From the NCBI RefSeq assembly GCF_024171925.1, contig NZ_JAMTCO010000010.1, positions 121,136-185,135 on the forward strand: 64,000 nt of DNA. Reading direction: 5' to 3'. Each line of letters opens with the position of its first letter. Position 1 is the first letter of the stretch. Source of the DNA: Actinokineospora diospyrosa (GTDB lineage: Bacteria; Actinomycetota; Actinomycetes; Mycobacteriales; Pseudonocardiaceae). Of the stretch, positions 1 through 64,000 are shown one piece after another. The notes under the pieces were generated by a model. That model had not been told where the DNA came from and made no database searches. It was given only the letters and a program-made list of their open reading frames with translations. Position numbers and translations under genes: made by a program.

Positions 1-230
1 GCTGGGCTGGCAGGGCCGACGAGAGCGGGCTGGGCTGACACCGGACCTTCCGGTGTCCACGGCTGGGCAGGTGGGTTGGGGCGGACCTGACGGGGAGCGG
101 GATGGCACCGCAGGGTCCGACTATCCAGGCGCTGGGCGGGCTGGCACCGCTGGGGTCGAGTGTCCAGGTGCTGGGCAGGTGGGCCGGGGCAGACCCGAGG
201 AGGCTGGGATGACAGGGCTGGCCCGCCATC
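1..230. repeat. degenerate GC-rich direct repeats in intergenic DNA
   Basis: The first 230 bases consist of imperfect copies of a G-rich unit built around GCTGGGCAGGTGGG. Copies at about 62-90 and 170-198 match over roughly 28 bases with a few substitutions, and shorter versions lie at about 129 and 156. The whole 1-394 interval has no gene I can support. Two overlapping reading frames here (53-553 plus, 121-351 minus) have glycine/proline-rich repeat-like translations and no recognisable domain. It is the 3' side of the kinase gene at 395-2290. Confidence 0.5.
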
Positions 231-394
231 CCAGCGACTTCATAGCGTTCCGGATCGCTTTGCGCGGTGCCGCAGGTGAGGTCTTGGAGGTTGCCAAGAT
301 CAAACCGCGCCCAGTAGGCCCCCGAATCAAGAATACCAACGGAACCCCCAACGCATGGGGGCTCGAGTGGCCGTCTGTGGATAGCTCAGGCCGG

Positions 395-2290
395 TCACCG
401 CATGGGGCGGGTTCGGTCGGCTCCTTCGATCGCGCTTCGGCGGACGATTTGGGTTACTGGGCCGGTTTCGGTGTGTCCTTCGCGGCCGAGCCAGTCACTC
501 AGTTCTCGGGCTACTGCGTTCAACGTTGGCCGGCGAGCGGGTTCGGAGTCTAGGGATGCGAACAACAGGCGGCGGTGGGCGCTGCGCATTGGGAGTTCTG
601 AGAGGGGTTCTCCCTTAGCCGCAGCCATCAGGGCGGCCATGGCGTTGTCGCGGGTTCCGCGAGGGGGCTTCCCGGTCAACGCGTAGCTCACGGTTGCTGC
701 CAACTGCCATGCGTCTGAGGCTGGGGTTGCGTTGGCGCCTGCGGCTGTTTCTGAGGCCAAGAAGTCCGGTGTGCCCACCATCATCCCGGTAGCCGTAAGA
801 GTGGAGTCGCCCTTTGAGCGGGCGATGCCGAAGTCGATGAGGTGGGCGTTGCCGTTCGGGTCGATGATGATGTTGGAGGGTTTGACGTCGCGGTGGAGGA
901 CGCCCTTGGCGTGGGCGGCGGAGAGGGCGCCTGCCATGGTGATCCAGAGGCGGGCCACGGCCACGTCGTCCAGTGGGCCGCCCTTGGCGACGCGGTCGGC
1001 GAGGGGTTGGCCCTCGATGTACTCCATGACGAGGCCGAGGCCGTCGGGTTCGGCGACGATGTCGTAGACGCGGACGCAGTTCGGGTGGTGGACGGCGGCG
1101 AGGGCGCGGGCCTCGCGCAGCATCCGCTCCTCGGTCTCGGCGTCGGGGGCGTGGGCCATCTTCACCGCGACGGTGCGGTCGAGTTGGGTGTCGACGGCCA
1201 GCCAGACCGTGCCGAAGCCGCCGTGGCCGAGGGCGCGGACCTTGCGGAACCGGCTGCCCGACGGCTTGACGGGTGGGGGCGGCGGGGTGGCGCCGCGCGG
1301 GGTGAACGGAAGCGGACCGGGGTCTGCGGCGAGCTTGCCGATCGCCGCGCGGTCGGGCTCCGGTTCGCGCAGCGTCGGGTTCGGCAGCGGCGGCGGCGCG
1401 AACACCGGTGGCTGGCGCACGGACGGTTGCTGCTGCCCGGGGCCCGGCGGGACGTACTTGGGCATGGGGGGCGGCGGCACGTAAGGCGGCGGCTTCTGCT
1501 GGCTGTGCTGCGGCGGAGGCTGGGGCGGTGGGTTGTGCGCCTGTGCCTGCGGTGGCGGCGGCGGTCCGCCTGCCTCCGGCTTCTGGTAGTTGCGCTCAAC
1601 CGTCGACCAACTCGGCGGTCCGATCACGTACACAGGTACCAACCCCAAGATGCTGATCGGCAAGAAGCCGAGCCATAGATGCGCCGCGGTGTTCGCCTCG
1701 ACCGGCAGGCTCAACACCGCCATGAGGGCGAACGGGATCCATACGAGCCTGCTCGGCCACTTCGGGCCCCTACGCATCGCCGCGCGTGCCTGCAGGATCA
1801 CAAAGAGCAAGCAGACCGCGGGCACGACGACAAGGCCGCCGATGCGCAGCAGGTACATCGGCCAGCTCTCGTACGGGTGGAAAAGGACCTCGTACCCGGT
1901 AGCCCTACCGCCGAGGTACGAGTTCTGCGGACCGACCCAACAGGTGCCCTCTTGGAACGACCGCATCTCCTCGGCGCTGAACGTGACTTCGCCATCTCCG
2001 GTGAAGACGCTGCGGTAGACGCTGCCGACGCCGTTGAAAAGCAGCCATGGCAGCAGGAACGCGGCGACGCCACCGACGACACCGAACACGCCCAGGGTGA
2101 CCGGGTTGTAGGTGTTGCCGGTGAACTTCCGGACCAGCGCGATCACCACCGTGGCCAGCACCGGCAGCAGCGCGATCAACGCACCTGCCGTGCTGGTCGC
2201 CCACACCCAGTCACCGGGGCAGATGCCCGGGCCGAAGATGCTGTGCGCGAAGGACAGCAGTGACGCTGCGAGCTCCAGCACCGCGTCCAC
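395..2290 (-). CDS. membrane-anchored serine/threonine protein kinase
   Basis: Hanks-type Ser/Thr kinase of 631 residues with an unusual layout. Residues 1-230 carry about five predicted membrane segments (near 33-53, 67-87, 147-168, 183-200, 205-224), then a proline/glutamine-rich linker (240-345), then a C-terminal kinase domain (about 350-600). The glycine loop GHGGFG (355-360), Lys377, the catalytic HRDVKPSN (Asp468) and DFG (Asp486) are all intact, so it should be active. The usual APE motif after the activation segment reads ASE (VGTPDFLASE). Typical actinobacterial PknB-type proteins have the kinase first and a sensor domain after one membrane helix; here the membrane part comes first. 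No PASTA repeats are present. The substrate is unknown. Neighbours give no functional hint. Confidence 0.9.
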   Translation of the reverse strand: MDAVLELAASLLSFAHSIFGPGICPGDWVWATSTAGALIALLPVLATVVIALVRKFTGNTYNPVTLGVFGVVGGVAAFLLPWLLFNGVGSVYRSVFTGDGEVTFSAEEMRSFQEGTCWVGPQNSYLGGRATGYEVLFHPYESWPMYLLRIGGLVVVPAVCLLFVILQARAAMRRGPKWPSRLVWIPFALMAVLSLPVEANTAAHLWLGFLPISILGLVPVYVIGPPSWSTVERNYQKPEAGGPPPPPQAQAHNPPPQPPPQHSQQKPPPYVPPPPMPKYVPPGPGQQQPSVRQPPVFAPPPLPNPTLREPEPDRAAIGKLAADPGPLPFTPRGATPPPPPVKPSGSRFRKVRALGHGGFGTVWLAVDTQLDRTVAVKMAHAPDAETEERMLREARALAAVHHPNCVRVYDIVAEPDGLGLVMEYIEGQPLADRVAKGGPLDDVAVARLWITMAGALSAAHAKGVLHRDVKPSNIIIDPNGNAHLIDFGIARSKGDSTLTATGMMVGTPDFLASETAAGANATPASDAWQLAATVSYALTGKPPRGTRDNAMAALMAAAKGEPLSELPMRSAHRRLLFASLDSEPARRPTLNAVARELSDWLGREGHTETGPVTQIVRRSAIEGADRTRPMR

Positions 2291-2534
2291 CAGCTCCTCT
2301 CTCTACCGGCCGCTCCCCGGTCGAACGCCTTCCAGGGTAGATCGGCCGCGACCGGTGATCGGTCGGTTGTCCACAGGACGTCACAGGGGGTGCGGAGGTT
2401 GTGGTGGCCGCGGACACGCCACACCGACAGCCATTCTATCGGGGTCCGCCGTGCGCCATCGGTGGCGGAAAGGAGCTGACCGGCGCCGCGGGTGGCATGG
2501 TTGTGCGCAGAGCCGGGCGAGTGGAGGGCGGAGG

Positions 2535-2747
2535 ATGGAGCGCAGACCGGTCGCGTCCACCAGCATCGCGGCGATCGGCTACGACGCCGACCGCCAGATC
2601 CTCGAGGTCGAGTTCCACAACGGCGGCGTCTACCAGTACCTCGACATCCCCAAGAAGGTCTACTGGCAGTTCGCCTCGGCGCCGAGCCTCGGGCGCTTCC
2701 TCAACCACGAGATCAAGGACCGCTACTCCGCGCGGGAGGTCGACTGA
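2535..2747 (+). CDS. KTSC domain protein
   Basis: A 70-residue protein that is almost entirely a KTSC domain (about residues 8-65): Ser-Ile-Ala-x-Ile-Gly-Tyr-Asp at the start, then a hydrophobic GVYQYLDIP core and FLNHEIKDRY near the end. KTSC domains are small, are sometimes fused to lysyl-tRNA synthetase or nucleic-acid enzymes, and have no firmly established function. The ATG at 2535 is chosen because it sits just before the domain; the frame is open further upstream but without family resemblance. It converges on thioredoxin across a strong hairpin. Confidence 0.75.
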   Translation: MERRPVASTSIAAIGYDADRQILEVEFHNGGVYQYLDIPKKVYWQFASAPSLGRFLNHEIKDRYSAREVD

Positions 2748-2752
2748 CGCGA

Positions 2753-2789
2753 CCGCGGGCCCGACGACGGGGTGTCGTCGGGCCCGCGG
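2753..2789. terminator. bidirectional hairpin terminator
   Basis: A perfect 16-bp inverted repeat (2753-2768 with 2774-2789) and a 5-base loop lies between the convergent KTSC and thioredoxin genes. There is no long U tail, which is common for actinobacterial terminators. Confidence 0.85.
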
Positions 2790-2802
2790 GGAGCTCGCGT
2801 GC

Positions 2803-3171
2803 TTACGCCTCGGCCTGGGCGGCGGCGACCTGGGCGCGCACCTCGTCCATGTCGACGGCCTGCACCTGGGTGATCAGGTCCTCGAGCGCGGGCGCGGGCA
2901 GCGCGCCGGGCTGGGCGTAGAGCACCACGCCGTCGCGCACGGCCATGATCGTGGGGATCGACGAGATGTTGAACGCCTGGGCGAGCTGCTGCTGCGCCTC
3001 GGTGTCGACCTTGGCGAACACGATCTCGCCGTACTTCTCCGACGCGGCGTCGAAGACCGGGGCGAACTGGCGGCAGGGGCCGCACCAGGCCGCCCAGAAG
3101 TCGACCAGCACGGTTCCGCCACCGCCCACGACCTCGTCGAAGTTCTCGGCGGTCAGTTCCACGGTAGCCAC
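2803..3171 (-). CDS. trxA: thioredoxin
   Basis: A 122-residue thioredoxin-fold disulfide reductant with the canonical active site WCGPC (Cys30, Cys33) after VLVDFWAA. The cis-proline loop is SIPTIM. The length is slightly above the typical 105-110 residues because of an Ala/Gln-rich C-terminal helix. It should reduce protein disulfides in the cytoplasm using thioredoxin reductase, which is not in this window. No signal peptide is visible. It is monocistronic, with a terminator just downstream. Confidence 0.9.
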   Translation of the reverse strand: MATVELTAENFDEVVGGGGTVLVDFWAAWCGPCRQFAPVFDAASEKYGEIVFAKVDTEAQQQLAQAFNISSIPTIMAVRDGVVLYAQPGALPAPALEDLITQVQAVDMDEVRAQVAAAQAEA

Positions 3172-3254
3172 GTGGCCTCCTCAGTCCGGGTTTGCGTTCC
3201 GGGATACAGCCCTACCAACGAGCGTGCCCCGGCAAACATTCCGGGGCAACCTCC

Positions 3255-3854
3255 TCAGTCCGACTCCCCCAGTCGGGCCCGGAGTGCGGTCAGCGCCCGA
3301 TCGTAGTGGGAGTCATCCCGGGTCAGGAGGCTGTCGTGGTTGGCAGCCCTACCGAAGGCGGTTAGCTCAAACACCAGCTGGCTGACGTCTATCCCCGGGG
3401 TGAGATGCCCCTCTTCCACGGCCTCTTCGATCAACCGCGTCAAGAGCTCACTCCACGTCGTGCGCCACCGGACCACCACGTCGCGGACCTTGCCTTCGCG
3501 CGCGTCGAACTCGGCCATCACCGTGGAGAAGAAGCAGCCCCCCGCGAAGACGCGCGCGCGGGAGAAGTCCATCCACCGCTCAAACAGGGTCAACAGCCGT
3601 GGCTTACCCCGGGGTGCCTGGAACGCCGGTCGCAGGACGTGCTCGGTGAAGACCTCTTCGGCGAACGAGATGGTCGCTAGCTGCAACTCCTCCTTGGAGC
3701 CGAAGTGAGCGAAGATGCCGCTCTTGCTCAGCTGCAGCTCAGCGGCGAGCCTGCCCAGGGTCAGCCCTTCGAGCCCGTCGACGGTGGCGATGTCCACCGC
3801 GCGGGCGAGGGTGACGCGGCGGGTGTGCGCGCCGCGGGCGTGTCGTCCGTCCAT
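3255..3854 (-). CDS. TetR family transcriptional repressor
   Basis: A 199-residue TetR-type regulator. The N-terminal helix-turn-helix (about residues 15-60, LTLGRLAAELQLSKSGIFAHFGSKEEL) is typical, and the C-terminal half is a ligand-binding domain of the TetR_C_33/C_6 kind. A TTG at 3863 would add three residues; the ATG at 3854 is preferred. It is transcribed away from the DinB-fold gene at 3932, and the 78-bp gap holds two copies of a TCGTTCG motif, so it probably represses both itself and that neighbour. The ligand is unknown. Confidence 0.88.
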   Translation of the reverse strand: MDGRHARGAHTRRVTLARAVDIATVDGLEGLTLGRLAAELQLSKSGIFAHFGSKEELQLATISFAEEVFTEHVLRPAFQAPRGKPRLLTLFERWMDFSRARVFAGGCFFSTVMAEFDAREGKVRDVVVRWRTTWSELLTRLIEEAVEEGHLTPGIDVSQLVFELTAFGRAANHDSLLTRDDSHYDRALTALRARLGESD

Positions 3855-3868
3855 GGAAAACAATCTAG

Positions 3869-3913
3869 ACGGTCGTTCGAATATCTGTCACTATCTGACC
3901 GATCGTTCGTATA
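3869..3913. promoter_or_regulatory. putative TetR operator, two direct half-sites
   Basis: ACGGTCGTTCGAATA (3869-3883) and CCGATCGTTCGTATA (3899-3913) are near-identical direct repeats spaced 30 bp apart, about three helical turns. They fill the divergent promoter region between the TetR gene and the DinB-fold gene. This fits a site bound by two TetR dimers on one DNA face. Confidence 0.6.
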
Positions 3914-3931
3914 ACTTTCTGGAGGACCCAC

Positions 3932-4495
3932 GTGGACGTCAGGCCCCTGTACCGCCAGGCCGCCGACAGCACCGGGCGGATCATCGACACCCTCGGTGAC
4001 GAGCAGCTGGCCATGGTCACGCCGTGTTCGCAATGGCGGGTGCGCGAGGTCATCACGCACCTGGTCGACAACAGGAACCGGCTGCTCACCAACCTCACCG
4101 GCGGCACGCCCCCGGCCGAGGCGGACGTGCGGACCGGTTTCCGCGCCACCACCGAGGCCCTGAACACCGCGTTCGCCGACGACGCGCTGCTCGAGGTCCC
4201 GTACGAGTTGCTCGACACCCAGTACAACGCCGCGACGGCCCTGTTTGTGGACTTCGCCGACACACTTGTTCACGGCTGGGACATCGGCGTCGCCATCGGC
4301 TTGGAGGTGAGACTGCCGGAAGACCTGGCCCGAGCCGCGGTCAAAGGTATCTCCCGCTGGCCGGACAACGGCACCATCTGGGGTGTGAACGGCCTCTTCG
4401 GCGAGAAGTTGCCGGTTGACGAGGCAGCTTCACCGCAAGAGAAACTGCTTGCGATTACCGGCCGCTCTCCACAGTGGACTCCGGTAGGTAGGTAG
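3932..4495 (+). CDS. TIGR03086-type DinB-fold metal-binding protein
   Basis: A 187-residue protein of the mycothiol-dependent maleylpyruvate isomerase N-terminal/DinB superfamily (TIGR03086 type): a four-helix bundle with metal ligands. Visible family marks are PCSQWRVREVITHLVDN near residues 31-47 (the His in HLVDN is a metal ligand) and the later DTLVHGWDIG. Relatives carry out mycothiol-dependent isomerisations or thiol transfers, so a detoxification role is plausible but the substrate is unknown. The GTG start follows GGAGG at a normal distance. It is divergent from a TetR gene and probably repressed by it. The last 41 bp overlap the convergent methyltransferase gene. Confidence 0.8.
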   Translation: MDVRPLYRQAADSTGRIIDTLGDEQLAMVTPCSQWRVREVITHLVDNRNRLLTNLTGGTPPAEADVRTGFRATTEALNTAFADDALLEVPYELLDTQYNAATALFVDFADTLVHGWDIGVAIGLEVRLPEDLARAAVKGISRWPDNGTIWGVNGLFGEKLPVDEAASPQEKLLAITGRSPQWTPVGR

Positions 4496-5297
4496 TAACC
4501 GTCACCGAACCGGTAACCATCACTGGTTCGGACAACGCAGCAACCTGGTCGGCGATAGCGTCAACACTGGTGTGGAACGCAGTTGGCCCCATGCCGACCA
4601 AGGCAGCGGCATCGCGATGCGTTAGCGCCATCGGGAACTCGCACAACGTCCTGCGCTCTTCAGTGAAGTACGGCGACAACCGCGAAGAGACCTGGTCTCC
4701 CTTGTCAGCCGCAACCGTCAACATATCCACGGCAGACACAAGCTCGCCGAGGTGCCGCTCAGTAGGCGCCACCACCACGAGCCTGCCTGACGGATGCAAG
4801 ATCCGGTGAAGTTCAGACGGGTTGCGCGGGGCGAACACGTTAAGCACCAAGCCAGTTGAGCCTGTCCGGATGGGCAACGGCTGCCAGGCGTCACATAGAA
4901 CCGCCCCCAGATTGGGATGTGCCCGCGCTGCCTTCTTCAACGCGGGCTTAGCGGCATCAACAGCAAGGCCCACCCGCTCTGGGTATGCGTTCAACACAGC
5001 AGCTAGGTAGTGCCCGATGCCGGCACCAACGTCGGCAACACAACCTGGCCCAGGTTCCACTGTCAGGAGTTCCCGCACGATCGGGGCGTAGTGGCCCGCG
5101 CCAAGAAACGCGGCCCTCGCCTCGATCATCGCGGCCGTGTCACCGGTGAAGGAGGTCGGAGCGCGCAGCAGGCTCACATAGCCCTGCCGAGCGATGTCGA
5201 AGGTGTGCCGGTTGGGGCACCGCAACGAGGTGCCATTAAGTCCGAGGTCGTCCCCGCAGTGCGGGCAAACCAGGAACGGCAAGGTGTCGACGAGCAC
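4455..5297 (-). CDS. RlmA-type 23S rRNA (guanine-N1)-methyltransferase
   Basis: A 280-residue SAM-dependent methyltransferase with an N-terminal zinc ribbon (Cys11, Cys14, Cys27, His31) followed by a Rossmann domain with SAM motif VADVGAGIGHY near residue 91. This layout is that of RlmA (RrmA/TlrB), which methylates N1 of G745 or G748 in helix 35 of 23S rRNA; Gram-positive members usually modify G748 and influence sensitivity to tylosin-type macrolides. Which guanine is used cannot be told from sequence here. The start is 1 bp from the end of the flavoprotein gene at 5299, so the two are probably co-transcribed. Its 3' end overlaps the convergent 3932-4495 gene. Confidence 0.85.
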   Translation of the reverse strand: MLVDTLPFLVCPHCGDDLGLNGTSLRCPNRHTFDIARQGYVSLLRAPTSFTGDTAAMIEARAAFLGAGHYAPIVRELLTVEPGPGCVADVGAGIGHYLAAVLNAYPERVGLAVDAAKPALKKAARAHPNLGAVLCDAWQPLPIRTGSTGLVLNVFAPRNPSELHRILHPSGRLVVVAPTERHLGELVSAVDMLTVAADKGDQVSSRLSPYFTEERRTLCEFPMALTHRDAAALVGMGPTAFHTSVDAIADQVAALSEPVMVTGSVTVTTYLPESTVESGR

Positions 5298-5298
5298 C

Positions 5299-6657
5299 CT
5301 AGGCGCGCAGGTCGGCCAGCGCCGATTCGATGGCGCGGTGGAAAGTGGGGTAGGCGTAGATCATCCGACGGAGCTGGTCCACCGGGACCTTGGCATGCAC
5401 CGCGACGACCAATGCGCCCAGGACCTCACCCCCGGTCGGCCCGGCGGAGGTAGCGCCAACGAGCACGCCCGTGTCGGCATCCTCGATGAGCTTGATCAGC
5501 CCTTCCGCCTTGTGCAGGAATCCACGGGTAGAGGAAGACAGTTGTGTGATCCCAACGCGCACATTGAGTCCAGCGGCACGCGCAGCGGCCTCAGTTAGGC
5601 CTACCGATCCGATTTCCGGATCCGTGAAGGTGACCCTTGGCACCGCGTGGTACTCCGCGCCGGGTCCGTTTTCGCCGAGGATGTCGGACGCCACGATCGC
5701 CGCCTGGTACATCGACATGTGCGTGAAAGCGCCCTTGCCGGTGACGTCGCCGATGGCCCACAGCCCGTCCGCCGCCCGCATGTGGTCGTCGACGGTGACC
5801 CCGCGCGCGGACTCGTCGAGCCCGTAGGCGCCGATGCCCAGCTCAGCCATGTCGGACTTGCGACCGGCGGCGACCAGGACTTGAGCGGCGCTGACCGGGT
5901 CCTCGCCGTCGAGCTCCAGGGTGAACAGCTGACCGTCGTGCCGGGCGGCGGTGATCTTGGCGCCGGTCTTGACCTGGATGTGCTCGGCGGCGAACCGCTC
6001 GGCGAGCAGCGCGCTGGCCTCGGGCTCGTCCAGCGGGAGGAGCCGGTCGTTGGCCTGCAGCACAGTCACCCGCGCGCCGAAGCGGGCGAAGACCTGGGCG
6101 AACTCGCAGCCGACCGGACCGCCGCCGATGACGATCAGCGAATCGGGCACGGCCGTCGCGCGGACCGCGTCCCGGTTCGTCCACAGCGGGGTGCCCGCGA
6201 GGCCGGGGATGGGCGGGACCGCGGGGTCGGTGCCGGGGTTGAGCACGATGCCGCGTGCAGCCCGCACGACCTGCTCACCGACGGCGAGGACGCCGGGTCC
6301 GGTGATCCGCGCCTGGCCACGCACGACCTGAACACCCGCGGCCTCTAGCCGGTCCACGGCCGCCTGGTCGTTCCAGTCAGCAGTGATCTCATCGCGCACC
6401 CGGGCAGCGACCTTGCCCCAGTCGGGGGTGATCTGTGCGGTCCCGGCGAACTCCGGCACCCGTCGAGCCTCGGCGAGCACATCGGCGGCGCGGATCATGC
6501 CCTTCGTCGGCACGCAGGCGTAGTAAGGGCACTCACCGCCGACCAGGCGAGACTCGATACCCGCGACAGATAGCCCTGCCTGAGCGAGCCGAGTGGCCAC
6601 AGCCTCACCGCCGGGGCCGAGGCCCACCACGGCGACGTCAACAACCAGCTCAGCCAC
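5299..6657 (-). CDS. FAD-dependent pyridine nucleotide-disulfide oxidoreductase
   Basis: A 452-residue class I flavin disulfide reductase related to dihydrolipoamide dehydrogenase and mercuric reductase. It has an FAD-binding GLGPGGEA, a redox pair CPYYAC in the CX4C spacing, an NAD(P)-binding GGGPVGCEFA, and the second FAD motif AIGDVTG. The catalytic His of the C-terminal HPT motif is missing: the sequence reads YPTFH. That suggests quinone- or small-molecule reductase activity rather than classical lipoamide chemistry, but this is inference. The GTG at 6657 is chosen because GAGGAG lies 9 bases before it; an upstream in-frame TTG (6666) sits on top of that ribosome site. It begins 5 bp after the mannosyltransferase stop. 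Confidence 0.85.
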   Translation of the reverse strand: MAELVVDVAVVGLGPGGEAVATRLAQAGLSVAGIESRLVGGECPYYACVPTKGMIRAADVLAEARRVPEFAGTAQITPDWGKVAARVRDEITADWNDQAAVDRLEAAGVQVVRGQARITGPGVLAVGEQVVRAARGIVLNPGTDPAVPPIPGLAGTPLWTNRDAVRATAVPDSLIVIGGGPVGCEFAQVFARFGARVTVLQANDRLLPLDEPEASALLAERFAAEHIQVKTGAKITAARHDGQLFTLELDGEDPVSAAQVLVAAGRKSDMAELGIGAYGLDESARGVTVDDHMRAADGLWAIGDVTGKGAFTHMSMYQAAIVASDILGENGPGAEYHAVPRVTFTDPEIGSVGLTEAAARAAGLNVRVGITQLSSSTRGFLHKAEGLIKLIEDADTGVLVGATSAGPTGGEVLGALVVAVHAKVPVDQLRRMIYAYPTFHRAIESALADLRA

Positions 6658-6662
6658 GTCTA

Positions 6663-7856
6663 TCAACTCCTCGACTTCTCGCCTGGCGCAAGCTCAGCAC
6701 GGACCGCTTGTCCGCGCAGCGCCGGGTCTCCCCCAGCCAACAGGACCACGATCGGTACGGCTACCAGTGCCGCCAAGAGATAAGAGTTACCTAGAAGCAC
6801 GTCGGCGGCCGTCCAGCTCAACTCGGTCTTGGCGCCACTAGGCACCATCCGGAACTGCCAACCGGTGAACACCACAACCAGCGCTAGCAGACTCCACTGC
6901 ATGTTCTTTGCGATGAAGTAACCGGCGAGGGGGACGACCCACACCCAGTGGTGTGTCCACGAGACGGGGCTGACCATCAGTCCAGCGACAGCGGTAACGA
7001 GCAGCGCACCGAGGTCGTCCCCGTCGCTGTGGAGACGGCGCACAACGATGGCAGCGAGGGCGAGAGTGACCAGAGCGGTTGTGGCGAACAGGATCAACGC
7101 CGCCTGGTCTTCACCGGTGAGCCGCTGAAGGATCCCGTTGAGCGACTGGTTGCCGATCCAGGAGTTCGTGGTGGCGTCGTTGCCGTCGACCAGTGCTTCA
7201 GTCCAGAACCGCACTGTGTCGCCCGGCAGGACTGCCGCGGCGGCGAGGTTGAGTAGCGCAAACGCGGCTAGAGCGCGTGTCGCGTCTGCCCATCGCCGAG
7301 TGAGTGCCAGGTGGGCAATGAAGATCAGCGGGGTGAGCTTGACTGCGGCAGCCACGCCAATCAGGACTCCGGCCCCCTTACGGCCCTTAAGCAGAAGCAC
7401 GTCCGCGACCACCATCGCCATGAGCAGCAGGTTGACCTGCCCTAGTCCTAGCGTGCGCCACACCGGTTCTAGCAGCAGGGTCGACAGCAGCAGCGCGCCA
7501 AACGGCCACCCAGCCCGCAGCTTCGCGGGCAAGGTTTCCCGCAGCACAAAGCCCAACGCGAGCGCGGAAAGCGCGGCAAGCACGCCCCACCCGAGCTGCG
7601 ACGGCAGCATCGTCAGCGGCAGGAACAACAACCCCGCGATAGGTGGGTAGGTGAAGGGCAAGGGGGGTGCCCACGATTCACCCGTGGTGAGCGGGGCATA
7701 GAGGGAGTCTCCGTGCAGAAGAGTCAGCGCCCCAGCCCGGTAGACCGAACTGTCGACACCTAGACCTCGACCCGTGAACCAGCAAGCGACAGCCAGCACG
7801 ACCAACCCGATCGCGACCGCTGACGCCGCGTGTGGAACCCGCCGCGCAACCCCCAT
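6663..7856 (-). CDS. GT87 family polyprenyl-phosphate mannosyltransferase
   Basis: A 397-residue integral membrane protein with about ten hydrophobic segments. The early lumenal loop carries GLGVDSSVYRAGA and then a SLYAPL / PFTYPPIAGLL block, the pattern of GT-C fold glycosyltransferase family 87 (alpha-1,2-mannosyltransferases such as PimE). Such enzymes use polyprenyl-phosphate mannose at the outer face of the membrane; Asp35 is the likely catalytic acid/base by analogy. It lies first in a probable three-gene run with the flavoprotein and the rRNA methyltransferase, with no obvious shared pathway. Confidence 0.82.
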   Translation of the reverse strand: MGVARRVPHAASAVAIGLVVLAVACWFTGRGLGVDSSVYRAGALTLLHGDSLYAPLTTGESWAPPLPFTYPPIAGLLFLPLTMLPSQLGWGVLAALSALALGFVLRETLPAKLRAGWPFGALLLSTLLLEPVWRTLGLGQVNLLLMAMVVADVLLLKGRKGAGVLIGVAAAVKLTPLIFIAHLALTRRWADATRALAAFALLNLAAAAVLPGDTVRFWTEALVDGNDATTNSWIGNQSLNGILQRLTGEDQAALILFATTALVTLALAAIVVRRLHSDGDDLGALLVTAVAGLMVSPVSWTHHWVWVVPLAGYFIAKNMQWSLLALVVVFTGWQFRMVPSGAKTELSWTAADVLLGNSYLLAALVAVPIVVLLAGGDPALRGQAVRAELAPGEKSRS

Positions 7857-7878
7857 GCGGTCACCCTAATGGCGCAGC

Positions 7879-8778
7879 TCAGCGCCCCGCACGCAGTCGC
7901 CGTATCCGGTCCGCGGTCGCGGGGTGGCTGGCCAGCATCCGCACCCGCAGCGAGCGGCGCGCCCCGTGCTCGGCCGACAGCCAGCCGGAGAGCACGTTCA
8001 CCAGATCGGGGCCATATCCGAACCCGGCGGCGGTGGCGTCCGCCCGGTACTCCCCCAGCCGCCGCGACCAGGCCATGAGCGGGCTGAGCAGCGGCATCAG
8101 CAGCAACCAGGGGTTCAACGCGATCAAACCCACCAAGAGGATCAGCGCCAGCAAGGTCCCTGCCAGGGCTCCGGCAGCACTACCGAATCGCGCGAAGAGG
8201 GAAGCGACCATAAGCACGATCCGCATGGCCATGCTGACCAGCCAAATCGCCGCTTGAGCGGGCAGTTCGTACCACCAGGCCAGCAGTGAGGCCCGCGAGT
8301 GCCCTGAGAGGTGATGCCCTAGTTCGTGAGCCAGGATCGCCTCAAGAGAGCGAGGCGGTAGGTCCAACGCACGCCTGGTTACCGCAACAGTCCGTCCACC
8401 CGCCGCGAACGCGTTGAGCTCCTTGGACTGCTCCACCCACAACGTGTACCGAGAACTATCGACATTCGCCGTCGCGCACACCGACTCCCACAGCGGCCGA
8501 AGCCTGGTGAGCTCAACTGTCGTAGGCCTGCGCATGTCGAACATGAGCCGCGCCAGCACCGACTCGACCGCGGGCACGAACGTGATGGCCCCCGAGAGCA
8601 CCCACAGGCCCACCACGAGCCACACGACCCACGTGGTGGCCGAGATCAGCCCCGCCACCAGCGCGACCACGACCAGGCTGCTGAGGAACGCGGGGAGCCC
8701 GAACAACACCCCCATCACCGCCGAGGCATCCGGCCGCACCCCCCGGCGCCTCTCCCGCGGTATCCAGGTCTCCACCAC
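7879..8778 (-). CDS. M48 family membrane zinc metalloprotease
   Basis: A 299-residue M48 (HtpX/Ste24-like) peptidase. The zinc motif HELGHH lies at residues 151-156 (His151, Glu152, His155) and a downstream GEYRADATA carries the probable third ligand Glu. Hydrophobic segments at about 22-45, 47-70, 170-195 and 200-225 embed it in the membrane. HtpX-type proteases degrade misfolded membrane proteins; the substrate here is unknown. The GTG start leads straight into an Arg-rich N-terminus. It is 22 bp upstream of the GT87 gene on the same strand. Confidence 0.87.
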   Translation of the reverse strand: MVETWIPRERRRGVRPDASAVMGVLFGLPAFLSSLVVVALVAGLISATTWVVWLVVGLWVLSGAITFVPAVESVLARLMFDMRRPTTVELTRLRPLWESVCATANVDSSRYTLWVEQSKELNAFAAGGRTVAVTRRALDLPPRSLEAILAHELGHHLSGHSRASLLAWWYELPAQAAIWLVSMAMRIVLMVASLFARFGSAAGALAGTLLALILLVGLIALNPWLLLMPLLSPLMAWSRRLGEYRADATAAGFGYGPDLVNVLSGWLSAEHGARRSLRVRMLASHPATADRIRRLRAGR

Positions 8779-9296
8779 ACCTCACCAAGATCGTTCCCCC
8801 ACCAGCCTGACGCCCCCCTCTCCCCCTTGTCCACCCCCACCCACCGATGCGAAGGCCGAAGACCCGAGCAAGCCCACCCCGATTCCGCCCGCCAGCCTCA
8901 CCACGGCCGACAAGCCCCTGGCTACCTATCCGATACGACAGGCCGCCAGCCCCCAAGCGAGCCCCGCCGGTTTCCCACCCTGACTGTCCAGGCGCTCCGC
9001 GGTTTCTCGTCCGCTACGCAAGCTCCCGCGAACTCACCGCTCCACGCTGGCCCTAGCCCGCTCCGGGTGTTCTGCTCTTCCGTCCGCTACGCAAGCTCCG
9101 CCGGACTCCGCGCTCCACACCTTCCGCGCCCACCGCACCGCGGGCGACCAGCCCATTGGTTACATACCTAGATGCGATGACCGAAGGTCGAGCGAGCCCC
9201 GCCGAGTCCCCACCTTGGTTGTCCAGGCGCTCCGCAGCCCGTGCGCTCCGCGCACTCCCGCCGCTCCGCGCCTTCTCAACCACCGCACCGTGGGGG
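8779..9296. repeat. non-coding region with imperfect direct repeats
   Basis: No supported gene lies between the M48 protease start and the tRNA-Ala terminators. The sequence holds two related blocks of about 95 bp, near 8908-9003 and 9143-9240, sharing the stretches GAGCCCCGCCG and TGTCCAGGCGCTCCGC. Separately, an exact 19-bp repeat, CGTCCGCTACGCAAGCTCC, occurs at 9008-9026 and 9081-9099. Reading frames in this block have low-complexity Ala/Pro/Ser/Arg translations and look spurious. Confidence 0.6.
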
Positions 9297-9367
9297 TCTG
9301 GGGGCTCGGCCCCCAGAACAAACGACAGGCGACCAGGTCCACTCTTCCCGTGGACACAGGTCGCCTG
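9297..9367 (-). terminator. double hairpin downstream of tRNA-Ala
   Basis: Two stem-loops follow the tRNA-Ala gene on the minus strand. The first, 9326-9367, has a 9-bp outer stem (9326-9334 with 9359-9367) and an inner 6-bp stem (9337-9342 with 9350-9355). The second, 9297-9317, is a 9-bp stem with a 3-base loop. Together they form a plausible terminator. Confidence 0.7.
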
Positions 9368-9373
9368 AGCCTG

Positions 9374-9446
9374 TGGAGCTGAGGGGAATCGAACCCCTGA
9401 CCTTCTCGATGCGAACGAGACGCGCTACCAACTGCGCTACAGCCCC
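9374..9446 (-). tRNA. tRNA-Ala (anticodon CGC)
   Basis: A 73-base cloverleaf on the minus strand: acceptor GGGGCTG/CAGCTCC with one G-U pair, D arm GCGCAGTTGGTAGCGC, anticodon stem TCTCG/CGAGA with loop TTCGCAT (anticodon CGC, decoding GCG), and T arm AGGGG-TTCGATT-CCCCT. The discriminator is A. CCA is not encoded. Confidence 0.97.
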
Positions 9447-9502
9447 TTGGTTGTGCTCGCAGAGCTTATCAGGCCGCGAGCACGGACCTGCACACCGGGG
9501 GC

Positions 9503-10189
9503 CTACTCGCCGACGGCGCGGCGGTAGGTGGGGTGGGCGGGTTCGCCGAGCTCGTCGAACCAGGGGTCTTCGTCGTCGAGTTCGACGACGACGGCGCCGG
9601 GGTGGATGGCTCGGGTGGGGATGGTGGTGATGTGGTCCATGTCGTCTTCGGCGGGGCGGGCGTGGGAGCGGCGGGGGGCCGCGGTGGCCGCGCGGGCGGC
9701 GCGGCGCTCGCGGATCTCCTGTTCGATCCGGACCTGCCTGCGCAGGTAGGTCAGGTAGCCGACGAGGGTGATGTCGACGAGGCCGTGGACCCACCACAGC
9801 AGCGGCTGGGCGAGGCCCGCGGCCACACCGGTCGCGATGGCTGCGAGGAACATCAGGAGGACGACCCGCTGCCGGAAGGCGTACTTCGCGCGGGCGGCGT
9901 GGGCGGCCGCTTCGGCGTCGTAGCCGCCGCGGCCGGGGCGGTAGCGGCGGGGCTCGTCGGGCTCGGGCTCGGCGTCGGCGATCAGGTCGTCGTCGTCCTC
10001 GTCGACCGCGTCGTCGTCCACGGCGATCTCCTCCCGGGTGTCAGCGCTGTGCGAGCCGCTGCGCACGACCCGCGCCGCGAGGGCGGTGTCGGTGGTCCTG
10101 GCGATCTCCTGGCGCTTGCGCACGACCATGGGGACCAGGACGACGAGCCACGCCACCACCAGTCCTACCACGATCAACGAGCTCGGCAT
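9503..10189 (-). CDS. sepX: SepX/GlpR-type divisome membrane protein
   Basis: A 228-residue membrane protein with an N-terminal helix (residues 2-22), an acidic Asp/Glu-rich stretch (about 55-80), two further helices (about 112-150) and a cytoplasmic tail ending in conserved acidic and Trp residues (EDPWFDELG). It matches the actinobacterial family known as SepX in Streptomyces and as GlpR, the membrane receptor of the gephyrin-like protein Glp, in corynebacteria. These act in cell division. Gene order supports this strongly: galU, glp, the rimJ-type GNAT and this gene follow each other on the same strand, as around Rv0993-Rv0996. The start is ATG. Confidence 0.85.
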   Translation of the reverse strand: MPSSLIVVGLVVAWLVVLVPMVVRKRQEIARTTDTALAARVVRSGSHSADTREEIAVDDDAVDEDDDDLIADAEPEPDEPRRYRPGRGGYDAEAAAHAARAKYAFRQRVVLLMFLAAIATGVAAGLAQPLLWWVHGLVDITLVGYLTYLRRQVRIEQEIRERRAARAATAAPRRSHARPAEDDMDHITTIPTRAIHPGAVVVELDDEDPWFDELGEPAHPTYRRAVGE

Positions 10190-10367
10190 GTCCCGTCACC
10201 TCCCCCTCGCTGTGCTCCGGCGTTCGCCACGTTAGTCACAACAGTCACACCCATGGCGGAGGCGCGCCGACCCCACGGGTGCACGCCCACCCGATCGGGT
10301 AGTTCGCTTGTGGACCATTCCCCGTAACGGGCTTGATCAAACTTTGCGCGCGAAAACGTGAATCGCC

Positions 10368-11021
10368 TTACAGCGAACTGGCTTTCCCAGCGGCGATCAG
10401 CCGCGACACCAGGCCAGTCGGAATGTCCTCTGTGGTCACTGCGAGGCAGAGGTGGTCGCGCCAGGCGCCCGCGACGTCCAGGTAGCGGCGGAACAGGCCC
10501 TCGTGCCGGAAACCCAGTTTCTCCAGCACGCGCAGGCTCGCGGCGTTCTCCGGTCGCACCGTCGCCTCGACCCGGTGCAGCCCGGCGGCGATGAAGCAGT
10601 GGTCGACAACCATCGCCGTGGCCGCGGTAGCGACGCCGCCACCGACCGTGTCCGCTGCGACCCAATAGCCAACCCAAGCCGAGCACAGCGAACCGCGGAT
10701 GACGTTGCCCACAGTCACCTGCCCCGCGAACTGGCCGTCAACAGTTATGACGAACGGCAAGGACATGCCTCGCCTTGCTAGAGCGCGCAAGGTGGACCAC
10801 TGCCCCAGCCATGCGCTGGACGTATTGCGTTCCACCCACGTACCGGGGACGGTTGGCTCCCACTGCTCCAGGTAAGCCTGATCGCGCAGCCTGATGCGGC
10901 TCCAGGCGCGCGCGTCGGTGAGCCGGGGGGCACGTACTTCCACCACACCCGCCGCGACGCGAAGCGGGCCAAGGCGGGCAGGCCAGCCCGGGTGGCGACC
11001 GCCTACGTAGGGGCTAGCCAC
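10368..11021 (-). CDS. rimJ: RimJ-type GNAT acetyltransferase
   Basis: A 217-residue GCN5-related N-acetyltransferase of the RimJ/RimL group. The acetyl-CoA region is recognisable as VGYWVAADTVGGGVATAA, followed by HRVEATVRPENAASLRVLEKLGF, a signature of ribosomal-protein N-alpha acetyltransferases. The acceptor is not known for the actinobacterial branch. The GTG start overlaps the end of glp by 8 bp, so translation is probably coupled. It belongs to the galU-glp-rimJ-sepX set. Confidence 0.87.
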   Translation of the reverse strand: MASPYVGGRHPGWPARLGPLRVAAGVVEVRAPRLTDARAWSRIRLRDQAYLEQWEPTVPGTWVERNTSSAWLGQWSTLRALARRGMSLPFVITVDGQFAGQVTVGNVIRGSLCSAWVGYWVAADTVGGGVATAATAMVVDHCFIAAGLHRVEATVRPENAASLRVLEKLGFRHEGLFRRYLDVAGAWRDHLCLAVTTEDIPTGLVSRLIAAGKASSL

Positions 11022-12237
11022 GCTGGGCGAGGAAGAGGACCTGGACCTCTTGGCCGACTGACACCTCGGTGGTGTCCTCGTCGACGAGGATCAGGCAGTT
11101 GGCCTCAGCGAGCGAGGCGAGCAAATGCGAGCCAGACAGGCCCAACGGCTGCACGAGGTACTCGCCGTTGTTCTCATCGCGTAGTAGCTGCCCGCGCAAG
11201 AAGCCCCGCCGCGCCTTGGTAGAGGTAACTGGTGAGAGGAGCCTGGCCTGCACTACGCGTCGGTGGGGGTTGCGCTTGCCCTGTGCGGCCCGGATCAGTG
11301 GACGCACCATGACCTCGAAGACCACCAGCGCGCTCATAGGGTTACCTGGCAGCAGGAATGTCGGTACAGCGTCGGGTCCGAGCCTGCCGAAGCCCTGCAC
11401 CGAACCGGGGTGCATCGCGACCCGGGTCAGGTCGAGGTCGCCGAGGTCACTAAGCGCCGAACGGACTTCGTGGGAGAGGTCGCCGCCCGCTCCCCCCGCG
11501 ATGACGACGATCTCGGACAGCAGCAGCCTGCTCTCCACGGTCTCCAGCAACCGCCGGGTATCCGTGGAGACGATCCCGACCCGGATGACCTCCGCGCCCG
11601 CGTCCCGCCCAGCCGCGGCCAGCGCGTAGGAGTTGACGTCGTAGACCTGCCCTTGCCCAGGTGTGCGGTCGATGTCGACGAGTTCGTCGCCTAGCGAGAT
11701 GACCGACACCCTGGGCCGCGGGTAGACCAAGACCTTGGAACGACCGACGGCGGCCAGTAGACCTACCTGCGCCGAGCCGATCACGGAGCCGCGGCGCACA
11801 GCGACGTCGCCGGTCTGCACGTCCTCGCCGGTCCGCCTGACGTAGGCGGCCGACGGGACGGGCTGGTTGATGGTGACCCTGGCGTGGTGCCCATCGGTGT
11901 AGCTGGTGGGGACAACGGCGTCGGCCAGGGTGGGAAGCGGTGCGCCGGTAGTCACGCGCACCGCTTGCCCTGGTTGGAGTCGCCGTGGTTGTCGCGATCC
12001 GGATGCGATCTCGCCGACGACCGGTAGGACTACCGGCTCGGTTCCCGCTCCTTGGGTGTCGACGCTGCGCACCGCGTACCCGTCAACGGCGGCCTGGTCG
12101 AACCCGGGCAGGGCGCGCTCGGCCACGACCTCTTCAGCGCAGAGCAGCCCCTGCGCCTCGGAGATGGCGACCCGCACGGGTGCGGGCCGGACCGCGGCCG
12201 CCAGCGCCCTGGCGAGTTGCTCGTCGACTGACCTCAT
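11014..12237 (-). CDS. glp: Glp, gephyrin/MoeA-like protein
   Basis: A 407-residue MoeA/gephyrin fold protein. The MoeA frame is clear: ALPGFDQAAVDGYAVR near the N-terminus, RRTGEDVQTGD, and LPGNPMSALVVFEVMVRP. The catalytic loop of true molybdotransferases (GVSxGxxD) reads GGAGGDLSHEV here. In actinobacteria the galU-linked paralogue is Glp, which binds FtsZ and GlpR and works in cell division rather than cofactor synthesis; context (galU upstream, rimJ and sepX downstream) assigns this copy to Glp. The ATG at 12237 is preferred over an upstream in-frame extension because the family starts there. Direct evidence for FtsZ binding cannot be read from sequence. Confidence 0.85.
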   Translation of the reverse strand: MRSVDEQLARALAAAVRPAPVRVAISEAQGLLCAEEVVAERALPGFDQAAVDGYAVRSVDTQGAGTEPVVLPVVGEIASGSRQPRRLQPGQAVRVTTGAPLPTLADAVVPTSYTDGHHARVTINQPVPSAAYVRRTGEDVQTGDVAVRRGSVIGSAQVGLLAAVGRSKVLVYPRPRVSVISLGDELVDIDRTPGQGQVYDVNSYALAAAGRDAGAEVIRVGIVSTDTRRLLETVESRLLLSEIVVIAGGAGGDLSHEVRSALSDLGDLDLTRVAMHPGSVQGFGRLGPDAVPTFLLPGNPMSALVVFEVMVRPLIRAAQGKRNPHRRVVQARLLSPVTSTKARRGFLRGQLLRDENNGEYLVQPLGLSGSHLLASLAEANCLILVDEDTTEVSVGQEVQVLFLAQRG

Positions 12238-12283
12238 CCGGTTACCTTGGTTCCGTCCGCTGTTGCCGTCTACTCGGAGCCGC

Positions 12284-13180
12284 TCACTCGGAGCCGACGC
12301 GATCGCGCAGCCAGGCGCGCAGGCTCGGCCCATACTCCGGGTGCTCGAGGGCGAAGTCCACGGCGGCGCGCAGGAAGCCGCCCGGATTCCCGAGGTCGTG
12401 CCGCCCGCCGCGGTGCACGACCACGTGCACCGGGTGGCCCTCGGCGATCAGCAGCGCGATGGCGTCGGTGAGCTGGAGCTCACCGCCCGCGCCCGGGGTG
12501 ATCCGCTTGAGAGCGTCGAAGATCGCCCGATCGAGCAGGTAGCGGCCTGCAGCCGCGAAGGTCGAGGGGGCCTCGTCGGCGGGGGGCTTCTCAACCATCC
12601 CGTTGACCTTCTTGACGTCACCGTCCTCGGTGTCCTCGACGTCGAAGACACCGTAAGCGGAGATCTCTTCGCGGGGGATGTCGAAGGCGCACAGGACCGT
12701 GCCGCCCTTCTCTTCGCGAACCTTGGCCATGCGGGCGAGGACACCGGTGGGCAGCACGAGGTCGTCCGGCAGCAGCACCGCGACGGCCTCGTCCTCGGGG
12801 CGGAGGTTGGGCTCGGCGCAGCCGACAGCGTGGCCGAGGCCGAGGGCCTCTTCCTGGATCGCCGTCTCTACCGCGAGCAGGTTGGGCGCTCGGCGGACCT
12901 TCGCGAGGAGCTCGGTCTTCCCTCGATCCTCAAGGGTCTTCTCCAGCTCGGGGCGCGGCTGGAAGTACTGGGCGACAGCGTCCTTGCCGGGAGAGGTGAC
13001 GATGATCAGCCTGGTGGCACCCGCCTCGGCGGCCTCCCTGGCGACGTACTCGATGCCGGGGGTGTCCACCACCGGCAACAACTCCTTGGGGACGGCCTTG
13101 GTCGTGGGCAGGAACCTGGTACCCAACCCCGCCGCGGGCACGATGGCGGCGGTGAATGCGGTCGACGCGCTCATGGACAT
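12284..13180 (-). CDS. galU: UTP-glucose-1-phosphate uridylyltransferase
   Basis: A 298-residue GalU making UDP-glucose from UTP and glucose-1-phosphate for glycans and the Leloir pathway. The nucleotide-binding N-terminus AAIVPAAGLGTRFLPTTKAVPKE, then VLLPDDLV, GMVEKP and GGELQLTDAI are textbook motifs. The ATG at 13180 is chosen because GAGG lies 9 bases upstream; an ATG six bases further in is possible. Only 18 bp separate it from the start of the divergent cyclo-ligase gene, so the two promoters must lie inside each other's coding sequence or give leaderless mRNAs. glp follows after 46 bp. Confidence 0.95.
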   Translation of the reverse strand: MSMSASTAFTAAIVPAAGLGTRFLPTTKAVPKELLPVVDTPGIEYVAREAAEAGATRLIIVTSPGKDAVAQYFQPRPELEKTLEDRGKTELLAKVRRAPNLLAVETAIQEEALGLGHAVGCAEPNLRPEDEAVAVLLPDDLVLPTGVLARMAKVREEKGGTVLCAFDIPREEISAYGVFDVEDTEDGDVKKVNGMVEKPPADEAPSTFAAAGRYLLDRAIFDALKRITPGAGGELQLTDAIALLIAEGHPVHVVVHRGGRHDLGNPGGFLRAAVDFALEHPEYGPSLRAWLRDRVGSE

Positions 13181-13198
13181 GCAGCCTAACCTCGACAT

Positions 13199-13807
13199 GT
13201 GGCCGGGCCCGGTAATGATCTCGACGCGACGCGCGCGTGGACCAAGGACCAGTGGCGCCGCGCGCTCCTCGCGGAGCGGCGGCGGGTACCCGCGAGCGTC
13301 CGGTTCGCCGAGGCGATGCAGCTCACCACGCTGCTCACGAGTGGCCGGGTGGTGGGTAGGGGCCAGACATTGTGCGCGTACGTGCCGATCGGCTCCGAGC
13401 CCGGTTCGGTCCAAATGCTCGATGAGGTCGCAGACCATGGGGTGCGGATTCTGCTACCGATCGTCTCTGGGGCGGGGCCACTCGACTGGGGTTGGTACGA
13501 CGGGCGGGAGTACCTGCGTCCAGGCCCATTCGGACTGCTCCAGCCTATAGGCGAGCGGTTGGGCGTGACCGCGCTGCGGATAGCGGATGTGGTGTTGGTG
13601 CCCGCGTTGGCTGTCGACCGCAATGGCACCCGATTGGGGCGTGGCGCCGGGTACTACGACCGATCGCTGTCGCTGGCCGCACCGGGGACGCCCCTGGTGG
13701 CGGTGGTACGCGATCCGGAGTTGTTCGACCAACTGCCGTCAGAACACCACGACGTGACCGTCACCGGTGTGTTGACACCTGGCCGGGGGCTGCTCCGGTT
13801 GCGTTGA
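13199..13807 (+). CDS. 5-formyltetrahydrofolate cyclo-ligase
   Basis: A 202-residue MTHFS enzyme that converts 5-formyl-THF and ATP to 5,10-methenyl-THF, recycling a folate storage form. It has the N-terminal basic helix (WRRALLAERRRVP), the substrate loop after YVPIGSEP, and the ATP-binding signature VPALAVDRNGTRLGRGAGYYDR. The GTG at 13199 has no ribosome site before it, since galU starts 18 bp away on the other strand; a leaderless transcript is possible. This divergent galU arrangement matches Rv0992c-Rv0993. Confidence 0.92.
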   Translation: MAGPGNDLDATRAWTKDQWRRALLAERRRVPASVRFAEAMQLTTLLTSGRVVGRGQTLCAYVPIGSEPGSVQMLDEVADHGVRILLPIVSGAGPLDWGWYDGREYLRPGPFGLLQPIGERLGVTALRIADVVLVPALAVDRNGTRLGRGAGYYDRSLSLAAPGTPLVAVVRDPELFDQLPSEHHDVTVTGVLTPGRGLLRLR

Positions 13808-13876
13808 CCGGCGGTGACCGCATGTGACCTTGCACGGGAACATTTGCGCTCCGCGCGCGCGTTACCCCAGAATCGG

Positions 13877-13903
13877 TTGGCACTCTCGCTGACCGAGTGC
13901 CAG
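13877..13903. promoter_or_regulatory. CIRCE element (HrcA operator)
   Basis: TTGGCACTC (13877-13885), a 9-base spacer and GAGTGCCAG (13895-13903) match the CIRCE consensus TTAGCACTC-N9-GAGTGCTAA at 8 of 9 and 7 of 9 positions, with exact spacing. The inverted repeat is itself nearly perfect. It lies 22 bp before the start of the Ruc/FmdB-type gene, so HrcA should repress that gene until heat shock. Confidence 0.9.
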
Positions 13904-13925
13904 ATGCGACAAGGGAGCCCAGTCC

Positions 13926-14240
13926 GTGCCCACGTACCAGTACGCCTGTACGGCATGCGAGCACCGCTTCGAGGCGGTGCAGTCGTTCACCGACGCCGCG
14001 CTGTCCGAGTGCCCGGAGTGCACCGGCCGACTGCGCAAGCTCTACGGCTCGGTGGGCGTCGTCTTCAAGGGCAGCGGCTTCTACCGCAACGACAGCCGGT
14101 CCGGCTCGTCGAGCTCGACGGCCACGCCCGCGACCACCCCGGCGGCGACCACCAAGACCGAGTCGAAGTCGGAGTCGAGCAGCACGGCCACCCCCGCCGC
14201 GCCCGCCGCGAAGTCCGACAGCACGGCCAAGGCCTCCTGA
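13926..14240 (+). CDS. ruc: Ruc/FmdB-type zinc-ribbon chaperone
   Basis: A 104-residue protein with an N-terminal FmdB-type zinc ribbon (Cys8, Cys11, Cys29, Cys32) and a long disordered tail rich in Ser, Thr, Ala, Pro and Lys (from about residue 55). The M. tuberculosis counterpart Rv0991c is Ruc, a redox-regulated chaperone with an unstructured C-terminus, heat-induced under HrcA. The same genomic position (beside the cyclo-ligase and galU) and the CIRCE operator just upstream support the same role here: on oxidation the cysteines would release zinc and activate holdase function. GTG start after AAGGGAG. Confidence 0.88.
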   Translation: MPTYQYACTACEHRFEAVQSFTDAALSECPECTGRLRKLYGSVGVVFKGSGFYRNDSRSGSSSSTATPATTPAATTKTESKSESSSTATPAAPAAKSDSTAKAS

Positions 14241-14346
14241 GTTATCCACAACGCCTGGGGTCATCCACAGCGGAGATCCCAGGCTTTCGCATGCCTTGAC
14301 TTCCTCCTAGCGTTGCGGTCGGACCCCGTCTGACCTGGAGGAACTC

Positions 14347-14916
14347 ATGATCACCGGACGCATGCCCAGCCCACTGGCCCTGCGCAGGGCGGTCGCCGCC
14401 GCGCTGGTGCTCGCCGCCGTCGCGCTCGCCTGCCGACCGTCCCCGGCGGACTCGTCGGTGCCGCTCGTGGTCGCGGCGCACCCCCTCGCCCCCGGCGTCG
14501 CGCTGACCCCGGCCGACGTCCGGATCACGCGCGCCCCGCCGGACCTGCGGCCCGAGATGGCGCTGGCGGACCCGGCCGAGGCCGTCGCGCGGGTGCCCGC
14601 CTGCGCCATCGGCGCGGGCGAGGTGATCACCCGCGGGCGGCTGGTCGGCGCCGAGAGCCTGACCGCCGCGGCGGGACCCGACGCCTCGGCGGTGCCGGTG
14701 CGGTTATCCGACGGCGGCGTCGCCGAACTGCTCTACCCGGGCGTCCGGGTGGACGTGGTGACCGGCAAGCGCGTCGTCCTGGCGCGGGACGCGGCCGTGG
14801 TGACGGTGCGCGCCTCCGACGGGGGCAGCCTGGTGGTCCTCGCCCTGCCGAGGGCCGAGGCGGCCGAGGTGGCGGCGGCGGCGTTGCGCGACCCGGTGGC
14901 GGTTACGCTCCGGTAG
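14347..14916 (+). CDS. SAF domain protein, CpaB/RcpC-like
   Basis: A 189-residue protein with one N-terminal hydrophobic segment (about residues 14-30, ending near a Cys: ALAC, possible lipid anchor) and a SAF domain (about 36-105, LVVAAHPLAPGVALTPADV). The C-terminal half resembles RcpC/CpaB, the periplasmic piece of Flp/Tad pilus assembly (GVRVDVVTG, VVLALPRAEAAEVAAAA). No other tad gene is nearby, so the function stays open. It sits between ruc and mscL, a position also seen in relatives. Confidence 0.75.
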   Translation: MITGRMPSPLALRRAVAAALVLAAVALACRPSPADSSVPLVVAAHPLAPGVALTPADVRITRAPPDLRPEMALADPAEAVARVPACAIGAGEVITRGRLVGAESLTAAAGPDASAVPVRLSDGGVAELLYPGVRVDVVTGKRVVLARDAAVVTVRASDGGSLVVLALPRAEAAEVAAAALRDPVAVTLR

Positions 14917-14967
14917 CCATCGCCCCCGGACGGTGATGAGCCGTCCACCCCAGAATGGAGCGCCCAC

Positions 14968-15366
14968 GTGCTGAAGGGCTTCAAAGACTTCCTGATGCGC
15001 GGGAACGTCATCGACCTGGCTGTCGCCGTCATCATCGGTGCCGCGTTCACCACCATCGTCACCTCGTTCACCGACGGCCTGATCAAGCCGCTGATCAACT
15101 CGGCGGGCGGCACGAAGGCCGCCGAGGGACTCGGCTTCCGGATCATCGGCGGCAACCCGTCCACGTTCCTCGACTTCGGCGCGGTGATCAACGCGGCGAT
15201 CAACTTCGTGATCGTCGCCGCGATCGTCTACTTCGTGATCGTGCTGCCGGTCAAGCACATCCAGGACCGCCGCAAGCGCGGCGAGGAGCCCGGCCCCGCC
15301 GAGCCGACCGACGTCGAACTGCTCGCCGAGATCCGGGACCTGCTCCGCCAGCAGCAGAGCCGCTGA
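14968..15366 (+). CDS. mscL: large-conductance mechanosensitive channel
   Basis: A 132-residue MscL, the pentameric safety valve that opens under membrane tension. MLKGFKDFLMRGNVIDLAVAVIIGAAF at the start and the second helix INAAINFVIVAAIVYFVIVLPV are diagnostic, followed by a charged C-terminal bundle. GTG start after GGAG. Length is normal (mycobacterial MscL has about 150). A strong terminator follows. Confidence 0.96.
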   Translation: MLKGFKDFLMRGNVIDLAVAVIIGAAFTTIVTSFTDGLIKPLINSAGGTKAAEGLGFRIIGGNPSTFLDFGAVINAAINFVIVAAIVYFVIVLPVKHIQDRRKRGEEPGPAEPTDVELLAEIRDLLRQQQSR

Positions 15367-15371
15367 TCCGA

Positions 15372-15416
15372 CCGGGCCGTGCCGCGCCCCCCGTCCGGGT
15401 CCGCGGCACGGCCCGG
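15372..15416 (+). terminator. mscL terminator hairpin
   Basis: A perfect 15-bp inverted repeat (15372-15386 with 15402-15416) with a 15-base loop begins 6 bp after the mscL stop codon. Confidence 0.85.
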
Positions 15417-15808
15417 CAGCCAGACGGCCTGGGAGCCAGGTGGTGACCTGGCCTGCCAGGTCGCGCGCCGACAGACATCCGACTTCGAGAAACCTGAGGA
15501 GGTGATCACACAGGCGGTCAAGGAACTGGCGTTGCCGCCCCTGACGAATCGCACCAGGACCACGGCACCGCTGCGGCGGCACTGCTGTCCACCACACCGG
15601 CTCACCACCACCGGCCCACCACGACTGTCCAGCACGGCGTGGCCAGCACAGCGCGGCCAGTACGGCGCGCGGTGCCACGGCGGGCCTACACGGTGTTGTC
15701 CGTCGCGAAGGGAGACGTCCGCTTGGGGCAGCGTTGTTCAGCGCGATGCTGTCGCTGCCAGGGCGCTCTGGGCAAGTGAGCTGTGGCAGCGGGGCGGTGT
15801 GGTGGGGG
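15417..15808. other. non-coding interval between convergent mscL and moaB2 operons
   Basis: About 390 bp without a supported gene. It includes a short palindrome CCAGGTGGTGACCTGG near 15436 and a run of related GGCCAGNAC units around 15635-15670. Overlapping frames on both strands give low-complexity translations. Confidence 0.5.
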
Positions 15809-16015
15809 TCAGCCGCCGTGGTGGGGTGGGCGGTTCTGGTGGTACCAGTCGTCGGTGGTGGCGGGTGGGGTTGGGTCGCGTTCGTCGGTGGTGGTGTCCG
15901 GGAGGACGTCGCCGAAGATCTCGTCCAGGGTGGGGCGGCGCTTGGCGGGCCCCGGTTGGCCGGGCTCGGGTTGAGCCTGCTCCGGTTGGGCGGGGTCCGC
16001 GGGCGGCGTGGTCAC
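15809..16015 (-). CDS. small conserved-looking acidic protein downstream of moaB2
   Basis: A 68-residue protein. The first half is Pro/Gln-rich and disordered; the second holds a compact acidic motif PTLDEIFGDVLPDTTTDE and ends in a His/Asn/Pro-rich tail. I do not recognise a named domain. GTG at 16015 with GGAAG six bases upstream, 14 bp after the moaB2 stop, so it should be translated from the same mRNA. The compact motif and spacing argue for a real small gene rather than chance. Confidence 0.6.
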   Translation of the reverse strand: MTTPPADPAQPEQAQPEPGQPGPAKRRPTLDEIFGDVLPDTTTDERDPTPPATTDDWYHQNRPPHHGG

Positions 16016-16028
16016 GGGGCTTCCGGGG

Positions 16029-16529
16029 TCAGTTGGTGTCCAGGCCGGAGAGCTCGCCGATGACGTAGGGGACGAGGGCGGACAGGGTCGCCATGCCGTC
16101 GCGGACGGCGCTGCGGGAGCCCGCGAGGTTGACCACCAGGGTGCTGCCCGAGACACCCACCAGACCGCGGGAGACACCGGCGTCGACGGCGCCCGCGGCG
16201 AGGCCGGAGGAGCGCAGTGCCTCGGCGATGCCGGGGATCGGCCGGTCGAGCACGCCCTGGGTGGCGTCCGGGGTGACGTCGCGCGGGGAAACGCCGGTGC
16301 CGCCCACGGTGACGACCAGGTCGGCGCCGCCGATCACGGCGGTGTTGAGCGCGTTGCGGATCGCCACGGTCTCACCCTCGACGGTCACCACACCGTCGAC
16401 GATGAACCCGGCCTCCTCGAGGAGCTCGGTCACCAGGGGGCCGACCGTGTCCTCGTGCTCCCCGTGGGCCACCCGGTCGTCGACGATCACGATCAGAGCC
16501 CGGCCCAGCCGCTGCGCGCTTCGTTCCAT
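16029..16529 (-). CDS. moaB2: MoaB/Mog-type molybdopterin-binding protein
   Basis: A 166-residue MoaB/Mog domain protein. The molybdopterin-binding signature VVTVGGTGVSPRDVTPDAT and the second loop GSTLVVNLAGSRSAV are clear. Family members adenylylate molybdopterin or act as fold relatives in cofactor assembly. Position (mscL on one side, a two-component system and pepD on the other) matches moaB2 Rv0984. The ATG at 16529 fits the family N-terminus; 20 further residues upstream are open but unlike the family. Confidence 0.87.
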   Translation of the reverse strand: MERSAQRLGRALIVIVDDRVAHGEHEDTVGPLVTELLEEAGFIVDGVVTVEGETVAIRNALNTAVIGGADLVVTVGGTGVSPRDVTPDATQGVLDRPIPGIAEALRSSGLAAGAVDAGVSRGLVGVSGSTLVVNLAGSRSAVRDGMATLSALVPYVIGELSGLDTN

Positions 16530-16621
16530 GGGTGCCACCGTAGTCGCAGCGGCGCCGTGGAGCCGCTGGAGGTCGCGTGCGACAGGCACTGTTCACCGTG
16601 CCTGCCGGGCACCGCCGAAGA

Positions 16622-17662
16622 TCAGCACCGGGCGAGCGGGAGGCGGACCTCGAAGCGGCAGCCGGGCCCCTCGTTCCACGCCTCGATCCGGCCGCGGTGC
16701 GCCTCGACCAACCCCTTCGCGATGGCCAGGCCCAAGCCAGCGCCGGAGGTCGGTGCCGGGGTCCTGGCCGGGGCGCCGCGGAAGGCGACGTCGAAGAGGC
16801 GCGGCAGGTCGGCGGGTGGGATGCCGCCGCAGCAGTCGGTGACCGACAGGACAGCCGACCCGCCGTGCACGCCGACCTCGACGGCGACGGTGCCGTCCGG
16901 GGGTGTGTGCCGGATGGCGTTGGCGACCAGGTTGCCGACGACCCTGGCCAGTTCCGGGTCGCTGCCGAGCACGACCGGCCACTCGGTGGCGGCCGCGCGC
17001 ACCTGGACCCGCTTGCGCTCGGCGACCGGGATCTGGGCGGCCAGGGTGTCGCTGACGACGTCGCGCAGCGGGACCTCGGTCATGGTCAGGCTGAGCGCGC
17101 CAGCGGTGATCCTGGACAGCTCGAACAGGTCGTCGACCATGACCGAGAGCCTGCGCGTCTCGGTGTCGATGCGCGCCGCGTACCCGGCGACCTCGGCGGG
17201 CGAGGAGACCACGCCGTCGGCGAGCGCCTCGGCCATGGCCTGGATCCCGGCGAGCGGGGTGCGCAGGTCGTGGCTGATCCAGGCGACCAACTCCCGGCGC
17301 GAGGCCTCCACGGCGCGTTCCCTGGCCCTGGCCTCGCGCTCCCAGAGCCCGAGCGCCGCGGTGCGGCGGCCGAGCAGGACCGCGACCGGCACGGTCACCA
17401 GCGCCACCAGCAGGCTCACCAGCAGCGTGGTGGTCAGCGTCTCGGTGAACACGAAACCGCTGATGCCGACCAAGCCGCCGACCAGCGCGACGACCGGCAC
17501 GAGCACCAGCACGGTCATGCTGGTGGCCAGCGCCCGGTCGCGCAGCCAGTGCAGCAGCACCGCGCCGATGACCACGACCGGCAGCACCAGGCCGAGCGCC
17601 CACGGCAGGATCCGCAGCAGCTGGCCCGCCATCTGCCAGAACGTCTCATCGGGATGGATCAC
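16622..17662 (-). CDS. sensor histidine kinase
   Basis: A 346-residue histidine kinase with three predicted membrane helices (about 21-40, 47-72, 78-97), hardly any extracellular sensor, a HisKA domain with [11 protein letters not shown] (His131), and an HATPase domain with N box [14 protein letters not shown]. The G1 box reads DCCGGIP rather than DxGxGIP. With so little outside the membrane it may sense the membrane itself or a partner protein. The GTG start overlaps the stop codon of the regulator upstream (GTGA), so the pair is translationally coupled. Confidence 0.9.
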
Positions 17663-18354
17663 GACGCGGCCCGGTCGTAGCGGTAGCCGACGCCCCACAC
17701 GGTGCAGATCCGGCTCGGTTTGGCCGGTACCCGCTCGACCTTCTCCCGCAGGCGTCGCACGTGGACGGTCACTGTGGACTGATCGCCGAAGTCCCAACCC
17801 CACACGCTGGCGAGCAGTTGGGCGCGGGTGAACGCTTCGCCCGGGTGCGACATGAAGAACTCGAGCAGGTCGAACTCGCGACCGGTCAGCGCGAGCTCCA
17901 CGCCTGCGAGGGTGGCCGCGCGGGCGGCGCCGTCGAGCCGCAGGTCGCCGTCGGCCAGTTCCCGGGCGCCCGCCCGGGGCGCGGACCTGCGCAGCACCGA
18001 GCGCACGCGCAGGGCGAGCTCGCGCGGGCTGAACGGCTTGGTCACGTAGTCGTCGGCGCCCAGGCGCAGCCCGGCGATGCGGTTCTCCTCCTCGCCGAGG
18101 GCGGTCAGCATGATCACCGGGATGGCGCCGCGCAGCCGCCTGCACACCTCGACGCCGTCGATGCCGGGGAGCATGAGGTCGAGGACGACCAGGTCCGGCG
18201 GTTGGGCGCCCGCGAGGCGCAGCGCGTCCTCCCCCGTGGCGGCGAGCACGACGTCGTGGCCGGCGCGCTCGAGGTAGCGCCGCACGACATCGGAGACGGT
18301 CACGTCGTCGTCGACCACGAGCACCCGCCCGGTGCCCACCTGCCCTGGCTGCAT
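17659..18354 (-). CDS. OmpR-family response regulator
   Basis: A 231-residue two-component regulator: receiver domain (phosphoacceptor Asp59 in [10 protein letters not shown], acidic DDD near residue 15, Lys in VTKPFSPRE) and a C-terminal winged helix (about 135-228) ending [10 protein letters not shown]. Partner of the kinase that overlaps its 3' end. ATG start. Targets are unknown; the nearest candidates are the small membrane protein upstream and moaB2 downstream. Confidence 0.92.
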
Positions 18355-18412
18355 GCCCCCATGGTCGCCGACCGGGGCGTCAGGCGATACGAACGTCAGA
18401 CAACGGTAAGGA

Positions 18413-18721
18413 CTAGGCGAAGCTGACCGAGAGCAGGAACGCCAGGTAGAGGCCCACGGCGACCATGGCGGTCCGGTTGAGCACGATGCGCTCGGCGCGC
18501 ATCGCGTACTCCAGGCACACCGCCCCCAGCACGATCCACACGGCGGGGTGGGCCCAGTGCACCAGGAAGGCGTGCGGGTCCGACAAACCCTCGGTCCGCA
18601 CCGTCAACACCGTCGCCTGCAACACGGCGACGCCAACGCACACCGCGGCGGCCAGCAGGCCCAGCGGGAGCCGGACCGGCCCACTGAGCGAGTCCCGCAC
18701 CCTGCGCAACGTCGATGCCAT
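18413..18721 (-). CDS. small three-helix membrane protein
   Basis: A 102-residue membrane protein with three hydrophobic stretches (about 18-40, 55-70, 80-101) and a charged loop AMRAERIVLNR between helices two and three. No named domain recognised. It precedes the two-component pair by 58 bp on the same strand and may share its transcript. Confidence 0.7.
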   Translation of the reverse strand: MASTLRRVRDSLSGPVRLPLGLLAAAVCVGVAVLQATVLTVRTEGLSDPHAFLVHWAHPAVWIVLGAVCLEYAMRAERIVLNRTAMVAVGLYLAFLLSVSFA

Positions 18722-19391
18722 AGACCCATTGTCACGGCTGGAACCCCGCCGTGTCGCGGTAGATCACCTGCTACTAGGTCACAATTCGCGATACTGCCGC
18801 CCATTTGGAACCAATTGTGCTGCTGTCACCAGGCAAAGTGCACGGCGCAATCCCGTGGCGGCGTTGCGACCGGCGCCCCGGGGATCGGACGGGCCCAAAT
18901 GGAGCACCGGCAGCATACCCCGCGGACCGTCCACTACAGCTGGTGACCAAAACGACCACGGAGAGACAGCGCCCGGATCAGCGGGATCGCCCGCCCCGTG
19001 GACCTGAGTGGACGGACGACTGGGAGCGCGACCGGAGTTGGGAACGCTACCAGTCCCGTGCATCCACCCCGGGCGTCCGGCCGACCGCGCCAACGCCGGG
19101 AACCCGGCGGTGGGGAATTCTGTGAATGACGAGGAATCGCCACCGCCACCGCGACCCCCGGCCCGGAGAAATCGGCGCCGGAAACGCGCCCGAATGCCGC
19201 ACGCCATTCCCCCGGGGGAGACAAACGACGCCCCGGCCCCGGACGTGCGAGGAGCCGCAGGCGGGCGGTGAGGGGTTCCGTCCGCGTGCGGCTCCAGGCC
19301 TCAGGCTTCCCTTGCTGAAGCCCGGTCCCGGTTCGGGGGCAACGAACCGGAAGGTGGTCTCGGGCACGCGAGGCGCCCGAGCGTCGGGGGT
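18722..19391. other. 670-bp interval without a supported gene
   Basis: Overlapping frames on both strands here are Arg/Pro/Gly-rich without domains, so I see no gene. On the minus strand, just after pepD, are small hairpins that could end its transcript: 7 bp (19359-19365 with 19375-19381), 8 bp (19328-19335 with 19343-19350) and 9 bp (19251-19259 with 19287-19295). Confidence 0.5.
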
Positions 19392-21026
19392 CTAGCGGGT
19401 TTCCACGGTCTGGCCGCCGAGGGTGGCCTGGACCGTTCTGCCGTCGGAGAGGGTCAGGGTGACCTTGTCCGAGGGGGCGTGCGAGCGGACCGCGGCCACG
19501 AGGGCGTCAGCGGTGTCGATGCGGCGGTCGTCGAGCTTGCTGACCACGTCGCCGGACTTGAGGCCCGCCTGCGCGCCCGCGCCGCCGCCGGTGACGTCGG
19601 CGATGAGGGCACCGCCCGCGTCGGCGTCGCGCACCGAGACGCCCAGCACGGTCTGGGTGGCCTTGCCGGTCTTGACGATCTCGTCGGCGGTGCGCCGGGC
19701 CTGGTCGATCGGGATGGCGAACCCGATGCCGACCGAGCCGCCGCTGCCGGAGGCGGAGCTCTGCGGGCTGTAGATGGCCGAGTTGATGCCGATGACCTGG
19801 CCCTGCATGTTCACCAGCGGACCGCCGGAGTTGCCCGGGTTGATCGCGGCGTCGGTCTGGACCGCGTCCATGACGGTCGCCTGGTTGCCGCCCTCACCGC
19901 CCGCGCGGGTCGGCCGCTGCAGTGAGCTGACGATGCCCGAGGTGACCGTGCCGGACAGCTCGAACGGTGAGCCGATGGCCACGACCGCCTGGCCGACCCG
20001 CAGGTCGTCGGAGCGGCCGAGCTCGGACACGGCCAGGTTGTCCACACCAGCGGCCTTGACCACGGCGACGTCGGAGTTCGGGTCGCGGCCGACGACGGTG
20101 GCGGTGGCCGTGCGGCCGTCCTGGAAGACCGCCTGGATCTGCCCGCCGTCGACCGCGCCCTCGATGACGTGGTTGTTGGTCACGATGTAGCCGTCGCGGC
20201 TGATGACGAAGCCGGACCCCTCCCCTGCGGAGGACCGGCCGCGCACCTGCAACTGCACCACGGTCGGCAGCACCTTCTGCGCCACCGACTCGACCGAGCC
20301 CGCCGGGGCGGAGCCGGTCTGCTTAGCGGTGGGCTGCGTGTCCAACGCGGTGCTCACCGAGTCTGCCTTGCCGTCCGCGGCGAGCCACCCGCCCGCCGCG
20401 CCCGCGCCGCCCCCGACGACCAGCGCGAGCACGGCGACCCCGACCACCAACCCCGTGCGCCGCGGTTCCCGTCGCGGCTGCGGGTACTGGTGCGGCACCC
20501 CCGGGAGCGGCAGCCCCGCGTGCGGCGTGCCCGCTTGCGGGTTCCCTGCGTGCTGCGTCCCGGGGGGTACCGCACCTTGCTGAGTGGGGTGTTGCTGAGT
20601 GGGGTGTTGCTGAGTGGGGTGGGGTTGGGCGGGGTGGGGTTGGGCGGAGTGCTGGGCGGGGTGGGACTGAGCGGGGTGCTGGCCGGGCTGCTGGGTGGGG
20701 TGCTGCTGCCAACCGCCCTGCTGCTGCCAGGGGCTGCCCACCCAAGTCTGGTTGGTGCCGACCGCGCGGTCGGCACCGACGGTCGGATCAGTGCCCACCG
20801 GCTGATCGGTGCTGACCGGCTGATCGGCGTCGACCGGCTTGTTGGTGCCGACCCCCGGCGCGGCGAGGCCCTGCTCCTCGCGCGCCGGGGTGTCGGCCGC
20901 CACCCGAGCGGGGCCCTGCTCCCCGCCCGGAGTCCGGTCGCCCGACGGCGTCTGGGCGGACTGGGCCGCCTGCGCTGACCACGGACTGGTGGGTCCGGTC
21001 TTGTCGTCGGGGTTGTTCTCCGTCAT
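19392..21026 (-). CDS. pepD: HtrA/DegP-type serine protease PepD
   Basis: A 544-residue S1C protease: a long disordered cytoplasmic N-terminus rich in Gln, His, Pro and Thr (about 1-210), one membrane helix (VVGVAVLALVVGGGAGAAGG), an extracellular trypsin-like domain with catalytic His in VTNNHVIEG, Asp in NSDVAVVK and Ser in NPGNSGGPL, and a C-terminal PDZ domain (about 455-540). HtrA proteases degrade or refold damaged envelope proteins. ATG at 21026 with AAGGTGG before it. M. tuberculosis PepD lies beside mprB and is an MprAB target; here mprBA is 2 kb away with deoR-galT in between. Confidence 0.93.
   Translation of the reverse strand: MTENNPDDKTGPTSPWSAQAAQSAQTPSGDRTPGGEQGPARVAADTPAREEQGLAAPGVGTNKPVDADQPVSTDQPVGTDPTVGADRAVGTNQTWVGSPWQQQGGWQQHPTQQPGQHPAQSHPAQHSAQPHPAQPHPTQQHPTQQHPTQQGAVPPGTQHAGNPQAGTPHAGLPLPGVPHQYPQPRREPRRTGLVVGVAVLALVVGGGAGAAGGWLAADGKADSVSTALDTQPTAKQTGSAPAGSVESVAQKVLPTVVQLQVRGRSSAGEGSGFVISRDGYIVTNNHVIEGAVDGGQIQAVFQDGRTATATVVGRDPNSDVAVVKAAGVDNLAVSELGRSDDLRVGQAVVAIGSPFELSGTVTSGIVSSLQRPTRAGGEGGNQATVMDAVQTDAAINPGNSGGPLVNMQGQVIGINSAIYSPQSSASGSGGSVGIGFAIPIDQARRTADEIVKTGKATQTVLGVSVRDADAGGALIADVTGGGAGAQAGLKSGDVVSKLDDRRIDTADALVAAVRSHAPSDKVTLTLSDGRTVQATLGGQTVETR
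20576..20712. repeat. tandem repeat inside pepD encoding a Gln/His/Pro tract
   Basis: TTGCTGAGTGGGGTG is repeated three times without change from 20577, followed by degenerate GGGGTTGGGCG and related units to about 20710. On the coding strand this gives the QQHPTQQHPTQ-type tract and HPAQ variants. Such a stretch is prone to length change by slippage. Confidence 0.8.
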
Positions 21027-21077
21027 GTGTCCACCTTGCGCGTCGCGACTGAGAAGCACCTGAGACCGTCCTGTGCG

Positions 21078-21097
21078 GAACCCGTGTTTTCGGGTTC
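21078..21097 (-). terminator. short hairpin overlapping the galT stop codon
   Basis: A 7-bp stem (21078-21084 with 21091-21097) with a 6-base loop overlaps the galT stop and precedes pepD. It is a weak candidate terminator or attenuator between the two genes. Confidence 0.4.
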
Positions 21098-22163
21098 AGC
21101 CCGCGGAGGCCGCCCTCAGCCGCTCGGCGAGGTGCTCCGGCGTGCCGTCGTTGATCCAGACCGCCATGCCGGATTCCGAACCCGCCAGGTACTTCAGCTT
21201 GTCCGCGGTCCTCTGGGTGGAGAAGACCTCTAGGTGCAACCACGTGAGATCACGCCCCACCTTGGCGGGGGCCTGGTGCCACGCAGCTATATAGGGCAGT
21301 TCCCCGTCATAGAGCCTGTCTAACCTGCTGAGCACGTTCAGGTACACCTCTGCGAAGTCATCTCGCTCTGTTTGGGTGAGCGCTGGCAGATCAGGGACCT
21401 GTCGGTGCGGCACTACGTGCACCTCGATCGGCCAACGCGCCGCGGCGGGGACGTAGGCGGTCCAGTGCTGGGAAGAGGCGACTACCCGGGTGCCCTCCGC
21501 GCGTTCGTGGGCGAGGACATCACCGAGGATGGGACCGCCGTGGGCCTGCGCGACGGCGAGCATCTTCTCGGTGCGGGGCGTCACGAACGGGTAGCCATAG
21601 ATCTGACCGTGCGGGTGGCTCAAGGTCACGCCTATCGCGTCGCCGCGGTTCTCGAACGGGAACACCTGCTCAACGCCAGGTAGGGCTGACAGTGCTTCCG
21701 TGCGATCCGCCCACACGTCTACGACTGTGCGCACTCGTGCGGGGGTGAGCTGGGCGAAGGAAGATTCGTGGTCTGAGGTGAAGCAGACGACCTCACACCT
21801 GCCCAGGCCCGGGGCGCTCGGTATCAAACCGGACACTGTTTCCCCTACCGCGTTCTGGGAGACCGAGGGGAAGCGGTTCTCGAACACGACGACGTCGTAG
21901 TCGGCTTCGGGTATCTCGGTCGGCCGCTCTGGCGCGGACGGACACAGTGGACACAGCCCTGCGGGCGGCTTGTAGGTCCTGGCCTGCCGGTGGGCGGCGA
22001 TGATGACCCACTCGCCGGTCAGCGGGTCGCGGCGGATCTGCGAGAGGGTCTCGTTGCGCGGCAGGTCGCGGGTGTCGACGGCGACCCGGGCGCGGGCGCC
22101 GGGGGTGTCGTCGAAGTAGATGATCTCGCGGCCGTCGGCCAGCCGGGCGGCCGTGCGCCTCAC
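21096..22163 (-). CDS. galT: galactose-1-phosphate uridylyltransferase
   Basis: A 355-residue GalT of the Leloir pathway, swapping UMP between UDP-glucose and galactose-1-phosphate through a uridylyl-His intermediate. The zinc-site LCPLCPS and the active-site HPHGQIYGYPF are present, as is the C-terminal LHLEVFS block. GTG start overlaps the stop of the DeoR gene (GTGA), so the two form a coupled operon. No galK follows: pepD comes next after about 70 bp. Confidence 0.93.
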   Translation of the reverse strand: MRRTAARLADGREIIYFDDTPGARARVAVDTRDLPRNETLSQIRRDPLTGEWVIIAAHRQARTYKPPAGLCPLCPSAPERPTEIPEADYDVVVFENRFPSVSQNAVGETVSGLIPSAPGLGRCEVVCFTSDHESSFAQLTPARVRTVVDVWADRTEALSALPGVEQVFPFENRGDAIGVTLSHPHGQIYGYPFVTPRTEKMLAVAQAHGGPILGDVLAHERAEGTRVVASSQHWTAYVPAAARWPIEVHVVPHRQVPDLPALTQTERDDFAEVYLNVLSRLDRLYDGELPYIAAWHQAPAKVGRDLTWLHLEVFSTQRTADKLKYLAGSESGMAVWINDGTPEHLAERLRAASAG

Positions 22164-22969
22164 GCCTCGGCCTCGGCGAGCTCCTCCACCTCGGGCAGCG
22201 CTTGGGCCACGACCAACTCGCCGACCCGCTCGCGCAGCACGGTCACGGCGTCCGCGGGCAGCCCGTCGTCGGTGATCAGCACGTCCGCCTCCTCCAGCGC
22301 GGCGACGGTGGAGATGCCGACGACGCCCCACTTGGTGTGGTCGGCGATCACCACGAGCTTGCGACCGGCCTCGATCAGCGCGCGGTCGGTCTCACTCTCG
22401 TTGATGTTCGGCGTCGTGAAGCCAGGCCCTTCCGCCATCCCGTGCACGCTCAGGAACACCATGTCCAGGTGCAACGAACGTAAGGCCCGCACGGCGACTG
22501 GGCCAACCAGGGCGTCGGAGAGGGTCCGCACCCCACCCGTTAGCACTACCGTGCGATCTGGCCGCCCACCCGCGCGGAGCACATCGGCCACGCGGATGGA
22601 GTTGGTGACAACGGTCAGTTCGGGCACTGTGTCGAGGAACCTGGCGAAGGTCGACGTCGTGGTGCCCGCGGAGATGCCGATGGCCGTGCCGGGACGGATA
22701 AGAGCGGCCGCGTAGGCGGAGATGGCTTCCTTCTGCGGCAGCGATCGCACTGACTTGCCTTCGAAGCCCGGTTCGCGGTTGGCCCTGCCGACCGCGGTTG
22801 TGGCACCGCCGTAGACCTTCTCCACGAGGCCGCGCTTGGCCAGCACGTCGAGGTCGCGACGGATGGTCATGTCGGACACGCCCAGCCGGACAACCAGGGC
22901 ATGCACCTGGACGGCGCCGGTGCGCCGGATCTCCTCCAGGATCAGTTCCTGACGCTGACGTGCGAGCAC
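22160..22969 (-). CDS. DeoR family transcriptional regulator
   Basis: A 269-residue DeoR-type repressor: N-terminal helix-turn-helix (about 4-57, with VSDMTIRRDLDVLAKRGLVEKVYGG) and a sugar-phosphate sensing domain (IGISAGTTT, LTGGV, HTKWG). By position it should control galT in response to a sugar phosphate, most likely galactose-1-phosphate or a downstream sugar; this is inference from the operon. GTG start. The 66-bp gap to mprB holds no obvious operator. Confidence 0.88.
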   Translation of the reverse strand: MLARQRQELILEEIRRTGAVQVHALVVRLGVSDMTIRRDLDVLAKRGLVEKVYGGATTAVGRANREPGFEGKSVRSLPQKEAISAYAAALIRPGTAIGISAGTTTSTFARFLDTVPELTVVTNSIRVADVLRAGGRPDRTVVLTGGVRTLSDALVGPVAVRALRSLHLDMVFLSVHGMAEGPGFTTPNINESETDRALIEAGRKLVVIADHTKWGVVGISTVAALEEADVLITDDGLPADAVTVLRERVGELVVAQALPEVEELAEAEA

Positions 22970-23035
22970 AACACAATTCTACGCAGTCAAACGAGCGGTT
23001 CTGTTTACCCGCGATGCCTTCTTACCCCGGTCGGC

Positions 23036-24430
23036 TCAGTCAGCCCTGCCGGGCAGCCGCATCGCCATTAGGGCACCGCCGTCCGCGGACCTACTAGCGA
23101 ACACAGATCCACCATGGCGTTCCGCTGCCTGCTTCACGATCGCCAAGCCCAGTCCTGAGCCGGGCAGCGTTCGGGCCTCCTGCGACCGGTAGAACCGGTC
23201 GAAGACGTGCGGGAGGTCCTCGTCGCTGATGCCGGGGCCCGCGTCGGCCACCTGCAGGAAGACGTAACCGTCGCCCGCCGCGGTCAGCTCGACCCGCACG
23301 ACACCGCCCGGCGGGCTGAACTTCACCGCGTTGTCCAGCAGGTTCAGCACCGCCCGCTCCAGCGAGGCGGCGTGGCCGATCAGGTGCCACGGCTGCAGGC
23401 GCACGTCGAACCGGACGTCGTTGGCGCGCCTGCGGGCCCGGTCGAGCGCCTGCTCGATGACCTCGGTGAGCTCCACGTACTCCTGCACCGCCGGGGCGGC
23501 GTCCTCCCTGGCCAGTTCGACGAGGTCGCCGATGAGCTGGGTGAGTTCGTCGAGCTGGGCGCGCAGGTCGTCCTGGATCTCGGTGCGGTCCTGGGCGGAC
23601 AGGTTCGGCGCGCCCGGGGCCTCCGAGGCCAGCAGCAACTCCAGGTTGGTGCGCAGCGAGGTGAGCGGGGTGCGTAGCTCGTGCCCGGCGTCGGCCACCA
23701 GCCTGCGTTGCCGTTCCTGGGCTTCGGCTACCGCACCCAGCATCGTGTTGAAGCTGCTTGTCAATCGAGACAGCTCATCGTCCCCGGCAACGGGGATGGG
23801 TCTTAGCTCGCCGGTTCTAGTTACCCGTTCCGCCGCAGCGGTGAGGCGTTGGACGGGTCTTAGGCTGCCGCGCGCGACAGCGGTACCAGCCAGGGCGGCG
23901 ACGATGATGCCGGATCCACCGATGACGATAAGGACGACGGCGAGCTTGCCCAGCGAGCTCTTAGTCGAGTCCAGTGGTTGGGCCAAGACGAGCGCGGTGC
24001 CATCGAGGAACGGGTACTGCACGGCATAGACCCGCGCGTCGGTGCCTTGGTCGGTGCGGAAGTAGTCCTGCTTGACCCCGGCGGCGACCTTGAGCTCCTC
24101 CGGGCCGATCGGTGGCCGGATCACGAGGCTGTTGATCGCCGACAAGCCGCTGTCGTCGACGACGTCGAACTTGATGTCCGACAAGTCCAGGAAGATCCGC
24201 GGGATCTGGGTGCGCCCCTCGGCGACTACCTGGGTGTTGCTGAGCAGGGCGGAGGCGCGCTCCCGCAGGTTGTCGTCGACCTGCTCGTAGAGGCCGCGCG
24301 ACACGGTGATGTAGGCACCGAGCGACACCAGGGCCACCGCGCCGCCGACGCAGAACGCGGCGAGCAGGGTGATGCGGGACCGCAGGGACACCCGCTGTGT
24401 CGATCGGGCCCCGAGGTGGGGGTCGGTCAT
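23036..24430 (-). CDS. mprB: MprB-type sensor histidine kinase
   Basis: A 464-residue kinase with two membrane helices (about 21-43 and 162-185) around a 120-residue extracellular sensor, a HAMP linker (186-238), HisKA with AGHELRTPLTSL (His250) and HATPase with LLNLLDNAVKFSPP and DAGPGIS. This is the MprB layout; MprAB senses envelope stress and controls pepD and sigma factors in mycobacteria. ATG overlaps the mprA stop by one base. Confidence 0.88.
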   Translation of the reverse strand: MTDPHLGARSTQRVSLRSRITLLAAFCVGGAVALVSLGAYITVSRGLYEQVDDNLRERASALLSNTQVVAEGRTQIPRIFLDLSDIKFDVVDDSGLSAINSLVIRPPIGPEELKVAAGVKQDYFRTDQGTDARVYAVQYPFLDGTALVLAQPLDSTKSSLGKLAVVLIVIGGSGIIVAALAGTAVARGSLRPVQRLTAAAERVTRTGELRPIPVAGDDELSRLTSSFNTMLGAVAEAQERQRRLVADAGHELRTPLTSLRTNLELLLASEAPGAPNLSAQDRTEIQDDLRAQLDELTQLIGDLVELAREDAAPAVQEYVELTEVIEQALDRARRRANDVRFDVRLQPWHLIGHAASLERAVLNLLDNAVKFSPPGGVVRVELTAAGDGYVFLQVADAGPGISDEDLPHVFDRFYRSQEARTLPGSGLGLAIVKQAAERHGGSVFASRSADGGALMAMRLPGRAD

Positions 24431-25137
24431 CAGGGTGGGGTCTCCCGCAGCACGTAGCCGACACCGCGCACGGTGTGGATCAACCTGGGCTCGCCCTCCG
24501 CCTCGGTCTTGCGGCGCAGGTAGCCGACGTAGACCTCCAGCGCGTTGCCCGAGGTCGGGAAGTCGTAGCCCCACACCTCCTCGAGGATGCGGCCGCGGGT
24601 GAGCACCTGCTTCGGGTGCGACAGCAGCAGCTCGAGCAGCGCGAACTCGGTGCGGGTGAGGCTGATCGCGCGCTCGCCGCGGCGGACCTCGCGGGTGCCG
24701 GGGTCCATCTCCAGGTCGGCGAAGCCGAGCGTGGGCGCGGTGCTGGTCAGCTGCTCGTGGGCGGCCCGGCGCAGCAGCGCGCGCAGCCTGGCGAGCAGCT
24801 CCTCCAGCGCGAACGGCTTGGGCAGGTAGTCGTCCGCGCCCGCGTCGAGGCCCGCCACCCGGTCGGAGACCAGGTCGCGCGCGGTGAGCACGAGGATGGG
24901 CAGGTCGTCGCCGACACCGCGCAGCCGCCTGCACACCTCGAGCCCGTCGAGGCGGGGCATCATCACGTCGAGCACCATGGCATCGGGCCGGTTGACCGGT
25001 TCAGCACCGGCACCCAGCACGGACTCCAACGCCTGTTGGCCGTCGCTGGCGAGGTCTACCTGGTAGCCGTTGAACTGCAGCGACCGCCGAAGGGACTCGC
25101 GCACGGCCCGGTCGTCGTCGACTACCAGAATGCGCAT
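24430..25137 (-). CDS. mprA: MprA-type response regulator
   Basis: A 235-residue OmpR-family regulator. Receiver with MRILVVDDD at the N-terminus, phospho-acceptor Asp57 ([12 protein letters not shown]), Lys in [13 protein letters not shown], and a winged helix ending [12 protein letters not shown] at 25137 is chosen because the receiver begins there; an upstream in-frame start would add 15 residues. Paired with mprB. The gene upstream (TRIC-type channel) is 41 bp away on the same strand. Confidence 0.9.
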
Positions 25138-25178
25138 GCGATCAGTGTTCCCTGCGCTGCTGAGACGCGCCTGAGAGT

Positions 25179-25790
25179 TCACCTATCGAGTCCTCTGGCC
25201 ACCGGGGCGTTCCACTGCTTCCAGAGCGCTAGGACGCGGATGGCGACGACGATCGCCGCGCTGACAACCGCGACTGGAGCCGCAGGCCAGCCCACCTTCG
25301 CGCCCACGACGACCACGACCGCACCGGCTAGAGAAGCCAGCGCGTAGATCTCACGGCGGAGGACCAGCGGGATCTCGCGAAGAAGTAGATCGCGCATGGC
25401 GCCGCCGCCGATCCCGGCGGTCATACCGATCAGGCAGGCGGTGTAGGCGGGGACACCCGTGGCGAGCGCGGTAGCGGTACCGGAGACCGTGAACAGACCC
25501 AGCCCGACAGCGTCGGCCAAGAGCACCGCGCGCCGCAGCCTGGCCACTTGGGGGTGGAAGCCGAAGACCCCCAGGGCAGCGGCCACGGGTACGACCAGGT
25601 ACGTCCAGTCCCGGAGGCTGGTGGGCGGGTGGATGCCGAGCAGGACGTCTCGGATGATGCCGCCGCCCAGGGCTGTGGTGAGCCCCAGGACGACGACTCC
25701 GAAGACATCAAGCCGCGCCCGGACGGCGGCCAACGCCCCTGAGGCCGCGAACACGGCTAGGCCTATCAGTTCAAGGACGATGAGCAGCAC
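25179..25790 (-). CDS. TRIC-type (UPF0126) cation channel protein
   Basis: A 203-residue membrane protein with about seven helices in two homologous halves, each carrying the family mark GGGxxRD ([11 protein letters not shown] near residue 42 and [10 protein letters not shown] near 128). The family includes prokaryotic TRIC channels, which are trimeric and conduct potassium or sodium; physiological role in bacteria is poorly known. Possible co-transcription with mprAB. Confidence 0.87.
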
Positions 25791-25808
25791 AAACTGGCAG
25801 CGTAGTAC

Positions 25809-26972
25809 TCAGAACGACTCGCCCAGGTGGACCGGGTGCGGCGCGCCGGTGAGCCTGTCTAAGGCAGCGGCGGCCTCGTGCGAGCCGGTCAAGAGGCCTG
25901 CCCGGCGCAGGGAAGCCGAAGAGGCGGAGCCCGCGAACCAGGGACCGAGCGCGCGAGCCTCCATCTGCACGGCACCGCCGCCACCCGGTTCAGCCGCCAC
26001 CGCGCCTTCTTCGTGGACCAAGCGCCAGCGACCGGCCTGCCATGGGGCGTGCGGGTCGGTGACCTCGATGTCGACCGTGAACGGTTTTGCCTCGGCCAGG
26101 GCAGGCCAACCGCGTGCGGCTACCGCTACCGGGAGATCGACCACCCGGGTCATGAAGTCGTGGACTTCAAAGCCCCGCTGGATGCCTCCAGGCACTGTTA
26201 GGTCCAACAGGGTGGGGTCCAGGAGTCGGATGGACGCGTCGGTGATCGTGCCTGCCCAGCTCGCGAGTTGCCGCAGGAGAGCGTGGGCCGTGTCGACGTC
26301 GTCCGCGATCAGGTCGTGGACGCGCAAACGTTTGCCGTCCGGGCGGGCCGCGCTGAGGAAGCCACGCAGTCCGTCCTCGCCCGGGGCGACCGTGAGGACG
26401 TCGAGTTCGAGCTTGCGCGAGATGTCGAACCCTGGCGCGGAGCGGTCGAGCGTGCCGTCGACCGTTGACGCTGTCCTGAGGTAGCAGGCGTGGATGTCGC
26501 CCAGGTCCGCGCGGGTCGCTGGGCGCACCGGGACTGACGCGCGCGGCGTCGCCGCGAGGTCGGACAGCGTCAACAGGGCTACCTGCATGGTGCCCACGTG
26601 TTCCCAGCCGTAGCGGCGATAGGGAGGGATGACGTACGGGTAGAGCGTTGAGATCGACTGGCCCTGCTCGCGCATGAGCACCAGCGATTCAGCGAGGAGC
26701 CTGCCTGCCACGCCGGTGCCACGCGCGTGTGGCTGCACCGCCACGCTCGCCACCCCACCCATCGGCACAGCACGACCGCCGAAGAACTGGTGGTAGTTCC
26801 ACACGCGTAGGTGGCCCGTGATCCCGGTGTCGTCCTGTGCGACAAGAGCACTCGCTGAACCAGGCGGGGCATCCGGCGTCGACGGCGGCTCTTTGGGGCC
26901 GCCGAAGGACAGGCGTCGCAGGTGGTAGACGTCCTCGAAGTCTTCGTCAGCGTAAGGACGAACCGTCACCAC
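25809..26972 (-). CDS. eis: Eis-like GNAT N-acetyltransferase
   Basis: A 387-residue protein of the Eis (enhanced intracellular survival) family: N-terminal GNAT domain (VASVAVQPHARGTGVAGRLL for acetyl-CoA), second GNAT-like region (GWEHVGTMQ onwards), and a C-terminal SCP2-like domain. Eis proteins form hexamers and acetylate amines, including aminoglycosides and lysines; whether this one modifies drugs cannot be told. The last residue is Phe, as in Eis where the terminal carboxylate takes part in catalysis. Its GTG start overlaps the dehydrogenase 3' end by 7 bp. Confidence 0.83.
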   Translation of the reverse strand: MVTVRPYADEDFEDVYHLRRLSFGGPKEPPSTPDAPPGSASALVAQDDTGITGHLRVWNYHQFFGGRAVPMGGVASVAVQPHARGTGVAGRLLAESLVLMREQGQSISTLYPYVIPPYRRYGWEHVGTMQVALLTLSDLAATPRASVPVRPATRADLGDIHACYLRTASTVDGTLDRSAPGFDISRKLELDVLTVAPGEDGLRGFLSAARPDGKRLRVHDLIADDVDTAHALLRQLASWAGTITDASIRLLDPTLLDLTVPGGIQRGFEVHDFMTRVVDLPVAVAARGWPALAEAKPFTVDIEVTDPHAPWQAGRWRLVHEEGAVAAEPGGGGAVQMEARALGPWFAGSASSASLRRAGLLTGSHEAAAALDRLTGAPHPVHLGESF

Positions 26973-27808
26973 GAGAAGAAGCCCTGTCCCGTCTTACGCC
27001 CCAGTTCGCCGCGAGCCACCTTGTCACGCAGCAACTGCGGCGCTTCAAAGCGCGGGCCGAGCTGCTTAGCGAGGTGATCAGCGATGGAGAGCCGCACGTC
27101 AAGACCGACAAGATCGGTCAAGCGCAACGGGCCCATAGGCCATGCGTAACCCAAGCGCATGCCGGTGTCGATGTCGTCGGCAGACGCAACACCCTCTTCG
27201 AGCATGCGGATGGCTTCTAGGCCGACGGCGACGCCCAGGCGGGAGGTAGCGAAACCGGGCGAGTCACGGACCTCGATGACGGTCTTGCCCAGTGCCTCAG
27301 CCCATCCGCGCACGGTAGCGACAACTTCGCCAGGCAGGCCCGAGTGCACGACCAGCTCCACGAGCGCCTGCACGGGGACCGGGTTGAAGAAGTGCATGCC
27401 GATCAAGCGCTCACCAGGCAATCCCCGGGCGATCTCGGCAATCGAGAGCGACGAGGTGTTGGACGCCAGCACCGCCTCCGGGCAGCGCCGCGCGACGGCC
27501 TCGAAGATCGAGCGCTTGAGTTCGATCTTCTCCGGCACGGCCTCGATGACCAGCGCGGTGTCCGCGGGCAGCGCGGCGAGGTCTTCCACTGTGGACAACC
27601 GGCTGAGCAGCTCGGCCGCTGGCGCGTTGAGCTTGCCGCGCTCCTGGGCCTTGGTCAGTGACGCCTCGACGTTGCCGACCCCTATCGCCGCCCGCTCGGC
27701 ATCGGCCTCGGCGAGTACGACAGAGCTACCCGCGGCTAGGAAGACGTGCACGATGCCCGCGCCCATCGTCCCGCCGCCCACTACGGCAACCGAGCCAGGA
27801 ACAGTCAC
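26966..27808 (-). CDS. 3-hydroxyacyl-CoA dehydrogenase
   Basis: A 280-residue stand-alone 3-hydroxyacyl/3-hydroxybutyryl-CoA dehydrogenase (FadB2/PaaH type). NAD-binding GGGTMGAG near residue 12, catalytic region SNTSSLSI and GMHFFNPVPVQALVE (His in MHFFNP), and the C-terminal dimer domain ending GRKTGQGFFSW. It oxidises (S)-3-hydroxyacyl-CoA to 3-ketoacyl-CoA. GTG start overlaps the EthD gene stop. Confidence 0.92.
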   Translation of the reverse strand: MTVPGSVAVVGGGTMGAGIVHVFLAAGSSVVLAEADAERAAIGVGNVEASLTKAQERGKLNAPAAELLSRLSTVEDLAALPADTALVIEAVPEKIELKRSIFEAVARRCPEAVLASNTSSLSIAEIARGLPGERLIGMHFFNPVPVQALVELVVHSGLPGEVVATVRGWAEALGKTVIEVRDSPGFATSRLGVAVGLEAIRMLEEGVASADDIDTGMRLGYAWPMGPLRLTDLVGLDVRLSIADHLAKQLGPRFEAPQLLRDKVARGELGRKTGQGFFSW

Positions 27809-28122
27809 GCACGCACCTCCGCGGCGAACATGGCGACCAGGTCGAGGCCACCGATCTCGGACAGGTTAGCCCCGGCGGCCTGCCACTCCGGCGACGTCAG
27901 CGCGACCTTCAAGGCCGCCTCGTCCGCGAAGTACATCTCGGCGACCAGGTAGGGCTGGCTCTCGCCGAGGAAGCCGTGCACGAACGTACGGCGCACCTTC
28001 GCCACTTCCCACTTCAGCAGGCCGGGCGTCTTCTCGATGAGCGGTAGATGGCTGGTGAAGTACTTCTCGTCGAAGTCCTCCGGCTCGTCCGGCCGACGGT
28101 ACAAGGCGATGTACTTAATCAC
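27805..28122 (-). CDS. EthD domain protein
   Basis: A 105-residue ferredoxin-fold dimeric alpha/beta-barrel protein of the EthD family, with the typical start MIKYIALYRRP, HLPLIEKTPGLLKWEV and LVAEMYFADEAAL. EthD proteins sit in catabolic operons and probably bind or isomerise intermediates. The GTG at 28122 is preferred over one 12 codons upstream because TGGAG lies 8 bases before it and the family begins at MIKY. Coupled to the dehydrogenase by GTGA overlap. Confidence 0.82.
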   Translation of the reverse strand: MIKYIALYRRPDEPEDFDEKYFTSHLPLIEKTPGLLKWEVAKVRRTFVHGFLGESQPYLVAEMYFADEAALKVALTSPEWQAAGANLSEIGGLDLVAMFAAEVRA

Positions 28123-28169
28123 TGATGTGCTCCAGGGTAGGTCGGCCAGCGTGGACATTGGGCACGATA

Positions 28170-28817
28170 GTGAGTGTGCGGATCATCTTGCTGCGGCACG
28201 GCGAGAGCCTGGGCAACATCGACGAGCTCGCGTACTGCCGCATCCCCGACCACGCCCTCCCCCTGACGACCCGAGGCGAGGCTCAAGCCCGCGCCGAGGG
28301 CGAGCGCCTGCGCGCGCTCCTAGCCGGAAAGCCGGTCGCCGCGTACGTAAGCCCGTACGTGCGCACCATGCGCACCTTCGAACTGTTAGACCTGCCTGTA
28401 GAACGCCACGTGCAGGAACCCCGGTTGCGCGAGCAAGACTGGGGGAATCTGCAGGACCCGGTGGAACAACAGGTCCAGAAGCAGAAGCGCCACGAGTTCG
28501 GGCACTTCTTCTACCGGCTCGCACACGGCGAGTCCGGGGCGGACGTGGATGACCGGGTGGCGAGCTTCCTCTCGGAGCTGGAAACCCGGGTCGAGCACGA
28601 CCCGAGCCACCCGGACACCGCCCTGGTGGTGTCGCACGGGCTGACGATGCGGCTGCTGTGCAGGCGGATGTTCTCCTGGAGCATCGAGCTGTTCGAGTCG
28701 CTGTCGAACCCGCCGCACTGCGACCACCGGATCCTGACCTACGCCGATGGCCGGTGGGAGCTCGACCGACCGTTCACCCAATGGCGGTCATCACCGGACG
28801 AAAGCACGCAGCTGTGA
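28170..28817 (+). CDS. histidine phosphatase family protein
   Basis: A 215-residue phosphoglycerate-mutase-like phosphatase. RHGES near the N-terminus (His is the phospho-acceptor), SPYVRTMRTFEL for the second Arg, Glu in REQDWGNLQD, and VSHGLTMRLL with the second His are all present. The insert between them (HEFGHFFYRLAHGESGADVDDRV) resembles fungal/bacterial broad-specificity members. GTG at 28170 or 28176; no ribosome site is obvious. Substrate unknown. Confidence 0.87.
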   Translation: MSVRIILLRHGESLGNIDELAYCRIPDHALPLTTRGEAQARAEGERLRALLAGKPVAAYVSPYVRTMRTFELLDLPVERHVQEPRLREQDWGNLQDPVEQQVQKQKRHEFGHFFYRLAHGESGADVDDRVASFLSELETRVEHDPSHPDTALVVSHGLTMRLLCRRMFSWSIELFESLSNPPHCDHRILTYADGRWELDRPFTQWRSSPDESTQL

Positions 28818-29064
28818 GGAGATCCGGGGGTGGGGATGCTCGATGCGGTGAACTTGTTCTGCGGGACCTCTACGACACCCGTGGCAGGACCGCACAGCAG
28901 GGGCCGAAAGGCATGGCCCTGTCAGCGAACGACGCTAGGCCCCCGCACAACAAGCGGGTGGTTACCGCTGATCCGGCAATTCGCGTACTCCGTTCGGGTT
29001 GGGCCGCACGCGGCTTGTAGCCTGGCCGGAACTGTGTCGTAGGACACGAACGGGCCGCCGTTCG

Positions 29065-30597
29065 ATGAGACAAGCCGAGGACGGTGTGGGGCACGACGAC
29101 CAAGGCGCAACCGAGGCGTTGCTGGCGGACCAAGAGGTCCGCCTGCTCATCGACGCGGGTCGGGCGAACGAGGCGAACTCGCTGTTCGACCAGTTGCTGG
29201 CCAAGGTGCCACCGGACCTCGACCCGTGGGCCAGGGCGGCCATCCTCACCAGGCGCGCGGTCGCCGCGTGGCGGCTCAAGCGGATCCCGCTCGCGCTCGA
29301 GCTGGCCGCCGAGGGGTGGAGCGACATCGACGCGGAGACCCCGACCGGGTCGCACGCGGCGGACACCCTGGGTCGGCTGGGGTACCTGCTCGACGGCATC
29401 GGCCACCGCCGGGCGTCACTGGACATCTCCCGAGTGGCGGTCGACGTCGCTCGAACCGGTGAAGACCGGGAGGTCCTCGCGCACTGCCTGCAAGGACTGG
29501 CGGGCACGCTGAACTTCCGCGCCTGCGAGCTCCCGGCGGAGTTGGCGGAGGCGACCTTCCAGCAGGCCATCCCACTGTTCGAGGAGGGCCTGACGCTTGT
29601 CACGGAGGGGCGGATCCACCTGTCTCTGCTCGCCGCGTACGGGGCGGCCTTGGCGGGCATCGGCGAGCTCACCCGCGCCGAGAAGACCGCCAACGATGCC
29701 CTCACTCTCGCGGCGCGGCAGGACAACCGGTGGGCGCGGTCGGTGGGCAACTGGGTCTTGTCGATGATCCGGCGCAGGCAGGGCCGCCTTGACCAGGCAA
29801 GTGGATTCGGTCGGATCGCGGTAGACGAGGCCGAGCGGATCAACGACGCTTCACTGCTGCAGCGGTACTCCCAGGACCTGGCTGACATCTGCCACGAGAA
29901 CGGCGACGCCGTTGGCGAGGCCGAGGCCCTGCGGCGCAACATCTCGGCACGGCGCATGGCGATGGAGACGTTGCAGGAGGGGCTCGGCCAGGCCCTCGAA
30001 CAACGCAGGCTGGCGATCCGGGCGCAGCGGCTGGCGACGGCGGCGCAGGAGCTGGCCACACGAGACCCGTTGACGGGCCTGTCGAACCGCCTGGGGCTCG
30101 AACGCTCCGCGCAGGGCATCTTGGACCGGGCGACGGCAGCGGGGCGCATCCCGTGGCTCGTGCTGATCGACGTCGACTGGTTCAAGAGCGTCAACGACGC
30201 CGCCGGGCACGCGACCGGCGACGCCGCACTGCGCGAGGTCGCGCAGCTGCTGCGGGCCGAGTGCCGCGGCGGTGACCTGATCGCGCGGTGGGCGGGCGAC
30301 GAGTTCGTCGTCCTGCTGACCGACGCGGTGACCGATCACTCCGAGGGTCGCACCAGCCCGGTCGGGGTGGCCGTGGCCGAGCGGATCCGGCTCGCCGTCG
30401 ACCGGCACGACTGGACCGCCGTGCTCGGGGCAACGCAGCGCCCCACGGTCAGCGTGGGTGTCGCCACCGGCCACGACACGCTGGAGCGGCTGTTCGCCAA
30501 CGCCGACATCGCGCTCTACCGAGCCAAGCGGCACGGCCGCAACCGCGTCGAGGTCTACACCCCCGCCGAGGACTACGCGATCAAGCCGCCCCGGTAG
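29065..30597 (+). CDS. TPR-GGDEF diguanylate cyclase
   Basis: A 510-residue cytoplasmic protein: helical TPR-like repeats (about 10-340), a short coiled coil, and a GGDEF domain (about 345-500) that makes cyclic di-GMP from GTP. The active-site motif reads AGDEF (residues 410-414), a tolerated variant, and an RxxD product-inhibition site RGGD (401-404) lies exactly five residues before it, so it is probably active and feedback-controlled. No EAL or HD-GYP partner is in the window. The ATG at 29065 lacks a ribosome site; GTG at 29086, preceded by GAGG, is an alternative. The 3' end overlaps the convergent NarL gene by 25 bp. Confidence 0.88.
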   Translation: MRQAEDGVGHDDQGATEALLADQEVRLLIDAGRANEANSLFDQLLAKVPPDLDPWARAAILTRRAVAAWRLKRIPLALELAAEGWSDIDAETPTGSHAADTLGRLGYLLDGIGHRRASLDISRVAVDVARTGEDREVLAHCLQGLAGTLNFRACELPAELAEATFQQAIPLFEEGLTLVTEGRIHLSLLAAYGAALAGIGELTRAEKTANDALTLAARQDNRWARSVGNWVLSMIRRRQGRLDQASGFGRIAVDEAERINDASLLQRYSQDLADICHENGDAVGEAEALRRNISARRMAMETLQEGLGQALEQRRLAIRAQRLATAAQELATRDPLTGLSNRLGLERSAQGILDRATAAGRIPWLVLIDVDWFKSVNDAAGHATGDAALREVAQLLRAECRGGDLIARWAGDEFVVLLTDAVTDHSEGRTSPVGVAVAERIRLAVDRHDWTAVLGATQRPTVSVGVATGHDTLERLFANADIALYRAKRHGRNRVEVYTPAEDYAIKPPR

Positions 30598-31220
30598 GCC
30601 ACCAACGCGGCCTGCACGCGGTTGACGGCCCCGATCTTGCCGAGCACCGCCGACACGTAGCCCTTGACGGTGGCCTCCGACAGGTGCAACTGCTGGCCGA
30701 TCTCGGCATTGGACAACCCGTGGCCGACGAGGCTGACAACTTCCAGTTCGCGGTCGGACAGCATCGCCAGCAGCCGTTGCGCGGGTTCAGCGGCACGCGC
30801 GCCGTCGGCGACGGTGGTCACTACGCGCGCGGCGACCTTCGGGTCCAAGACAGCGCCACCGACGGCGAGGTCACGAACAGCCTTGATGAGGTGGATGGGC
30901 TCGGTGTCCTTGAGCAGGAAGCCGTTCGCGCCGATCCGCAGCGCCTCACGCACGTACTCATCCACGTCGAAGGTCGTGAGCATAGAGACAGCGGGCGGCT
31001 GAGGCAGGGCCATCAGCGCGCGTAAGGCATCTATGCCATCGCAGGTGTTCATCCGGATGTCCAGCAGAGCCACGGCGGGCCGGTGGAGCCTGGCGAGCTC
31101 GGCCACGTGGACACCGTCGTCGCACTCGGCGACGACCTCGATGTCACCCGCGCTGGACAGGATGGTCCGCAGACCCGACCGGACCAGGTCCTCGTCGTCC
31201 GCGATGAGCACTTTGATCAC
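30573..31220 (-). CDS. NarL/LuxR-family response regulator
   Basis: A 215-residue regulator with a receiver (DDE at 8-10, Asp54 in ALLDIRM, Lys in LLKDTEP) and a C-terminal LuxR-type helix-turn-helix (SDRELEVVSLVGHGLSNAEIGQQLHLSEATVK). No histidine kinase is adjacent, so it is an orphan here. The gene converges on and overlaps the diguanylate cyclase gene by 25 bp, so antisense effects are possible. Confidence 0.92.
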   Translation of the reverse strand: MIKVLIADDEDLVRSGLRTILSSAGDIEVVAECDDGVHVAELARLHRPAVALLDIRMNTCDGIDALRALMALPQPPAVSMLTTFDVDEYVREALRIGANGFLLKDTEPIHLIKAVRDLAVGGAVLDPKVAARVVTTVADGARAAEPAQRLLAMLSDRELEVVSLVGHGLSNAEIGQQLHLSEATVKGYVSAVLGKIGAVNRVQAALVAYRGGLIA

Positions 31221-31353
31221 ATGCGCCTCCCGGCTGGCGTCACTCCATCACCAAGTATCGGTGCATGCCGTGAGATCTTACCTCCAGGCGCTCGGGGGTA
31301 CTTGACAAGGTCGCGGCAAAGCTGAACCCCTTTCGCGAACGTGCTACGCGTCG

Positions 31354-31373
31354 GTAACGTGACCGACCGTTAC
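31354..31373. promoter_or_regulatory. inverted repeat upstream of penicillin acylase gene
   Basis: GTAACG (31354-31359) and CGTTAC (31368-31373) form a 6-bp inverted repeat with 8-base spacer, 24 bp before the ATG. A TTGACA-like -35 box lies at 31302-31307 but a good -10 is not visible. Possible operator. Confidence 0.35.
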
Positions 31374-31396
31374 GCCTTCTCGAGAGGAGTCTCGGT

Positions 31397-34288
31397 ATGG
31401 CCAAAGTCGCCCTAGGCACTGTCCTGCAAGTCAAGCACGCGCTATCGGCGCCCGCGCGGCCCCTGGCCGCACGGGCCGGAAAGCCCAAGTACAACCCGGT
31501 ACGTGCGGCTTCCCGTCCGCACGCCCAGGGACCACGCGGATCACCGATCCCACGCACCAGACTTACAGGACAGCGCCTAGCCCTGACCAGCGCGCTGGTA
31601 GCGGTGACCATCTCCCCACCACTCGCCACCGCCACAGCTGCGCCCGTGGTGGTCGACCATTGCTTAAGCCAGTGCTCGGACATCGTCCCGCCGGGCCAGA
31701 ACGGCAACGCCACCGTCGTCGACATCTTGGCGCACAAAGCCTTCGGTACCCGACCTAAGCACGCCGACGACCAGCTAGGCCGCTACGACGCCCTGGCCAA
31801 GGGCTATCCCACCTTGACCACAGAGAAGATCAGCTCGTTCTTCAACGACGCGTCGTTCGGTGTGCCCGCAGGGCAGGTGGAGAGCACTCGCAAGCCGCGA
31901 GCGGATGTCACCATCATCCGCGATAAGGCCACCGGGACACCGCACATCTACGGCACTACCCGGTCAGGTACGACGTTCGGCGCCGGTTACGCCGCTGCGC
32001 AAGACAGGCTGTTCTTGATGGACGTGCTGCGACGCGTCGGTAGAGGCCAACTGACTCCGTTCGCGGGTGGGGCTCCTGCCAACCAGCAACTGGAGCAGGA
32101 CTTCTTCGCGGATGCCCCCTACACCGAGGCGGAACTCCAACGCCAGATCGACGCCGCTGCCGCGTCCGGCCCGCTCGGAGCACAGGCGATGGCGGACGCA
32201 AAGTCCTATGTAGAGGGCATCAATCAGTACATCTCCGAGTCTTATAGCGGGCGGTACTTCCCCGGCGAGTACGTGCTTCTAGGGCACATCGACGCCATCA
32301 CAAACGCTGGCCGTATCGCGCCTTTCACGCTGACCGACCTCACTGTCATCACGGCTGTCATCGGCGCTCAGTTCGGCGGGGGTGGCGGCGGAGAGGTGCA
32401 GTCCGCGATCGCCAAGCTCGCCATCCAGGAGCGGTACGGCGTCGTCGAGGGTGAGAAGGTCTGGCAGGGCCTGCGGTCCGAGGACGATCCCGAGCACATC
32501 CACACGGTTCACAACGGGCAGACCTTCCCCTACGGCAAGCGACCAGCCAACCCGCGCGGGGAGGCTCTACCGGACAAGGGGTCGGTTACGCCTCAACAGC
32601 TCGTGTTCGACCGCAAGACGTCGTTGGCGCCTGCACGGACCAGCCCTGGCTTGGAGTCCGTGCGCGGGATCTTCGACAAGGGTGTGTTGCCAGGCGATCT
32701 AGTCGAGAACAAGCACGGCATGTCCAACGCTCTGCTGGTGTCCGGCGCCCACAGCAAGAGCGGGCACCCGGTGGCAGTGTTCGGGCCGCAGACCGGCTAC
32801 TTCGCCCCACAGTTGCTCATGCTGCAAGAGTTGCAAGGGCCGGGGATCAGCGCGCGTGGTGCGTCCTTCGCGGGCATCAGCTTCTATGTGCTCCTCGGCC
32901 GCGGGCAGGACTACGCGTGGAGTGCCACTAGTTCCGGGCAGGACATCATCGACACCTATGCGCTAGAGCTCTGTTCGCCAAGCGGCGGCCCTGCCACGAA
33001 GGACAGCAACAGCTACTTGATGGGTGGCCAGTGCATCCCCATGGATGTCGTGGAGCGCAAGAACTCCTGGTACTCCTCGGTGGGCAGCACGGCTCCTGCG
33101 GGCTCTTACACGCTTCGCTCGTACCGCACCAAGTACGGCCCTGTCACCCACCGCGCGACTGTTGGCGGTAAGCCTGTCGCCTACGCCAAGCTGCGGTCGA
33201 CCTACCTGCGCGAGTTGGAGTCGGTGATCGGCTTCCAGGAGTTCAACGACCCGGCCGCGATCCGGTCAGCGGCGGACTTCCAGCGCGCGGCCTCGCACGT
33301 CGGCTACACCTTCAACTGGTTCTATGCAGACTCCAAGGACATCGCCTACTACAACTCCGGCGACAACCCGGTGCGCCAACAGACGGTGGACCCTGGCATG
33401 CCGGTCTGGGCCAACGCTGGCTATGACTGGGTGGGTTGGAACCCAGCCACCAACCGCGCCACCTACACCTCTTACGAGCAGCACCCGAATGTCGTCAATC
33501 AGGACTACCTGATCTCGTGGAACAACGGCCAGGCACCGGGTACCGCGGCTGCCAACCTTGAACGCCAGTCGGTGCACCGAGGTGATCTGCTCGATGCGCG
33601 CGTCCGGGCGCTTATTGCGAATGGCGGGAAGGTAGACCGAGCGTCCCTGACCAAGGCGATGGCCGAGGCTGCTCTAGCCGACCTGCGCGCCGAGAGGGTC
33701 CTACCGCAGCTTCTTAGGGTCATCGGCGCCAGCGACGCGGCTCCGGTCGTTCAGCTGAGGCAGTGGCTTGCGGCGGGTGGATTGCGCACGGAGACAGCGC
33801 AGGGCAGCAAGGTTTACGCACATGCTGACGCCATCCGACTACTCGACGCTTGGTGGCCGTTGCTGGTCCGCGCCGAGTTCGAACCTGGCCTCGGTAGCGC
33901 TGCCTACGCTGAGCTGACCAGGCGGATCAAGATTGACGAGACTCCCGCCAGCCACCAAGGCTCGTCGTTCCAGGTCGGCTGGTGGGGCTATGTGCACAAG
34001 GATCTGCGCGCCGTACTGGGCGACCCGGTAGCGGCACCGTTGGGCAAGAAGTTCTGCGGCAACGGCGACCTCAACAGGTGCAGGCAGGTCCTACTGGACA
34101 CGTTGAACCAGGCTGCGGCGACGCCGAAGGAGCAGGTCTATCCCGGTGGCGGCGGATGCGCTGCCGACGACCAATGGTGCTCTGACGCGATCATCCACAA
34201 CGCGCTCGGTGGCATCACCCAGGCGCCGATCAGCTTCCAGAACCGCCCCACCTTCCAGCAGGTGGTGGAGTTCCCAAGTCATCGATGA
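31397..34288 (+). CDS. penicillin acylase family Ntn hydrolase
   Basis: A 963-residue precursor of the penicillin/AHL acylase family. These cut themselves to expose an N-terminal Ser nucleophile and hydrolyse amide bonds of N-acyl substrates. Ser443 (HGM-SNALLVSG) is the expected new N-terminus of the beta subunit, followed by GPQTGYFAPQL and, later, the NWFYADSKDIAYYNSGD block with the oxyanion Asn. The alpha part starts with RDKATGTPHIYG. A hydrophobic export segment lies unusually deep (about residues 57-80, ending TATAAP) behind a basic 55-residue leader, but the ATG has AGGAG seven bases ahead, so the long leader seems real. Substrate unknown. Confidence 0.88.
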   Translation: MAKVALGTVLQVKHALSAPARPLAARAGKPKYNPVRAASRPHAQGPRGSPIPRTRLTGQRLALTSALVAVTISPPLATATAAPVVVDHCLSQCSDIVPPGQNGNATVVDILAHKAFGTRPKHADDQLGRYDALAKGYPTLTTEKISSFFNDASFGVPAGQVESTRKPRADVTIIRDKATGTPHIYGTTRSGTTFGAGYAAAQDRLFLMDVLRRVGRGQLTPFAGGAPANQQLEQDFFADAPYTEAELQRQIDAAAASGPLGAQAMADAKSYVEGINQYISESYSGRYFPGEYVLLGHIDAITNAGRIAPFTLTDLTVITAVIGAQFGGGGGGEVQSAIAKLAIQERYGVVEGEKVWQGLRSEDDPEHIHTVHNGQTFPYGKRPANPRGEALPDKGSVTPQQLVFDRKTSLAPARTSPGLESVRGIFDKGVLPGDLVENKHGMSNALLVSGAHSKSGHPVAVFGPQTGYFAPQLLMLQELQGPGISARGASFAGISFYVLLGRGQDYAWSATSSGQDIIDTYALELCSPSGGPATKDSNSYLMGGQCIPMDVVERKNSWYSSVGSTAPAGSYTLRSYRTKYGPVTHRATVGGKPVAYAKLRSTYLRELESVIGFQEFNDPAAIRSAADFQRAASHVGYTFNWFYADSKDIAYYNSGDNPVRQQTVDPGMPVWANAGYDWVGWNPATNRATYTSYEQHPNVVNQDYLISWNNGQAPGTAAANLERQSVHRGDLLDARVRALIANGGKVDRASLTKAMAEAALADLRAERVLPQLLRVIGASDAAPVVQLRQWLAAGGLRTETAQGSKVYAHADAIRLLDAWWPLLVRAEFEPGLGSAAYAELTRRIKIDETPASHQGSSFQVGWWGYVHKDLRAVLGDPVAAPLGKKFCGNGDLNRCRQVLLDTLNQAAATPKEQVYPGGGGCAADDQWCSDAIIHNALGGITQAPISFQNRPTFQQVVEFPSHR

Positions 34289-34291
34289 ACA

Positions 34292-34324
34292 AAGGTGGGG
34301 CCCTCATGTAGAGGGCCCCACCTT
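34292..34324. terminator. bidirectional terminator
   Basis: A perfect 14-bp inverted repeat (34292-34305 with 34311-34324) with a 5-base loop, between the convergent acylase gene and ABC operon. Confidence 0.9.
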
Positions 34325-34332
34325 GTGGAGGT

Positions 34333-35538
34333 TCAGGAAGCGCGAAGAGCGTCGCGCAGCTTGACCTTGGCTCCGCTGCGGGTAACCGCGTTGCGGTAGA
34401 TCCGCCCGGACAACCACACGAGCCCTGGGATAAGAGCGACGACGAGCACAACGGCGAGGGCCGCCTCCCACACCGGGACGCCACCCATGGCCAATCGCAT
34501 CGGCATCAGCGTCGGGGCGAACAGCGGGACCATCGACAGGACCTCGACCAGCTTGTTGCCCGGGTCCGACGGCAGGATCGAGATGCCGAGCACGTAGCCC
34601 AGGATCACGAACATCAGCGGCGGCGTGATGACCCCACCGATGTCCTCTTGGCGTGAGACCAGCGCACCAAGTGCAGCGAACACAAGTGAGTAGGCGAAGA
34701 ACCCGAGCAAGAACCAGACGACCAGCCAGACAGCCGTACCGATCGCGGTTGAAACCGAGATGGTCAGCACCCCGGTCGCCAATCCCGCGGCTATCCCGCC
34801 TCCACCGATCACCGCCATCTGCACCAAGCCGACCGTGCCGATGCCGACGACCTTGCCCAGCATCAACTGCCAGGGCCGGATCGTGGCCAGCAGCAGCTCC
34901 ACCACCCGGCTCGACTTCTCCTCGACCACGCCCTGCGCCACCGACTGACCGTTGATCAGCAGCGACATGTAGATCAGGATCCCGGCGATCATGCCGATCA
35001 CCAGCTGCTGGCCGTTGTAGTCGAAGGGCGGCTCCAGCGGCTTGACCTCGGCCTTCGCGCCCGCGATCTGCTGGCTGACCTCGGCGGGGTCGCCGCCCAG
35101 GTCGCGGATCTCCTGGTTGAGCGCGAGCTGCCCGGCCAACGCGTTGAGCGCGGTGCGCAGCTTGTCGTCGATCTCCTTCTTCACGATGACGACGATCTTG
35201 TCGCCGTCGCCGACCAGCAGCGCGTCGAGGTCGCCGGAGTCCACCTGGGCCCGACCCGCGGCCTCGTCGACCTGCCGGGTGTCGATGGTCTGGCCGATCG
35301 AGCTGGCGGTCGCCTTGAGCGGGGCCTCCAAGGCCACCGAGCCGCCGGAGACGCCGACGGTGGCGTCCGACCCGCCGGACAGGAACTTCATGACCAGGGT
35401 GAAGCCGACCAGCAGGACCAGCGTGGCCGCGGTGGTGATGATGAAGGCCTTCGAGCGCAACCGGGTGTTGATCTCGCGGCCCGCGACGAGGCCGACGGCC
35501 TCCCAGTTGCCGACGCGGACATCGGGCAGCGCGCTCAC
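34333..35538 (-). CDS. ABC-2 type transporter permease (NatB-like)
   Basis: A 401-residue permease with one N-terminal helix (about 33-52), a large extracytoplasmic domain (about 60-195) and five or six C-terminal helices (from about 200). The VVEEKSSRVVELLLATIRP motif before the second helix is typical of NatB/YhaP-type ABC-2 exporters. GTG start overlaps the ATPase stop (GTGA). Substrate unknown; relatives export sodium or small molecules. Confidence 0.85.
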   Translation of the reverse strand: MSALPDVRVGNWEAVGLVAGREINTRLRSKAFIITTAATLVLLVGFTLVMKFLSGGSDATVGVSGGSVALEAPLKATASSIGQTIDTRQVDEAAGRAQVDSGDLDALLVGDGDKIVVIVKKEIDDKLRTALNALAGQLALNQEIRDLGGDPAEVSQQIAGAKAEVKPLEPPFDYNGQQLVIGMIAGILIYMSLLINGQSVAQGVVEEKSSRVVELLLATIRPWQLMLGKVVGIGTVGLVQMAVIGGGGIAAGLATGVLTISVSTAIGTAVWLVVWFLLGFFAYSLVFAALGALVSRQEDIGGVITPPLMFVILGYVLGISILPSDPGNKLVEVLSMVPLFAPTLMPMRLAMGGVPVWEAALAVVLVVALIPGLVWLSGRIYRNAVTRSGAKVKLRDALRAS

Positions 35539-36446
35539 GCGGCCACCTCCTCGGACACGACGTTGCGGAACAGCTCGGTCAGCGACTGCCTGCGCCGGGA
35601 GAACTCGGTGACCGGCCCGGTCGCCAACGCGGCCCGCAGCACGGCCTGGTCGTCGGCGGCGGGCCCGAGCTCCAGCACGGTCTGGGTCCCCACGTGCTCC
35701 TTGACGGTCACCCCGGCCAGCCCGTCGGCCCACTGCTTGGGGGCCTGCGGCGCGTCGACGACCAAGTGGACGGTCCCGCCCGCGCGCAACGACTCGACCG
35801 TGTCGCAGGCGACCATCTGTCCATTGCGGACGATCCCGACCCGGTGGCAGAGCCGCTCGACCAGGTCGAGCTGGTGGCTGGAGAACACCACCGGCACACC
35901 CTCGGCGGCCTTGTCCTGCAGCACCCCGCTCATGACGTCCACCGCGACCGGGTCCAACCCGGAGAACGGCTCGTCCAGCACCAGGATCGTCGGGTCGTGC
36001 ACCAGCGCGGCGGCGAGTTGCACGCGCTGCTGGTTGCCCAGGCTCAGCTTCTGCACCTCGTCGTCGCGGCGCCCGGCCACGCCGAGGCGCTCGGTCCACT
36101 CCTCGACCGACCGGCGGGCCCGCTCGGTCGAGAGGCCGTGCAGCCGGGCCAGGTAGACGAGCTGCTCGCCGACCTTCATCTTCGGGTAGAGCCCGCGCTC
36201 CTCGGGCATGTACCCGATGTGCCGCCGCGTCTCCAGCGTGATCGGCTCCCCGGCCCACCGCACCACCCCGGCGTCGGCCGCCAACACCCCGAGCGCGATC
36301 CGCATCGTCGTCGTCTTCCCGGCCCCGTTGGACCCGACGAACCCGAACAGCTCCCCCGCCCCCACCGCGAACGTCATCTCCCGCAACGCCACGACGTCCC
36401 CGTACCGCTTGGAGACCCCGTCGATCTCCAACCGCCGCTCAGCCAC
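35535..36446 (-). CDS. ABC transporter ATP-binding protein
   Basis: A 303-residue ATPase with Walker A GSNGAGKTTT, Q loop in YMPEERGLYP, signature LSLGNQQRVQLA, Walker B ILVLDEPFSGLDP and switch His in SSHQLD, plus a C-terminal domain typical of NatA-like exporters. GTG at 36446 follows AGGGGAG at 7 bases; longer in-frame starts lack this. First gene of a two-gene exporter operon. Confidence 0.92.
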   Translation of the reverse strand: MAERRLEIDGVSKRYGDVVALREMTFAVGAGELFGFVGSNGAGKTTTMRIALGVLAADAGVVRWAGEPITLETRRHIGYMPEERGLYPKMKVGEQLVYLARLHGLSTERARRSVEEWTERLGVAGRRDDEVQKLSLGNQQRVQLAAALVHDPTILVLDEPFSGLDPVAVDVMSGVLQDKAAEGVPVVFSSHQLDLVERLCHRVGIVRNGQMVACDTVESLRAGGTVHLVVDAPQAPKQWADGLAGVTVKEHVGTQTVLELGPAADDQAVLRAALATGPVTEFSRRRQSLTELFRNVVSEEVAA

Positions 36447-36617
36447 CCCGACTCCCCTCTTCCACAGCCCGTACCAGGGGTATCCTGCCCAACCCGCAAG
36501 CGGACCGACATCCGGTATCGCCCCTAGTGGACCACCCACTCACGTCCCTGATCGTCCCCCCTGAGGACGACCCCCACCTGGTCCACAGGTAGCCCCCCGG
36601 TAAGGTGTCTGGCGCCG

Positions 36618-36693
36618 GCCCTCGTAGCTCAGGGGATAGAGCATCGGTTTCCTAAACCGTGCGTCGCAGGTTCGAATCCTGCCGGGGGCACCA
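36618..36693 (+). tRNA. tRNA-Arg (anticodon CCT)
   Basis: A 76-base cloverleaf with encoded CCA: acceptor GCCCTCG/CGGGGGC, D arm GCTCAGGGGATAGAGC, anticodon loop TTCCTAA (CCT, decoding AGG), T arm GCAGG-TTCGAAT-CCTGC. Base pair 27-43 is T-T, otherwise all stems pair. An AGG-reading tRNA-Arg is a frequent integration site for actinobacterial elements, but no integrase or attachment repeat is visible here. Confidence 0.97.
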
Positions 36694-36709
36694 CCTTTCG
36701 CCGGGTGAA

Positions 36710-36748
36710 ATCGAGCCCTGACCAGCGCAAAGCCGGTCAGGGCTCGAT
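36710..36748 (+). terminator. tRNA-Arg terminator
   Basis: A perfect 14-bp inverted repeat (36710-36723 with 36735-36748) with an 11-base loop, followed by CTTGTCTTGT. It begins 17 bp after the tRNA. Confidence 0.88.
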
Positions 36749-36905
36749 CTTGTCTTGTCCGGCTGTGTCTGGGCCTACCGGGCCATGTACGGGTGTCTGT
36801 GCCGAATACGTGCCGAAGGTGCGGAGGCGGGCGCCTAGCGGAACACATGCCGGGTCGATGACACCTCACCTGGCGGCACACCGGCTCCCGGCTTTGGAAC
36901 GCGCG

Positions 36906-37388
36906 TTAGGCGTGGTCGTCGGCGGGTGGCAGGGTGCGGCCGTGCACGGGGCTGGAGAAGACGATGTTGGTGGTGAGGTGGCCGAAGGTGACGAGCTTGC
37001 CGGTCAGGTCTTCCAGGTCGGCCATTGATCGGGCCAGGACTTTCAGCAGGTAGCAGTCGTCGCCGGTGAGGTGGTGCGCCTCGGTGATCGCGGGTGTGGC
37101 CTGGAGCAGGTCGCGGAACGGGTTGGCGACGCCGGTGGTGAGGCGGACGCGGATGAACGCGGTCAGCGGGTAGCCGAGGGCGGCGGGGTTGATGACGGCC
37201 CGGTAGCCCTGGATGACGCCGTGGTCGGTCAGGCGCCGCACCCGGTCTGCGGTGGACGAGGCCGACATGTTGACCGCTCGCGCGAGGTCGGCGGTGCTCA
37301 TCCGCCCGTCCTGTTGCAGGAGTTGGAGGATGAGGTCGTCGGTCGCATCGATCGTTAGCCGCTGATCCGAAGGCACATGGGCGAACAT
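36906..37388 (-). CDS. Lrp/AsnC family transcriptional regulator
   Basis: A 160-residue regulator: N-terminal helix-turn-helix (about 14-60, with DGRMSTADLARAVNMSASSTADRVRRL) and C-terminal RAM effector domain (about 75-145). Probably controls the divergent MFS pump: the 115-bp gap contains nested inverted repeats. Effector is likely an amino acid or drug-like molecule, unknown. Confidence 0.9.
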   Translation of the reverse strand: MFAHVPSDQRLTIDATDDLILQLLQQDGRMSTADLARAVNMSASSTADRVRRLTDHGVIQGYRAVINPAALGYPLTAFIRVRLTTGVANPFRDLLQATPAITEAHHLTGDDCYLLKVLARSMADLEDLTGKLVTFGHLTTNIVFSSPVHGRTLPPADDHA

Positions 37389-37397
37389 ACCACGGTT

Positions 37398-37454
37398 CCA
37401 AAGCCTGAACCGGGAAGAATGCCATTCTTTCCCCGTTCCGCCGCAGGGCTTTGG
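37398..37454. promoter_or_regulatory. nested inverted repeats, probable Lrp operator
   Basis: An inner perfect palindrome AAGAATGCCATTCTT (37415-37429) is framed by an outer 8-bp inverted repeat CCAAAGCC (37398-37405) and GGCTTTGG (37447-37454). Lrp-type proteins bind 15-bp palindromes and often several phased sites, so this fits. It covers the promoter area of both the lrp-type gene and the MFS gene. Confidence 0.68.
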
Positions 37455-37503
37455 AGAGCATCATTTCGTCGGCTCATGCACCCGCTGACGAAGAGGCCAT
37501 TCG

Positions 37504-39051
37504 ATGACTGTCGCTCCCGCTCGTGGACAAGGAATCGCGCTGGCGGCGCTGTGCTTGTCCGCTCTGATGTTCGGTCTGGAGATTTCCAGCGTGCCGGTGA
37601 TCCTCTCGACCATCGGCGAGGTGCTGCACGGCGATTTCACGGATCTGCAATGGACGATGAACGCCTACACGATCGCGTGCACGACCGTCCTGATGGCCTC
37701 GGGCGCCTTGGCGGACAGATTCGGCCGCAAGCGGTTGCTGGCGATCGCGGTCGCCACATTCGGCGCCACCTCGCTGCTGTGCGGGCTCGCACAAGACGTC
37801 ACGGTGCTGATCGTAGGCAGGGCGCTGCAAGGCATGAGTGGCGGCACGATGCTGATCTGCCAGGTGGCGATCCTCTCGCACCAGTTCCCGGCCGGACGGG
37901 AGCGCACCCGCGCTTTCGGCGCCTGGGGAATCGTATTCGGCACCGGCCTCGGATTCGGGCCGGTCATCGGCGGCGGGCTGGTCGCGCTGTCGAACTGGCG
38001 TTGGGTCTTCCTCGTGCACGCGGTCGTGGCCGCGGTCACCCTGATCCTGATCTTCCGGGGTGTGCGGGAGTCCCGCGACCCGACGGGGAACAGGCTGGAC
38101 ATCGGCGGGATCGTCACGCTGTCCCTCGCCGTGTTCGGGCTGGTCTTCTTCATCACCCAGGGGCCCGGACTGGGCCTGAACAGCGTCGCAACGCTCGGCA
38201 GTCTGGTGCTCGCGATGGCTTTCGGTGCCGCGTTCGTCGTCGTTGAGCGGTCCGGTTCGCACCCGATGATCGATTTCTCGGTGTTCCGGATCCGCGCGTT
38301 CTCCGGCGCTCTGCTCGGCTCCGCGGGCATGAACTTCAGCTACTGGCCGCTCATGATCTACCTGCCGATCTACCTCCAGCGCGGTCTCGGCTACGGCACC
38401 GCGGCGACCAGCCTCTGCCTTCTGGCGTACACGATCCCGACATTGGTGCTCCCCCCGGTCGCGGAGCGGCTCGCGGTGAGGTACCGACCGGGAGTGATCA
38501 TCCCCGCGGGCCTGTACCTCATCGGGCTCGGATTCGTACTGCTCCACCTGGGAAGTGGCGTGGCCGACGCGGGCTGGGTGACAGTGCTTCCGGGCTCGTT
38601 GCTGGCAGGCACGGGCCTCGGCCTGGCCAACACGCCGGTCACCAACACGACCACCGGCTCGGTGCCCGCCGACCGATCAGGCATGGCGTCCGGTATCGAC
38701 ATGAGCGCCCGGATGATCTCGCTGGCGGTCAACATCGCGCTGATGGGACTGATCCTGACCCTGGGCATCTCCGCGAGCCTGAGCGAACACCTGCAGCTCA
38801 GCGGGCCGCAGGTACAGGCACTCGCCGAACACGTGGCCAACGGGGACGACCTCGCCGCACTGATGCTGGCCTTCCCCGCACTGCCCGACCTGGACTCGAC
38901 CGGTACACTCGTGAGATCGGCCTTGACGCACGGGTTCGGCCTGATCACGCTCTACGGCGGCATCGCGGTCTCAGCCTTGGCAACCACCAGCCTCATCATC
39001 TTCCGCGTCCGTCAGCGCACCCGGGTCAAGGGCCGTCGCAACGGCGGGTGA
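37504..39051 (+). CDS. MFS drug efflux transporter, DHA2 (14-helix) type
   Basis: A 515-residue major facilitator with 14 predicted helices, of the EmrB/QacA drug:proton antiporter type. The A-like motif GALADRFGRKRLL after helix 2, and motif C GLGFGPVIGGGL in helix 5, place it among exporters. It faces an Lrp-type regulator across a palindromic operator, as in many substrate-induced efflux pairs. Substrate unknown. No terminator is obvious after it. Confidence 0.9.
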   Translation: MTVAPARGQGIALAALCLSALMFGLEISSVPVILSTIGEVLHGDFTDLQWTMNAYTIACTTVLMASGALADRFGRKRLLAIAVATFGATSLLCGLAQDVTVLIVGRALQGMSGGTMLICQVAILSHQFPAGRERTRAFGAWGIVFGTGLGFGPVIGGGLVALSNWRWVFLVHAVVAAVTLILIFRGVRESRDPTGNRLDIGGIVTLSLAVFGLVFFITQGPGLGLNSVATLGSLVLAMAFGAAFVVVERSGSHPMIDFSVFRIRAFSGALLGSAGMNFSYWPLMIYLPIYLQRGLGYGTAATSLCLLAYTIPTLVLPPVAERLAVRYRPGVIIPAGLYLIGLGFVLLHLGSGVADAGWVTVLPGSLLAGTGLGLANTPVTNTTTGSVPADRSGMASGIDMSARMISLAVNIALMGLILTLGISASLSEHLQLSGPQVQALAEHVANGDDLAALMLAFPALPDLDSTGTLVRSALTHGFGLITLYGGIAVSALATTSLIIFRVRQRTRVKGRRNGG

Positions 39052-39183
39052 CCGCTCGCGGAGCAGGGCGGCGGGCTTCGCCCCCGGACCTCCGACCGGG
39101 ACCCGAGCGGCTGCGGTACGGCCGCCCAGGACTCGCCTTTCGCCGTACTCGACAACACCGAGGTTCCTAGTACCAATGCCGCA

Positions 39184-39783
39184 TCAGGCTCCGGCGGGGT
39201 CCGGGGTCGGGATCCGCCAGTGGATGGTGACCTGGTCCTCGAGGGGGAGGCTGGGAGCGCCGATGACGACCTTGTCGATCAGGTAGCGGATGATCAGCCA
39301 CTGGGCTTCCGGTGAGCTGGACCCCCATCTGGCCTCGGTCATCGTCATGGCTTGCAGCAGGGTGGTCGGATCGGCTTCCAGTTCGAGCAGTTCGTCGGCG
39401 TCTTCCGGTGCTGGGCCTGCCTTGAGGGCCGCGACGGAGCGGGCCAAGAGGTTGGGTTCGGCGGATAGCCGCGCGCAGATCATCTCGGCGATGTGGTTGT
39501 CGAGGTAGGTCGCGTCTATGTGCGCGTGTTCGTCGGGGACTTCGGCGGGGTCGGGGGCGCCTGGGTGGTCACCCTTGAGGATGGCCAAGAGGTTGCGGAG
39601 GTAGTTCTCCGGGCCGAGTTCTCGGACAAGCCGGATGTTGGCCTGGATCCACTTCTCCTCGTCCATCAACGGCTTGTGCGGTAACGCCAGCGTGGGGTCC
39701 ATCTCTATCGCGTAGAACGGGTTGGCCACCACCTTGACCACCTCAGCCGGGGTCCACCCGCTGGTGTCGACCTCGTCCGACAT
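39184..39783 (-). CDS. uncharacterised acidic protein, divergent from KAP NTPase gene
   Basis: A 199-residue soluble, acidic, mostly helical protein. I do not recognise a domain. Visible features are the opening SGWTPAEVVKVVANPFYAIEMDP, a middle section rich in Glu, Asp and Leu, and a C-terminal SSPEAQWLIIRYLIDKVVIG followed by a beta-like VTIHWRIP end. It starts 74 bp from the divergent ClpN-KAP gene, so the two may share regulation and function. No signal peptide or membrane helix. Confidence 0.6.
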   Translation of the reverse strand: MSDEVDTSGWTPAEVVKVVANPFYAIEMDPTLALPHKPLMDEEKWIQANIRLVRELGPENYLRNLLAILKGDHPGAPDPAEVPDEHAHIDATYLDNHIAEMICARLSAEPNLLARSVAALKAGPAPEDADELLELEADPTTLLQAMTMTEARWGSSSPEAQWLIIRYLIDKVVIGAPSLPLEDQVTIHWRIPTPDPAGA

Positions 39784-39857
39784 CTAGACCTCCTCTTCGT
39801 TGCCTGGCGTTGCGCGGGATACTCCCATCCACGTCGCCGCTGTGTTTGGGGGAATCT

Positions 39858-42800
39858 GTGAGCGATCCGATGAATCACGTCACTGATGCCGGGCGGCGGG
39901 TGCTGACCGCTGCGACTGTCGCCGCGAATGAGGCTGGGTACGCGATGCCGGGCAACGGGCACCTGTTGCAGGCGCTGGTCAACGACAAGTCGAACTTGGC
40001 TGCGCGAACGCTTGCGGCTCTGGGGGTCTCACACGAAGAGGTAGTGCGGGTTGTCGGTGAGGGTAGTGCCAACGACGTGTCGGTGGCTGGTGCCATGCAA
40101 GAGGTTGTGGACACCCTCAACTCCGCGGAGAACTTCGCGTCCCGCTTAGGGCACCTGTTTCTGGGGCCTGAGCACATGCTGCTCGCCCTAGTGGCAAAAG
40201 AGGACACGTTGACCGGAAAGGTGTTGCGAGACCTGGGAGTCACGGTCGACAAAGTGTTGGCCCGGGTTGTTGTCGCGACGGGTGGTGACTTGATCGGGAT
40301 GGAGGTCGGCAGGCAGTGGCTGCCGCTCCCACCTGGGCCGGACGGCTACCTCGCGGGACCGGAGTTGGCCAGGCTGGTCAACCTGGTCGAACTGGGCGCC
40401 GATCGCATCGAGGTGGTCGGGGTGGCGGGCTCCGGGCGGACGGCGATGATCACTGTGCTTGCTGGTCTCGTCGAGGACATGTTCGCCGGTGGTGTTGTGC
40501 TCGACTTGGCGGCCGAGCGGTACGGCAGGCTTGGGGCGGGCCCGTTCCTGTGGATCGTCGACGCCGGGGTGGAGCGGGTGGTGGAGCGGCGGGCGCGCAC
40601 CACGGTCCGGGTCGTCGACGCGGGGGCTGTGCCGACTACCGAGCACGTCGTCGAGGTCGCCGGTTTGGGGCCGGATCGGGGGGCGGCGCTGCTGGCGGGC
40701 GCGGCGGGTGTCGACCGGTCGCGGGTCGCGCCAGGGCTGCTCACCGCGCTCGACACGCCAGCCGCTGTCCTCTCCCTGGCTCGGCTGGTGGCCCGAGCGC
40801 CGGACCTGGCGTCTTCCGCGTCCCTCGATCACCTGGTCGAGGGCCTGTTCGACCGGATGAGCCCGGCCGAGGTGGTCGTCGTCGGGCGGATGACGGCACT
40901 CGGCGGGGCGGCCGGGCACGAGAACGACCTCGACCTGATCACCCGCGACCGGCTCGACCCGGCCGATGTCGCCGCTGCCGTGTCGGCGCTCGCGGAGCGG
41001 GGCGTCGTCGAGCGCGGGTCGTTCGGGGTCCGGCTGCACCCCCTGCTGCGGGACCCGGCGGCCAGGCGGTTGGCCGCCGACGAGTCGTCCGCCGCGCTGG
41101 ATGTGCTGGCTGATCGGGTACGGGCGCTCGCGGAACTGCGTGCGGGCGCGAGTCCTGAACCCCGGCTGCTCAGCGACCTCTGGACCACGGAGGACCACCT
41201 GGCGCACGGCGACTACGCGGACGCCATCGCCGCGTTCGTCCGCCACCGCGACACCGAGCCGCCCCTGACGATCGCGGTCAAGGCGCCGTGGGGAGCGGGC
41301 AAGACCTCGCTGATGCGCATGGTCCAGGACCGTCTCGACCCCGGCGCCCGGGTTGGCCGGGCCCGGCGGCTGCGGCTGGCCCGGCGCGGTGACCAGGGCA
41401 GGCGCGGTGACCAGGGCGGGCGGGTGAGCAACGGGGAGGTGCTGCGGCGCAGTTGGTGGCGGCGCGGCGGGGAGCGCCAGGTCGCCGAGCTCGACTCGCC
41501 GAGTGACTTGATCGTCGCGGATTGGCGGCCGACGGTGTGGTTCAACCCGTGGGTCTACCAAAGCGGCGACCAGGTGTGGGCCGGGTTGGCGACCGCGGTG
41601 ATCGAGCAGGTCACCGACCGGTTGCCCCGGCCCGCGCGGGAACGGTTCTGGCTCCGGTTAAACCTAGGAAGACTCGACGGCGGTGCCGTGCGGCGTCAGC
41701 TTTACCGGGCCGCAGCTGAACGTTTGCCTCTGCTGGCTGTCTTAGTACTAGGTCTGATGGGTGTCGTTGCCGCTGCGGTGGCGGTTGCTCCGGAATCGCT
41801 AACCAGGGCCATACCAGTGTCCGCAGGGTGGCTGACTGCGTTGGTGGGTGCTGCGACGGCAGCTATCGGGGCCGTCCGATTTCTCGCTACCCCGGTCGCG
41901 GGCGCTGCTCCTTCGCTTGTCAGCCCTCTTACGTGGGCGTCCGGCGGTCGGTCGGCAACCGCTACAACGCTAGATGCCTACGACAAGGCTCACGGCGATC
42001 CCGGCTATGACACCAAACTCGGGTTCCTACACGCCGCCCGAAAGGACATGGGGCGCGTGCTCGACTTGGTGGCCACCCGCGAGCGGCCGGTGGTGGTCTT
42101 CGTCGACGACCTCGACCGTTGTTCGACCGGCACGGTGCGGGTCGTCGTCGAAGCCTTGAACGACTTCATGACCGGCACGTTCCCGAACTGCGTGTTCGTC
42201 CTCGGCATGGATCCGGCTGTTGTCGCCGCGCACATCGAGTCCGGGTACACCCCGCTCGTCGACGCCATGAAGGCGCAACGGGTGTCGGCAGACACATCAG
42301 CCATCGGGTGGCGGTTCCTTGAGAAGTTCATCCAGCTGCCCTTGAGCCTGCCTGAACCCAACCGGGAGACGGCAATCAGCTCTTATGTAACCGCGCTGCT
42401 GGGGCGTCCGACTCCCGCCGCACAGGCAGCCCTACCGTCAGCTCGGGCGACTGACGCTGCGCTCGTTGAGAGGCTCGTGCGCAGGATCGAGGAAAGCCGC
42501 CCGACCCGCGACACCTTGCGCGAGGCGATGGTCGAGGCCCAGCGGGCCGAGCTGGGGCACAGCGCCGATGTGCTCCCCGAGGCACTTCGAGCGGCGGACC
42601 GGGTGCACGAGAACCTCCGCTCATCGGCGGATGAACAGGCGGTGCTGGAGGCGGCGCTGTCGGTGCTGAACTCGGCCAACCCGCGCGAGATCAAGCGGTA
42701 CATCAACCTGTTCCGGTTCCACAGCTTCATCGCCCACCGCCTGGGGTTGGCGGGGAAGGAGCGGCCGTCCGGAGAGGTGATCGCGAAGCTCGCGGTGTTC

Positions 42801-43031
42801 GCCATCCGCTGGCCGGATCTTGTCGTCGCGCTACGCGCTAGTGCCGCGGCGGTCGACCACCCGGTTGTCAGCTTGGAGAACGCGGCACGCACGAGCGGCG
42901 GCGAGTGGTCTGATGCCCTTGGTGACCTGGGCGTCAACGTCACGGAAGGCCTACCGCCGTGGACGACCGCGCTGCGCGAGTTCCTCGCTAAGGAGCCACA
43001 GATCGGGCAGGCTGCGCGGCTGCTGTTGTGA
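39858..43031 (+). CDS. ClpN - P-loop - KAP NTPase fusion protein
   Basis: A 1057-residue multidomain ATPase. Domains in order: a double Clp_N repeat (about 5-140, including HLLQALVND and GPEHMLLALV), a first, degenerate P-loop segment (GVAGSGRT, 188-195) followed by a STAND-like/winged-helix-like region (about 330-405), then a KAP family P-loop NTPase with Walker A APWGAGKTS (476-484), NPWVYQSGDQVW, two membrane helices inserted as typical for KAP (about 624-644, 657-675), and Walker B VVVFVDDLDR (745-754). KAP NTPases include phage T7 exclusion protein PifA; Clp_N repeats usually bind adaptors or substrates. A conflict or stress role is plausible, not proven. GTG at 39858 follows GGGGGA. The stop directly abuts the convergent lipoprotein gene. 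Confidence 0.85.
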   Translation: MSDPMNHVTDAGRRVLTAATVAANEAGYAMPGNGHLLQALVNDKSNLAARTLAALGVSHEEVVRVVGEGSANDVSVAGAMQEVVDTLNSAENFASRLGHLFLGPEHMLLALVAKEDTLTGKVLRDLGVTVDKVLARVVVATGGDLIGMEVGRQWLPLPPGPDGYLAGPELARLVNLVELGADRIEVVGVAGSGRTAMITVLAGLVEDMFAGGVVLDLAAERYGRLGAGPFLWIVDAGVERVVERRARTTVRVVDAGAVPTTEHVVEVAGLGPDRGAALLAGAAGVDRSRVAPGLLTALDTPAAVLSLARLVARAPDLASSASLDHLVEGLFDRMSPAEVVVVGRMTALGGAAGHENDLDLITRDRLDPADVAAAVSALAERGVVERGSFGVRLHPLLRDPAARRLAADESSAALDVLADRVRALAELRAGASPEPRLLSDLWTTEDHLAHGDYADAIAAFVRHRDTEPPLTIAVKAPWGAGKTSLMRMVQDRLDPGARVGRARRLRLARRGDQGRRGDQGGRVSNGEVLRRSWWRRGGERQVAELDSPSDLIVADWRPTVWFNPWVYQSGDQVWAGLATAVIEQVTDRLPRPARERFWLRLNLGRLDGGAVRRQLYRAAAERLPLLAVLVLGLMGVVAAAVAVAPESLTRAIPVSAGWLTALVGAATAAIGAVRFLATPVAGAAPSLVSPLTWASGGRSATATTLDAYDKAHGDPGYDTKLGFLHAARKDMGRVLDLVATRERPVVVFVDDLDRCSTGTVRVVVEALNDFMTGTFPNCVFVLGMDPAVVAAHIESGYTPLVDAMKAQRVSADTSAIGWRFLEKFIQLPLSLPEPNRETAISSYVTALLGRPTPAAQAALPSARATDAALVERLVRRIEESRPTRDTLREAMVEAQRAELGHSADVLPEALRAADRVHENLRSSADEQAVLEAALSVLNSANPREIKRYINLFRFHSFIAHRLGLAGKERPSGEVIAKLAVFAIRWPDLVVALRASAAAVDHPVVSLENAARTSGGEWSDALGDLGVNVTEGLPPWTTALREFLAKEPQIGQAARLLL

Positions 43032-43403
43032 CTAGTCGATGACTACTTCGACCTGGTCGCGGGAGGCGGTGATGCGGGCCGTTTCCTTGCCGTCCGGGGT
43101 TCGGGCTATCCAGATGTGGCCTACGTAGGTGGGCTGGTCGTAGGTGGCTTGGGGGGCGAGGGTTTGGTAGAGCTTCTCGTCGCCTTCGAAGGTGAGCCAG
43201 TAGATGTTGAGGGGGGTGGTTGCGTGGTTGATGAAGGTGAGGGTGACGGTGTCCTGTGAGGCTGGGGAGCGGTCCGGACGGGAGGCCGTTGTGGTGATGT
43301 TGGCGTCGGTGGTGATGCCCGCGTCTGTGGGGGTGCCTTGGATGGGCGAGCTGCACGCTGCGGTGACCAGGCTGAGTAAGGCGAGGACTAGCAGCGTGCG
43401 CAT
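43032..43403 (-). CDS. lipoprotein with VHL-beta-like domain
   Basis: A 123-residue lipoprotein: signal peptide with lipobox TAAC (lipidated Cys17), a Thr/Ser/Pro-rich linker (about 18-50), then a small beta domain (about 52-122). The pattern FINHATTPLNIYWLTFEGDEKLYQTLAP, then a Gln-Pro-Thr-Tyr-Val-Gly-His-Ile-Trp block, resembles the von Hippel-Lindau beta domain, which binds hydroxyproline peptides in animals. Bacterial versions are secreted and of unknown function. It is 37 bp downstream of the hydrolase gene on the same strand. Confidence 0.75.
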   Translation of the reverse strand: MRTLLVLALLSLVTAACSSPIQGTPTDAGITTDANITTTASRPDRSPASQDTVTLTFINHATTPLNIYWLTFEGDEKLYQTLAPQATYDQPTYVGHIWIARTPDGKETARITASRDQVEVVID

Positions 43404-43440
43404 GGGGTATCTCCGCAGGTCGTGGGGTCTGGGGAGAACA

Positions 43441-44532
43441 CTACCGCCAGCGGATCTTGACCTCGGGGTACTTGTGGGACTCTCGGTCGAGCAGGCCGGT
43501 AGGGATGCCGCGTAGCCAGCGGTCGAGGAAGGCGCGGACGTAGACGCGCTGCAGTTCGGTGGCTCGGGTAGGGCTAACTGTGCCGAAGAGTTCGGTGAAG
43601 ATCTCGGCGGGTAGATCGCGCAGGTTGGCGGGGGCGATGTAGTGCGGGGCGTCAGTGAAGCTGTAGTGGCCCATGGTGGATGTGGCCAGGTGGCGGGACC
43701 AGGTGCGTTGGACTGAGGCCCACTCCGTCCACGAGTCGAACTGCCACTCGCCGGTCAGCAATAGAGAGGGAACTGGGACCGGGGTCACTGGGGACGGTAG
43801 GCCACCGTCGAGGTTGGCAGCGGCGCGGATCCTTGGGTCCGTCCGGGCGGCTTCGAAAGCGGTAGCGCCACCGGCGGAGTGACCGATGGCGGCGATCCGG
43901 TGGGGATCGGCCAAGCGGCGGCGGAGGAGTTCGGTCAGCACTGACGTTAGGTCGGCGGCGCGGACTCGGATGGCGGCGGTTACATCCTCGGGGGATTGCT
44001 CTGGCGGCACGCTGTGGTAGATGACGCGGCCGTCAGGGAAGCGGACTGCGGCGGCTTCGTAGGTGTGGTCGACGGCTGCTACTAGGTAACCGTGGCTGGC
44101 TAGGTCTTCCGCGAGGGCCGTAGTGGTGGCGCGCGAACCGGCGTAACCGTGGCTGAACAGGACTAGCGGCAACCGGTTCGAGAGCGCAGGGGCATCCTTC
44201 AAAGCGTTAGAAGTGATGGCGCGCAACGAATCCTCGGGTGCGCCCAACGCTGCCTCAAGTGATCGCGTGACCTCTATAGGCGCGTAATTGGCTCGGGTAC
44301 CTCGGGTACTCCAAGTGGGATACCAGAGTTGGACCATCAGCTCGCGAGGCCGCGGGGTGGGCGCCCAGGAGTCCACTCTGGACTGATCAACCACGTGCAA
44401 CGCGCTCGTCGCGACCGGCAACACCCCGGTGGGCCGGGGCAGGCGGACAGCGGGCGCGGCGGTGGCGGGCACGGCGAGCAGCGCCTGCGCGCACACCACG
44501 GCGAGGAACAAACCAGCCAAACGGGACCTCAT
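43441..44532 (-). CDS. secreted alpha/beta hydrolase, PAF-acetylhydrolase-like
   Basis: A 363-residue exported hydrolase: signal peptide (residues 1-26, ending ATAAPA), oxyanion region LVLFSHGYAGSR, nucleophile elbow GHSAGG, and a His late in the chain (MGHYSFTD). Overall pattern is that of platelet-activating-factor acetylhydrolase/dienelactone-type lipases (LMVQLWYPTW, YAPIEV). It probably cleaves short acyl esters. The ATG at 44532 is preferred over one nine codons upstream because the signal peptide then starts with MRSR. Probably co-transcribed with the VHL-like lipoprotein. Confidence 0.82.
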   Translation of the reverse strand: MRSRLAGLFLAVVCAQALLAVPATAAPAVRLPRPTGVLPVATSALHVVDQSRVDSWAPTPRPRELMVQLWYPTWSTRGTRANYAPIEVTRSLEAALGAPEDSLRAITSNALKDAPALSNRLPLVLFSHGYAGSRATTTALAEDLASHGYLVAAVDHTYEAAAVRFPDGRVIYHSVPPEQSPEDVTAAIRVRAADLTSVLTELLRRRLADPHRIAAIGHSAGGATAFEAARTDPRIRAAANLDGGLPSPVTPVPVPSLLLTGEWQFDSWTEWASVQRTWSRHLATSTMGHYSFTDAPHYIAPANLRDLPAEIFTELFGTVSPTRATELQRVYVRAFLDRWLRGIPTGLLDRESHKYPEVKIRWR

Positions 44533-44705
44533 GCCGCGGACGGTAGCGGCAAACGACACTGTGGTCTAGACCTATGTCGTGGCCGGGTCGGCCCGCGCGG
44601 GATGGCGGGTCGTCCTGGTTCCTCCGGGTGACACGGGGTTGCGCGGGCACACCGACGGGACACGTGGCCCCTGCGGCGGGACGCGGGTTCGGCGGCGCGC
44701 CGGGG

Positions 44706-45173
44706 TTAGGGCTTGCCGCGCTTCTTGGCGTTGAGCACGTTGGTGTGCCGGTACGCCTCGGCGGTGGTGGGCGAGTTCGAGGGGATCGGCTCGGTGAACG
44801 AGCGGATCAGGTTCACCACCGCCTGGCGCTGCTCCTCGGTCAGCCGCATCACCAGCTCGCGGACCTCGGTCACCGTCGCCGTCGGCCGCCCGGCCCGGGC
44901 TGGCTCGTACTTGGTGGGGTCGAGGTTGGCCAGCTCAAGCGCCTCCGACGGGTCGACATCCACCGCGAGCGCCGCGTTGATCACCGTGTCGGCCTTGGGC
45001 CGGAACGGCTTGCGGTCGGCGCGCCGACCGCTCTCCAACTGCTGCCACGAGGTGCGCGAGAAGCGGGCCTTCTGAGCCGCGTCTTCCTGCGACCAGCCCT
45101 TCTCGTCCCGCGCGCGCCGCAGCAATTCCCCGAGTGGCCAAGAATTGGGGTCTTCGCCGTCCCGACCGGTCAT
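44706..45173 (-). CDS. XRE-family helix-turn-helix regulator
   Basis: A 155-residue regulator with an N-terminal XRE-type helix-turn-helix (about 14-52, LLRRARDEKGWSQEDAAQKARFSRTSWQQLESGRR) and a helical C-terminus with a basic tail (NAKKRGKP). ATG at 45173; a longer Cys-rich in-frame start is unlikely. A palindrome TTCATGAA at 45245-45252 in the upstream gap could be its operator. Confidence 0.8.
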   Translation of the reverse strand: MTGRDGEDPNSWPLGELLRRARDEKGWSQEDAAQKARFSRTSWQQLESGRRADRKPFRPKADTVINAALAVDVDPSEALELANLDPTKYEPARAGRPTATVTEVRELVMRLTEEQRQAVVNLIRSFTEPIPSNSPTTAEAYRHTNVLNAKKRGKP

Positions 45174-45330
45174 GGCGCAGATGATCCCGCATGCCAAGCC
45201 ACAACACGACAGCGAAACGCCCATCCAGCCGTGTTTCCTATTGTTTCATGAATGTAGGCAGTCAGTCCACTAAGGACTTCCACCCGCCGCACCCGGATGT
45301 CCGCCATTTCCCCGCTCGCGGGCACCGGCA

Positions 45331-46005
45331 CTAGTCCAACCGAGCGACAACCCGCCACCCCGCCACCGGATCCGCCCCGGGATCGTGATCTCCCCACCCG
45401 CTCACCACGTCCCCGCGCGGGTTCGCCTCCACCTCGTCGCGAGACCGGCGGAAGCGCGCCGCGAACCGGGCGCCACCCCAGACCAGCGCGGCGGCCAGGC
45501 CGACCGTGATCCAGCCCAATGGGTCCTCGGCGACCGCGTACTCAGCAGCGGTGAAGACCAGCCCGACACCAACGGCCGCGACGGTGTAACCGGGCCACGG
45601 CGTGGTCATGGCCCGCAAGATCCGCTTGGGTGCGACGACACCGTTGTCCGGCAGTTCCCCGGCGGGTGGCACCGGATCGGCCGTCGGGGTGACCCGGCGC
45701 GCGATGAACTCGGCGGCGCCGACAGCGTCGTCGACCGGCAACAGCCACTGCTGACCGCTCCCGGCGACCCTCAGTGCCTGCCCCGGGGACACGTGGATCG
45801 CGCTGCCGTTCGGCAGCGGCCAAACGAAGGGCTCGAGCACCTCACCCGTGTGCGCGAGTTCCAGTCGGCTGAACGGGATGACCAGGCGGCCCGCCCCACC
45901 GTTGGCCTCTGCGGTGGGGCGCGGCAAGAGGTCCAGCAGGAGTTGACCCAGCCGGACCCGCAGCCGGGCGCCGCCGCGCAGCCAGAACAGGACCTCGACC
46001 TCCAA
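45331..46005 (-). CDS. uncharacterised membrane protein of T7SS-associated cluster
   Basis: A 224-residue protein with a soluble N-terminal half (about 1-135, beta-rich, with EVEVLFWLRGGARLRVRL) and two membrane helices (about 140-158, 162-180), then a charged tail. No domain recognised. It starts 14 bp after the WXG-like gene, so it belongs to the same operon and may be an accessory or immunity-like partner; that is inference only. Confidence 0.65.
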   Translation of the reverse strand: MEVEVLFWLRGGARLRVRLGQLLLDLLPRPTAEANGGAGRLVIPFSRLELAHTGEVLEPFVWPLPNGSAIHVSPGQALRVAGSGQQWLLPVDDAVGAAEFIARRVTPTADPVPPAGELPDNGVVAPKRILRAMTTPWPGYTVAAVGVGLVFTAAEYAVAEDPLGWITVGLAAALVWGGARFAARFRRSRDEVEANPRGDVVSGWGDHDPGADPVAGWRVVARLD

Positions 46006-46019
46006 GCGCGCTTTGGTGT

Positions 46020-47072
46020 TCAGCGGCGGCTGGCCCCAACTGGTGGTAGCGGTCGCGGACCGCCTGCGCGCGCGAAGGTCCGTTGTCGCGCACCCCGGGT
46101 GGCCCAGTTGTCAGCACCGGTCCTGGCGTTGGCTGCCCAGTCGTCGGCCCGCCCCGCCAACCGGTCGGTGGTGTTGCGCCCTGCGGTCGCCGCGGCGGTC
46201 ATGCCGTCGGCAGCGCTGTCGAGTGAGTCGGCGCGAGCGGTGGCGGCGTGGGTCAGCTCGCCCGCGCGCTGGTTTCCGTAGCGGCTGTTGGGCATGTGCC
46301 TGGCCAGGTCGGCGAGTTCGTCGGCTTGGCGGCGCATCGCGTCGGACGCCCGCTTGGCGAGTCCGCTGAGCTTGTCGAGCGCGCCGAACAGCTTCTTGAG
46401 GAACCCGGCGATCTTGGTGCCGATCTCGATCGCCTCCGTGCCCACCCCGGTGGCGAACGCGGCGAGCGAGGCGCCCGCGGTCGGGACCGCCGGGATGCCC
46501 CGCGCCAGCGCGGGCCCGGCGAACTCGGCGGGCAGGTCGCGGACGAGGGCGCGGGTGGTGGTCACCAGGACACCGGCGACCTTGGCCTGGTTGGCGGTCG
46601 ACTCGGCGGCCTGCGCGGAGTTGGCGAGGCCGGTGATCACCACGCTCGCTTGCCGCCGGTAGGCCTCGGCCGCTGGGCCGGACCAGTCGGCCAGGCCCGC
46701 GAGGGCCCGTTCGTGGGTCTGCCTGGTCTCGGTGAGCTGACCGGCGAGGGTGGTCCAGGTCTTGGCCGCCGCCTCGATCGCGGGCGGGTCACCCATGAGC
46801 TCGTCGAACGGCTCGCGCAGGAAGCCGACGTTCTCGATGATCCAGCCGACCACCGAGGACGCGAGGCTGCCGAACGGGTCGGCGGCGAACCCGACCACGT
46901 CCACCGCCGCGGCCGCCGTGTCGATGCCGAGCGCGGCCGGGTTGACCTCCTCGCCGTCCAGGAACGGCTGGGCGATCCCGCGGACCAGGTCCTCGCCGGT
47001 GTCGGCGATCCCCGCGCCCGCGAACAGCTTCCCGTCGTCGGCGGGCTTGGCGATCAGGTCGTTGTCGCTCAC
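46020..47072 (-). CDS. WXG100/ESX-associated large helical protein
   Basis: A 350-residue Ala-rich helical protein. Residues about 80-180 form a WXG-like hairpin (LADWSGPAAEAYRRQ has the W-x-G turn), followed by a hydrophobic stretch (about 195-225) and a long helical C-terminus. This is the pattern of type VII (ESX) secretion substrates or carriers in Pseudonocardiaceae. GTG start overlaps the stop of the broken upstream gene (GTGA). No ESX motor gene is in the window. Confidence 0.75.
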   Translation of the reverse strand: MSDNDLIAKPADDGKLFAGAGIADTGEDLVRGIAQPFLDGEEVNPAALGIDTAAAAVDVVGFAADPFGSLASSVVGWIIENVGFLREPFDELMGDPPAIEAAAKTWTTLAGQLTETRQTHERALAGLADWSGPAAEAYRRQASVVITGLANSAQAAESTANQAKVAGVLVTTTRALVRDLPAEFAGPALARGIPAVPTAGASLAAFATGVGTEAIEIGTKIAGFLKKLFGALDKLSGLAKRASDAMRRQADELADLARHMPNSRYGNQRAGELTHAATARADSLDSAADGMTAAATAGRNTTDRLAGRADDWAANARTGADNWATRGARQRTFARAGGPRPLPPVGASRR

Positions 47073-47445
47073 GCGAGGCTCCCCGTGTTGGCCCGCTCGG
47101 TCTCGTCGTAGGCAGTCGCGGCCTCGCTCAGCCGAGCGCCGGTCGACTCCACCGCCGCGGGCAGGGCGGCGATCAACTCCCGCGCGGTGGAGAGTTGCTC
47201 GTCGAACACGAAGGTGTAGACCTGGCAGATCTTGCCGAGTACGTCCGGGCCCAGGCTGGTGTTGGCGGCCTCGACGCAGTGGGTGAGTTGGGTGGTGAGC
47301 AGGCGGCCGTGGCGGTGACCGCCCCGTCGGGGCTGGTGGCTCGGGTGCGGGTGTCTTGGAACGCGGCCCGCGCGGCTTCGACTTGTCGCCGCATCTCTTG
47401 CAACCGATTCTCGTACTCTGCGAGATAGTCGTAAGGATCCGACAC
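47069..47445 (-). pseudogene. out-of-frame fusion of YbaB-like and EspC-like genes
   Basis: Two reading frames share this interval. From GTG 47445 the first encodes a YbaB/EbfC-like N-terminus (SDPYDYLAEYENRLQEMRR to TSPDGAVTATA, about 47 residues), then turns to Pro/Ser nonsense and stops at 47173. A second frame picks up near 47310 with an EspC-like ESX substrate C-terminus (about LLTTQLTHCVEAANTS to YDETERANTGSLA, about 75 residues) ending at 47069, without its own start or ribosome site. Intact relatives are two separate genes of about 130 and 100 codons. A deletion joining the two out of frame, or one frameshift in a fused gene, would explain this. Confidence 0.7.
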
Positions 47446-47469
47446 AAGCCAAGGAGTGTGGCACGACCG

Positions 47470-48222
47470 ATGTCGACCCCGCACCGACCTCCGATCACCC
47501 CGGCGCTACGGGCGGAGGCCAGGTCGGCCCCCGACAGCTGGCTGCCCGTCGTGGCCGAGGACGGGCAGGTCGCGGGGCGGTACCTGGTGGACGACAACGG
47601 TGAGATCACCGACGAGTTCGTGCCCAACCCGCGGTACCGGCCGCGGTGGTCGCCGCCGATCACCCCGGAGATGCGATCCTACGCGCTCGGCCGCCCCGGC
47701 GGCTGGGTCGAGGTGCTGGACCCGACGCACCCGGGGCCGGACACACCCGATTGGGCGGTCGTCGGCAGGTACCCGGTCGACGCGAGCGGCGGGATCATCG
47801 CCGCGTTCGAGCCCAACCCGCAGTACCGGCCGTCGCCGGTCGCGCTCGGTTGGCCCGCGCCGCGGTCGGAGGCGGAGGCGGTGCTGCAGCTCGCGCACAC
47901 CGGGCAGATCGAGTACCGGGAGGCGGTGGTCGCCGTCCTCGCGGCGACGCTGGTGCTGCCCGCCGACCCGACCAAGCCGCCGCGGACCCGGCTGGTGGTG
48001 CGCGGGCGGGTGGTCGACGCGTTCGCGACCGAGGAGGCCGCGCCGCCGGACTGGCCGCCGCACTGGCAGAAGTTCAGCGGCGTCGAGGTCGCGATCCTGA
48101 TCGACCGGCTGGCCGACCAGTTCGGCGGGCCACCGGACCTGCTGCTGCACGCCGCGCCCGACCTGCAGGTCCGCATCCCCGGGTCGGTGCTGATCGAGGC
48201 GCTGCGCCTGGTCGCGGGCTGA
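47470..48222 (+). CDS. type VII secretion-associated protein with tandem repeat
   Basis: A 250-residue protein. Two homologous units lie in tandem at about 6-58 and 59-119: each starts PPITPxxR and ends F-x-PNPxYRP, with a GRYxVD-x-x-G core. The C-terminal half (about 130-250) resembles SseB-like domains. Proteins of this kind accompany ESX clusters in actinomycetes; function unknown. ATG at 47470 with AAGGAG 13 bases before it, longer than usual. It is divergent from the broken ESX gene with only 24 bp between starts. Confidence 0.68.
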   Translation: MSTPHRPPITPALRAEARSAPDSWLPVVAEDGQVAGRYLVDDNGEITDEFVPNPRYRPRWSPPITPEMRSYALGRPGGWVEVLDPTHPGPDTPDWAVVGRYPVDASGGIIAAFEPNPQYRPSPVALGWPAPRSEAEAVLQLAHTGQIEYREAVVAVLAATLVLPADPTKPPRTRLVVRGRVVDAFATEEAAPPDWPPHWQKFSGVEVAILIDRLADQFGGPPDLLLHAAPDLQVRIPGSVLIEALRLVAG

Positions 48223-48224
48223 GC

Positions 48225-49538
48225 TCAGTCGAGGCCCGGGTCGGGGTTGGCCGCCAGGTCGGCCAGGTGGGCGAGGGCCGCCGCGAGCGCGGGCAACGGG
48301 GGTGACCCGATGGCCAGGCGGACGGCGCGCGGCGCCTGGGTGGGCGGGACGGCGAAGGACGTGCCGGGGGTGATGGCGATCCCCGCCCGGGCCGCGGTCG
48401 CGACGAAGGTGTCGGCGCGCCAGGAATCGGGTAGTCGCCACCAGAGGTGGTAGGCGCGCGGGTCGGCCTGGACGTCGAAGCCCGCGAGGTGCTCGGCGAC
48501 CAATGCCTGGCGGGCGCGGGCGTCGGCGCGCTTGTCGACGAGCAAGCGGTCGGCGGTGCCGTCGGTGGCCCAACCGATCATGGCGGCCACGGCGACGTGC
48601 TGCGGCGCCCAACCGCCGGAGCGGATGGCGTTGGTGACGCGGGTGCGCAGCGAGGGCGTGGTGACCGCGAAGCCCACGCTCAACCCCGGCGCGATGCGCT
48701 TGGACAGGCTGTCCACCAAGACCCCGTGCGAAACGAGTGACCACAGTGGCGGGTCGTCGTGGAGGAATCCGTAGATCGCGTCCTCTATCAGCGGGATGTC
48801 CTTGTCGAGCAACACATCGGCGACCTCTTGGCGCCGTGTGGCACTCATCGAGATACCCAATGGGTTGTGCAGCGCGGGTTGCAAGTAGACAGCGCTTAGT
48901 GGACCTGCGGATCGCAGTGCCGCTGGCGTGACGCCCTCGCTGTCAGTGGCAAGAGGGACCAGAACAACGCCCAGGCGAGCGGCGATCCCCTTAACCACCG
49001 CGTAAGTCACCTCTTCCACCCCCAGCCGCTCCCCCGGCGCGACTAGCGCGGCAACAGCCCCCGCGATCGCCTGCCGACCGTTGCCCGCGAAGACCACGTC
49101 TTCCGCTCGGGGCGCCCACCCGCCGCGCGACAGCAGCCCGACCGCGGCCTCCCGCGCCGCCGGGGTCCCGGCGGCGCCAACGGACCGCAGGGCGGACGCG
49201 AGCACGTCGGGGCGCAAGCTCGCCCGCATGCTGTCGGCGATCACGTCGATGTGGTGCGGCAAGATCGGGAAGTTCAGCTCTAGGTCGACCCTGGCGCCTC
49301 CCGGTTCGGCCAGCGCCGACTCGGCGACCGCGGGCGCGGCGCGCACGAACGTCCCCCGACCGACCTCGCCGACGACCAGCCCGCGCCGGACCAGCTCGGC
49401 GTACACGCGCGACGCCGTCGACACTGCGAGCCCGTGCTGGCGGGCGAACTGCCGCTGCGTGGGCAGCCGCGTCCCGGCGCCGAGCCTGCCGGTGGCGATG
49501 TCCTGGGCGATCCGGTCGGCGACGGTGCGGAAGTCCAT
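48225..49538 (-). CDS. MocR-type GntR/aminotransferase regulator
   Basis: A 437-residue MocR regulator: N-terminal GntR winged helix (about 1-75, GTRLPTQRQFARQHGLAVSTASRVYAEL) and a fold-type I aminotransferase domain with PLP Lys in DSLSKRIAPGL. MocR proteins use PLP or its adducts as effector. It is divergent from the hydrolase gene at 49615 and probably controls it. Of two adjacent ATG codons, 49538 has better spacing to CGGAG. Confidence 0.88.
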   Translation of the reverse strand: MDFRTVADRIAQDIATGRLGAGTRLPTQRQFARQHGLAVSTASRVYAELVRRGLVVGEVGRGTFVRAAPAVAESALAEPGGARVDLELNFPILPHHIDVIADSMRASLRPDVLASALRSVGAAGTPAAREAAVGLLSRGGWAPRAEDVVFAGNGRQAIAGAVAALVAPGERLGVEEVTYAVVKGIAARLGVVLVPLATDSEGVTPAALRSAGPLSAVYLQPALHNPLGISMSATRRQEVADVLLDKDIPLIEDAIYGFLHDDPPLWSLVSHGVLVDSLSKRIAPGLSVGFAVTTPSLRTRVTNAIRSGGWAPQHVAVAAMIGWATDGTADRLLVDKRADARARQALVAEHLAGFDVQADPRAYHLWWRLPDSWRADTFVATAARAGIAITPGTSFAVPPTQAPRAVRLAIGSPPLPALAAALAHLADLAANPDPGLD

Positions 49539-49614
49539 CATTGCTCCGAGGGCATTGTTGTCATTGCACCGACATCCTGCCCCGGTTAGCGTGGGTTCGA
49601 CAAGGGAGGACGCC

Positions 49615-50301
49615 ATGCTGCTGCTCATCCACGGCCACCCGTTCGACCGCACCATGTGGGACCCGCAACTCGCCCGCTTCGACGCGATCGCCCCGGACCT
49701 GCGCGGCTACGGCACCGCCGAACCCGCCTCCGGCGTGACCGCGATGAGCACGTTCGCCGATGACCTCGCCGCGCTGGCGCCGGACCGGGACCTGGTCCTC
49801 TGCGGCCTGTCGATGGGCGGCCAGATCGCGATGGAGTTCCACCGGCTGTACCCGGAGCGGGTGCGCGCGCTCATCCTCTGCGACACCACCGCCCGCGCGG
49901 AAACAGCGCAGTCGCGGCAAGAACGGCTCGACATGGCCGACCGCCTCAGCCGCGAAGGGATGGAGCCCTACGCCCGCGAGGTTCTATGGAAGATGGTCGC
50001 GCCTGGAGCTGATGACGCTGCCGAGCACGTATTGAAGATGATGCTGTCCGCGCCGCCCGAAGGTGCCGCAGCCGCTCAGCGCGGACGGGCGGACAGGCCC
50101 GACTACCGCGAGTCGTTGACCGCCCACCCGGTTCCCACCTTGGTCATCGTGGGCAGCGAGGATGCGTACACCCCGCTCGAGGAGGTCAAGCACATCCCGG
50201 CCACCCACCTCGTCGAGGTGAAAGGGGCCGCTCACCTGCCCAACCTCGAGCGACCGGACGAGTTCAACGGCGCCGTCGCGCGGTTCCTGGCCACGCTCTG
50301 A
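49615..50301 (+). CDS. alpha/beta hydrolase
   Basis: A 228-residue cytoplasmic alpha/beta hydrolase. Oxyanion HGHPFDRTMW, nucleophile GLSMGG, acid GSEDAYTP and catalytic His in GAAHLPNLERP are all present, so the triad is complete. The fold type fits small ester/lactone hydrolases (3-oxoadipate enol-lactonase-like). GGAGGA lies 5 bases before the ATG. Divergent from the MocR gene. Confidence 0.85.
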   Translation: MLLLIHGHPFDRTMWDPQLARFDAIAPDLRGYGTAEPASGVTAMSTFADDLAALAPDRDLVLCGLSMGGQIAMEFHRLYPERVRALILCDTTARAETAQSRQERLDMADRLSREGMEPYAREVLWKMVAPGADDAAEHVLKMMLSAPPEGAAAAQRGRADRPDYRESLTAHPVPTLVIVGSEDAYTPLEEVKHIPATHLVEVKGAAHLPNLERPDEFNGAVARFLATL

Positions 50302-50351
50302 GACGCTCATCTCGTTGTAGTGCGACAAAGCGCTTACCTACTGTCCGGTAC

Positions 50352-50897
50352 ATGGCGTTGGAACACGCGATCCTGGTCGCGTTGAGCGAGCAGGCGGGCA
50401 CCGGCTACGAGCTGGCCCGCCGGTTCGACCGGTCGGTCGGCTACTTCTGGCAGGCCACCCACCAGCAGATCTACCGCGTGCTCAACCGGATGGCCGAGGA
50501 CGGCTGGGTGAGCGCGGTGCACGTCGCGCAGACCGGGCGGCCGGACAAGAAGGTGTACTCGGTCGTCGACGCGGGCCGCGCGGAGCTGGCCAGGTGGCTC
50601 GGTGAGCAGGCACAACCCGCCCACCTGCGCGACGACCTGGCGGTGAAGATCCGCGGCGCCGGTCTTGGCGACGCGGGCGCGGTGCTGGCCGAGGTGCAGC
50701 GGCACCGCGAGCACCACGCGCGGCGGCTGGCGGTCTACGAGGTCATCGAGCGCACCGAGTTCCCCGAGCGGCACGCGCTGACCGGCACCCGGCTGCACCA
50801 GTACCTCACCCTGCGCGGCGGGATCACCACCGAACGCGGCCTGGTCGCCTGGTACGACGAGGTCAGCGCGGCCCTGCGGCGGGACGTGGCGAGCTGA
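50352..50897 (+). CDS. PadR family transcriptional regulator
   Basis: A 181-residue PadR/Vir-type regulator: N-terminal winged helix (about 1-85, GTGYELARRFDRSVGYFW and QIYRVLNRMAEDGWV) and a C-terminal helical dimer domain (Vir_act_alpha_C). It follows the hydrolase gene by 50 bp. Target genes and ligand unknown. The last 35 bp overlap the convergent Vsr gene. Confidence 0.88.
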   Translation: MALEHAILVALSEQAGTGYELARRFDRSVGYFWQATHQQIYRVLNRMAEDGWVSAVHVAQTGRPDKKVYSVVDAGRAELARWLGEQAQPAHLRDDLAVKIRGAGLGDAGAVLAEVQRHREHHARRLAVYEVIERTEFPERHALTGTRLHQYLTLRGGITTERGLVAWYDEVSAALRRDVAS

Positions 50898-51306
50898 GCG
50901 CGGCCACGACCCGCTCGCGGACCAGGGCGGCGGCGACCAGCGGGTCCTCGTGCTCCCAGACCCGCACGACCTGCCAGCCCGCGGCGGCGAGCCGGGCGTC
51001 GGTGTCGCGGTCGCGGCGGCGGTTGCCCTCGATCTTGTCCCGCCAGAACTCGGCGTTGCGCTTGGGCCACGTCGCGTGCTCGGGGCAGCCGTGCCAGAAG
51101 CAGCCGTCCACGAACACGGCGGTCTTGGCGCGGGAGAAGACGACATCCGCCTCTCTACGGACAGTGCGCACAGGGCGTTGATGCACCCGGTAGCGCAGGC
51201 CGAGAGCGTGCAGCGCTCTACGGAGCGCCATCTCGATCCCGGTGTCACGGGCCCGCTGCCTGCTCATCCGCTGCCGCACGGCCGCCGTCGACTCCACCGA
51301 CTCCAC
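50863..51306 (-). CDS. vsr: very short patch repair (Vsr) endonuclease
   Basis: A 147-residue Vsr-type DNA mismatch endonuclease, which nicks beside T:G mismatches made by deamination of 5-methylcytosine. Typical marks are RQRARDTGIEMALRRALHALGLRYR, catalytic Asp in EADVVF, FVDGCFWHGCPEH with zinc-binding Cys/His residues, and FWRDKI. A Dcm-like cytosine methylase normally accompanies Vsr but none is nearby. The 3' end overlaps padR. Confidence 0.9.
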   Translation of the reverse strand: MESVESTAAVRQRMSRQRARDTGIEMALRRALHALGLRYRVHQRPVRTVRREADVVFSRAKTAVFVDGCFWHGCPEHATWPKRNAEFWRDKIEGNRRRDRDTDARLAAAGWQVVRVWEHEDPLVAAALVRERVVAALSSPRPAAGPR

Positions 51307-51354
51307 CCAACCTCCCGCTCCAGCACCTGTTTCCGCAGGTCCGGATAAAGTTCC

Positions 51355-51385
51355 GTACCCCTACGGATACCGACCCTGATTGTTC
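51355..51385 (-). promoter_or_regulatory. shared 31-bp protease-regulon element, copy 1
   Basis: On the minus strand: GAACAATC, 13 bases, GTAGGGGTAC. The same element with the same spacing occurs at 58083-58113 and 61455-61485. The right half is an inverted repeat (CCGTA-GGGG-TACGG). It lies 90 bp before the secreted chymotrypsin-type protease gene and also just upstream of the divergent Vsr gene. Confidence 0.75.
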
Positions 51386-51474
51386 CTCACCGGGCGTCAC
51401 TCGAAAGTGACCTGCAGCGAACCGCCGCCGTCCCTGCCTAGAGGCGAGCGTTCCTGATCCGGAAAGGAACCATC

Positions 51475-53355
51475 GTGAAACGAACACCACGGTCCTGGGG
51501 TCTGATGGCTCTGGCCGCGGCCACGGTGTTGGTGCCCGTCGGCGCCACCATCGCGAATGCGGCGCAGTCGACCGCCGGTGCCCCGGCGAACGCCCCCGCG
51601 GCGAACTACTTGGGTGACACCGTCCCCGCCAACCTCGGCGATGCCACCCCGTCGTTCGTCGGCGGCACGGACGCCACCGTGAGCGAGTTCCCGGGCATCA
51701 TCGCGGGCATCCGCGCAGGAGGCACCCGTCCCCAGGGCCAGACCTGCACCGGTACCGTCGTCGCCCCGCGCAAGATCCTGATCGCCGCGCACTGCGCCGA
51801 CGCGGCGGGCGACAAGTCGTTCGTCTACGGCCTCGACGACCTCAAGGACTACAACAACGGATCCGGCACCGGGTTCGCTGTGAAGGCCGTCAGCTACAAG
51901 AAGCACCCGAAGTACGTCAACTTCGACCAGGGCTACGACGTCGCCGTCGTGACCGTCGACAAGGACATCGCGCTGAAGGGTGGCGCTGCGTACCCGGCGT
52001 TCGCCACCTCGGCCGACTCGGGTGGCGCTGCCCCCGGTAAGACCGCTCAGGGCTTCGGTTACGGCAAGAAGGACTTCAACGACAACTCCGCCGACGTCAC
52101 CCTCGACAAGGCGAGCCTGCCGATCGTCAACGGCGACTCGGTGTGCCAGGGCGTTGGCGCCGGCTTCAAGTCCGCTTACATGATCTGCGCCGGGTACTCC
52201 GACGGCCGGATCACGATCCTCCCCGGCGACAGCGGTGGCCCGCTGATCGTCAACAACAAGATCTACGGCGTCGCGTCGTGGAGCCGCTCGGACTTCAAGT
52301 GGTACAGCGTCTACGGCCGCCTCGACAACGAGATGGGCGACTGGGTCAAGTCGGAGGTCGGCACCGTCGACCCGCCGACCGGTGACTTCTCGCTGAGCGT
52401 GACCCCGAGCAGCGGTTCCGTGGCCGCGGGCAAGTACCTGTCGGCGACCGTCAACACCACCGCGGGCTCCGGTGGCGCCGAGAACGCCACCCTGTCCGCT
52501 TCCGGCCTGCCCAGCGGCGTGCAGGCGGTCTTCCAGCCGACCTCGGTCACCACCGGCGGTTCGGCCAAGCTGACCTTCGACGCGTCCGCCTCGGCGCCCA
52601 ACGGCACCTACGAGGTCACCATCACGGCGTCGACCTCCAGCGGCAAGACCGCGACCGGCAAGTACTCGCTCACCGTCACCGGTGGCGGCGAGCCGCCGGT
52701 CGGCGACTTCACCCTCTCGGCCTCGCCGAGCAGCGTCAAGGCCGCCAAGGGCAAGTACATCTCCACCACGATCAACTCCGCAGGTGGCAGCCGCGGCCAG
52801 AGCATCAACCTGACCGCGTCGGGTGTGCCCTCCGGTGTGAAGGCGGTCTTCCAGCCGACCTCGATCACCGCGGGCGGCTCGTCCAAGCTGACCCTCGACG
52901 TGTCCACCACCGCGGTGGCAGGCACCTCGAACATCACCGTGACCGGCACCGACGCCAACGGCAAGACGGCCACCACGACCGTCGCGCTGACCGTCGAGGG
53001 CACCACCGAGCCGCCGACCGGCGACGTCACCGTCACCGCCACCCCGTCCTCGGGTAGCGGCTGGGCGGGCCAGCTCGTGCAGACCTCGGTCAAGGCGAGC
53101 GGCGGGACCGGCAGCCTGCGGCTGACCGCGACCGGCGCCCCCACCGGCACCCAGGTCACGTTCAACCCGGCGACCATCGCCCAGAACGGCACCAGCAACG
53201 TCTGGTTCTTCACCAACTTCCAGACCCCGGTCGGCACCTACCCGATCACCATCACGGCCACCTCGGCCGACGGGAAGACCGGCAAGACCACGTTCACGCT
53301 GACCGTCACCCGCTTCGGGGCGTTCAACGCGGGCACCGCAAGGATCCCCAGCTGA
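51475..53355 (+). CDS. secreted chymotrypsin-family serine protease with Ig-like repeats
   Basis: A 626-residue exported protease. Signal peptide (1-30), propeptide (31-60), S1A domain (about 61-295) with activation site before FVGGTDATV and triad His106 (IAAHC), Asp155 (YDVAVV), Ser253 (PGDSGGPL). Three related Ig-like beta modules of about 95 residues follow (about 304-405, 410-505, 512-615), joined by Pro/Thr linkers starting PPxGD. These probably bind polymers or cell surfaces. GTG start with GGAAAGGA upstream. A U-tailed terminator follows. Confidence 0.9.
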   Translation: MKRTPRSWGLMALAAATVLVPVGATIANAAQSTAGAPANAPAANYLGDTVPANLGDATPSFVGGTDATVSEFPGIIAGIRAGGTRPQGQTCTGTVVAPRKILIAAHCADAAGDKSFVYGLDDLKDYNNGSGTGFAVKAVSYKKHPKYVNFDQGYDVAVVTVDKDIALKGGAAYPAFATSADSGGAAPGKTAQGFGYGKKDFNDNSADVTLDKASLPIVNGDSVCQGVGAGFKSAYMICAGYSDGRITILPGDSGGPLIVNNKIYGVASWSRSDFKWYSVYGRLDNEMGDWVKSEVGTVDPPTGDFSLSVTPSSGSVAAGKYLSATVNTTAGSGGAENATLSASGLPSGVQAVFQPTSVTTGGSAKLTFDASASAPNGTYEVTITASTSSGKTATGKYSLTVTGGGEPPVGDFTLSASPSSVKAAKGKYISTTINSAGGSRGQSINLTASGVPSGVKAVFQPTSITAGGSSKLTLDVSTTAVAGTSNITVTGTDANGKTATTTVALTVEGTTEPPTGDVTVTATPSSGSGWAGQLVQTSVKASGGTGSLRLTATGAPTGTQVTFNPATIAQNGTSNVWFFTNFQTPVGTYPITITATSADGKTGKTTFTLTVTRFGAFNAGTARIPS

Positions 53356-53373
53356 TCACCTGACCGGCACGGA

Positions 53374-53400
53374 CGGCAGGCCCCCGCCGGGGGCCTGCCG
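53374..53400 (+). terminator. intrinsic terminator with T-rich tail
   Basis: A perfect 12-bp stem (53374-53385 with 53389-53400), 3-base loop, followed by TTCTTGCCGTTTTGCCGTTT. One of the few terminators here with a clear T-rich tail. Confidence 0.93.
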
Positions 53401-53434
53401 TTCTTGCCGTTTTGCCGTTTGAGTGGGAGGACCA

Positions 53435-54352
53435 ATGCAGCCATTCCGGATGAGCGACCCAGTGCCGCTGGAGACGTTCCCGACCGTGCTCTCCGGCGCG
53501 ATCGAGCGCAGCGGGCTGAGCCTGGAGCACCTGCAGCGCAAGCTCGCCAACGAGGGCATCCGGGTCAGCCTGTCGACCCTGAGCTACTGGCGCCGGGGCA
53601 GGACCCGGCCCGAGCGCCCGGAGTCGCTGCGGGCGGTGGAGGTCATCGAGGAGGTGCTGAAGCTGCCGCACGGGTACCTGGTGGCGCTGCTGGGGCCGCG
53701 CAAGCCGCGCGGGCGCTGGGTTGCCCGGGGCGGCCTGGTGCGGCCGCACGAGACGTTGTGGGACAGCACCTCTGGGTTGGCCCCGGTGCTGTCGGAACTG
53801 GCCGAGCCCGCGCCGGGTGAGCTGACGTACCTGCACGTGCACGACCAGCACTACCTGGACCACAACGGGCGGGACGTGCGGACCAAGGTGCGCATGCTCG
53901 TCCGGTCCGAGGTGGACAGACTGCGGTCGATGGTCGTGCTGCACCGCGCCGAGGAGCACGACCGGGCGCTGCCCGCGGTGCTGACCGGGTCCGGCTGCGC
54001 CGTCGGCCGCGTGCGCCCGGTGCCGTCGAGCCGGTTCACGGTGGCGGAGGTGCTGTTCGACCGGTCGCTGTCGGCCGGGCAGACGGCGATCTTCGAGTAC
54101 GAGGTGCGGTGGTTCGCCCAGGGCAGGTCGACCCGGTTCTCCCGGGGATCGCGGCGTGCTTTCCGCGACTACCTGGCCGAGGTCACCTTCCACCCGACGG
54201 CCCTACCCACGTCCTGCTTCGCTTACGCGCAAGAGGCGGCGGACGAGCCCGAGGTGCACCGGGAGACGTTGGAACCGGGCTCTTACGGCGGTGTGCACAC
54301 CACGGTGCAGGCGTCGGAGGCGGCCATTCATGGCATCCGGTGGACGTGGTGA
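53435..54352 (+). CDS. helix-turn-helix protein of unknown role
   Basis: A 305-residue protein with an N-terminal XRE-like helix-turn-helix (about 15-70, SLEHLQRKLANEGIRVSLSTLSYWRRGR) and a 220-residue C-terminal domain of mixed alpha/beta pattern that I do not recognise (REAFRD-like RRAFRDYLAEVTFHP near the end). Widely seen in actinomycetes as a putative regulator. GGGAGG lies five bases before the ATG at 53435. Lies between the protease and subtilisin genes. Confidence 0.75.
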   Translation: MQPFRMSDPVPLETFPTVLSGAIERSGLSLEHLQRKLANEGIRVSLSTLSYWRRGRTRPERPESLRAVEVIEEVLKLPHGYLVALLGPRKPRGRWVARGGLVRPHETLWDSTSGLAPVLSELAEPAPGELTYLHVHDQHYLDHNGRDVRTKVRMLVRSEVDRLRSMVVLHRAEEHDRALPAVLTGSGCAVGRVRPVPSSRFTVAEVLFDRSLSAGQTAIFEYEVRWFAQGRSTRFSRGSRRAFRDYLAEVTFHPTALPTSCFAYAQEAADEPEVHRETLEPGSYGGVHTTVQASEAAIHGIRWTW

Positions 54353-54354
54353 TC

Positions 54355-54407
54355 ACAGCGCCGATGGCATCCCGGGCCTAAGAGTCCGTGGATGCCATCG
54401 GCGCTGT
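54355..54407. terminator. 18-bp inverted repeat after the HTH gene
   Basis: A perfect 18-bp inverted repeat (54355-54372 with 54390-54407), loop 17 bases, extendable by four bp with a one-base bulge, starting 3 bp after the stop codon. Probable terminator, but unusually long and without a T tail. Confidence 0.7.
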
Positions 54408-54410
54408 TGT

Positions 54411-54475
54411 GACTGACAGCTAGAACCTCGACTGACAGCTAGAACCTTGACTGACAGCTAGAACCTTGACAGCTA
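54411..54475. repeat. tandem 19-bp repeats
   Basis: Three head-to-tail copies of GACTGACAGCTAGAACCTY at 54411-54429, 54430-54448 and 54449-54467, identical except for the last base of copy one, then a partial copy GACAGCTA at 54468-54475. The array starts 3 bp after the 18-bp inverted repeat, between two convergent genes. No replication protein is near. Confidence 0.92.
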
Positions 54476-54578
54476 TGCCGCTGGGGTTCTGATTCCCGTG
54501 CCATCTCTGGGGTGTGATCGAGAAGCACGGTGAGTTCCACAAGCCAGGCCAGGGACACAATGCTCCTGGCACGAGGAA

Positions 54579-54610
54579 AGGCCCCGGAGCTGCACCAGCC
54601 TCCGGGGCCT
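54579..54610 (-). terminator. subtilisin gene terminator
   Basis: A perfect 10-bp stem (54579-54588 with 54601-54610), loop 12 bases, followed on the minus strand by TTCCTC. It lies 20 bp beyond the stop codon of the subtilisin gene at 54630. Confidence 0.82.
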
Positions 54611-54629
54611 CTCTTAGCTCGATCAACCC

Positions 54630-56213
54630 TTAGACAGTCAGGGTCCAGGTGTCGATGTTGCCGGTGTCGTAGGTGTAGATGTCGGTGACCTGGAGCTTCC
54701 ACGTGCCGTTGCGGTTCTCCGCGGAGGCGTCGACCGTGAAGGTCTGGTGGATGCCGGTGGCCGAGCTCGTGCCACCCGCGCGCTGCAGGCTGTAGGCCTG
54801 CCCGGACGGGCCGATGAGCAGGACGTTGAGGTCGCCGGTGTAGGTGTGGTTGATGTCGACCTTCACCGAGGTGGTGGTCGGCGCCTTGCCGGTGCAGTTG
54901 GCGATGGTGACCGAAGAGGACACCGCCGAGCCGCCGTCGGGGATGTTGACGTCGTCACCGTTGGTGCCGGGGCCGCAGGTGGGGTCCGGGTCGGGGCCGG
55001 GGCCCCCGGTGATGAAGCCGCTGTAGAGGAGCTTGTTCGGGGAGCCCGAACCGGGGTTGGTGACCTTGCCGCTGGTGGCGTTGTTCACCAGCGCGTCGCG
55101 CAGCGCCTGCGGGCTGGCCGACGGGTTGGCCGACAGGTACAGCGCCGCGACGCCCGCGACGTGCGGGGTGGCCATCGAGGTGCCGGACATGTTGGTGGCG
55201 CTACCGGTCAGCGACAGCGACGTGATGTTGTCACCGGGGGCGAAGATGTCGGTGCACGTGCCGTAGTTGGAGAACGAGGCGCGCGCGTCGTTGGACGAGG
55301 TCGCGTTGACCGTGATCAGCGCGGCGACCTTGGCCGGACCGGTCGAGCAGGCGTCGGTCGAGCTGTTGCCCGAGGCGACCGCCATCTGCACGCCGGAGTT
55401 GACCATGCCCGCGAGGGCGTCGTTGCCCAGGTCGGCGGTGTCGAAGGTCCACGAGGCGTTGACCACCGCGGGCTTCTGCGCGTTGGCGGTGATCCACTCG
55501 ATCGCCTTGACACCGGCGGAGTCCGGGCCGTTGCCGGTGCAGCTGGTGCCGAGCATGCGGACCGAGACCAGCTTGACCTTCTTGGCCACGCCGTAGGTCT
55601 TGGAGCCGATGGTGCCCGAGACGTGCGTGCCGTGCCCGGAGCAGTCCTGGCCGTTCTGGCCGTCCTCGATGAAGTCGGCGCCGACGGAGGCGCGGCCCTC
55701 GAACTCGGCCAGGCCGGTCTTGATGCCGGTGTCGGTGACGTAGACGGTCACGTTCGACGCGCCGCCGCTGGGGTAGTTGTACTTCTTGTCCAGCGGCAGG
55801 TTCGCCTGGTCGACGCGGTCGAGGCCCCAGGTGGGGTTGTCCTGGACGTCGAGCGCCTTGGCGGTGCCGTCCTGGTAGACCTTCTTCACCGCCGGGTCGG
55901 CGGCGAGCTGCCTGGCCTTGGTGTCGCTCAGGCCCTTGACCTGGAAGCCCTGCATGGACTTGGAGAACACGTAGTCCAGGTTGCCGCCGTACTTCTGCAC
56001 CAGGGCGCTGGAAGCGGCCTGGATGCTGGCGGCGGACGCGGCGGCGGTCGGCTTGAGCGAGACGATGAAGCTGTTGCCCGCCGCGGGCTGCTTGGCCCGC
56101 ACGAAATCGGCTTCGGCGGCGGTCGCCGGGGTGGCCACGGCCACCAGGGCAGCGGTCACCGCCGCCGCGCCGAGCGCCGCGAGCACGACTCGCCCGCGAG
56201 TGGATCGTTGCAT
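54630..56213 (-). CDS. secreted subtilisin-family protease with P domain (paralogue 1)
   Basis: A 527-residue S8 protease: signal peptide (1-33), I9 inhibitor propeptide (about 45-120), catalytic domain with Asp161 (VTDTGI), His194 (GHGTHVSG), oxyanion Asn283 and Ser346 (GTSMATPHVAG), Pro/Gly linker, and a C-terminal P domain (about 415-527, DINHTYTGDL and NGTWKLQVTD). The substrate-binding strand that normally reads S-L-G-G is SWTF here, unlike its neighbour. It follows paralogue 2 on the same strand but a strong hairpin lies between them. ATG at 56213. Confidence 0.92.
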   Translation of the reverse strand: MQRSTRGRVVLAALGAAAVTAALVAVATPATAAEADFVRAKQPAAGNSFIVSLKPTAAASAASIQAASSALVQKYGGNLDYVFSKSMQGFQVKGLSDTKARQLAADPAVKKVYQDGTAKALDVQDNPTWGLDRVDQANLPLDKKYNYPSGGASNVTVYVTDTGIKTGLAEFEGRASVGADFIEDGQNGQDCSGHGTHVSGTIGSKTYGVAKKVKLVSVRMLGTSCTGNGPDSAGVKAIEWITANAQKPAVVNASWTFDTADLGNDALAGMVNSGVQMAVASGNSSTDACSTGPAKVAALITVNATSSNDARASFSNYGTCTDIFAPGDNITSLSLTGSATNMSGTSMATPHVAGVAALYLSANPSASPQALRDALVNNATSGKVTNPGSGSPNKLLYSGFITGGPGPDPDPTCGPGTNGDDVNIPDGGSAVSSSVTIANCTGKAPTTTSVKVDINHTYTGDLNVLLIGPSGQAYSLQRAGGTSSATGIHQTFTVDASAENRNGTWKLQVTDIYTYDTGNIDTWTLTV

Positions 56214-56285
56214 GATGAGGAGGTCCTTCCACGATGGTCGACAGCCGTGCGCACACGGCCGAACAGGGTGTTCGCCCTTCATGGA

Positions 56286-56330
56286 CCGGGCACCCGGCGC
56301 TTCGGGTCGCACCGTGCGCCGGGTGCCCGG
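56286..56330 (-). terminator. hairpin between the two subtilisin genes
   Basis: A perfect 15-bp inverted repeat (56286-56300 with 56316-56330), loop 15 bases, 44 bp after the stop of paralogue 2. It implies that paralogue 1 has its own promoter in the 72 bp that remain. Confidence 0.85.
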
Positions 56331-56373
56331 GGTCGCGCTGCCGCCACCGGGTAGGGGCGGCCAACCGGATCCC

Positions 56374-57966
56374 TTAGAAGGTCAGGGTCCAGGTGTCGAT
56401 GGTGCCGACGTCGTAGGTCATCACGTCGGTGACCTGGAGCTTCCAGGTCCCGTTGCGGTTCTCCGCGGAGGCGTCGACGGTGAAGGTCTCGTGGATGCCG
56501 GAGGCGGAGCTGGCGCCACGGGCCTTCTTCAGGTTGTAGGTCGCGCCGGACGGGCCGATCAGGTCGACGACCAGGTCACCGGTGTAGGTGTGGTTGATGT
56601 CGACCTTGACCTTGGTTCCGGTCGAGGCCTTGCCGGTGCAGTTGGCGACCGTCACCGGGGAGTTCACCGCGGTGCTGGTGTCCGGGATGGACACGTCGGC
56701 GCCGTTGGTCACCGCGTCGCAGGTGCCCGGCTCGGGGTCGGGGTTGCCGCCGCCGATGAAGCTGACGTTGAGCAGCTTGTTGGGCGAGCCCTTGAGGTCG
56801 GTGATCTTGCCGGAGGTGGCGTTGTTCACCAGCGCGTCGCGGACCTGCTGCGGGGTGGCCGAGGGGTTGGCCGACAGGTAGAGCGCCGCGGCACCGGCCA
56901 CGTGCGGGGTGGCCATCGAGGTGCCGTTCATGGTGGCGGTGCTGCCACCGTTCTTGGTGGAGAGGATGGCCGAGCCGGGCGCGAAGATGTCCAGGCAGGT
57001 GCCGTAGTTGGACTCCAGCGAACCGGCGGTCCAGATGGAGCGCTTGTCGGCGTTGTCGCTGGCGCCGACGGTGATCGCCTCGGGCACGCGCGCCGGGCTG
57101 GTGTTGCAGGCGTCGCCCGCGTTGTTGCCCGCGGCGAGCGCGAAGGTCACGCCAGCGGAGATGCCGCGCTTGATCGCGTTGTCCACCGAGGTGTCCGCGC
57201 CGCCGCCGAGGCTCATGTTGGCGACAGCGGGCTTCTTGGCGTTCTGCGCGACCCAGTCGATGCCCTTGATGATCACCGAGTAGGCGCCGTTGCCGGAGCA
57301 GTCGAGCACCCGGACCGCGACCAGGTTGACCTTCTTGGCCACGCCGTAGGTCTTCGAGCCGACGGTGCCCGCCACGTGCGTGCCGTGGCCCTGGCAGTCG
57401 GAGGCGTCGGCGTCGTTGTCGATGAAGTCGTAGCCGTCCTTGGCGCGACCCTCGAACTCGGTGTGCGCCTTGTAGATGCCGGTGTCCAGGATGTACGCGG
57501 TCACGTTGGAGGCGGTGTTCGCGTAGGTGTACTTCTGGTCCAGCGGCAGGTTCGCCTGGTCGATCCGGTCCAGACCCCAGGTCGGGTTGGTCTGCGTGTC
57601 CGACATCCGGGCGACGCCGTCCTGCTGGACGTAGGCGACCGACGGGTCGGCCGCGAGCCGCTTGGCCGCCGCCTCGTCCAACTTCACCGCGAAGCCGCGC
57701 AGGGACGCGACGTAGGTGTTGCTGACCTTGCCGCCGTGCTTGCGGGCCAGGTCGAGCGCCTTGGCGTTGGTGGTCGGGACGTCGGAGGCGCCGTCCTTGA
57801 ACACCACGATGTAGCTACCCGCGATGGGCTGCGCGCTGCTCAGGATCGAGCCGGTCGCCTGCTGGGCCGCCGCTGGGCTGGTCACCGCGGCCACGATGGC
57901 CACGGCGGTCGCGCCTGCGGCCACCCCGGCTGCGACGACCCGCCGGGTCTTGCGATCAAGTCGCAT
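56374..57966 (-). CDS. secreted subtilisin-family protease with P domain (paralogue 2)
   Basis: A 530-residue S8 protease with the same build as its neighbour: signal peptide (1-34), I9 propeptide (about 48-120), catalytic domain with Asp161 (ILDTGI), His194 (GHGTHVAG), substrate strand ANMSLGG (normal), Asn281 and Ser350 (NGTSMATPHVAG), then a linker and P domain (about 417-530). Catalytic residues sit at almost identical positions in both paralogues, so they stem from a tandem duplication. ATG at 57966 with GGAG upstream. Copy 2 of the shared 31-bp element lies 117 bp upstream. Confidence 0.93.
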   Translation of the reverse strand: MRLDRKTRRVVAAGVAAGATAVAIVAAVTSPAAAQQATGSILSSAQPIAGSYIVVFKDGASDVPTTNAKALDLARKHGGKVSNTYVASLRGFAVKLDEAAAKRLAADPSVAYVQQDGVARMSDTQTNPTWGLDRIDQANLPLDQKYTYANTASNVTAYILDTGIYKAHTEFEGRAKDGYDFIDNDADASDCQGHGTHVAGTVGSKTYGVAKKVNLVAVRVLDCSGNGAYSVIIKGIDWVAQNAKKPAVANMSLGGGADTSVDNAIKRGISAGVTFALAAGNNAGDACNTSPARVPEAITVGASDNADKRSIWTAGSLESNYGTCLDIFAPGSAILSTKNGGSTATMNGTSMATPHVAGAAALYLSANPSATPQQVRDALVNNATSGKITDLKGSPNKLLNVSFIGGGNPDPEPGTCDAVTNGADVSIPDTSTAVNSPVTVANCTGKASTGTKVKVDINHTYTGDLVVDLIGPSGATYNLKKARGASSASGIHETFTVDASAENRNGTWKLQVTDVMTYDVGTIDTWTLTF

Positions 57967-58082
57967 CTGGGCTTCTCCATTCCGCTCCTCCGGGTGGTGG
58001 ACACCACCCGGGGGTGTGGCTGCCTGGCAGGGTTGGTAACTGACAGCCACTTGCGGATCACCATCGAGGGGCGCGGCAAGAC

Positions 58083-58113
58083 GAACAATCCGGATATCGG
58101 TACGTAGGGATAC
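58083..58113 (+). promoter_or_regulatory. shared 31-bp protease-regulon element, copy 2
   Basis: GAACAATC, 13 bases, GTAGGGATAC. It aligns without gaps to the copy at 61455-61485 over 36 bases, with further identity in the spacer (CGGTA at the same place). It lies in the divergent region between subtilisin paralogue 2 and the LAL regulator gene. Confidence 0.78.
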
Positions 58114-58238
58114 CCGTCTTTCACCTAAGATCAACTTCTCAGTCCGTGACATCCTGGAGTTTCAGATCACCGCTGGGCCGCCTAGGCTCGCCAAAACCCC
58201 ACCGGGTGCGGTAGCGGACACGTGGGTTGGGAGGGTGG

Positions 58239-61148
58239 ATGAGCCGGACACCGAGGCCGAACACGCGGCGCCCCGACGCCACCGGACTGATGCGGACCAG
58301 CTCGCCGGTCCTGGTCGGGCGCGGCGACCAACTCGGCGCCCTGGTGGCCGCGGTGCCGAGGCAGCCAGCCGTGATCATGATCGAGGGCGAGGCGGGCGTC
58401 GGGAAGTCGCGGCTGGTGCGCGAACTGCTCGACTCCGAACTGGGTCCGATGGCCGTCCTCATGGGCTACTGCCAGCCGGTCGGCGAACCGTTCCCGTACG
58501 GGGCGGTGCTGGAGGCGCTGCGCGACGCGACAGACCGGCTCACCAGGGGCCACCCGCGGCTGAGCCCGGTGGCCGGGGTGCTCGGCCCGCTGCTGCCCGA
58601 GCTCGCCGAGTACCTGCCGCCGCCGCCCGCGCCGACCGGGGACCCGCGCACCGAGCGGCACCGGCTGTTCCGCGCCATGCGCGAGGTGATCAGCGTGCTC
58701 GGGCCGGTGCTGCTGGTCGTGGAGGACCTGCACTGGGCCGACGACGGTTCCCGCCAGCTGCTGCGGTTCCTGATGGGCGACCCGCCGCTCAACCTGTCCA
58801 TTGTGGTCACTTACCGGCGCGAGGACGTGCCGGGCGGCGTCCCCTTGGGATCGGCCTACCGGCCGCCGAGCGGCATCACCAGCGTGCTGCTCGAGCTCGG
58901 CCCGCTCGACGTCGACGAGGTGCGGGCGCTGACCTCGGCGATCTTGGACGAAGAGGCGGTCTCCGCCGAGTTCGCCGCGAAGCTGCACGAGCGCACCGCG
59001 GGCATCCCGTTCGTGGTCGAGGAGACGCTGCGGGCGCTGCGCAACCCGGCGGGCGCTGTGCACGCCGACGGCGCGACCGCCCGGCGGCTGCTGGACAACG
59101 TGGACGTCCCGGTACTGCTGCGCGACGCCATGGCCGAGCGACTGGCAGCGCTCCCGACGACCGCGACCCGACTCGCCCAAGCCGCCGCAGTGCTCGGTGT
59201 GCCCGCCCCGGCGGAGCTGCTCGGCGAGGTCGCCGCGATCGGCGAGACCCGCCTGCGGGCCGCGCTGACGCACGCGCTCAGCGGGCACGTGCTGCACGAG
59301 GTCGACTCCGGCCGCTACGGGTTCCGGCACGCGCTGGCCCAGCAGGCCGTCTACGACACCCTCAGCGGCCCGGACCGCCAGCAGCTGCACAACCGGGCCA
59401 TCGAGGCCCTGGACCAGGTCGAGCCGCGCCCCTTGGTGCAGCTGGCCGAGCACAGCGAACGCGCGGGCCGCACGGCGGCGTGGCTGCACTACGGCGAGGC
59501 CGCGGCCGACCGGGCCGCCGAGGTCGGTGACGCCGCGACGGCGACCGCGCTGCTGCAACGGCTGCTGGTCGAGCCGACGGTGCCCGCCGCGGACGTGGAC
59601 CGGCTGGCGATCAAGCTGGGCCAGGTCGCGCACCTGGGCCTTGACCAGCACGACCCGACCGAGGCGCTGGAGCGGCTGCTGTCGGACCGGCGGCTGTCGA
59701 TCTCCGCGCGCGGCGAGGTCCGGCTCTACCGCGGGCTGCTGCTGATCCGCCAGGCGGGCGGGGTCGAGGAGGCCCGCTCGGAGATCGAGATGGCCATCGC
59801 GGACCTGGTCGAGCGCCCGGACCTGGCCGCCAAGGGCGCCGCGGTGCTGGGCCAGCCGTTCATGGGGATGACCCCGATGAGCGAGTTCATGCTGTGGCTC
59901 GACCGCACCGACCGCTACCGCGACGCCACCGACGACGTCGAGCTGAAGATCTCGCTGCAGGCCAACGAGATGGGCTCCAAGCTGCACACCGGCGACCCGT
60001 CGGTGCTGGCCAACCTGGACCGGCTGCCCGACACCGCGTCCACCCCCGGCGAGCAGCGGCAGCTGGCCAGGGCGTACTGCAACCTGGCCGACGCGTGCAC
60101 CTCGACCGGGCACTTCAAGCTGTGCGGCGACCTGCTGCGCAGCGGGCTGCGCTTCGCGGCCGAGTGCGGGGCGCCGTTCGTGGTGAGCACCGCGCGCGCG
60201 ACCAAGGCCCGGCTGGACTGGCTGACCGGCGAGTGGGACGGGCTCGCCGAGCGCGCTGGCAGGCTCCTCGACGAGTACCGGGACCTGTTCCCGGTGGCCA
60301 GCGAGCTGTGCCTGGTGCTCGGGTCGCTGGCGATGGCCCGCGGCGAGTGGGCTGAGGCGACCAGCTACCTGACCGAGACCGGGGCGTTCGCGCCGGAGGA
60401 GGCCATCGCGCCGGTGGCCATCGCGGGCTGCGCGGCGCTGGCCTGGACGATGCTCTCGCAGGACGAGGTCACCCGGGCCTGCGTGGACGTCGACCGGGGC
60501 ATCGAGATCGTGCGCGGCAAGGGCGTCTGGGTGTGGGCGACGGAGCTGGGCCCGGTGGCGGTCGCGACGTTCCTGGCCGCGGGCCGGGAGATGGACGCGG
60601 AGAACCTGATCGAGGACATCGCGACGGGCATCGAGGGCCGGGACGCGCCGATGGCGGTCGCCGCGCTCGCGCAGTGCCGCGGCAGGCTCGCCGAGGCCCG
60701 CGGCCAACTCGACGTGGCGGTGTCGCACTACCGCGAGTCGGTGGACCGCTACGAGCGGCTGCCCGCGCCGTACTTCGCCGCGATGGTGGCCGAGCGGGAG
60801 GCGATCTGCCTGCTGCCCAGCGAGAACGACAAGGCGACCGAGATCCTCTCGGCGCTGGTGGACGCGTTCGACTCGCTCGGCGCGACCCGGGACGCGGCCA
60901 GGTGCAGGCACCTGCTGCGCGGCATGGGCGGCGGCAAGCCGTCGCGCCGGGGCCGCCGCGGCTACGGCAACGAGCTGTCCCCGCGCGAGCAGGAGGTGGC
61001 CAGGCTGCTGGCGGCCGGGCACACCAACCGCGAGATCGCCGACGTGCTCTTCCTGTCCCCGCGCACGGTCGAGCAGCACGCCGCCCGGGTGCTGCGCAAA
61101 CTCGGTGTCTCCTCCCGAGCCGAACTCCAAGCCGAGGACCTGGGCTAG
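58239..61148 (+). CDS. LAL-type LuxR family transcriptional regulator
   Basis: A 969-residue large ATP-binding LuxR regulator: N-terminal AAA/NACHT-like ATPase (Walker A GEAGVGKSR near residue 50, Walker B LLVVEDLHWAD near 165), long TPR-like helical middle (about 370-890) and a C-terminal LuxR helix-turn-helix (about 905-965, LSPREQEVARLLAAGHTNREIADVLFLSPRTVEQH). LAL proteins are activators that respond to inducers. Its place among protease genes and beside a shared upstream element makes it a candidate activator of them; this is inference. ATG at 58239 after GGGAGGG; a GTG four codons upstream is possible. Confidence 0.9.
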   Translation: MSRTPRPNTRRPDATGLMRTSSPVLVGRGDQLGALVAAVPRQPAVIMIEGEAGVGKSRLVRELLDSELGPMAVLMGYCQPVGEPFPYGAVLEALRDATDRLTRGHPRLSPVAGVLGPLLPELAEYLPPPPAPTGDPRTERHRLFRAMREVISVLGPVLLVVEDLHWADDGSRQLLRFLMGDPPLNLSIVVTYRREDVPGGVPLGSAYRPPSGITSVLLELGPLDVDEVRALTSAILDEEAVSAEFAAKLHERTAGIPFVVEETLRALRNPAGAVHADGATARRLLDNVDVPVLLRDAMAERLAALPTTATRLAQAAAVLGVPAPAELLGEVAAIGETRLRAALTHALSGHVLHEVDSGRYGFRHALAQQAVYDTLSGPDRQQLHNRAIEALDQVEPRPLVQLAEHSERAGRTAAWLHYGEAAADRAAEVGDAATATALLQRLLVEPTVPAADVDRLAIKLGQVAHLGLDQHDPTEALERLLSDRRLSISARGEVRLYRGLLLIRQAGGVEEARSEIEMAIADLVERPDLAAKGAAVLGQPFMGMTPMSEFMLWLDRTDRYRDATDDVELKISLQANEMGSKLHTGDPSVLANLDRLPDTASTPGEQRQLARAYCNLADACTSTGHFKLCGDLLRSGLRFAAECGAPFVVSTARATKARLDWLTGEWDGLAERAGRLLDEYRDLFPVASELCLVLGSLAMARGEWAEATSYLTETGAFAPEEAIAPVAIAGCAALAWTMLSQDEVTRACVDVDRGIEIVRGKGVWVWATELGPVAVATFLAAGREMDAENLIEDIATGIEGRDAPMAVAALAQCRGRLAEARGQLDVAVSHYRESVDRYERLPAPYFAAMVAEREAICLLPSENDKATEILSALVDAFDSLGATRDAARCRHLLRGMGGGKPSRRGRRGYGNELSPREQEVARLLAAGHTNREIADVLFLSPRTVEQHAARVLRKLGVSSRAELQAEDLG

Positions 61149-61169
61149 AGCGCTAGAAGCCCCGCGAAC

Positions 61170-61207
61170 ACGAGAAGGACCGTCCGGGGATGGACGGTCC
61201 TTCTCGT
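61170..61207 (+). terminator. LAL gene terminator
   Basis: A perfect 16-bp inverted repeat (61170-61185 with 61192-61207), loop 6 bases, 21 bp after the stop codon. Confidence 0.9.
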
Positions 61208-61454
61208 CGGAACCAGCGGCTGGCGAGCGGCCCCCTGCATCAAAGGACGTTCGCCGAACCGCACCAGGCGGTGCCGAGCGCCGGGTGGGCGCCGCGGTCC
61301 CGGGGTGCGTGGTTCGAGTGACCACGGAGCCGGAACAACCCCGGGCGGGGGAGAGACGAGGGCGTGGGCGCCGCTCCCCCGACTTCCCGAGGTTCGCCCG
61401 TCGGGCCGGTGGGCCCTTCGTGCTTGGGAGAAGCGTGCCGGGGGCGGCGCGGCA
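61208..61454. other. non-coding region ahead of the carboxypeptidase promoter
   Basis: About 250 bp without a gene I can support, part of a 556-bp gap before the carboxypeptidase start. I looked for riboswitch hallmarks and saw none. The 31-bp shared element lies at its right edge. Confidence 0.5.
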
Positions 61455-61485
61455 GAACAATCGAGGCACCGGTAGGTAGGGATAC
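61455..61485 (+). promoter_or_regulatory. shared 31-bp protease-regulon element, copy 3
   Basis: GAACAATC, 13 bases, GTAGGGATAC, where the right half is the inverted repeat AGGTA-GGGA-TACCT. It lies 220 bp before the carboxypeptidase start codon in the same orientation as the gene. Confidence 0.78.
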
Positions 61486-61704
61486 CTATCTATTGACCTG
61501 GGCCGATGGTAATCGACTGGGAAATAACCGGTAACGGAGAACCACCTCCGCAGCCTTGTGGCGCGTGAAGCGGCCGGGTCACCATCCAACTGCACCACTG
61601 TGCGTCCTGGTCGTGAGGGCACCTTCGGGTTCGTCCGGGGCAGGCAGCGGACAACCTCATACTCACCTCCAGTGCCCCCGGGCACTCCTTGCAGGAGGCA
61701 ACGC

Positions 61705-63369
61705 GTGAAACGCAAACGCCTATCGGTCGCGGTCGGGGCGGTAGCCGCCCTTGCCGTGGTCTTGTCATCATCGCCCGGCGCCACGGCGCGGCCCGACGCG
61801 GCCGCGAGCCGCACCTCGGCCGAGTACGCGGTCATCGGGGTCAAGACCCACCAGGAGCGGTCTTCCATCGCCAAGACCGGCGCCGCCGTCAACGGCGTCG
61901 AGGACAGCAGGCTGATGATCACCGCGACCCCGGCCGAGGTCGCCAAGATCCGCCAGCTCGGCTACCGGGTGGACGCCCAGGACACCGCCGCGATCACCGC
62001 CGACCGGGGCGCGGCGGCACCGGCGGACTTCCCCAGCGCCGACGCGAACTACCACAACTACGCCGAGATGACCGCGGTCATCAACAAGGCGGTCACCGAC
62101 CACCCCGGCATCATCACCAAGCAGGTCGTCGGCAAGACCTACGAGAACCGCGACATCTTCGCGATCAAGATCTCGGACAACGCCGCGACCGACGAGGACG
62201 AGCCCGAGGTGCTGTTCACCGCGCACCAGCACGCGCGCGAGCACCTGACCGTCGAGATGGCGGTGTACCTGATCAACCTGCTGACCGACAGCTACACCAC
62301 CGACGCCAAGATCAAGGGCCTCGTCGACAGCCGGGAGATCTGGATCATCCCGGACGTCAACCCCGACGGCGGCGAGTTCGACATCAGCAGCGGCTCCTAC
62401 CGCAGCTGGCGCAAGAACCGGCAGCCGAACTCCGGTTCGTCCAACGTCGGCACCGACCTCAACCGCAACTGGGACTACAAGTGGGGCTGCTGCAACGGTT
62501 CCTCGGGTTCCACCAGCAGTGAGACCTACCGCGGCCCGTCCGCGGCGTCGGCGCCCGAGGTCCGCGCGCTGCAGAACTTCGTGAGCAGCCGGATCGTCGG
62601 CGGCAAGCAGCAGATCAGCGTGGGCATCGACTTCCACACCTACTCCGAGCTGGTGCTCTGGCCCTACGGCTGGACCTACGACGACACCGCCCCCGGCCTG
62701 ACCGCCGAGGACCAGCGGGTGTTCTCCACCATCGGCCGGGCCATGGCGGCGAAGAACAACTACACCCCCGAGCAGTCCTCGGACCTGTACATCACCGACG
62801 GGTCGATCGACGACTACCTGTGGGGCGTGCACAAGATCTACGGCTACACCTTCGAGATGTACCCGACCGGCACCGCCGGTGGCGGCTTCTACCCGCCCGA
62901 CGAGGTCATCAGCCGGGAGACCGCGCGCAACAAGGAGGCCGTCCTCCTGCTGCTCGACTACGCCGACTGCCCGAAGCGCTCGATCGGCGGGACCTGCGGC
63001 ACCACGCCGCCGGACCCGGGTGGCAAGGTCTTCGAGAACACCGCCGACGTGCAGATCCCGGACGCGGGCGCGGCGATCACCAGCGACATCGCGGTGACCG
63101 GCGTGACCGGCAACGCCCCGGCCACGCTGAAGGTCGACGTCAACATCGTGCACACCTACCGCGGCGACCTGGTCATCGACCTGGTGGCCCCGGACGGTTC
63201 GGCCTACCGGTTGAAGAACTCCTCGACCAGCGACTCGGCCGACAACGTGATCGCCACGTACACGGTGAACGCCTCGACCGAGGTGGCCAACGGGACCTGG
63301 AAGCTCAAGGTCCAGGACACCTACCGGCAGGACACCGGCTACATCAACAGCTGGAAGCTCACCTTCTGA
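61705..63369 (+). CDS. secreted M14 zinc carboxypeptidase with P domain
   Basis: A 554-residue exported carboxypeptidase: signal peptide (1-28), propeptide (about 30-110), M14 domain (about 115-420) with zinc ligands His176 and Glu179 (HAREH) and His311 (DFHTYSE), substrate Arg254 in LNRNW, catalytic Glu384 (YTFEMYP), and a P domain (about 441-554, [11 protein letters not shown] and [10 protein letters not shown]). The P domain is homologous to those of both subtilisins. GTG at 61705 follows AGGAGG by 6 bases, excluding longer in-frame starts. Confidence 0.93.

Positions 63370-64000
<631 letters not shown>

Follow-up and report, generated by a model that had tools for sequence, protein, structure and literature searches.

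The window analyzed here, a stretch of 64,000 nucleotides of the Actinokineospora diospyrosa genome, contains a cluster of protease genes: a trypsin-type protease (TRYP), two subtilisins (SUB1 and SUB2), and an M14 carboxypeptidase. An XRE-like gene and a gene for a large regulator, LAL, lie among them, and three copies of a 31-bp element stand between the genes (Table 1). LAL matches the Pfam families AAA_16 (residues 25-188, 81.9 bits against a cut-off of 32.6) and GerE (64.4 bits, cut-off 23.5), and its TPR_2 match (19.8 bits) is below the cut-off of 27. The XRE-like gene, scanned as 53432-54352, matched no Pfam or NCBIfam family. A gene for a Vsr-type mismatch endonuclease (50863-51306, minus strand) begins on the opposite strand at a distance of 48 bp from box 1, and this adjacency of Vsr gene and box is seen again in six loci of other genomes (L022, L026, L035, L036, L049, and L057).

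Table 1. Coordinates of the protease region, counted from the first nucleotide of the window
Feature	Position	Strand	Remarks
A-rich tract AAAG upstream of box 1	51347..51350	+	kept across sites
Box 1, toward TRYP: GTACCCCTAC-N13-GATTGTTC	51355..51385	+	minus-strand copy of the original prediction; putative −35 TTGTTC at 51380-51385
Putative −10 of box 1, GAAAGT	51403..51408	+	17 bp after TTGTTC
TRYP, trypsin-type (S1) protease	51475..53355	+	Pfam Trypsin, E 3.6e-27; probably secreted, judged by eye from the N-terminus
XRE-like gene	53435..54352	+	label from HTH-like N-terminus, by eye
SUB1, subtilisin	54630..56213	-	same strand as SUB2, 160 bp downstream of it; Pfam
SUB2, subtilisin with inhibitor propeptide and P-domain	56374..57966	-	Pfam Peptidase_S8, E 1.2e-44
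Putative −10 of box 2, GATGGT	58060..58065	-	17 bp after TTGTTC
Box 2, toward SUB2: GTATCCCTAC-N13-GATTGTTC	58083..58113	-	putative −35 at 58083-58088
LAL regulator, AAA_16 ATPase and GerE/LuxR HTH	58239..61148	+	candidate activator; Pfam, co-occurrence
GerE HTH of LAL, residues 912-963	60972..61127	+	codon of P941 at 61059-61061
CACGCT at the −10 position of box 3	61432..61437	-	weak, no GANNGT
Box 3, near the M14 gene	61455..61485	-	reads away from M14
M14 carboxypeptidase with P-domain	61705..63369	+	Pfam Peptidase_M14, E 2.1e-67

The element was originally predicted as GAACAATC-N13-GTAGGGRTAC at 51355-51385 (minus strand), 58083-58113, and 61455-61485 (both plus strand). All three copies are exact, the spacer is 13 in each, and the right block is indeed an inverted repeat (GTA-GGGR-TAC). 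The claim that such a recurrence is beyond chance agrees with 100 shuffles of the window, in which the expected number of exact copies was 0.00 and the largest 0. A search of the window that tolerated up to three mismatches added no copy to the three (chance mean 0.02, largest 1). An exact scan of the 8.11-Mb genome found the same three and no fourth, so that the copies are not scattered at random. Allowing up to three mismatches in the whole genome gave five further forward/reverse matches versus 3 for a reversed control pattern; the best is a 1-mismatch copy at C18:106610, and the other four are weaker. One 13-bit match to the box matrix at 6734-6764 of the window (minus strand) is away from the proteases and probably due to chance.

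The letters and places of the prediction stood, but its reading direction did not, because the reverse complement faces two of the three proteases. Read toward the protease, the box is GTAYCCCTAC-N13-GATTGTTC, and the GAACAATC block becomes the −35 end (TTGTTC). The third copy is near the M14 gene as described but points away from it. The copy between SUB2 and LAL is located where it was placed, and we assign it to the SUB2 protease. This assignment follows from four loci with a non-divergent LAL homologue (L030, L039, L051, and L123), in which the box keeps its orientation and its place in front of the protease. SUB1 has no box of its own above 4 bits in the box-matrix scan and is possibly co-transcribed with SUB2.

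Searching 84,980 species, one genome each, we found 50 stretches with the exact element. By genus name, 36 of the 50 belong to the Pseudonocardiaceae, of which we take Lentzea, Actinokineospora, Saccharothrix, Actinophytocola, Kibdelosporangium, and Amycolatopsis to be members; other genera include Kribbella, Streptomyces, Streptosporangium, Sphaerimonospora, and Actinopolyspora. Boxes above 20 bits numbered 127 in 110 loci, five of which had none at this level (L011, L118, L189, L196, and L197). In tblastn searches, where the SUB2 label stands for any subtilisin like SUB1 or SUB2, 109 of the 127 boxes were followed by a homologue of SUB2, TRYP, or XRE whose projected start was −36 to 177 bp away. 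The loci from the exact scan contributed 49 of 62 boxes (subtilisin 25, trypsin 24, XRE 0) and those of the relatives 60 of 65 (subtilisin 40, trypsin 14, XRE 6), the two sets having some species in common. The XRE homologues stand directly behind the box in L097, L100, L124, L191, L192, and L193. In other genomes, XRE-like homologues adjoin TRYP or follow a box directly; a further XRE-like gene is at 1973-2854 of L148.

No SUB2, TRYP, or XRE homologue was found downstream of the remaining 18 boxes. Six of these are M14-side copies (L013, L024, L032, L034, L040, and L130), one is cut by the end of its locus (L019), and the others are in L017, L109, L025 (second site), L028, L033, L037, L038, L056, L125, L126, and L190. 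The boxes at 5422-5452 of L017 (Saccharothrix carnea) and 5027-5057 of L109, a genome of the family, have the same neighbours and are conserved although a protease does not follow. Judged by eye, this box points antisense into the 3' end of an apparent ATPase-type anti-sigma gene.

To describe the box in detail, we compiled a table of 41 non-redundant exact sites from 60 scan sites and the 3 window sites by removing near-duplicates. The exact matches in L011 (a proteobacterial bin) and L033 were left out as probable chance matches, since their spacer and flanks do not fit. The 13-bp spacer is constrained, with A at position 13 in 41/41 sites and C at positions 20-22 in 76-88%. The box is preceded at 5-8 bp by an A-rich tract, and GANNGTG follows 17 bp downstream of TTGTTC. 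In this −10-like box, A occupies position 2 in 93% and T position 6 in 90% of the sites. The search pattern of the exact scan did not include position 13, the A tract, or GANNGTG. The fuller layout toward the protease is AAAG-N4-GTAYCCCTACSKA-...-CCNKGATTGTTC-N17-GANNGTG. Among 35 non-redundant boxes of relatives, which were not blind to the −10 region because the model used to find them (R1) had included it, GANNGT occurs in 25, at offset 17 in 16 and at offset 18 in 9, and at no other offset between 10 and 25. A canonical −10, TANNNT, was found in 0 of the 35. From these patterns we infer a −35 at TTGTTC and a poor −10 at GANNGT. The layout resembles a promoter with these two elements, preceded by a putative regulator site reaching about −60, and the box most likely makes up the upstream half of a protease promoter that depends on an activator. 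If the −35, −10, and start are as assigned here, the spacing of 17-18 bp in these 25 of 35 boxes would be compatible with a class II activator site, one that abuts or overlaps the −35.

The distribution of the box follows that of LAL. Two models were scanned over 150 genomes of the family: R1, made from 35 sites by sequence only, and R2, made from 63 sites partly found with R1. As R1 was built from exact matches and R2 partly from R1 matches, the two scans are not independent. R1 boxes (E<=0.01) occurred in 36 genomes and R2 boxes (E<=1e-3) in 39; a LAL homologue (E<=1e-40) occurred in 49, and these include all 36 and all 39 box genomes. At the same thresholds, none of the 101 LAL-less genomes has a box, and 74 of them retain a SUB2-like protease (E<=1e-60). 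Ten of the 49 LAL genomes lack a box at E<=1e-3. Fisher's p for the co-occurrence is 5e-27, a value that ignores shared ancestry. For the 93 R2 boxes at E<=1e-3, the distance to a LAL homologue is at most 500 bp in 40 cases, at most 3 kb in 55, and at most 10 kb in 68; the remaining 25 are more distant or on a different contig, but they too belong to genomes that have LAL. For R2 matches at E 0.001-0.075, the separation between LAL and other genomes is gone (49 listed, 23 in LAL genomes and 26 in others), which looks like what chance would give. Three genomes, G136, G007, and G021, also have a poorer best SUB2 match than members of their genus that carry the box; modules may therefore be gained and lost as a whole. 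In a sample of 394 genomes of the class, 9 had R1 boxes at E<=0.01, mostly weak matches outside the family. Only 3 of the 394 had R2 boxes at E<=1e-3, namely our genome, one of the same genus, and one of another family; all three have a LAL homologue, which is present in 50 of the 394 overall. This co-occurrence suggests that LAL is probably the regulator of the box.

Some further boxes in the A. diospyrosa genome also lie near relatives of LAL. The R2 scan ranks the three window boxes first, followed by C1:474389 (E 2.4e-6) and C1:609011 (E 3.6e-4), and the next match has E 0.057. Both C1 boxes adjoin LAL paralogues (44% and 39% identity) and are upstream of a subtilisin and a trypsin paralogue. 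There are two weaker boxes: that at C4:430.6k (18.3 bits) is before a subtilisin paralogue and adjoins another LAL paralogue, and that at C18:106.6k (24.2 bits) is before an ORF with an Ig-like match and adjoins an XRE paralogue. In a reversed-sequence control (423 kb over both strands), one match exceeded 12 bits and none 15. The region C4:421-432 kb (L146) is a second array, with two LAL paralogues, two subtilisins, and one trypsin; the 18.3-bit box is the one box found in it.

To inspect the covariation of LAL and the box, we took the 51 LAL proteins that have a box at most 600 bp away, reduced them to 47 by removing near-duplicates, and compared all LAL columns with all box positions, using a detection matrix masked at positions 22, 23, and 25. 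Mutual information over all pairs was dominated by nearly invariant columns, so we used per-position rankings only. Residue 941 of LAL, which alignments to VraR and GerE place at the start of the recognition helix, is the highest-ranking of the 969 columns for box positions 23 and 12, but not for the other four positions whose rankings were listed (4, 13, 22, and 25). The LAL tree shows just two changes of this residue, too few to claim significance for the covariation. A tree-based sign test had 1-2 independent pairs and no power. Proteins with R or K at 941 go with C23 in 22/22 and G12 in 22/22 cases, and those with P or T go with G or T23 in 24/25 and T12 in 22/25. Positions 12 and 23 are 11 bp apart, about one helical turn, which fits the expectation for two protomers. 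The TRYP and M14 boxes in P-type genomes break the rule (G12/T23 and T12/C23).

The M14-side copy is on the strand reading away from M14 in 7/7 aligned loci, and no forward-orientation box for M14 was found in these 7. In L137, from another family, a weak box faces an M14 homologue. Immediately after the reversed box in its reading direction, at 61330-61390 of the window (minus strand), is a nested hairpin, CCTCGGG..CGGGGGAG..CTCCCCCG..CCCGAGG. It is kept in L013, L032, L034, and L024, and in L034 two pairs of the inner helix are preserved via double changes. The overall covariation term is unfavourable (+3.28 kcal/mol), and the stability relative to shuffles varies (z −1.0, −2.7, −3.8, and +0.2). 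The hairpin is a possible small RNA or terminator. A structured RNA of a known family at the element was rejected, as Rfam gave one chance-level match in 50000-64000 (E 0.87), which is not at the element.

The comparisons between genomes establish the box as conserved, oriented, placed upstream of proteases, tied to GANNGT, and limited to LAL genomes at the thresholds used. The proposal of a protease-regulon operator or promoter with LAL as candidate regulator is supported by them, and no comparison that we ran contradicts it. The element is a real regulon box, and we consider it fairly probable that it belongs to a familiar type, the LuxR/LAL activator site, here in promoters of secreted proteases. 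The box would then combine an activator-binding region with the −35 region. Since the putative −10, GANNGT, is a poor one, the promoter would need help. LAL, a STAND-type ATPase with a GerE HTH, would bind the box when an inducer is present. The box positions covarying with residue 941 would be centred near −43.5, which we take to be a class II activator position of the LuxR/MalT-like kind. From there, LAL may attract RNA polymerase and increase the expression of several secreted proteases at once. The direct targets in the window would be TRYP and SUB2, and SUB1 might be reached by read-through.

The high conservation of GATTGTTC, among the best conserved parts of the box, and the count of GANNGT (25) against TANNNT (0) in the 35 boxes of relatives would also suit the promoter of an alternative sigma factor, with GATTGTTC as its −35 and GANNGTG as its −10, and no activator site. 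We regard this as unlikely. Conservation extends to GTAYCCCTAC and to the A tract, which are 16-25 and 30-33 bp upstream of TTGTTC, respectively, whereas the reach of a sigma factor ends short of these distances, and the box tracks LAL homologues. It is the position of the box, and only that, which points to activation rather than repression by LAL. A repressor relieved by inducer, or one acting on its own gene, could be imagined in Lentzea loci such as L012, where the box is 27 bp from the LAL start and could block LAL transcription. However, the box is upstream of the putative −35 and overlaps only this element, a typical place for an activator, and it persists where LAL is not divergent; repression therefore appears quite improbable to us.

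We give still less credence to binding by another regulator of the same genomes, for example an XRE-like or AdpA-like protein. XRE homologues do follow 6 of the 65 boxes of relatives, but tblastn detects an XRE homologue in only 6 of 53 loci, each of up to 8 kb. For the AdpA consensus, TGGCSNGWWY, we counted 9 matches in the window against 8.25 expected by chance and none in the three promoter regions, and on these counts we rejected an AdpA regulon. In favour of such a regulator, one report describes control of a subtilisin by the AdpA-like APASM_1021 in Actinosynnema pretiosum (PMC7356834).

With the box read as a LAL activator site, the protein-induced proteases of Lentzea and Amycolatopsis that degrade PLA, as presented in a review (PMC6930877), may be its physiological setting. 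There, silk fibroin raised the PLA-degrading activity of Amycolatopsis orientalis from 0 to 450 U/mL, and Lentzea waywayandensis reached 96 U/mL with elastin versus 0 without (PMC6930877). In the genome record named L. waywayandensis DSM 44232, boxes precede a subtilisin (L012) and a trypsin homologue (L046); a link of these genes to PLA degradation is our inference. A wider scheme, which we hold to be doubtful, is that LAL senses extracellular protein-breakdown products and turns on the secreted-protease set via the box, being the missing switch of the silk-, elastin-, and gelatin-induced PLA-degrading serine proteases of Lentzea and Amycolatopsis, and that the reversed M14-side box drives a small structured RNA. 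For the induction of proteases in Pseudonocardiaceae, the analysis provides a list of targets together with a putative operator and its candidate activator. Among the literature matches listed, from a coverage that leaves out most subscription literature, neither 10-letter box string is present and neither the box nor a LAL-protease regulon is described.

The maltose regulon shares with this locus a regulator made of a large ATPase and a C-terminal GerE HTH. MalT is the archetype of LAL/STAND activators, and its boxes adjoin the −35 of several catabolic promoters. The MalT box, GGGGAKGAGG, is not seen by eye in the three elements, and the LAL targets are proteases. LAL as a MalT orthologue was rejected, as the NCBIfam MalT model gives 21.6 bits against a cut-off of 537, in the HTH part only. 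The HTH of LAL also matches the VraR, GerE, NarL, and DevR chains in the PDB, and TACCCCT inside box 1 fits the NarL heptamer, TACYYMT. Boxes 2 and 3 (TATCCCT) break this heptamer, and LAL, unlike this type of regulator, has no receiver domain in Pfam and carries an ATPase-type sensor. The AdpA motif, as noted, is absent from these promoters. AdpA is another regulator with another binding motif, and it shares with our locus the transcriptional control of secreted subtilisins in an actinomycete (PMC7356834). SCO6993 is likewise of the actinomycete LAL family and binds the promoters of its target genes, but it has 606 aa and is a negative regulator of antibiotic production, and the accessible part of its description does not name a protease regulon (PMC9628970).
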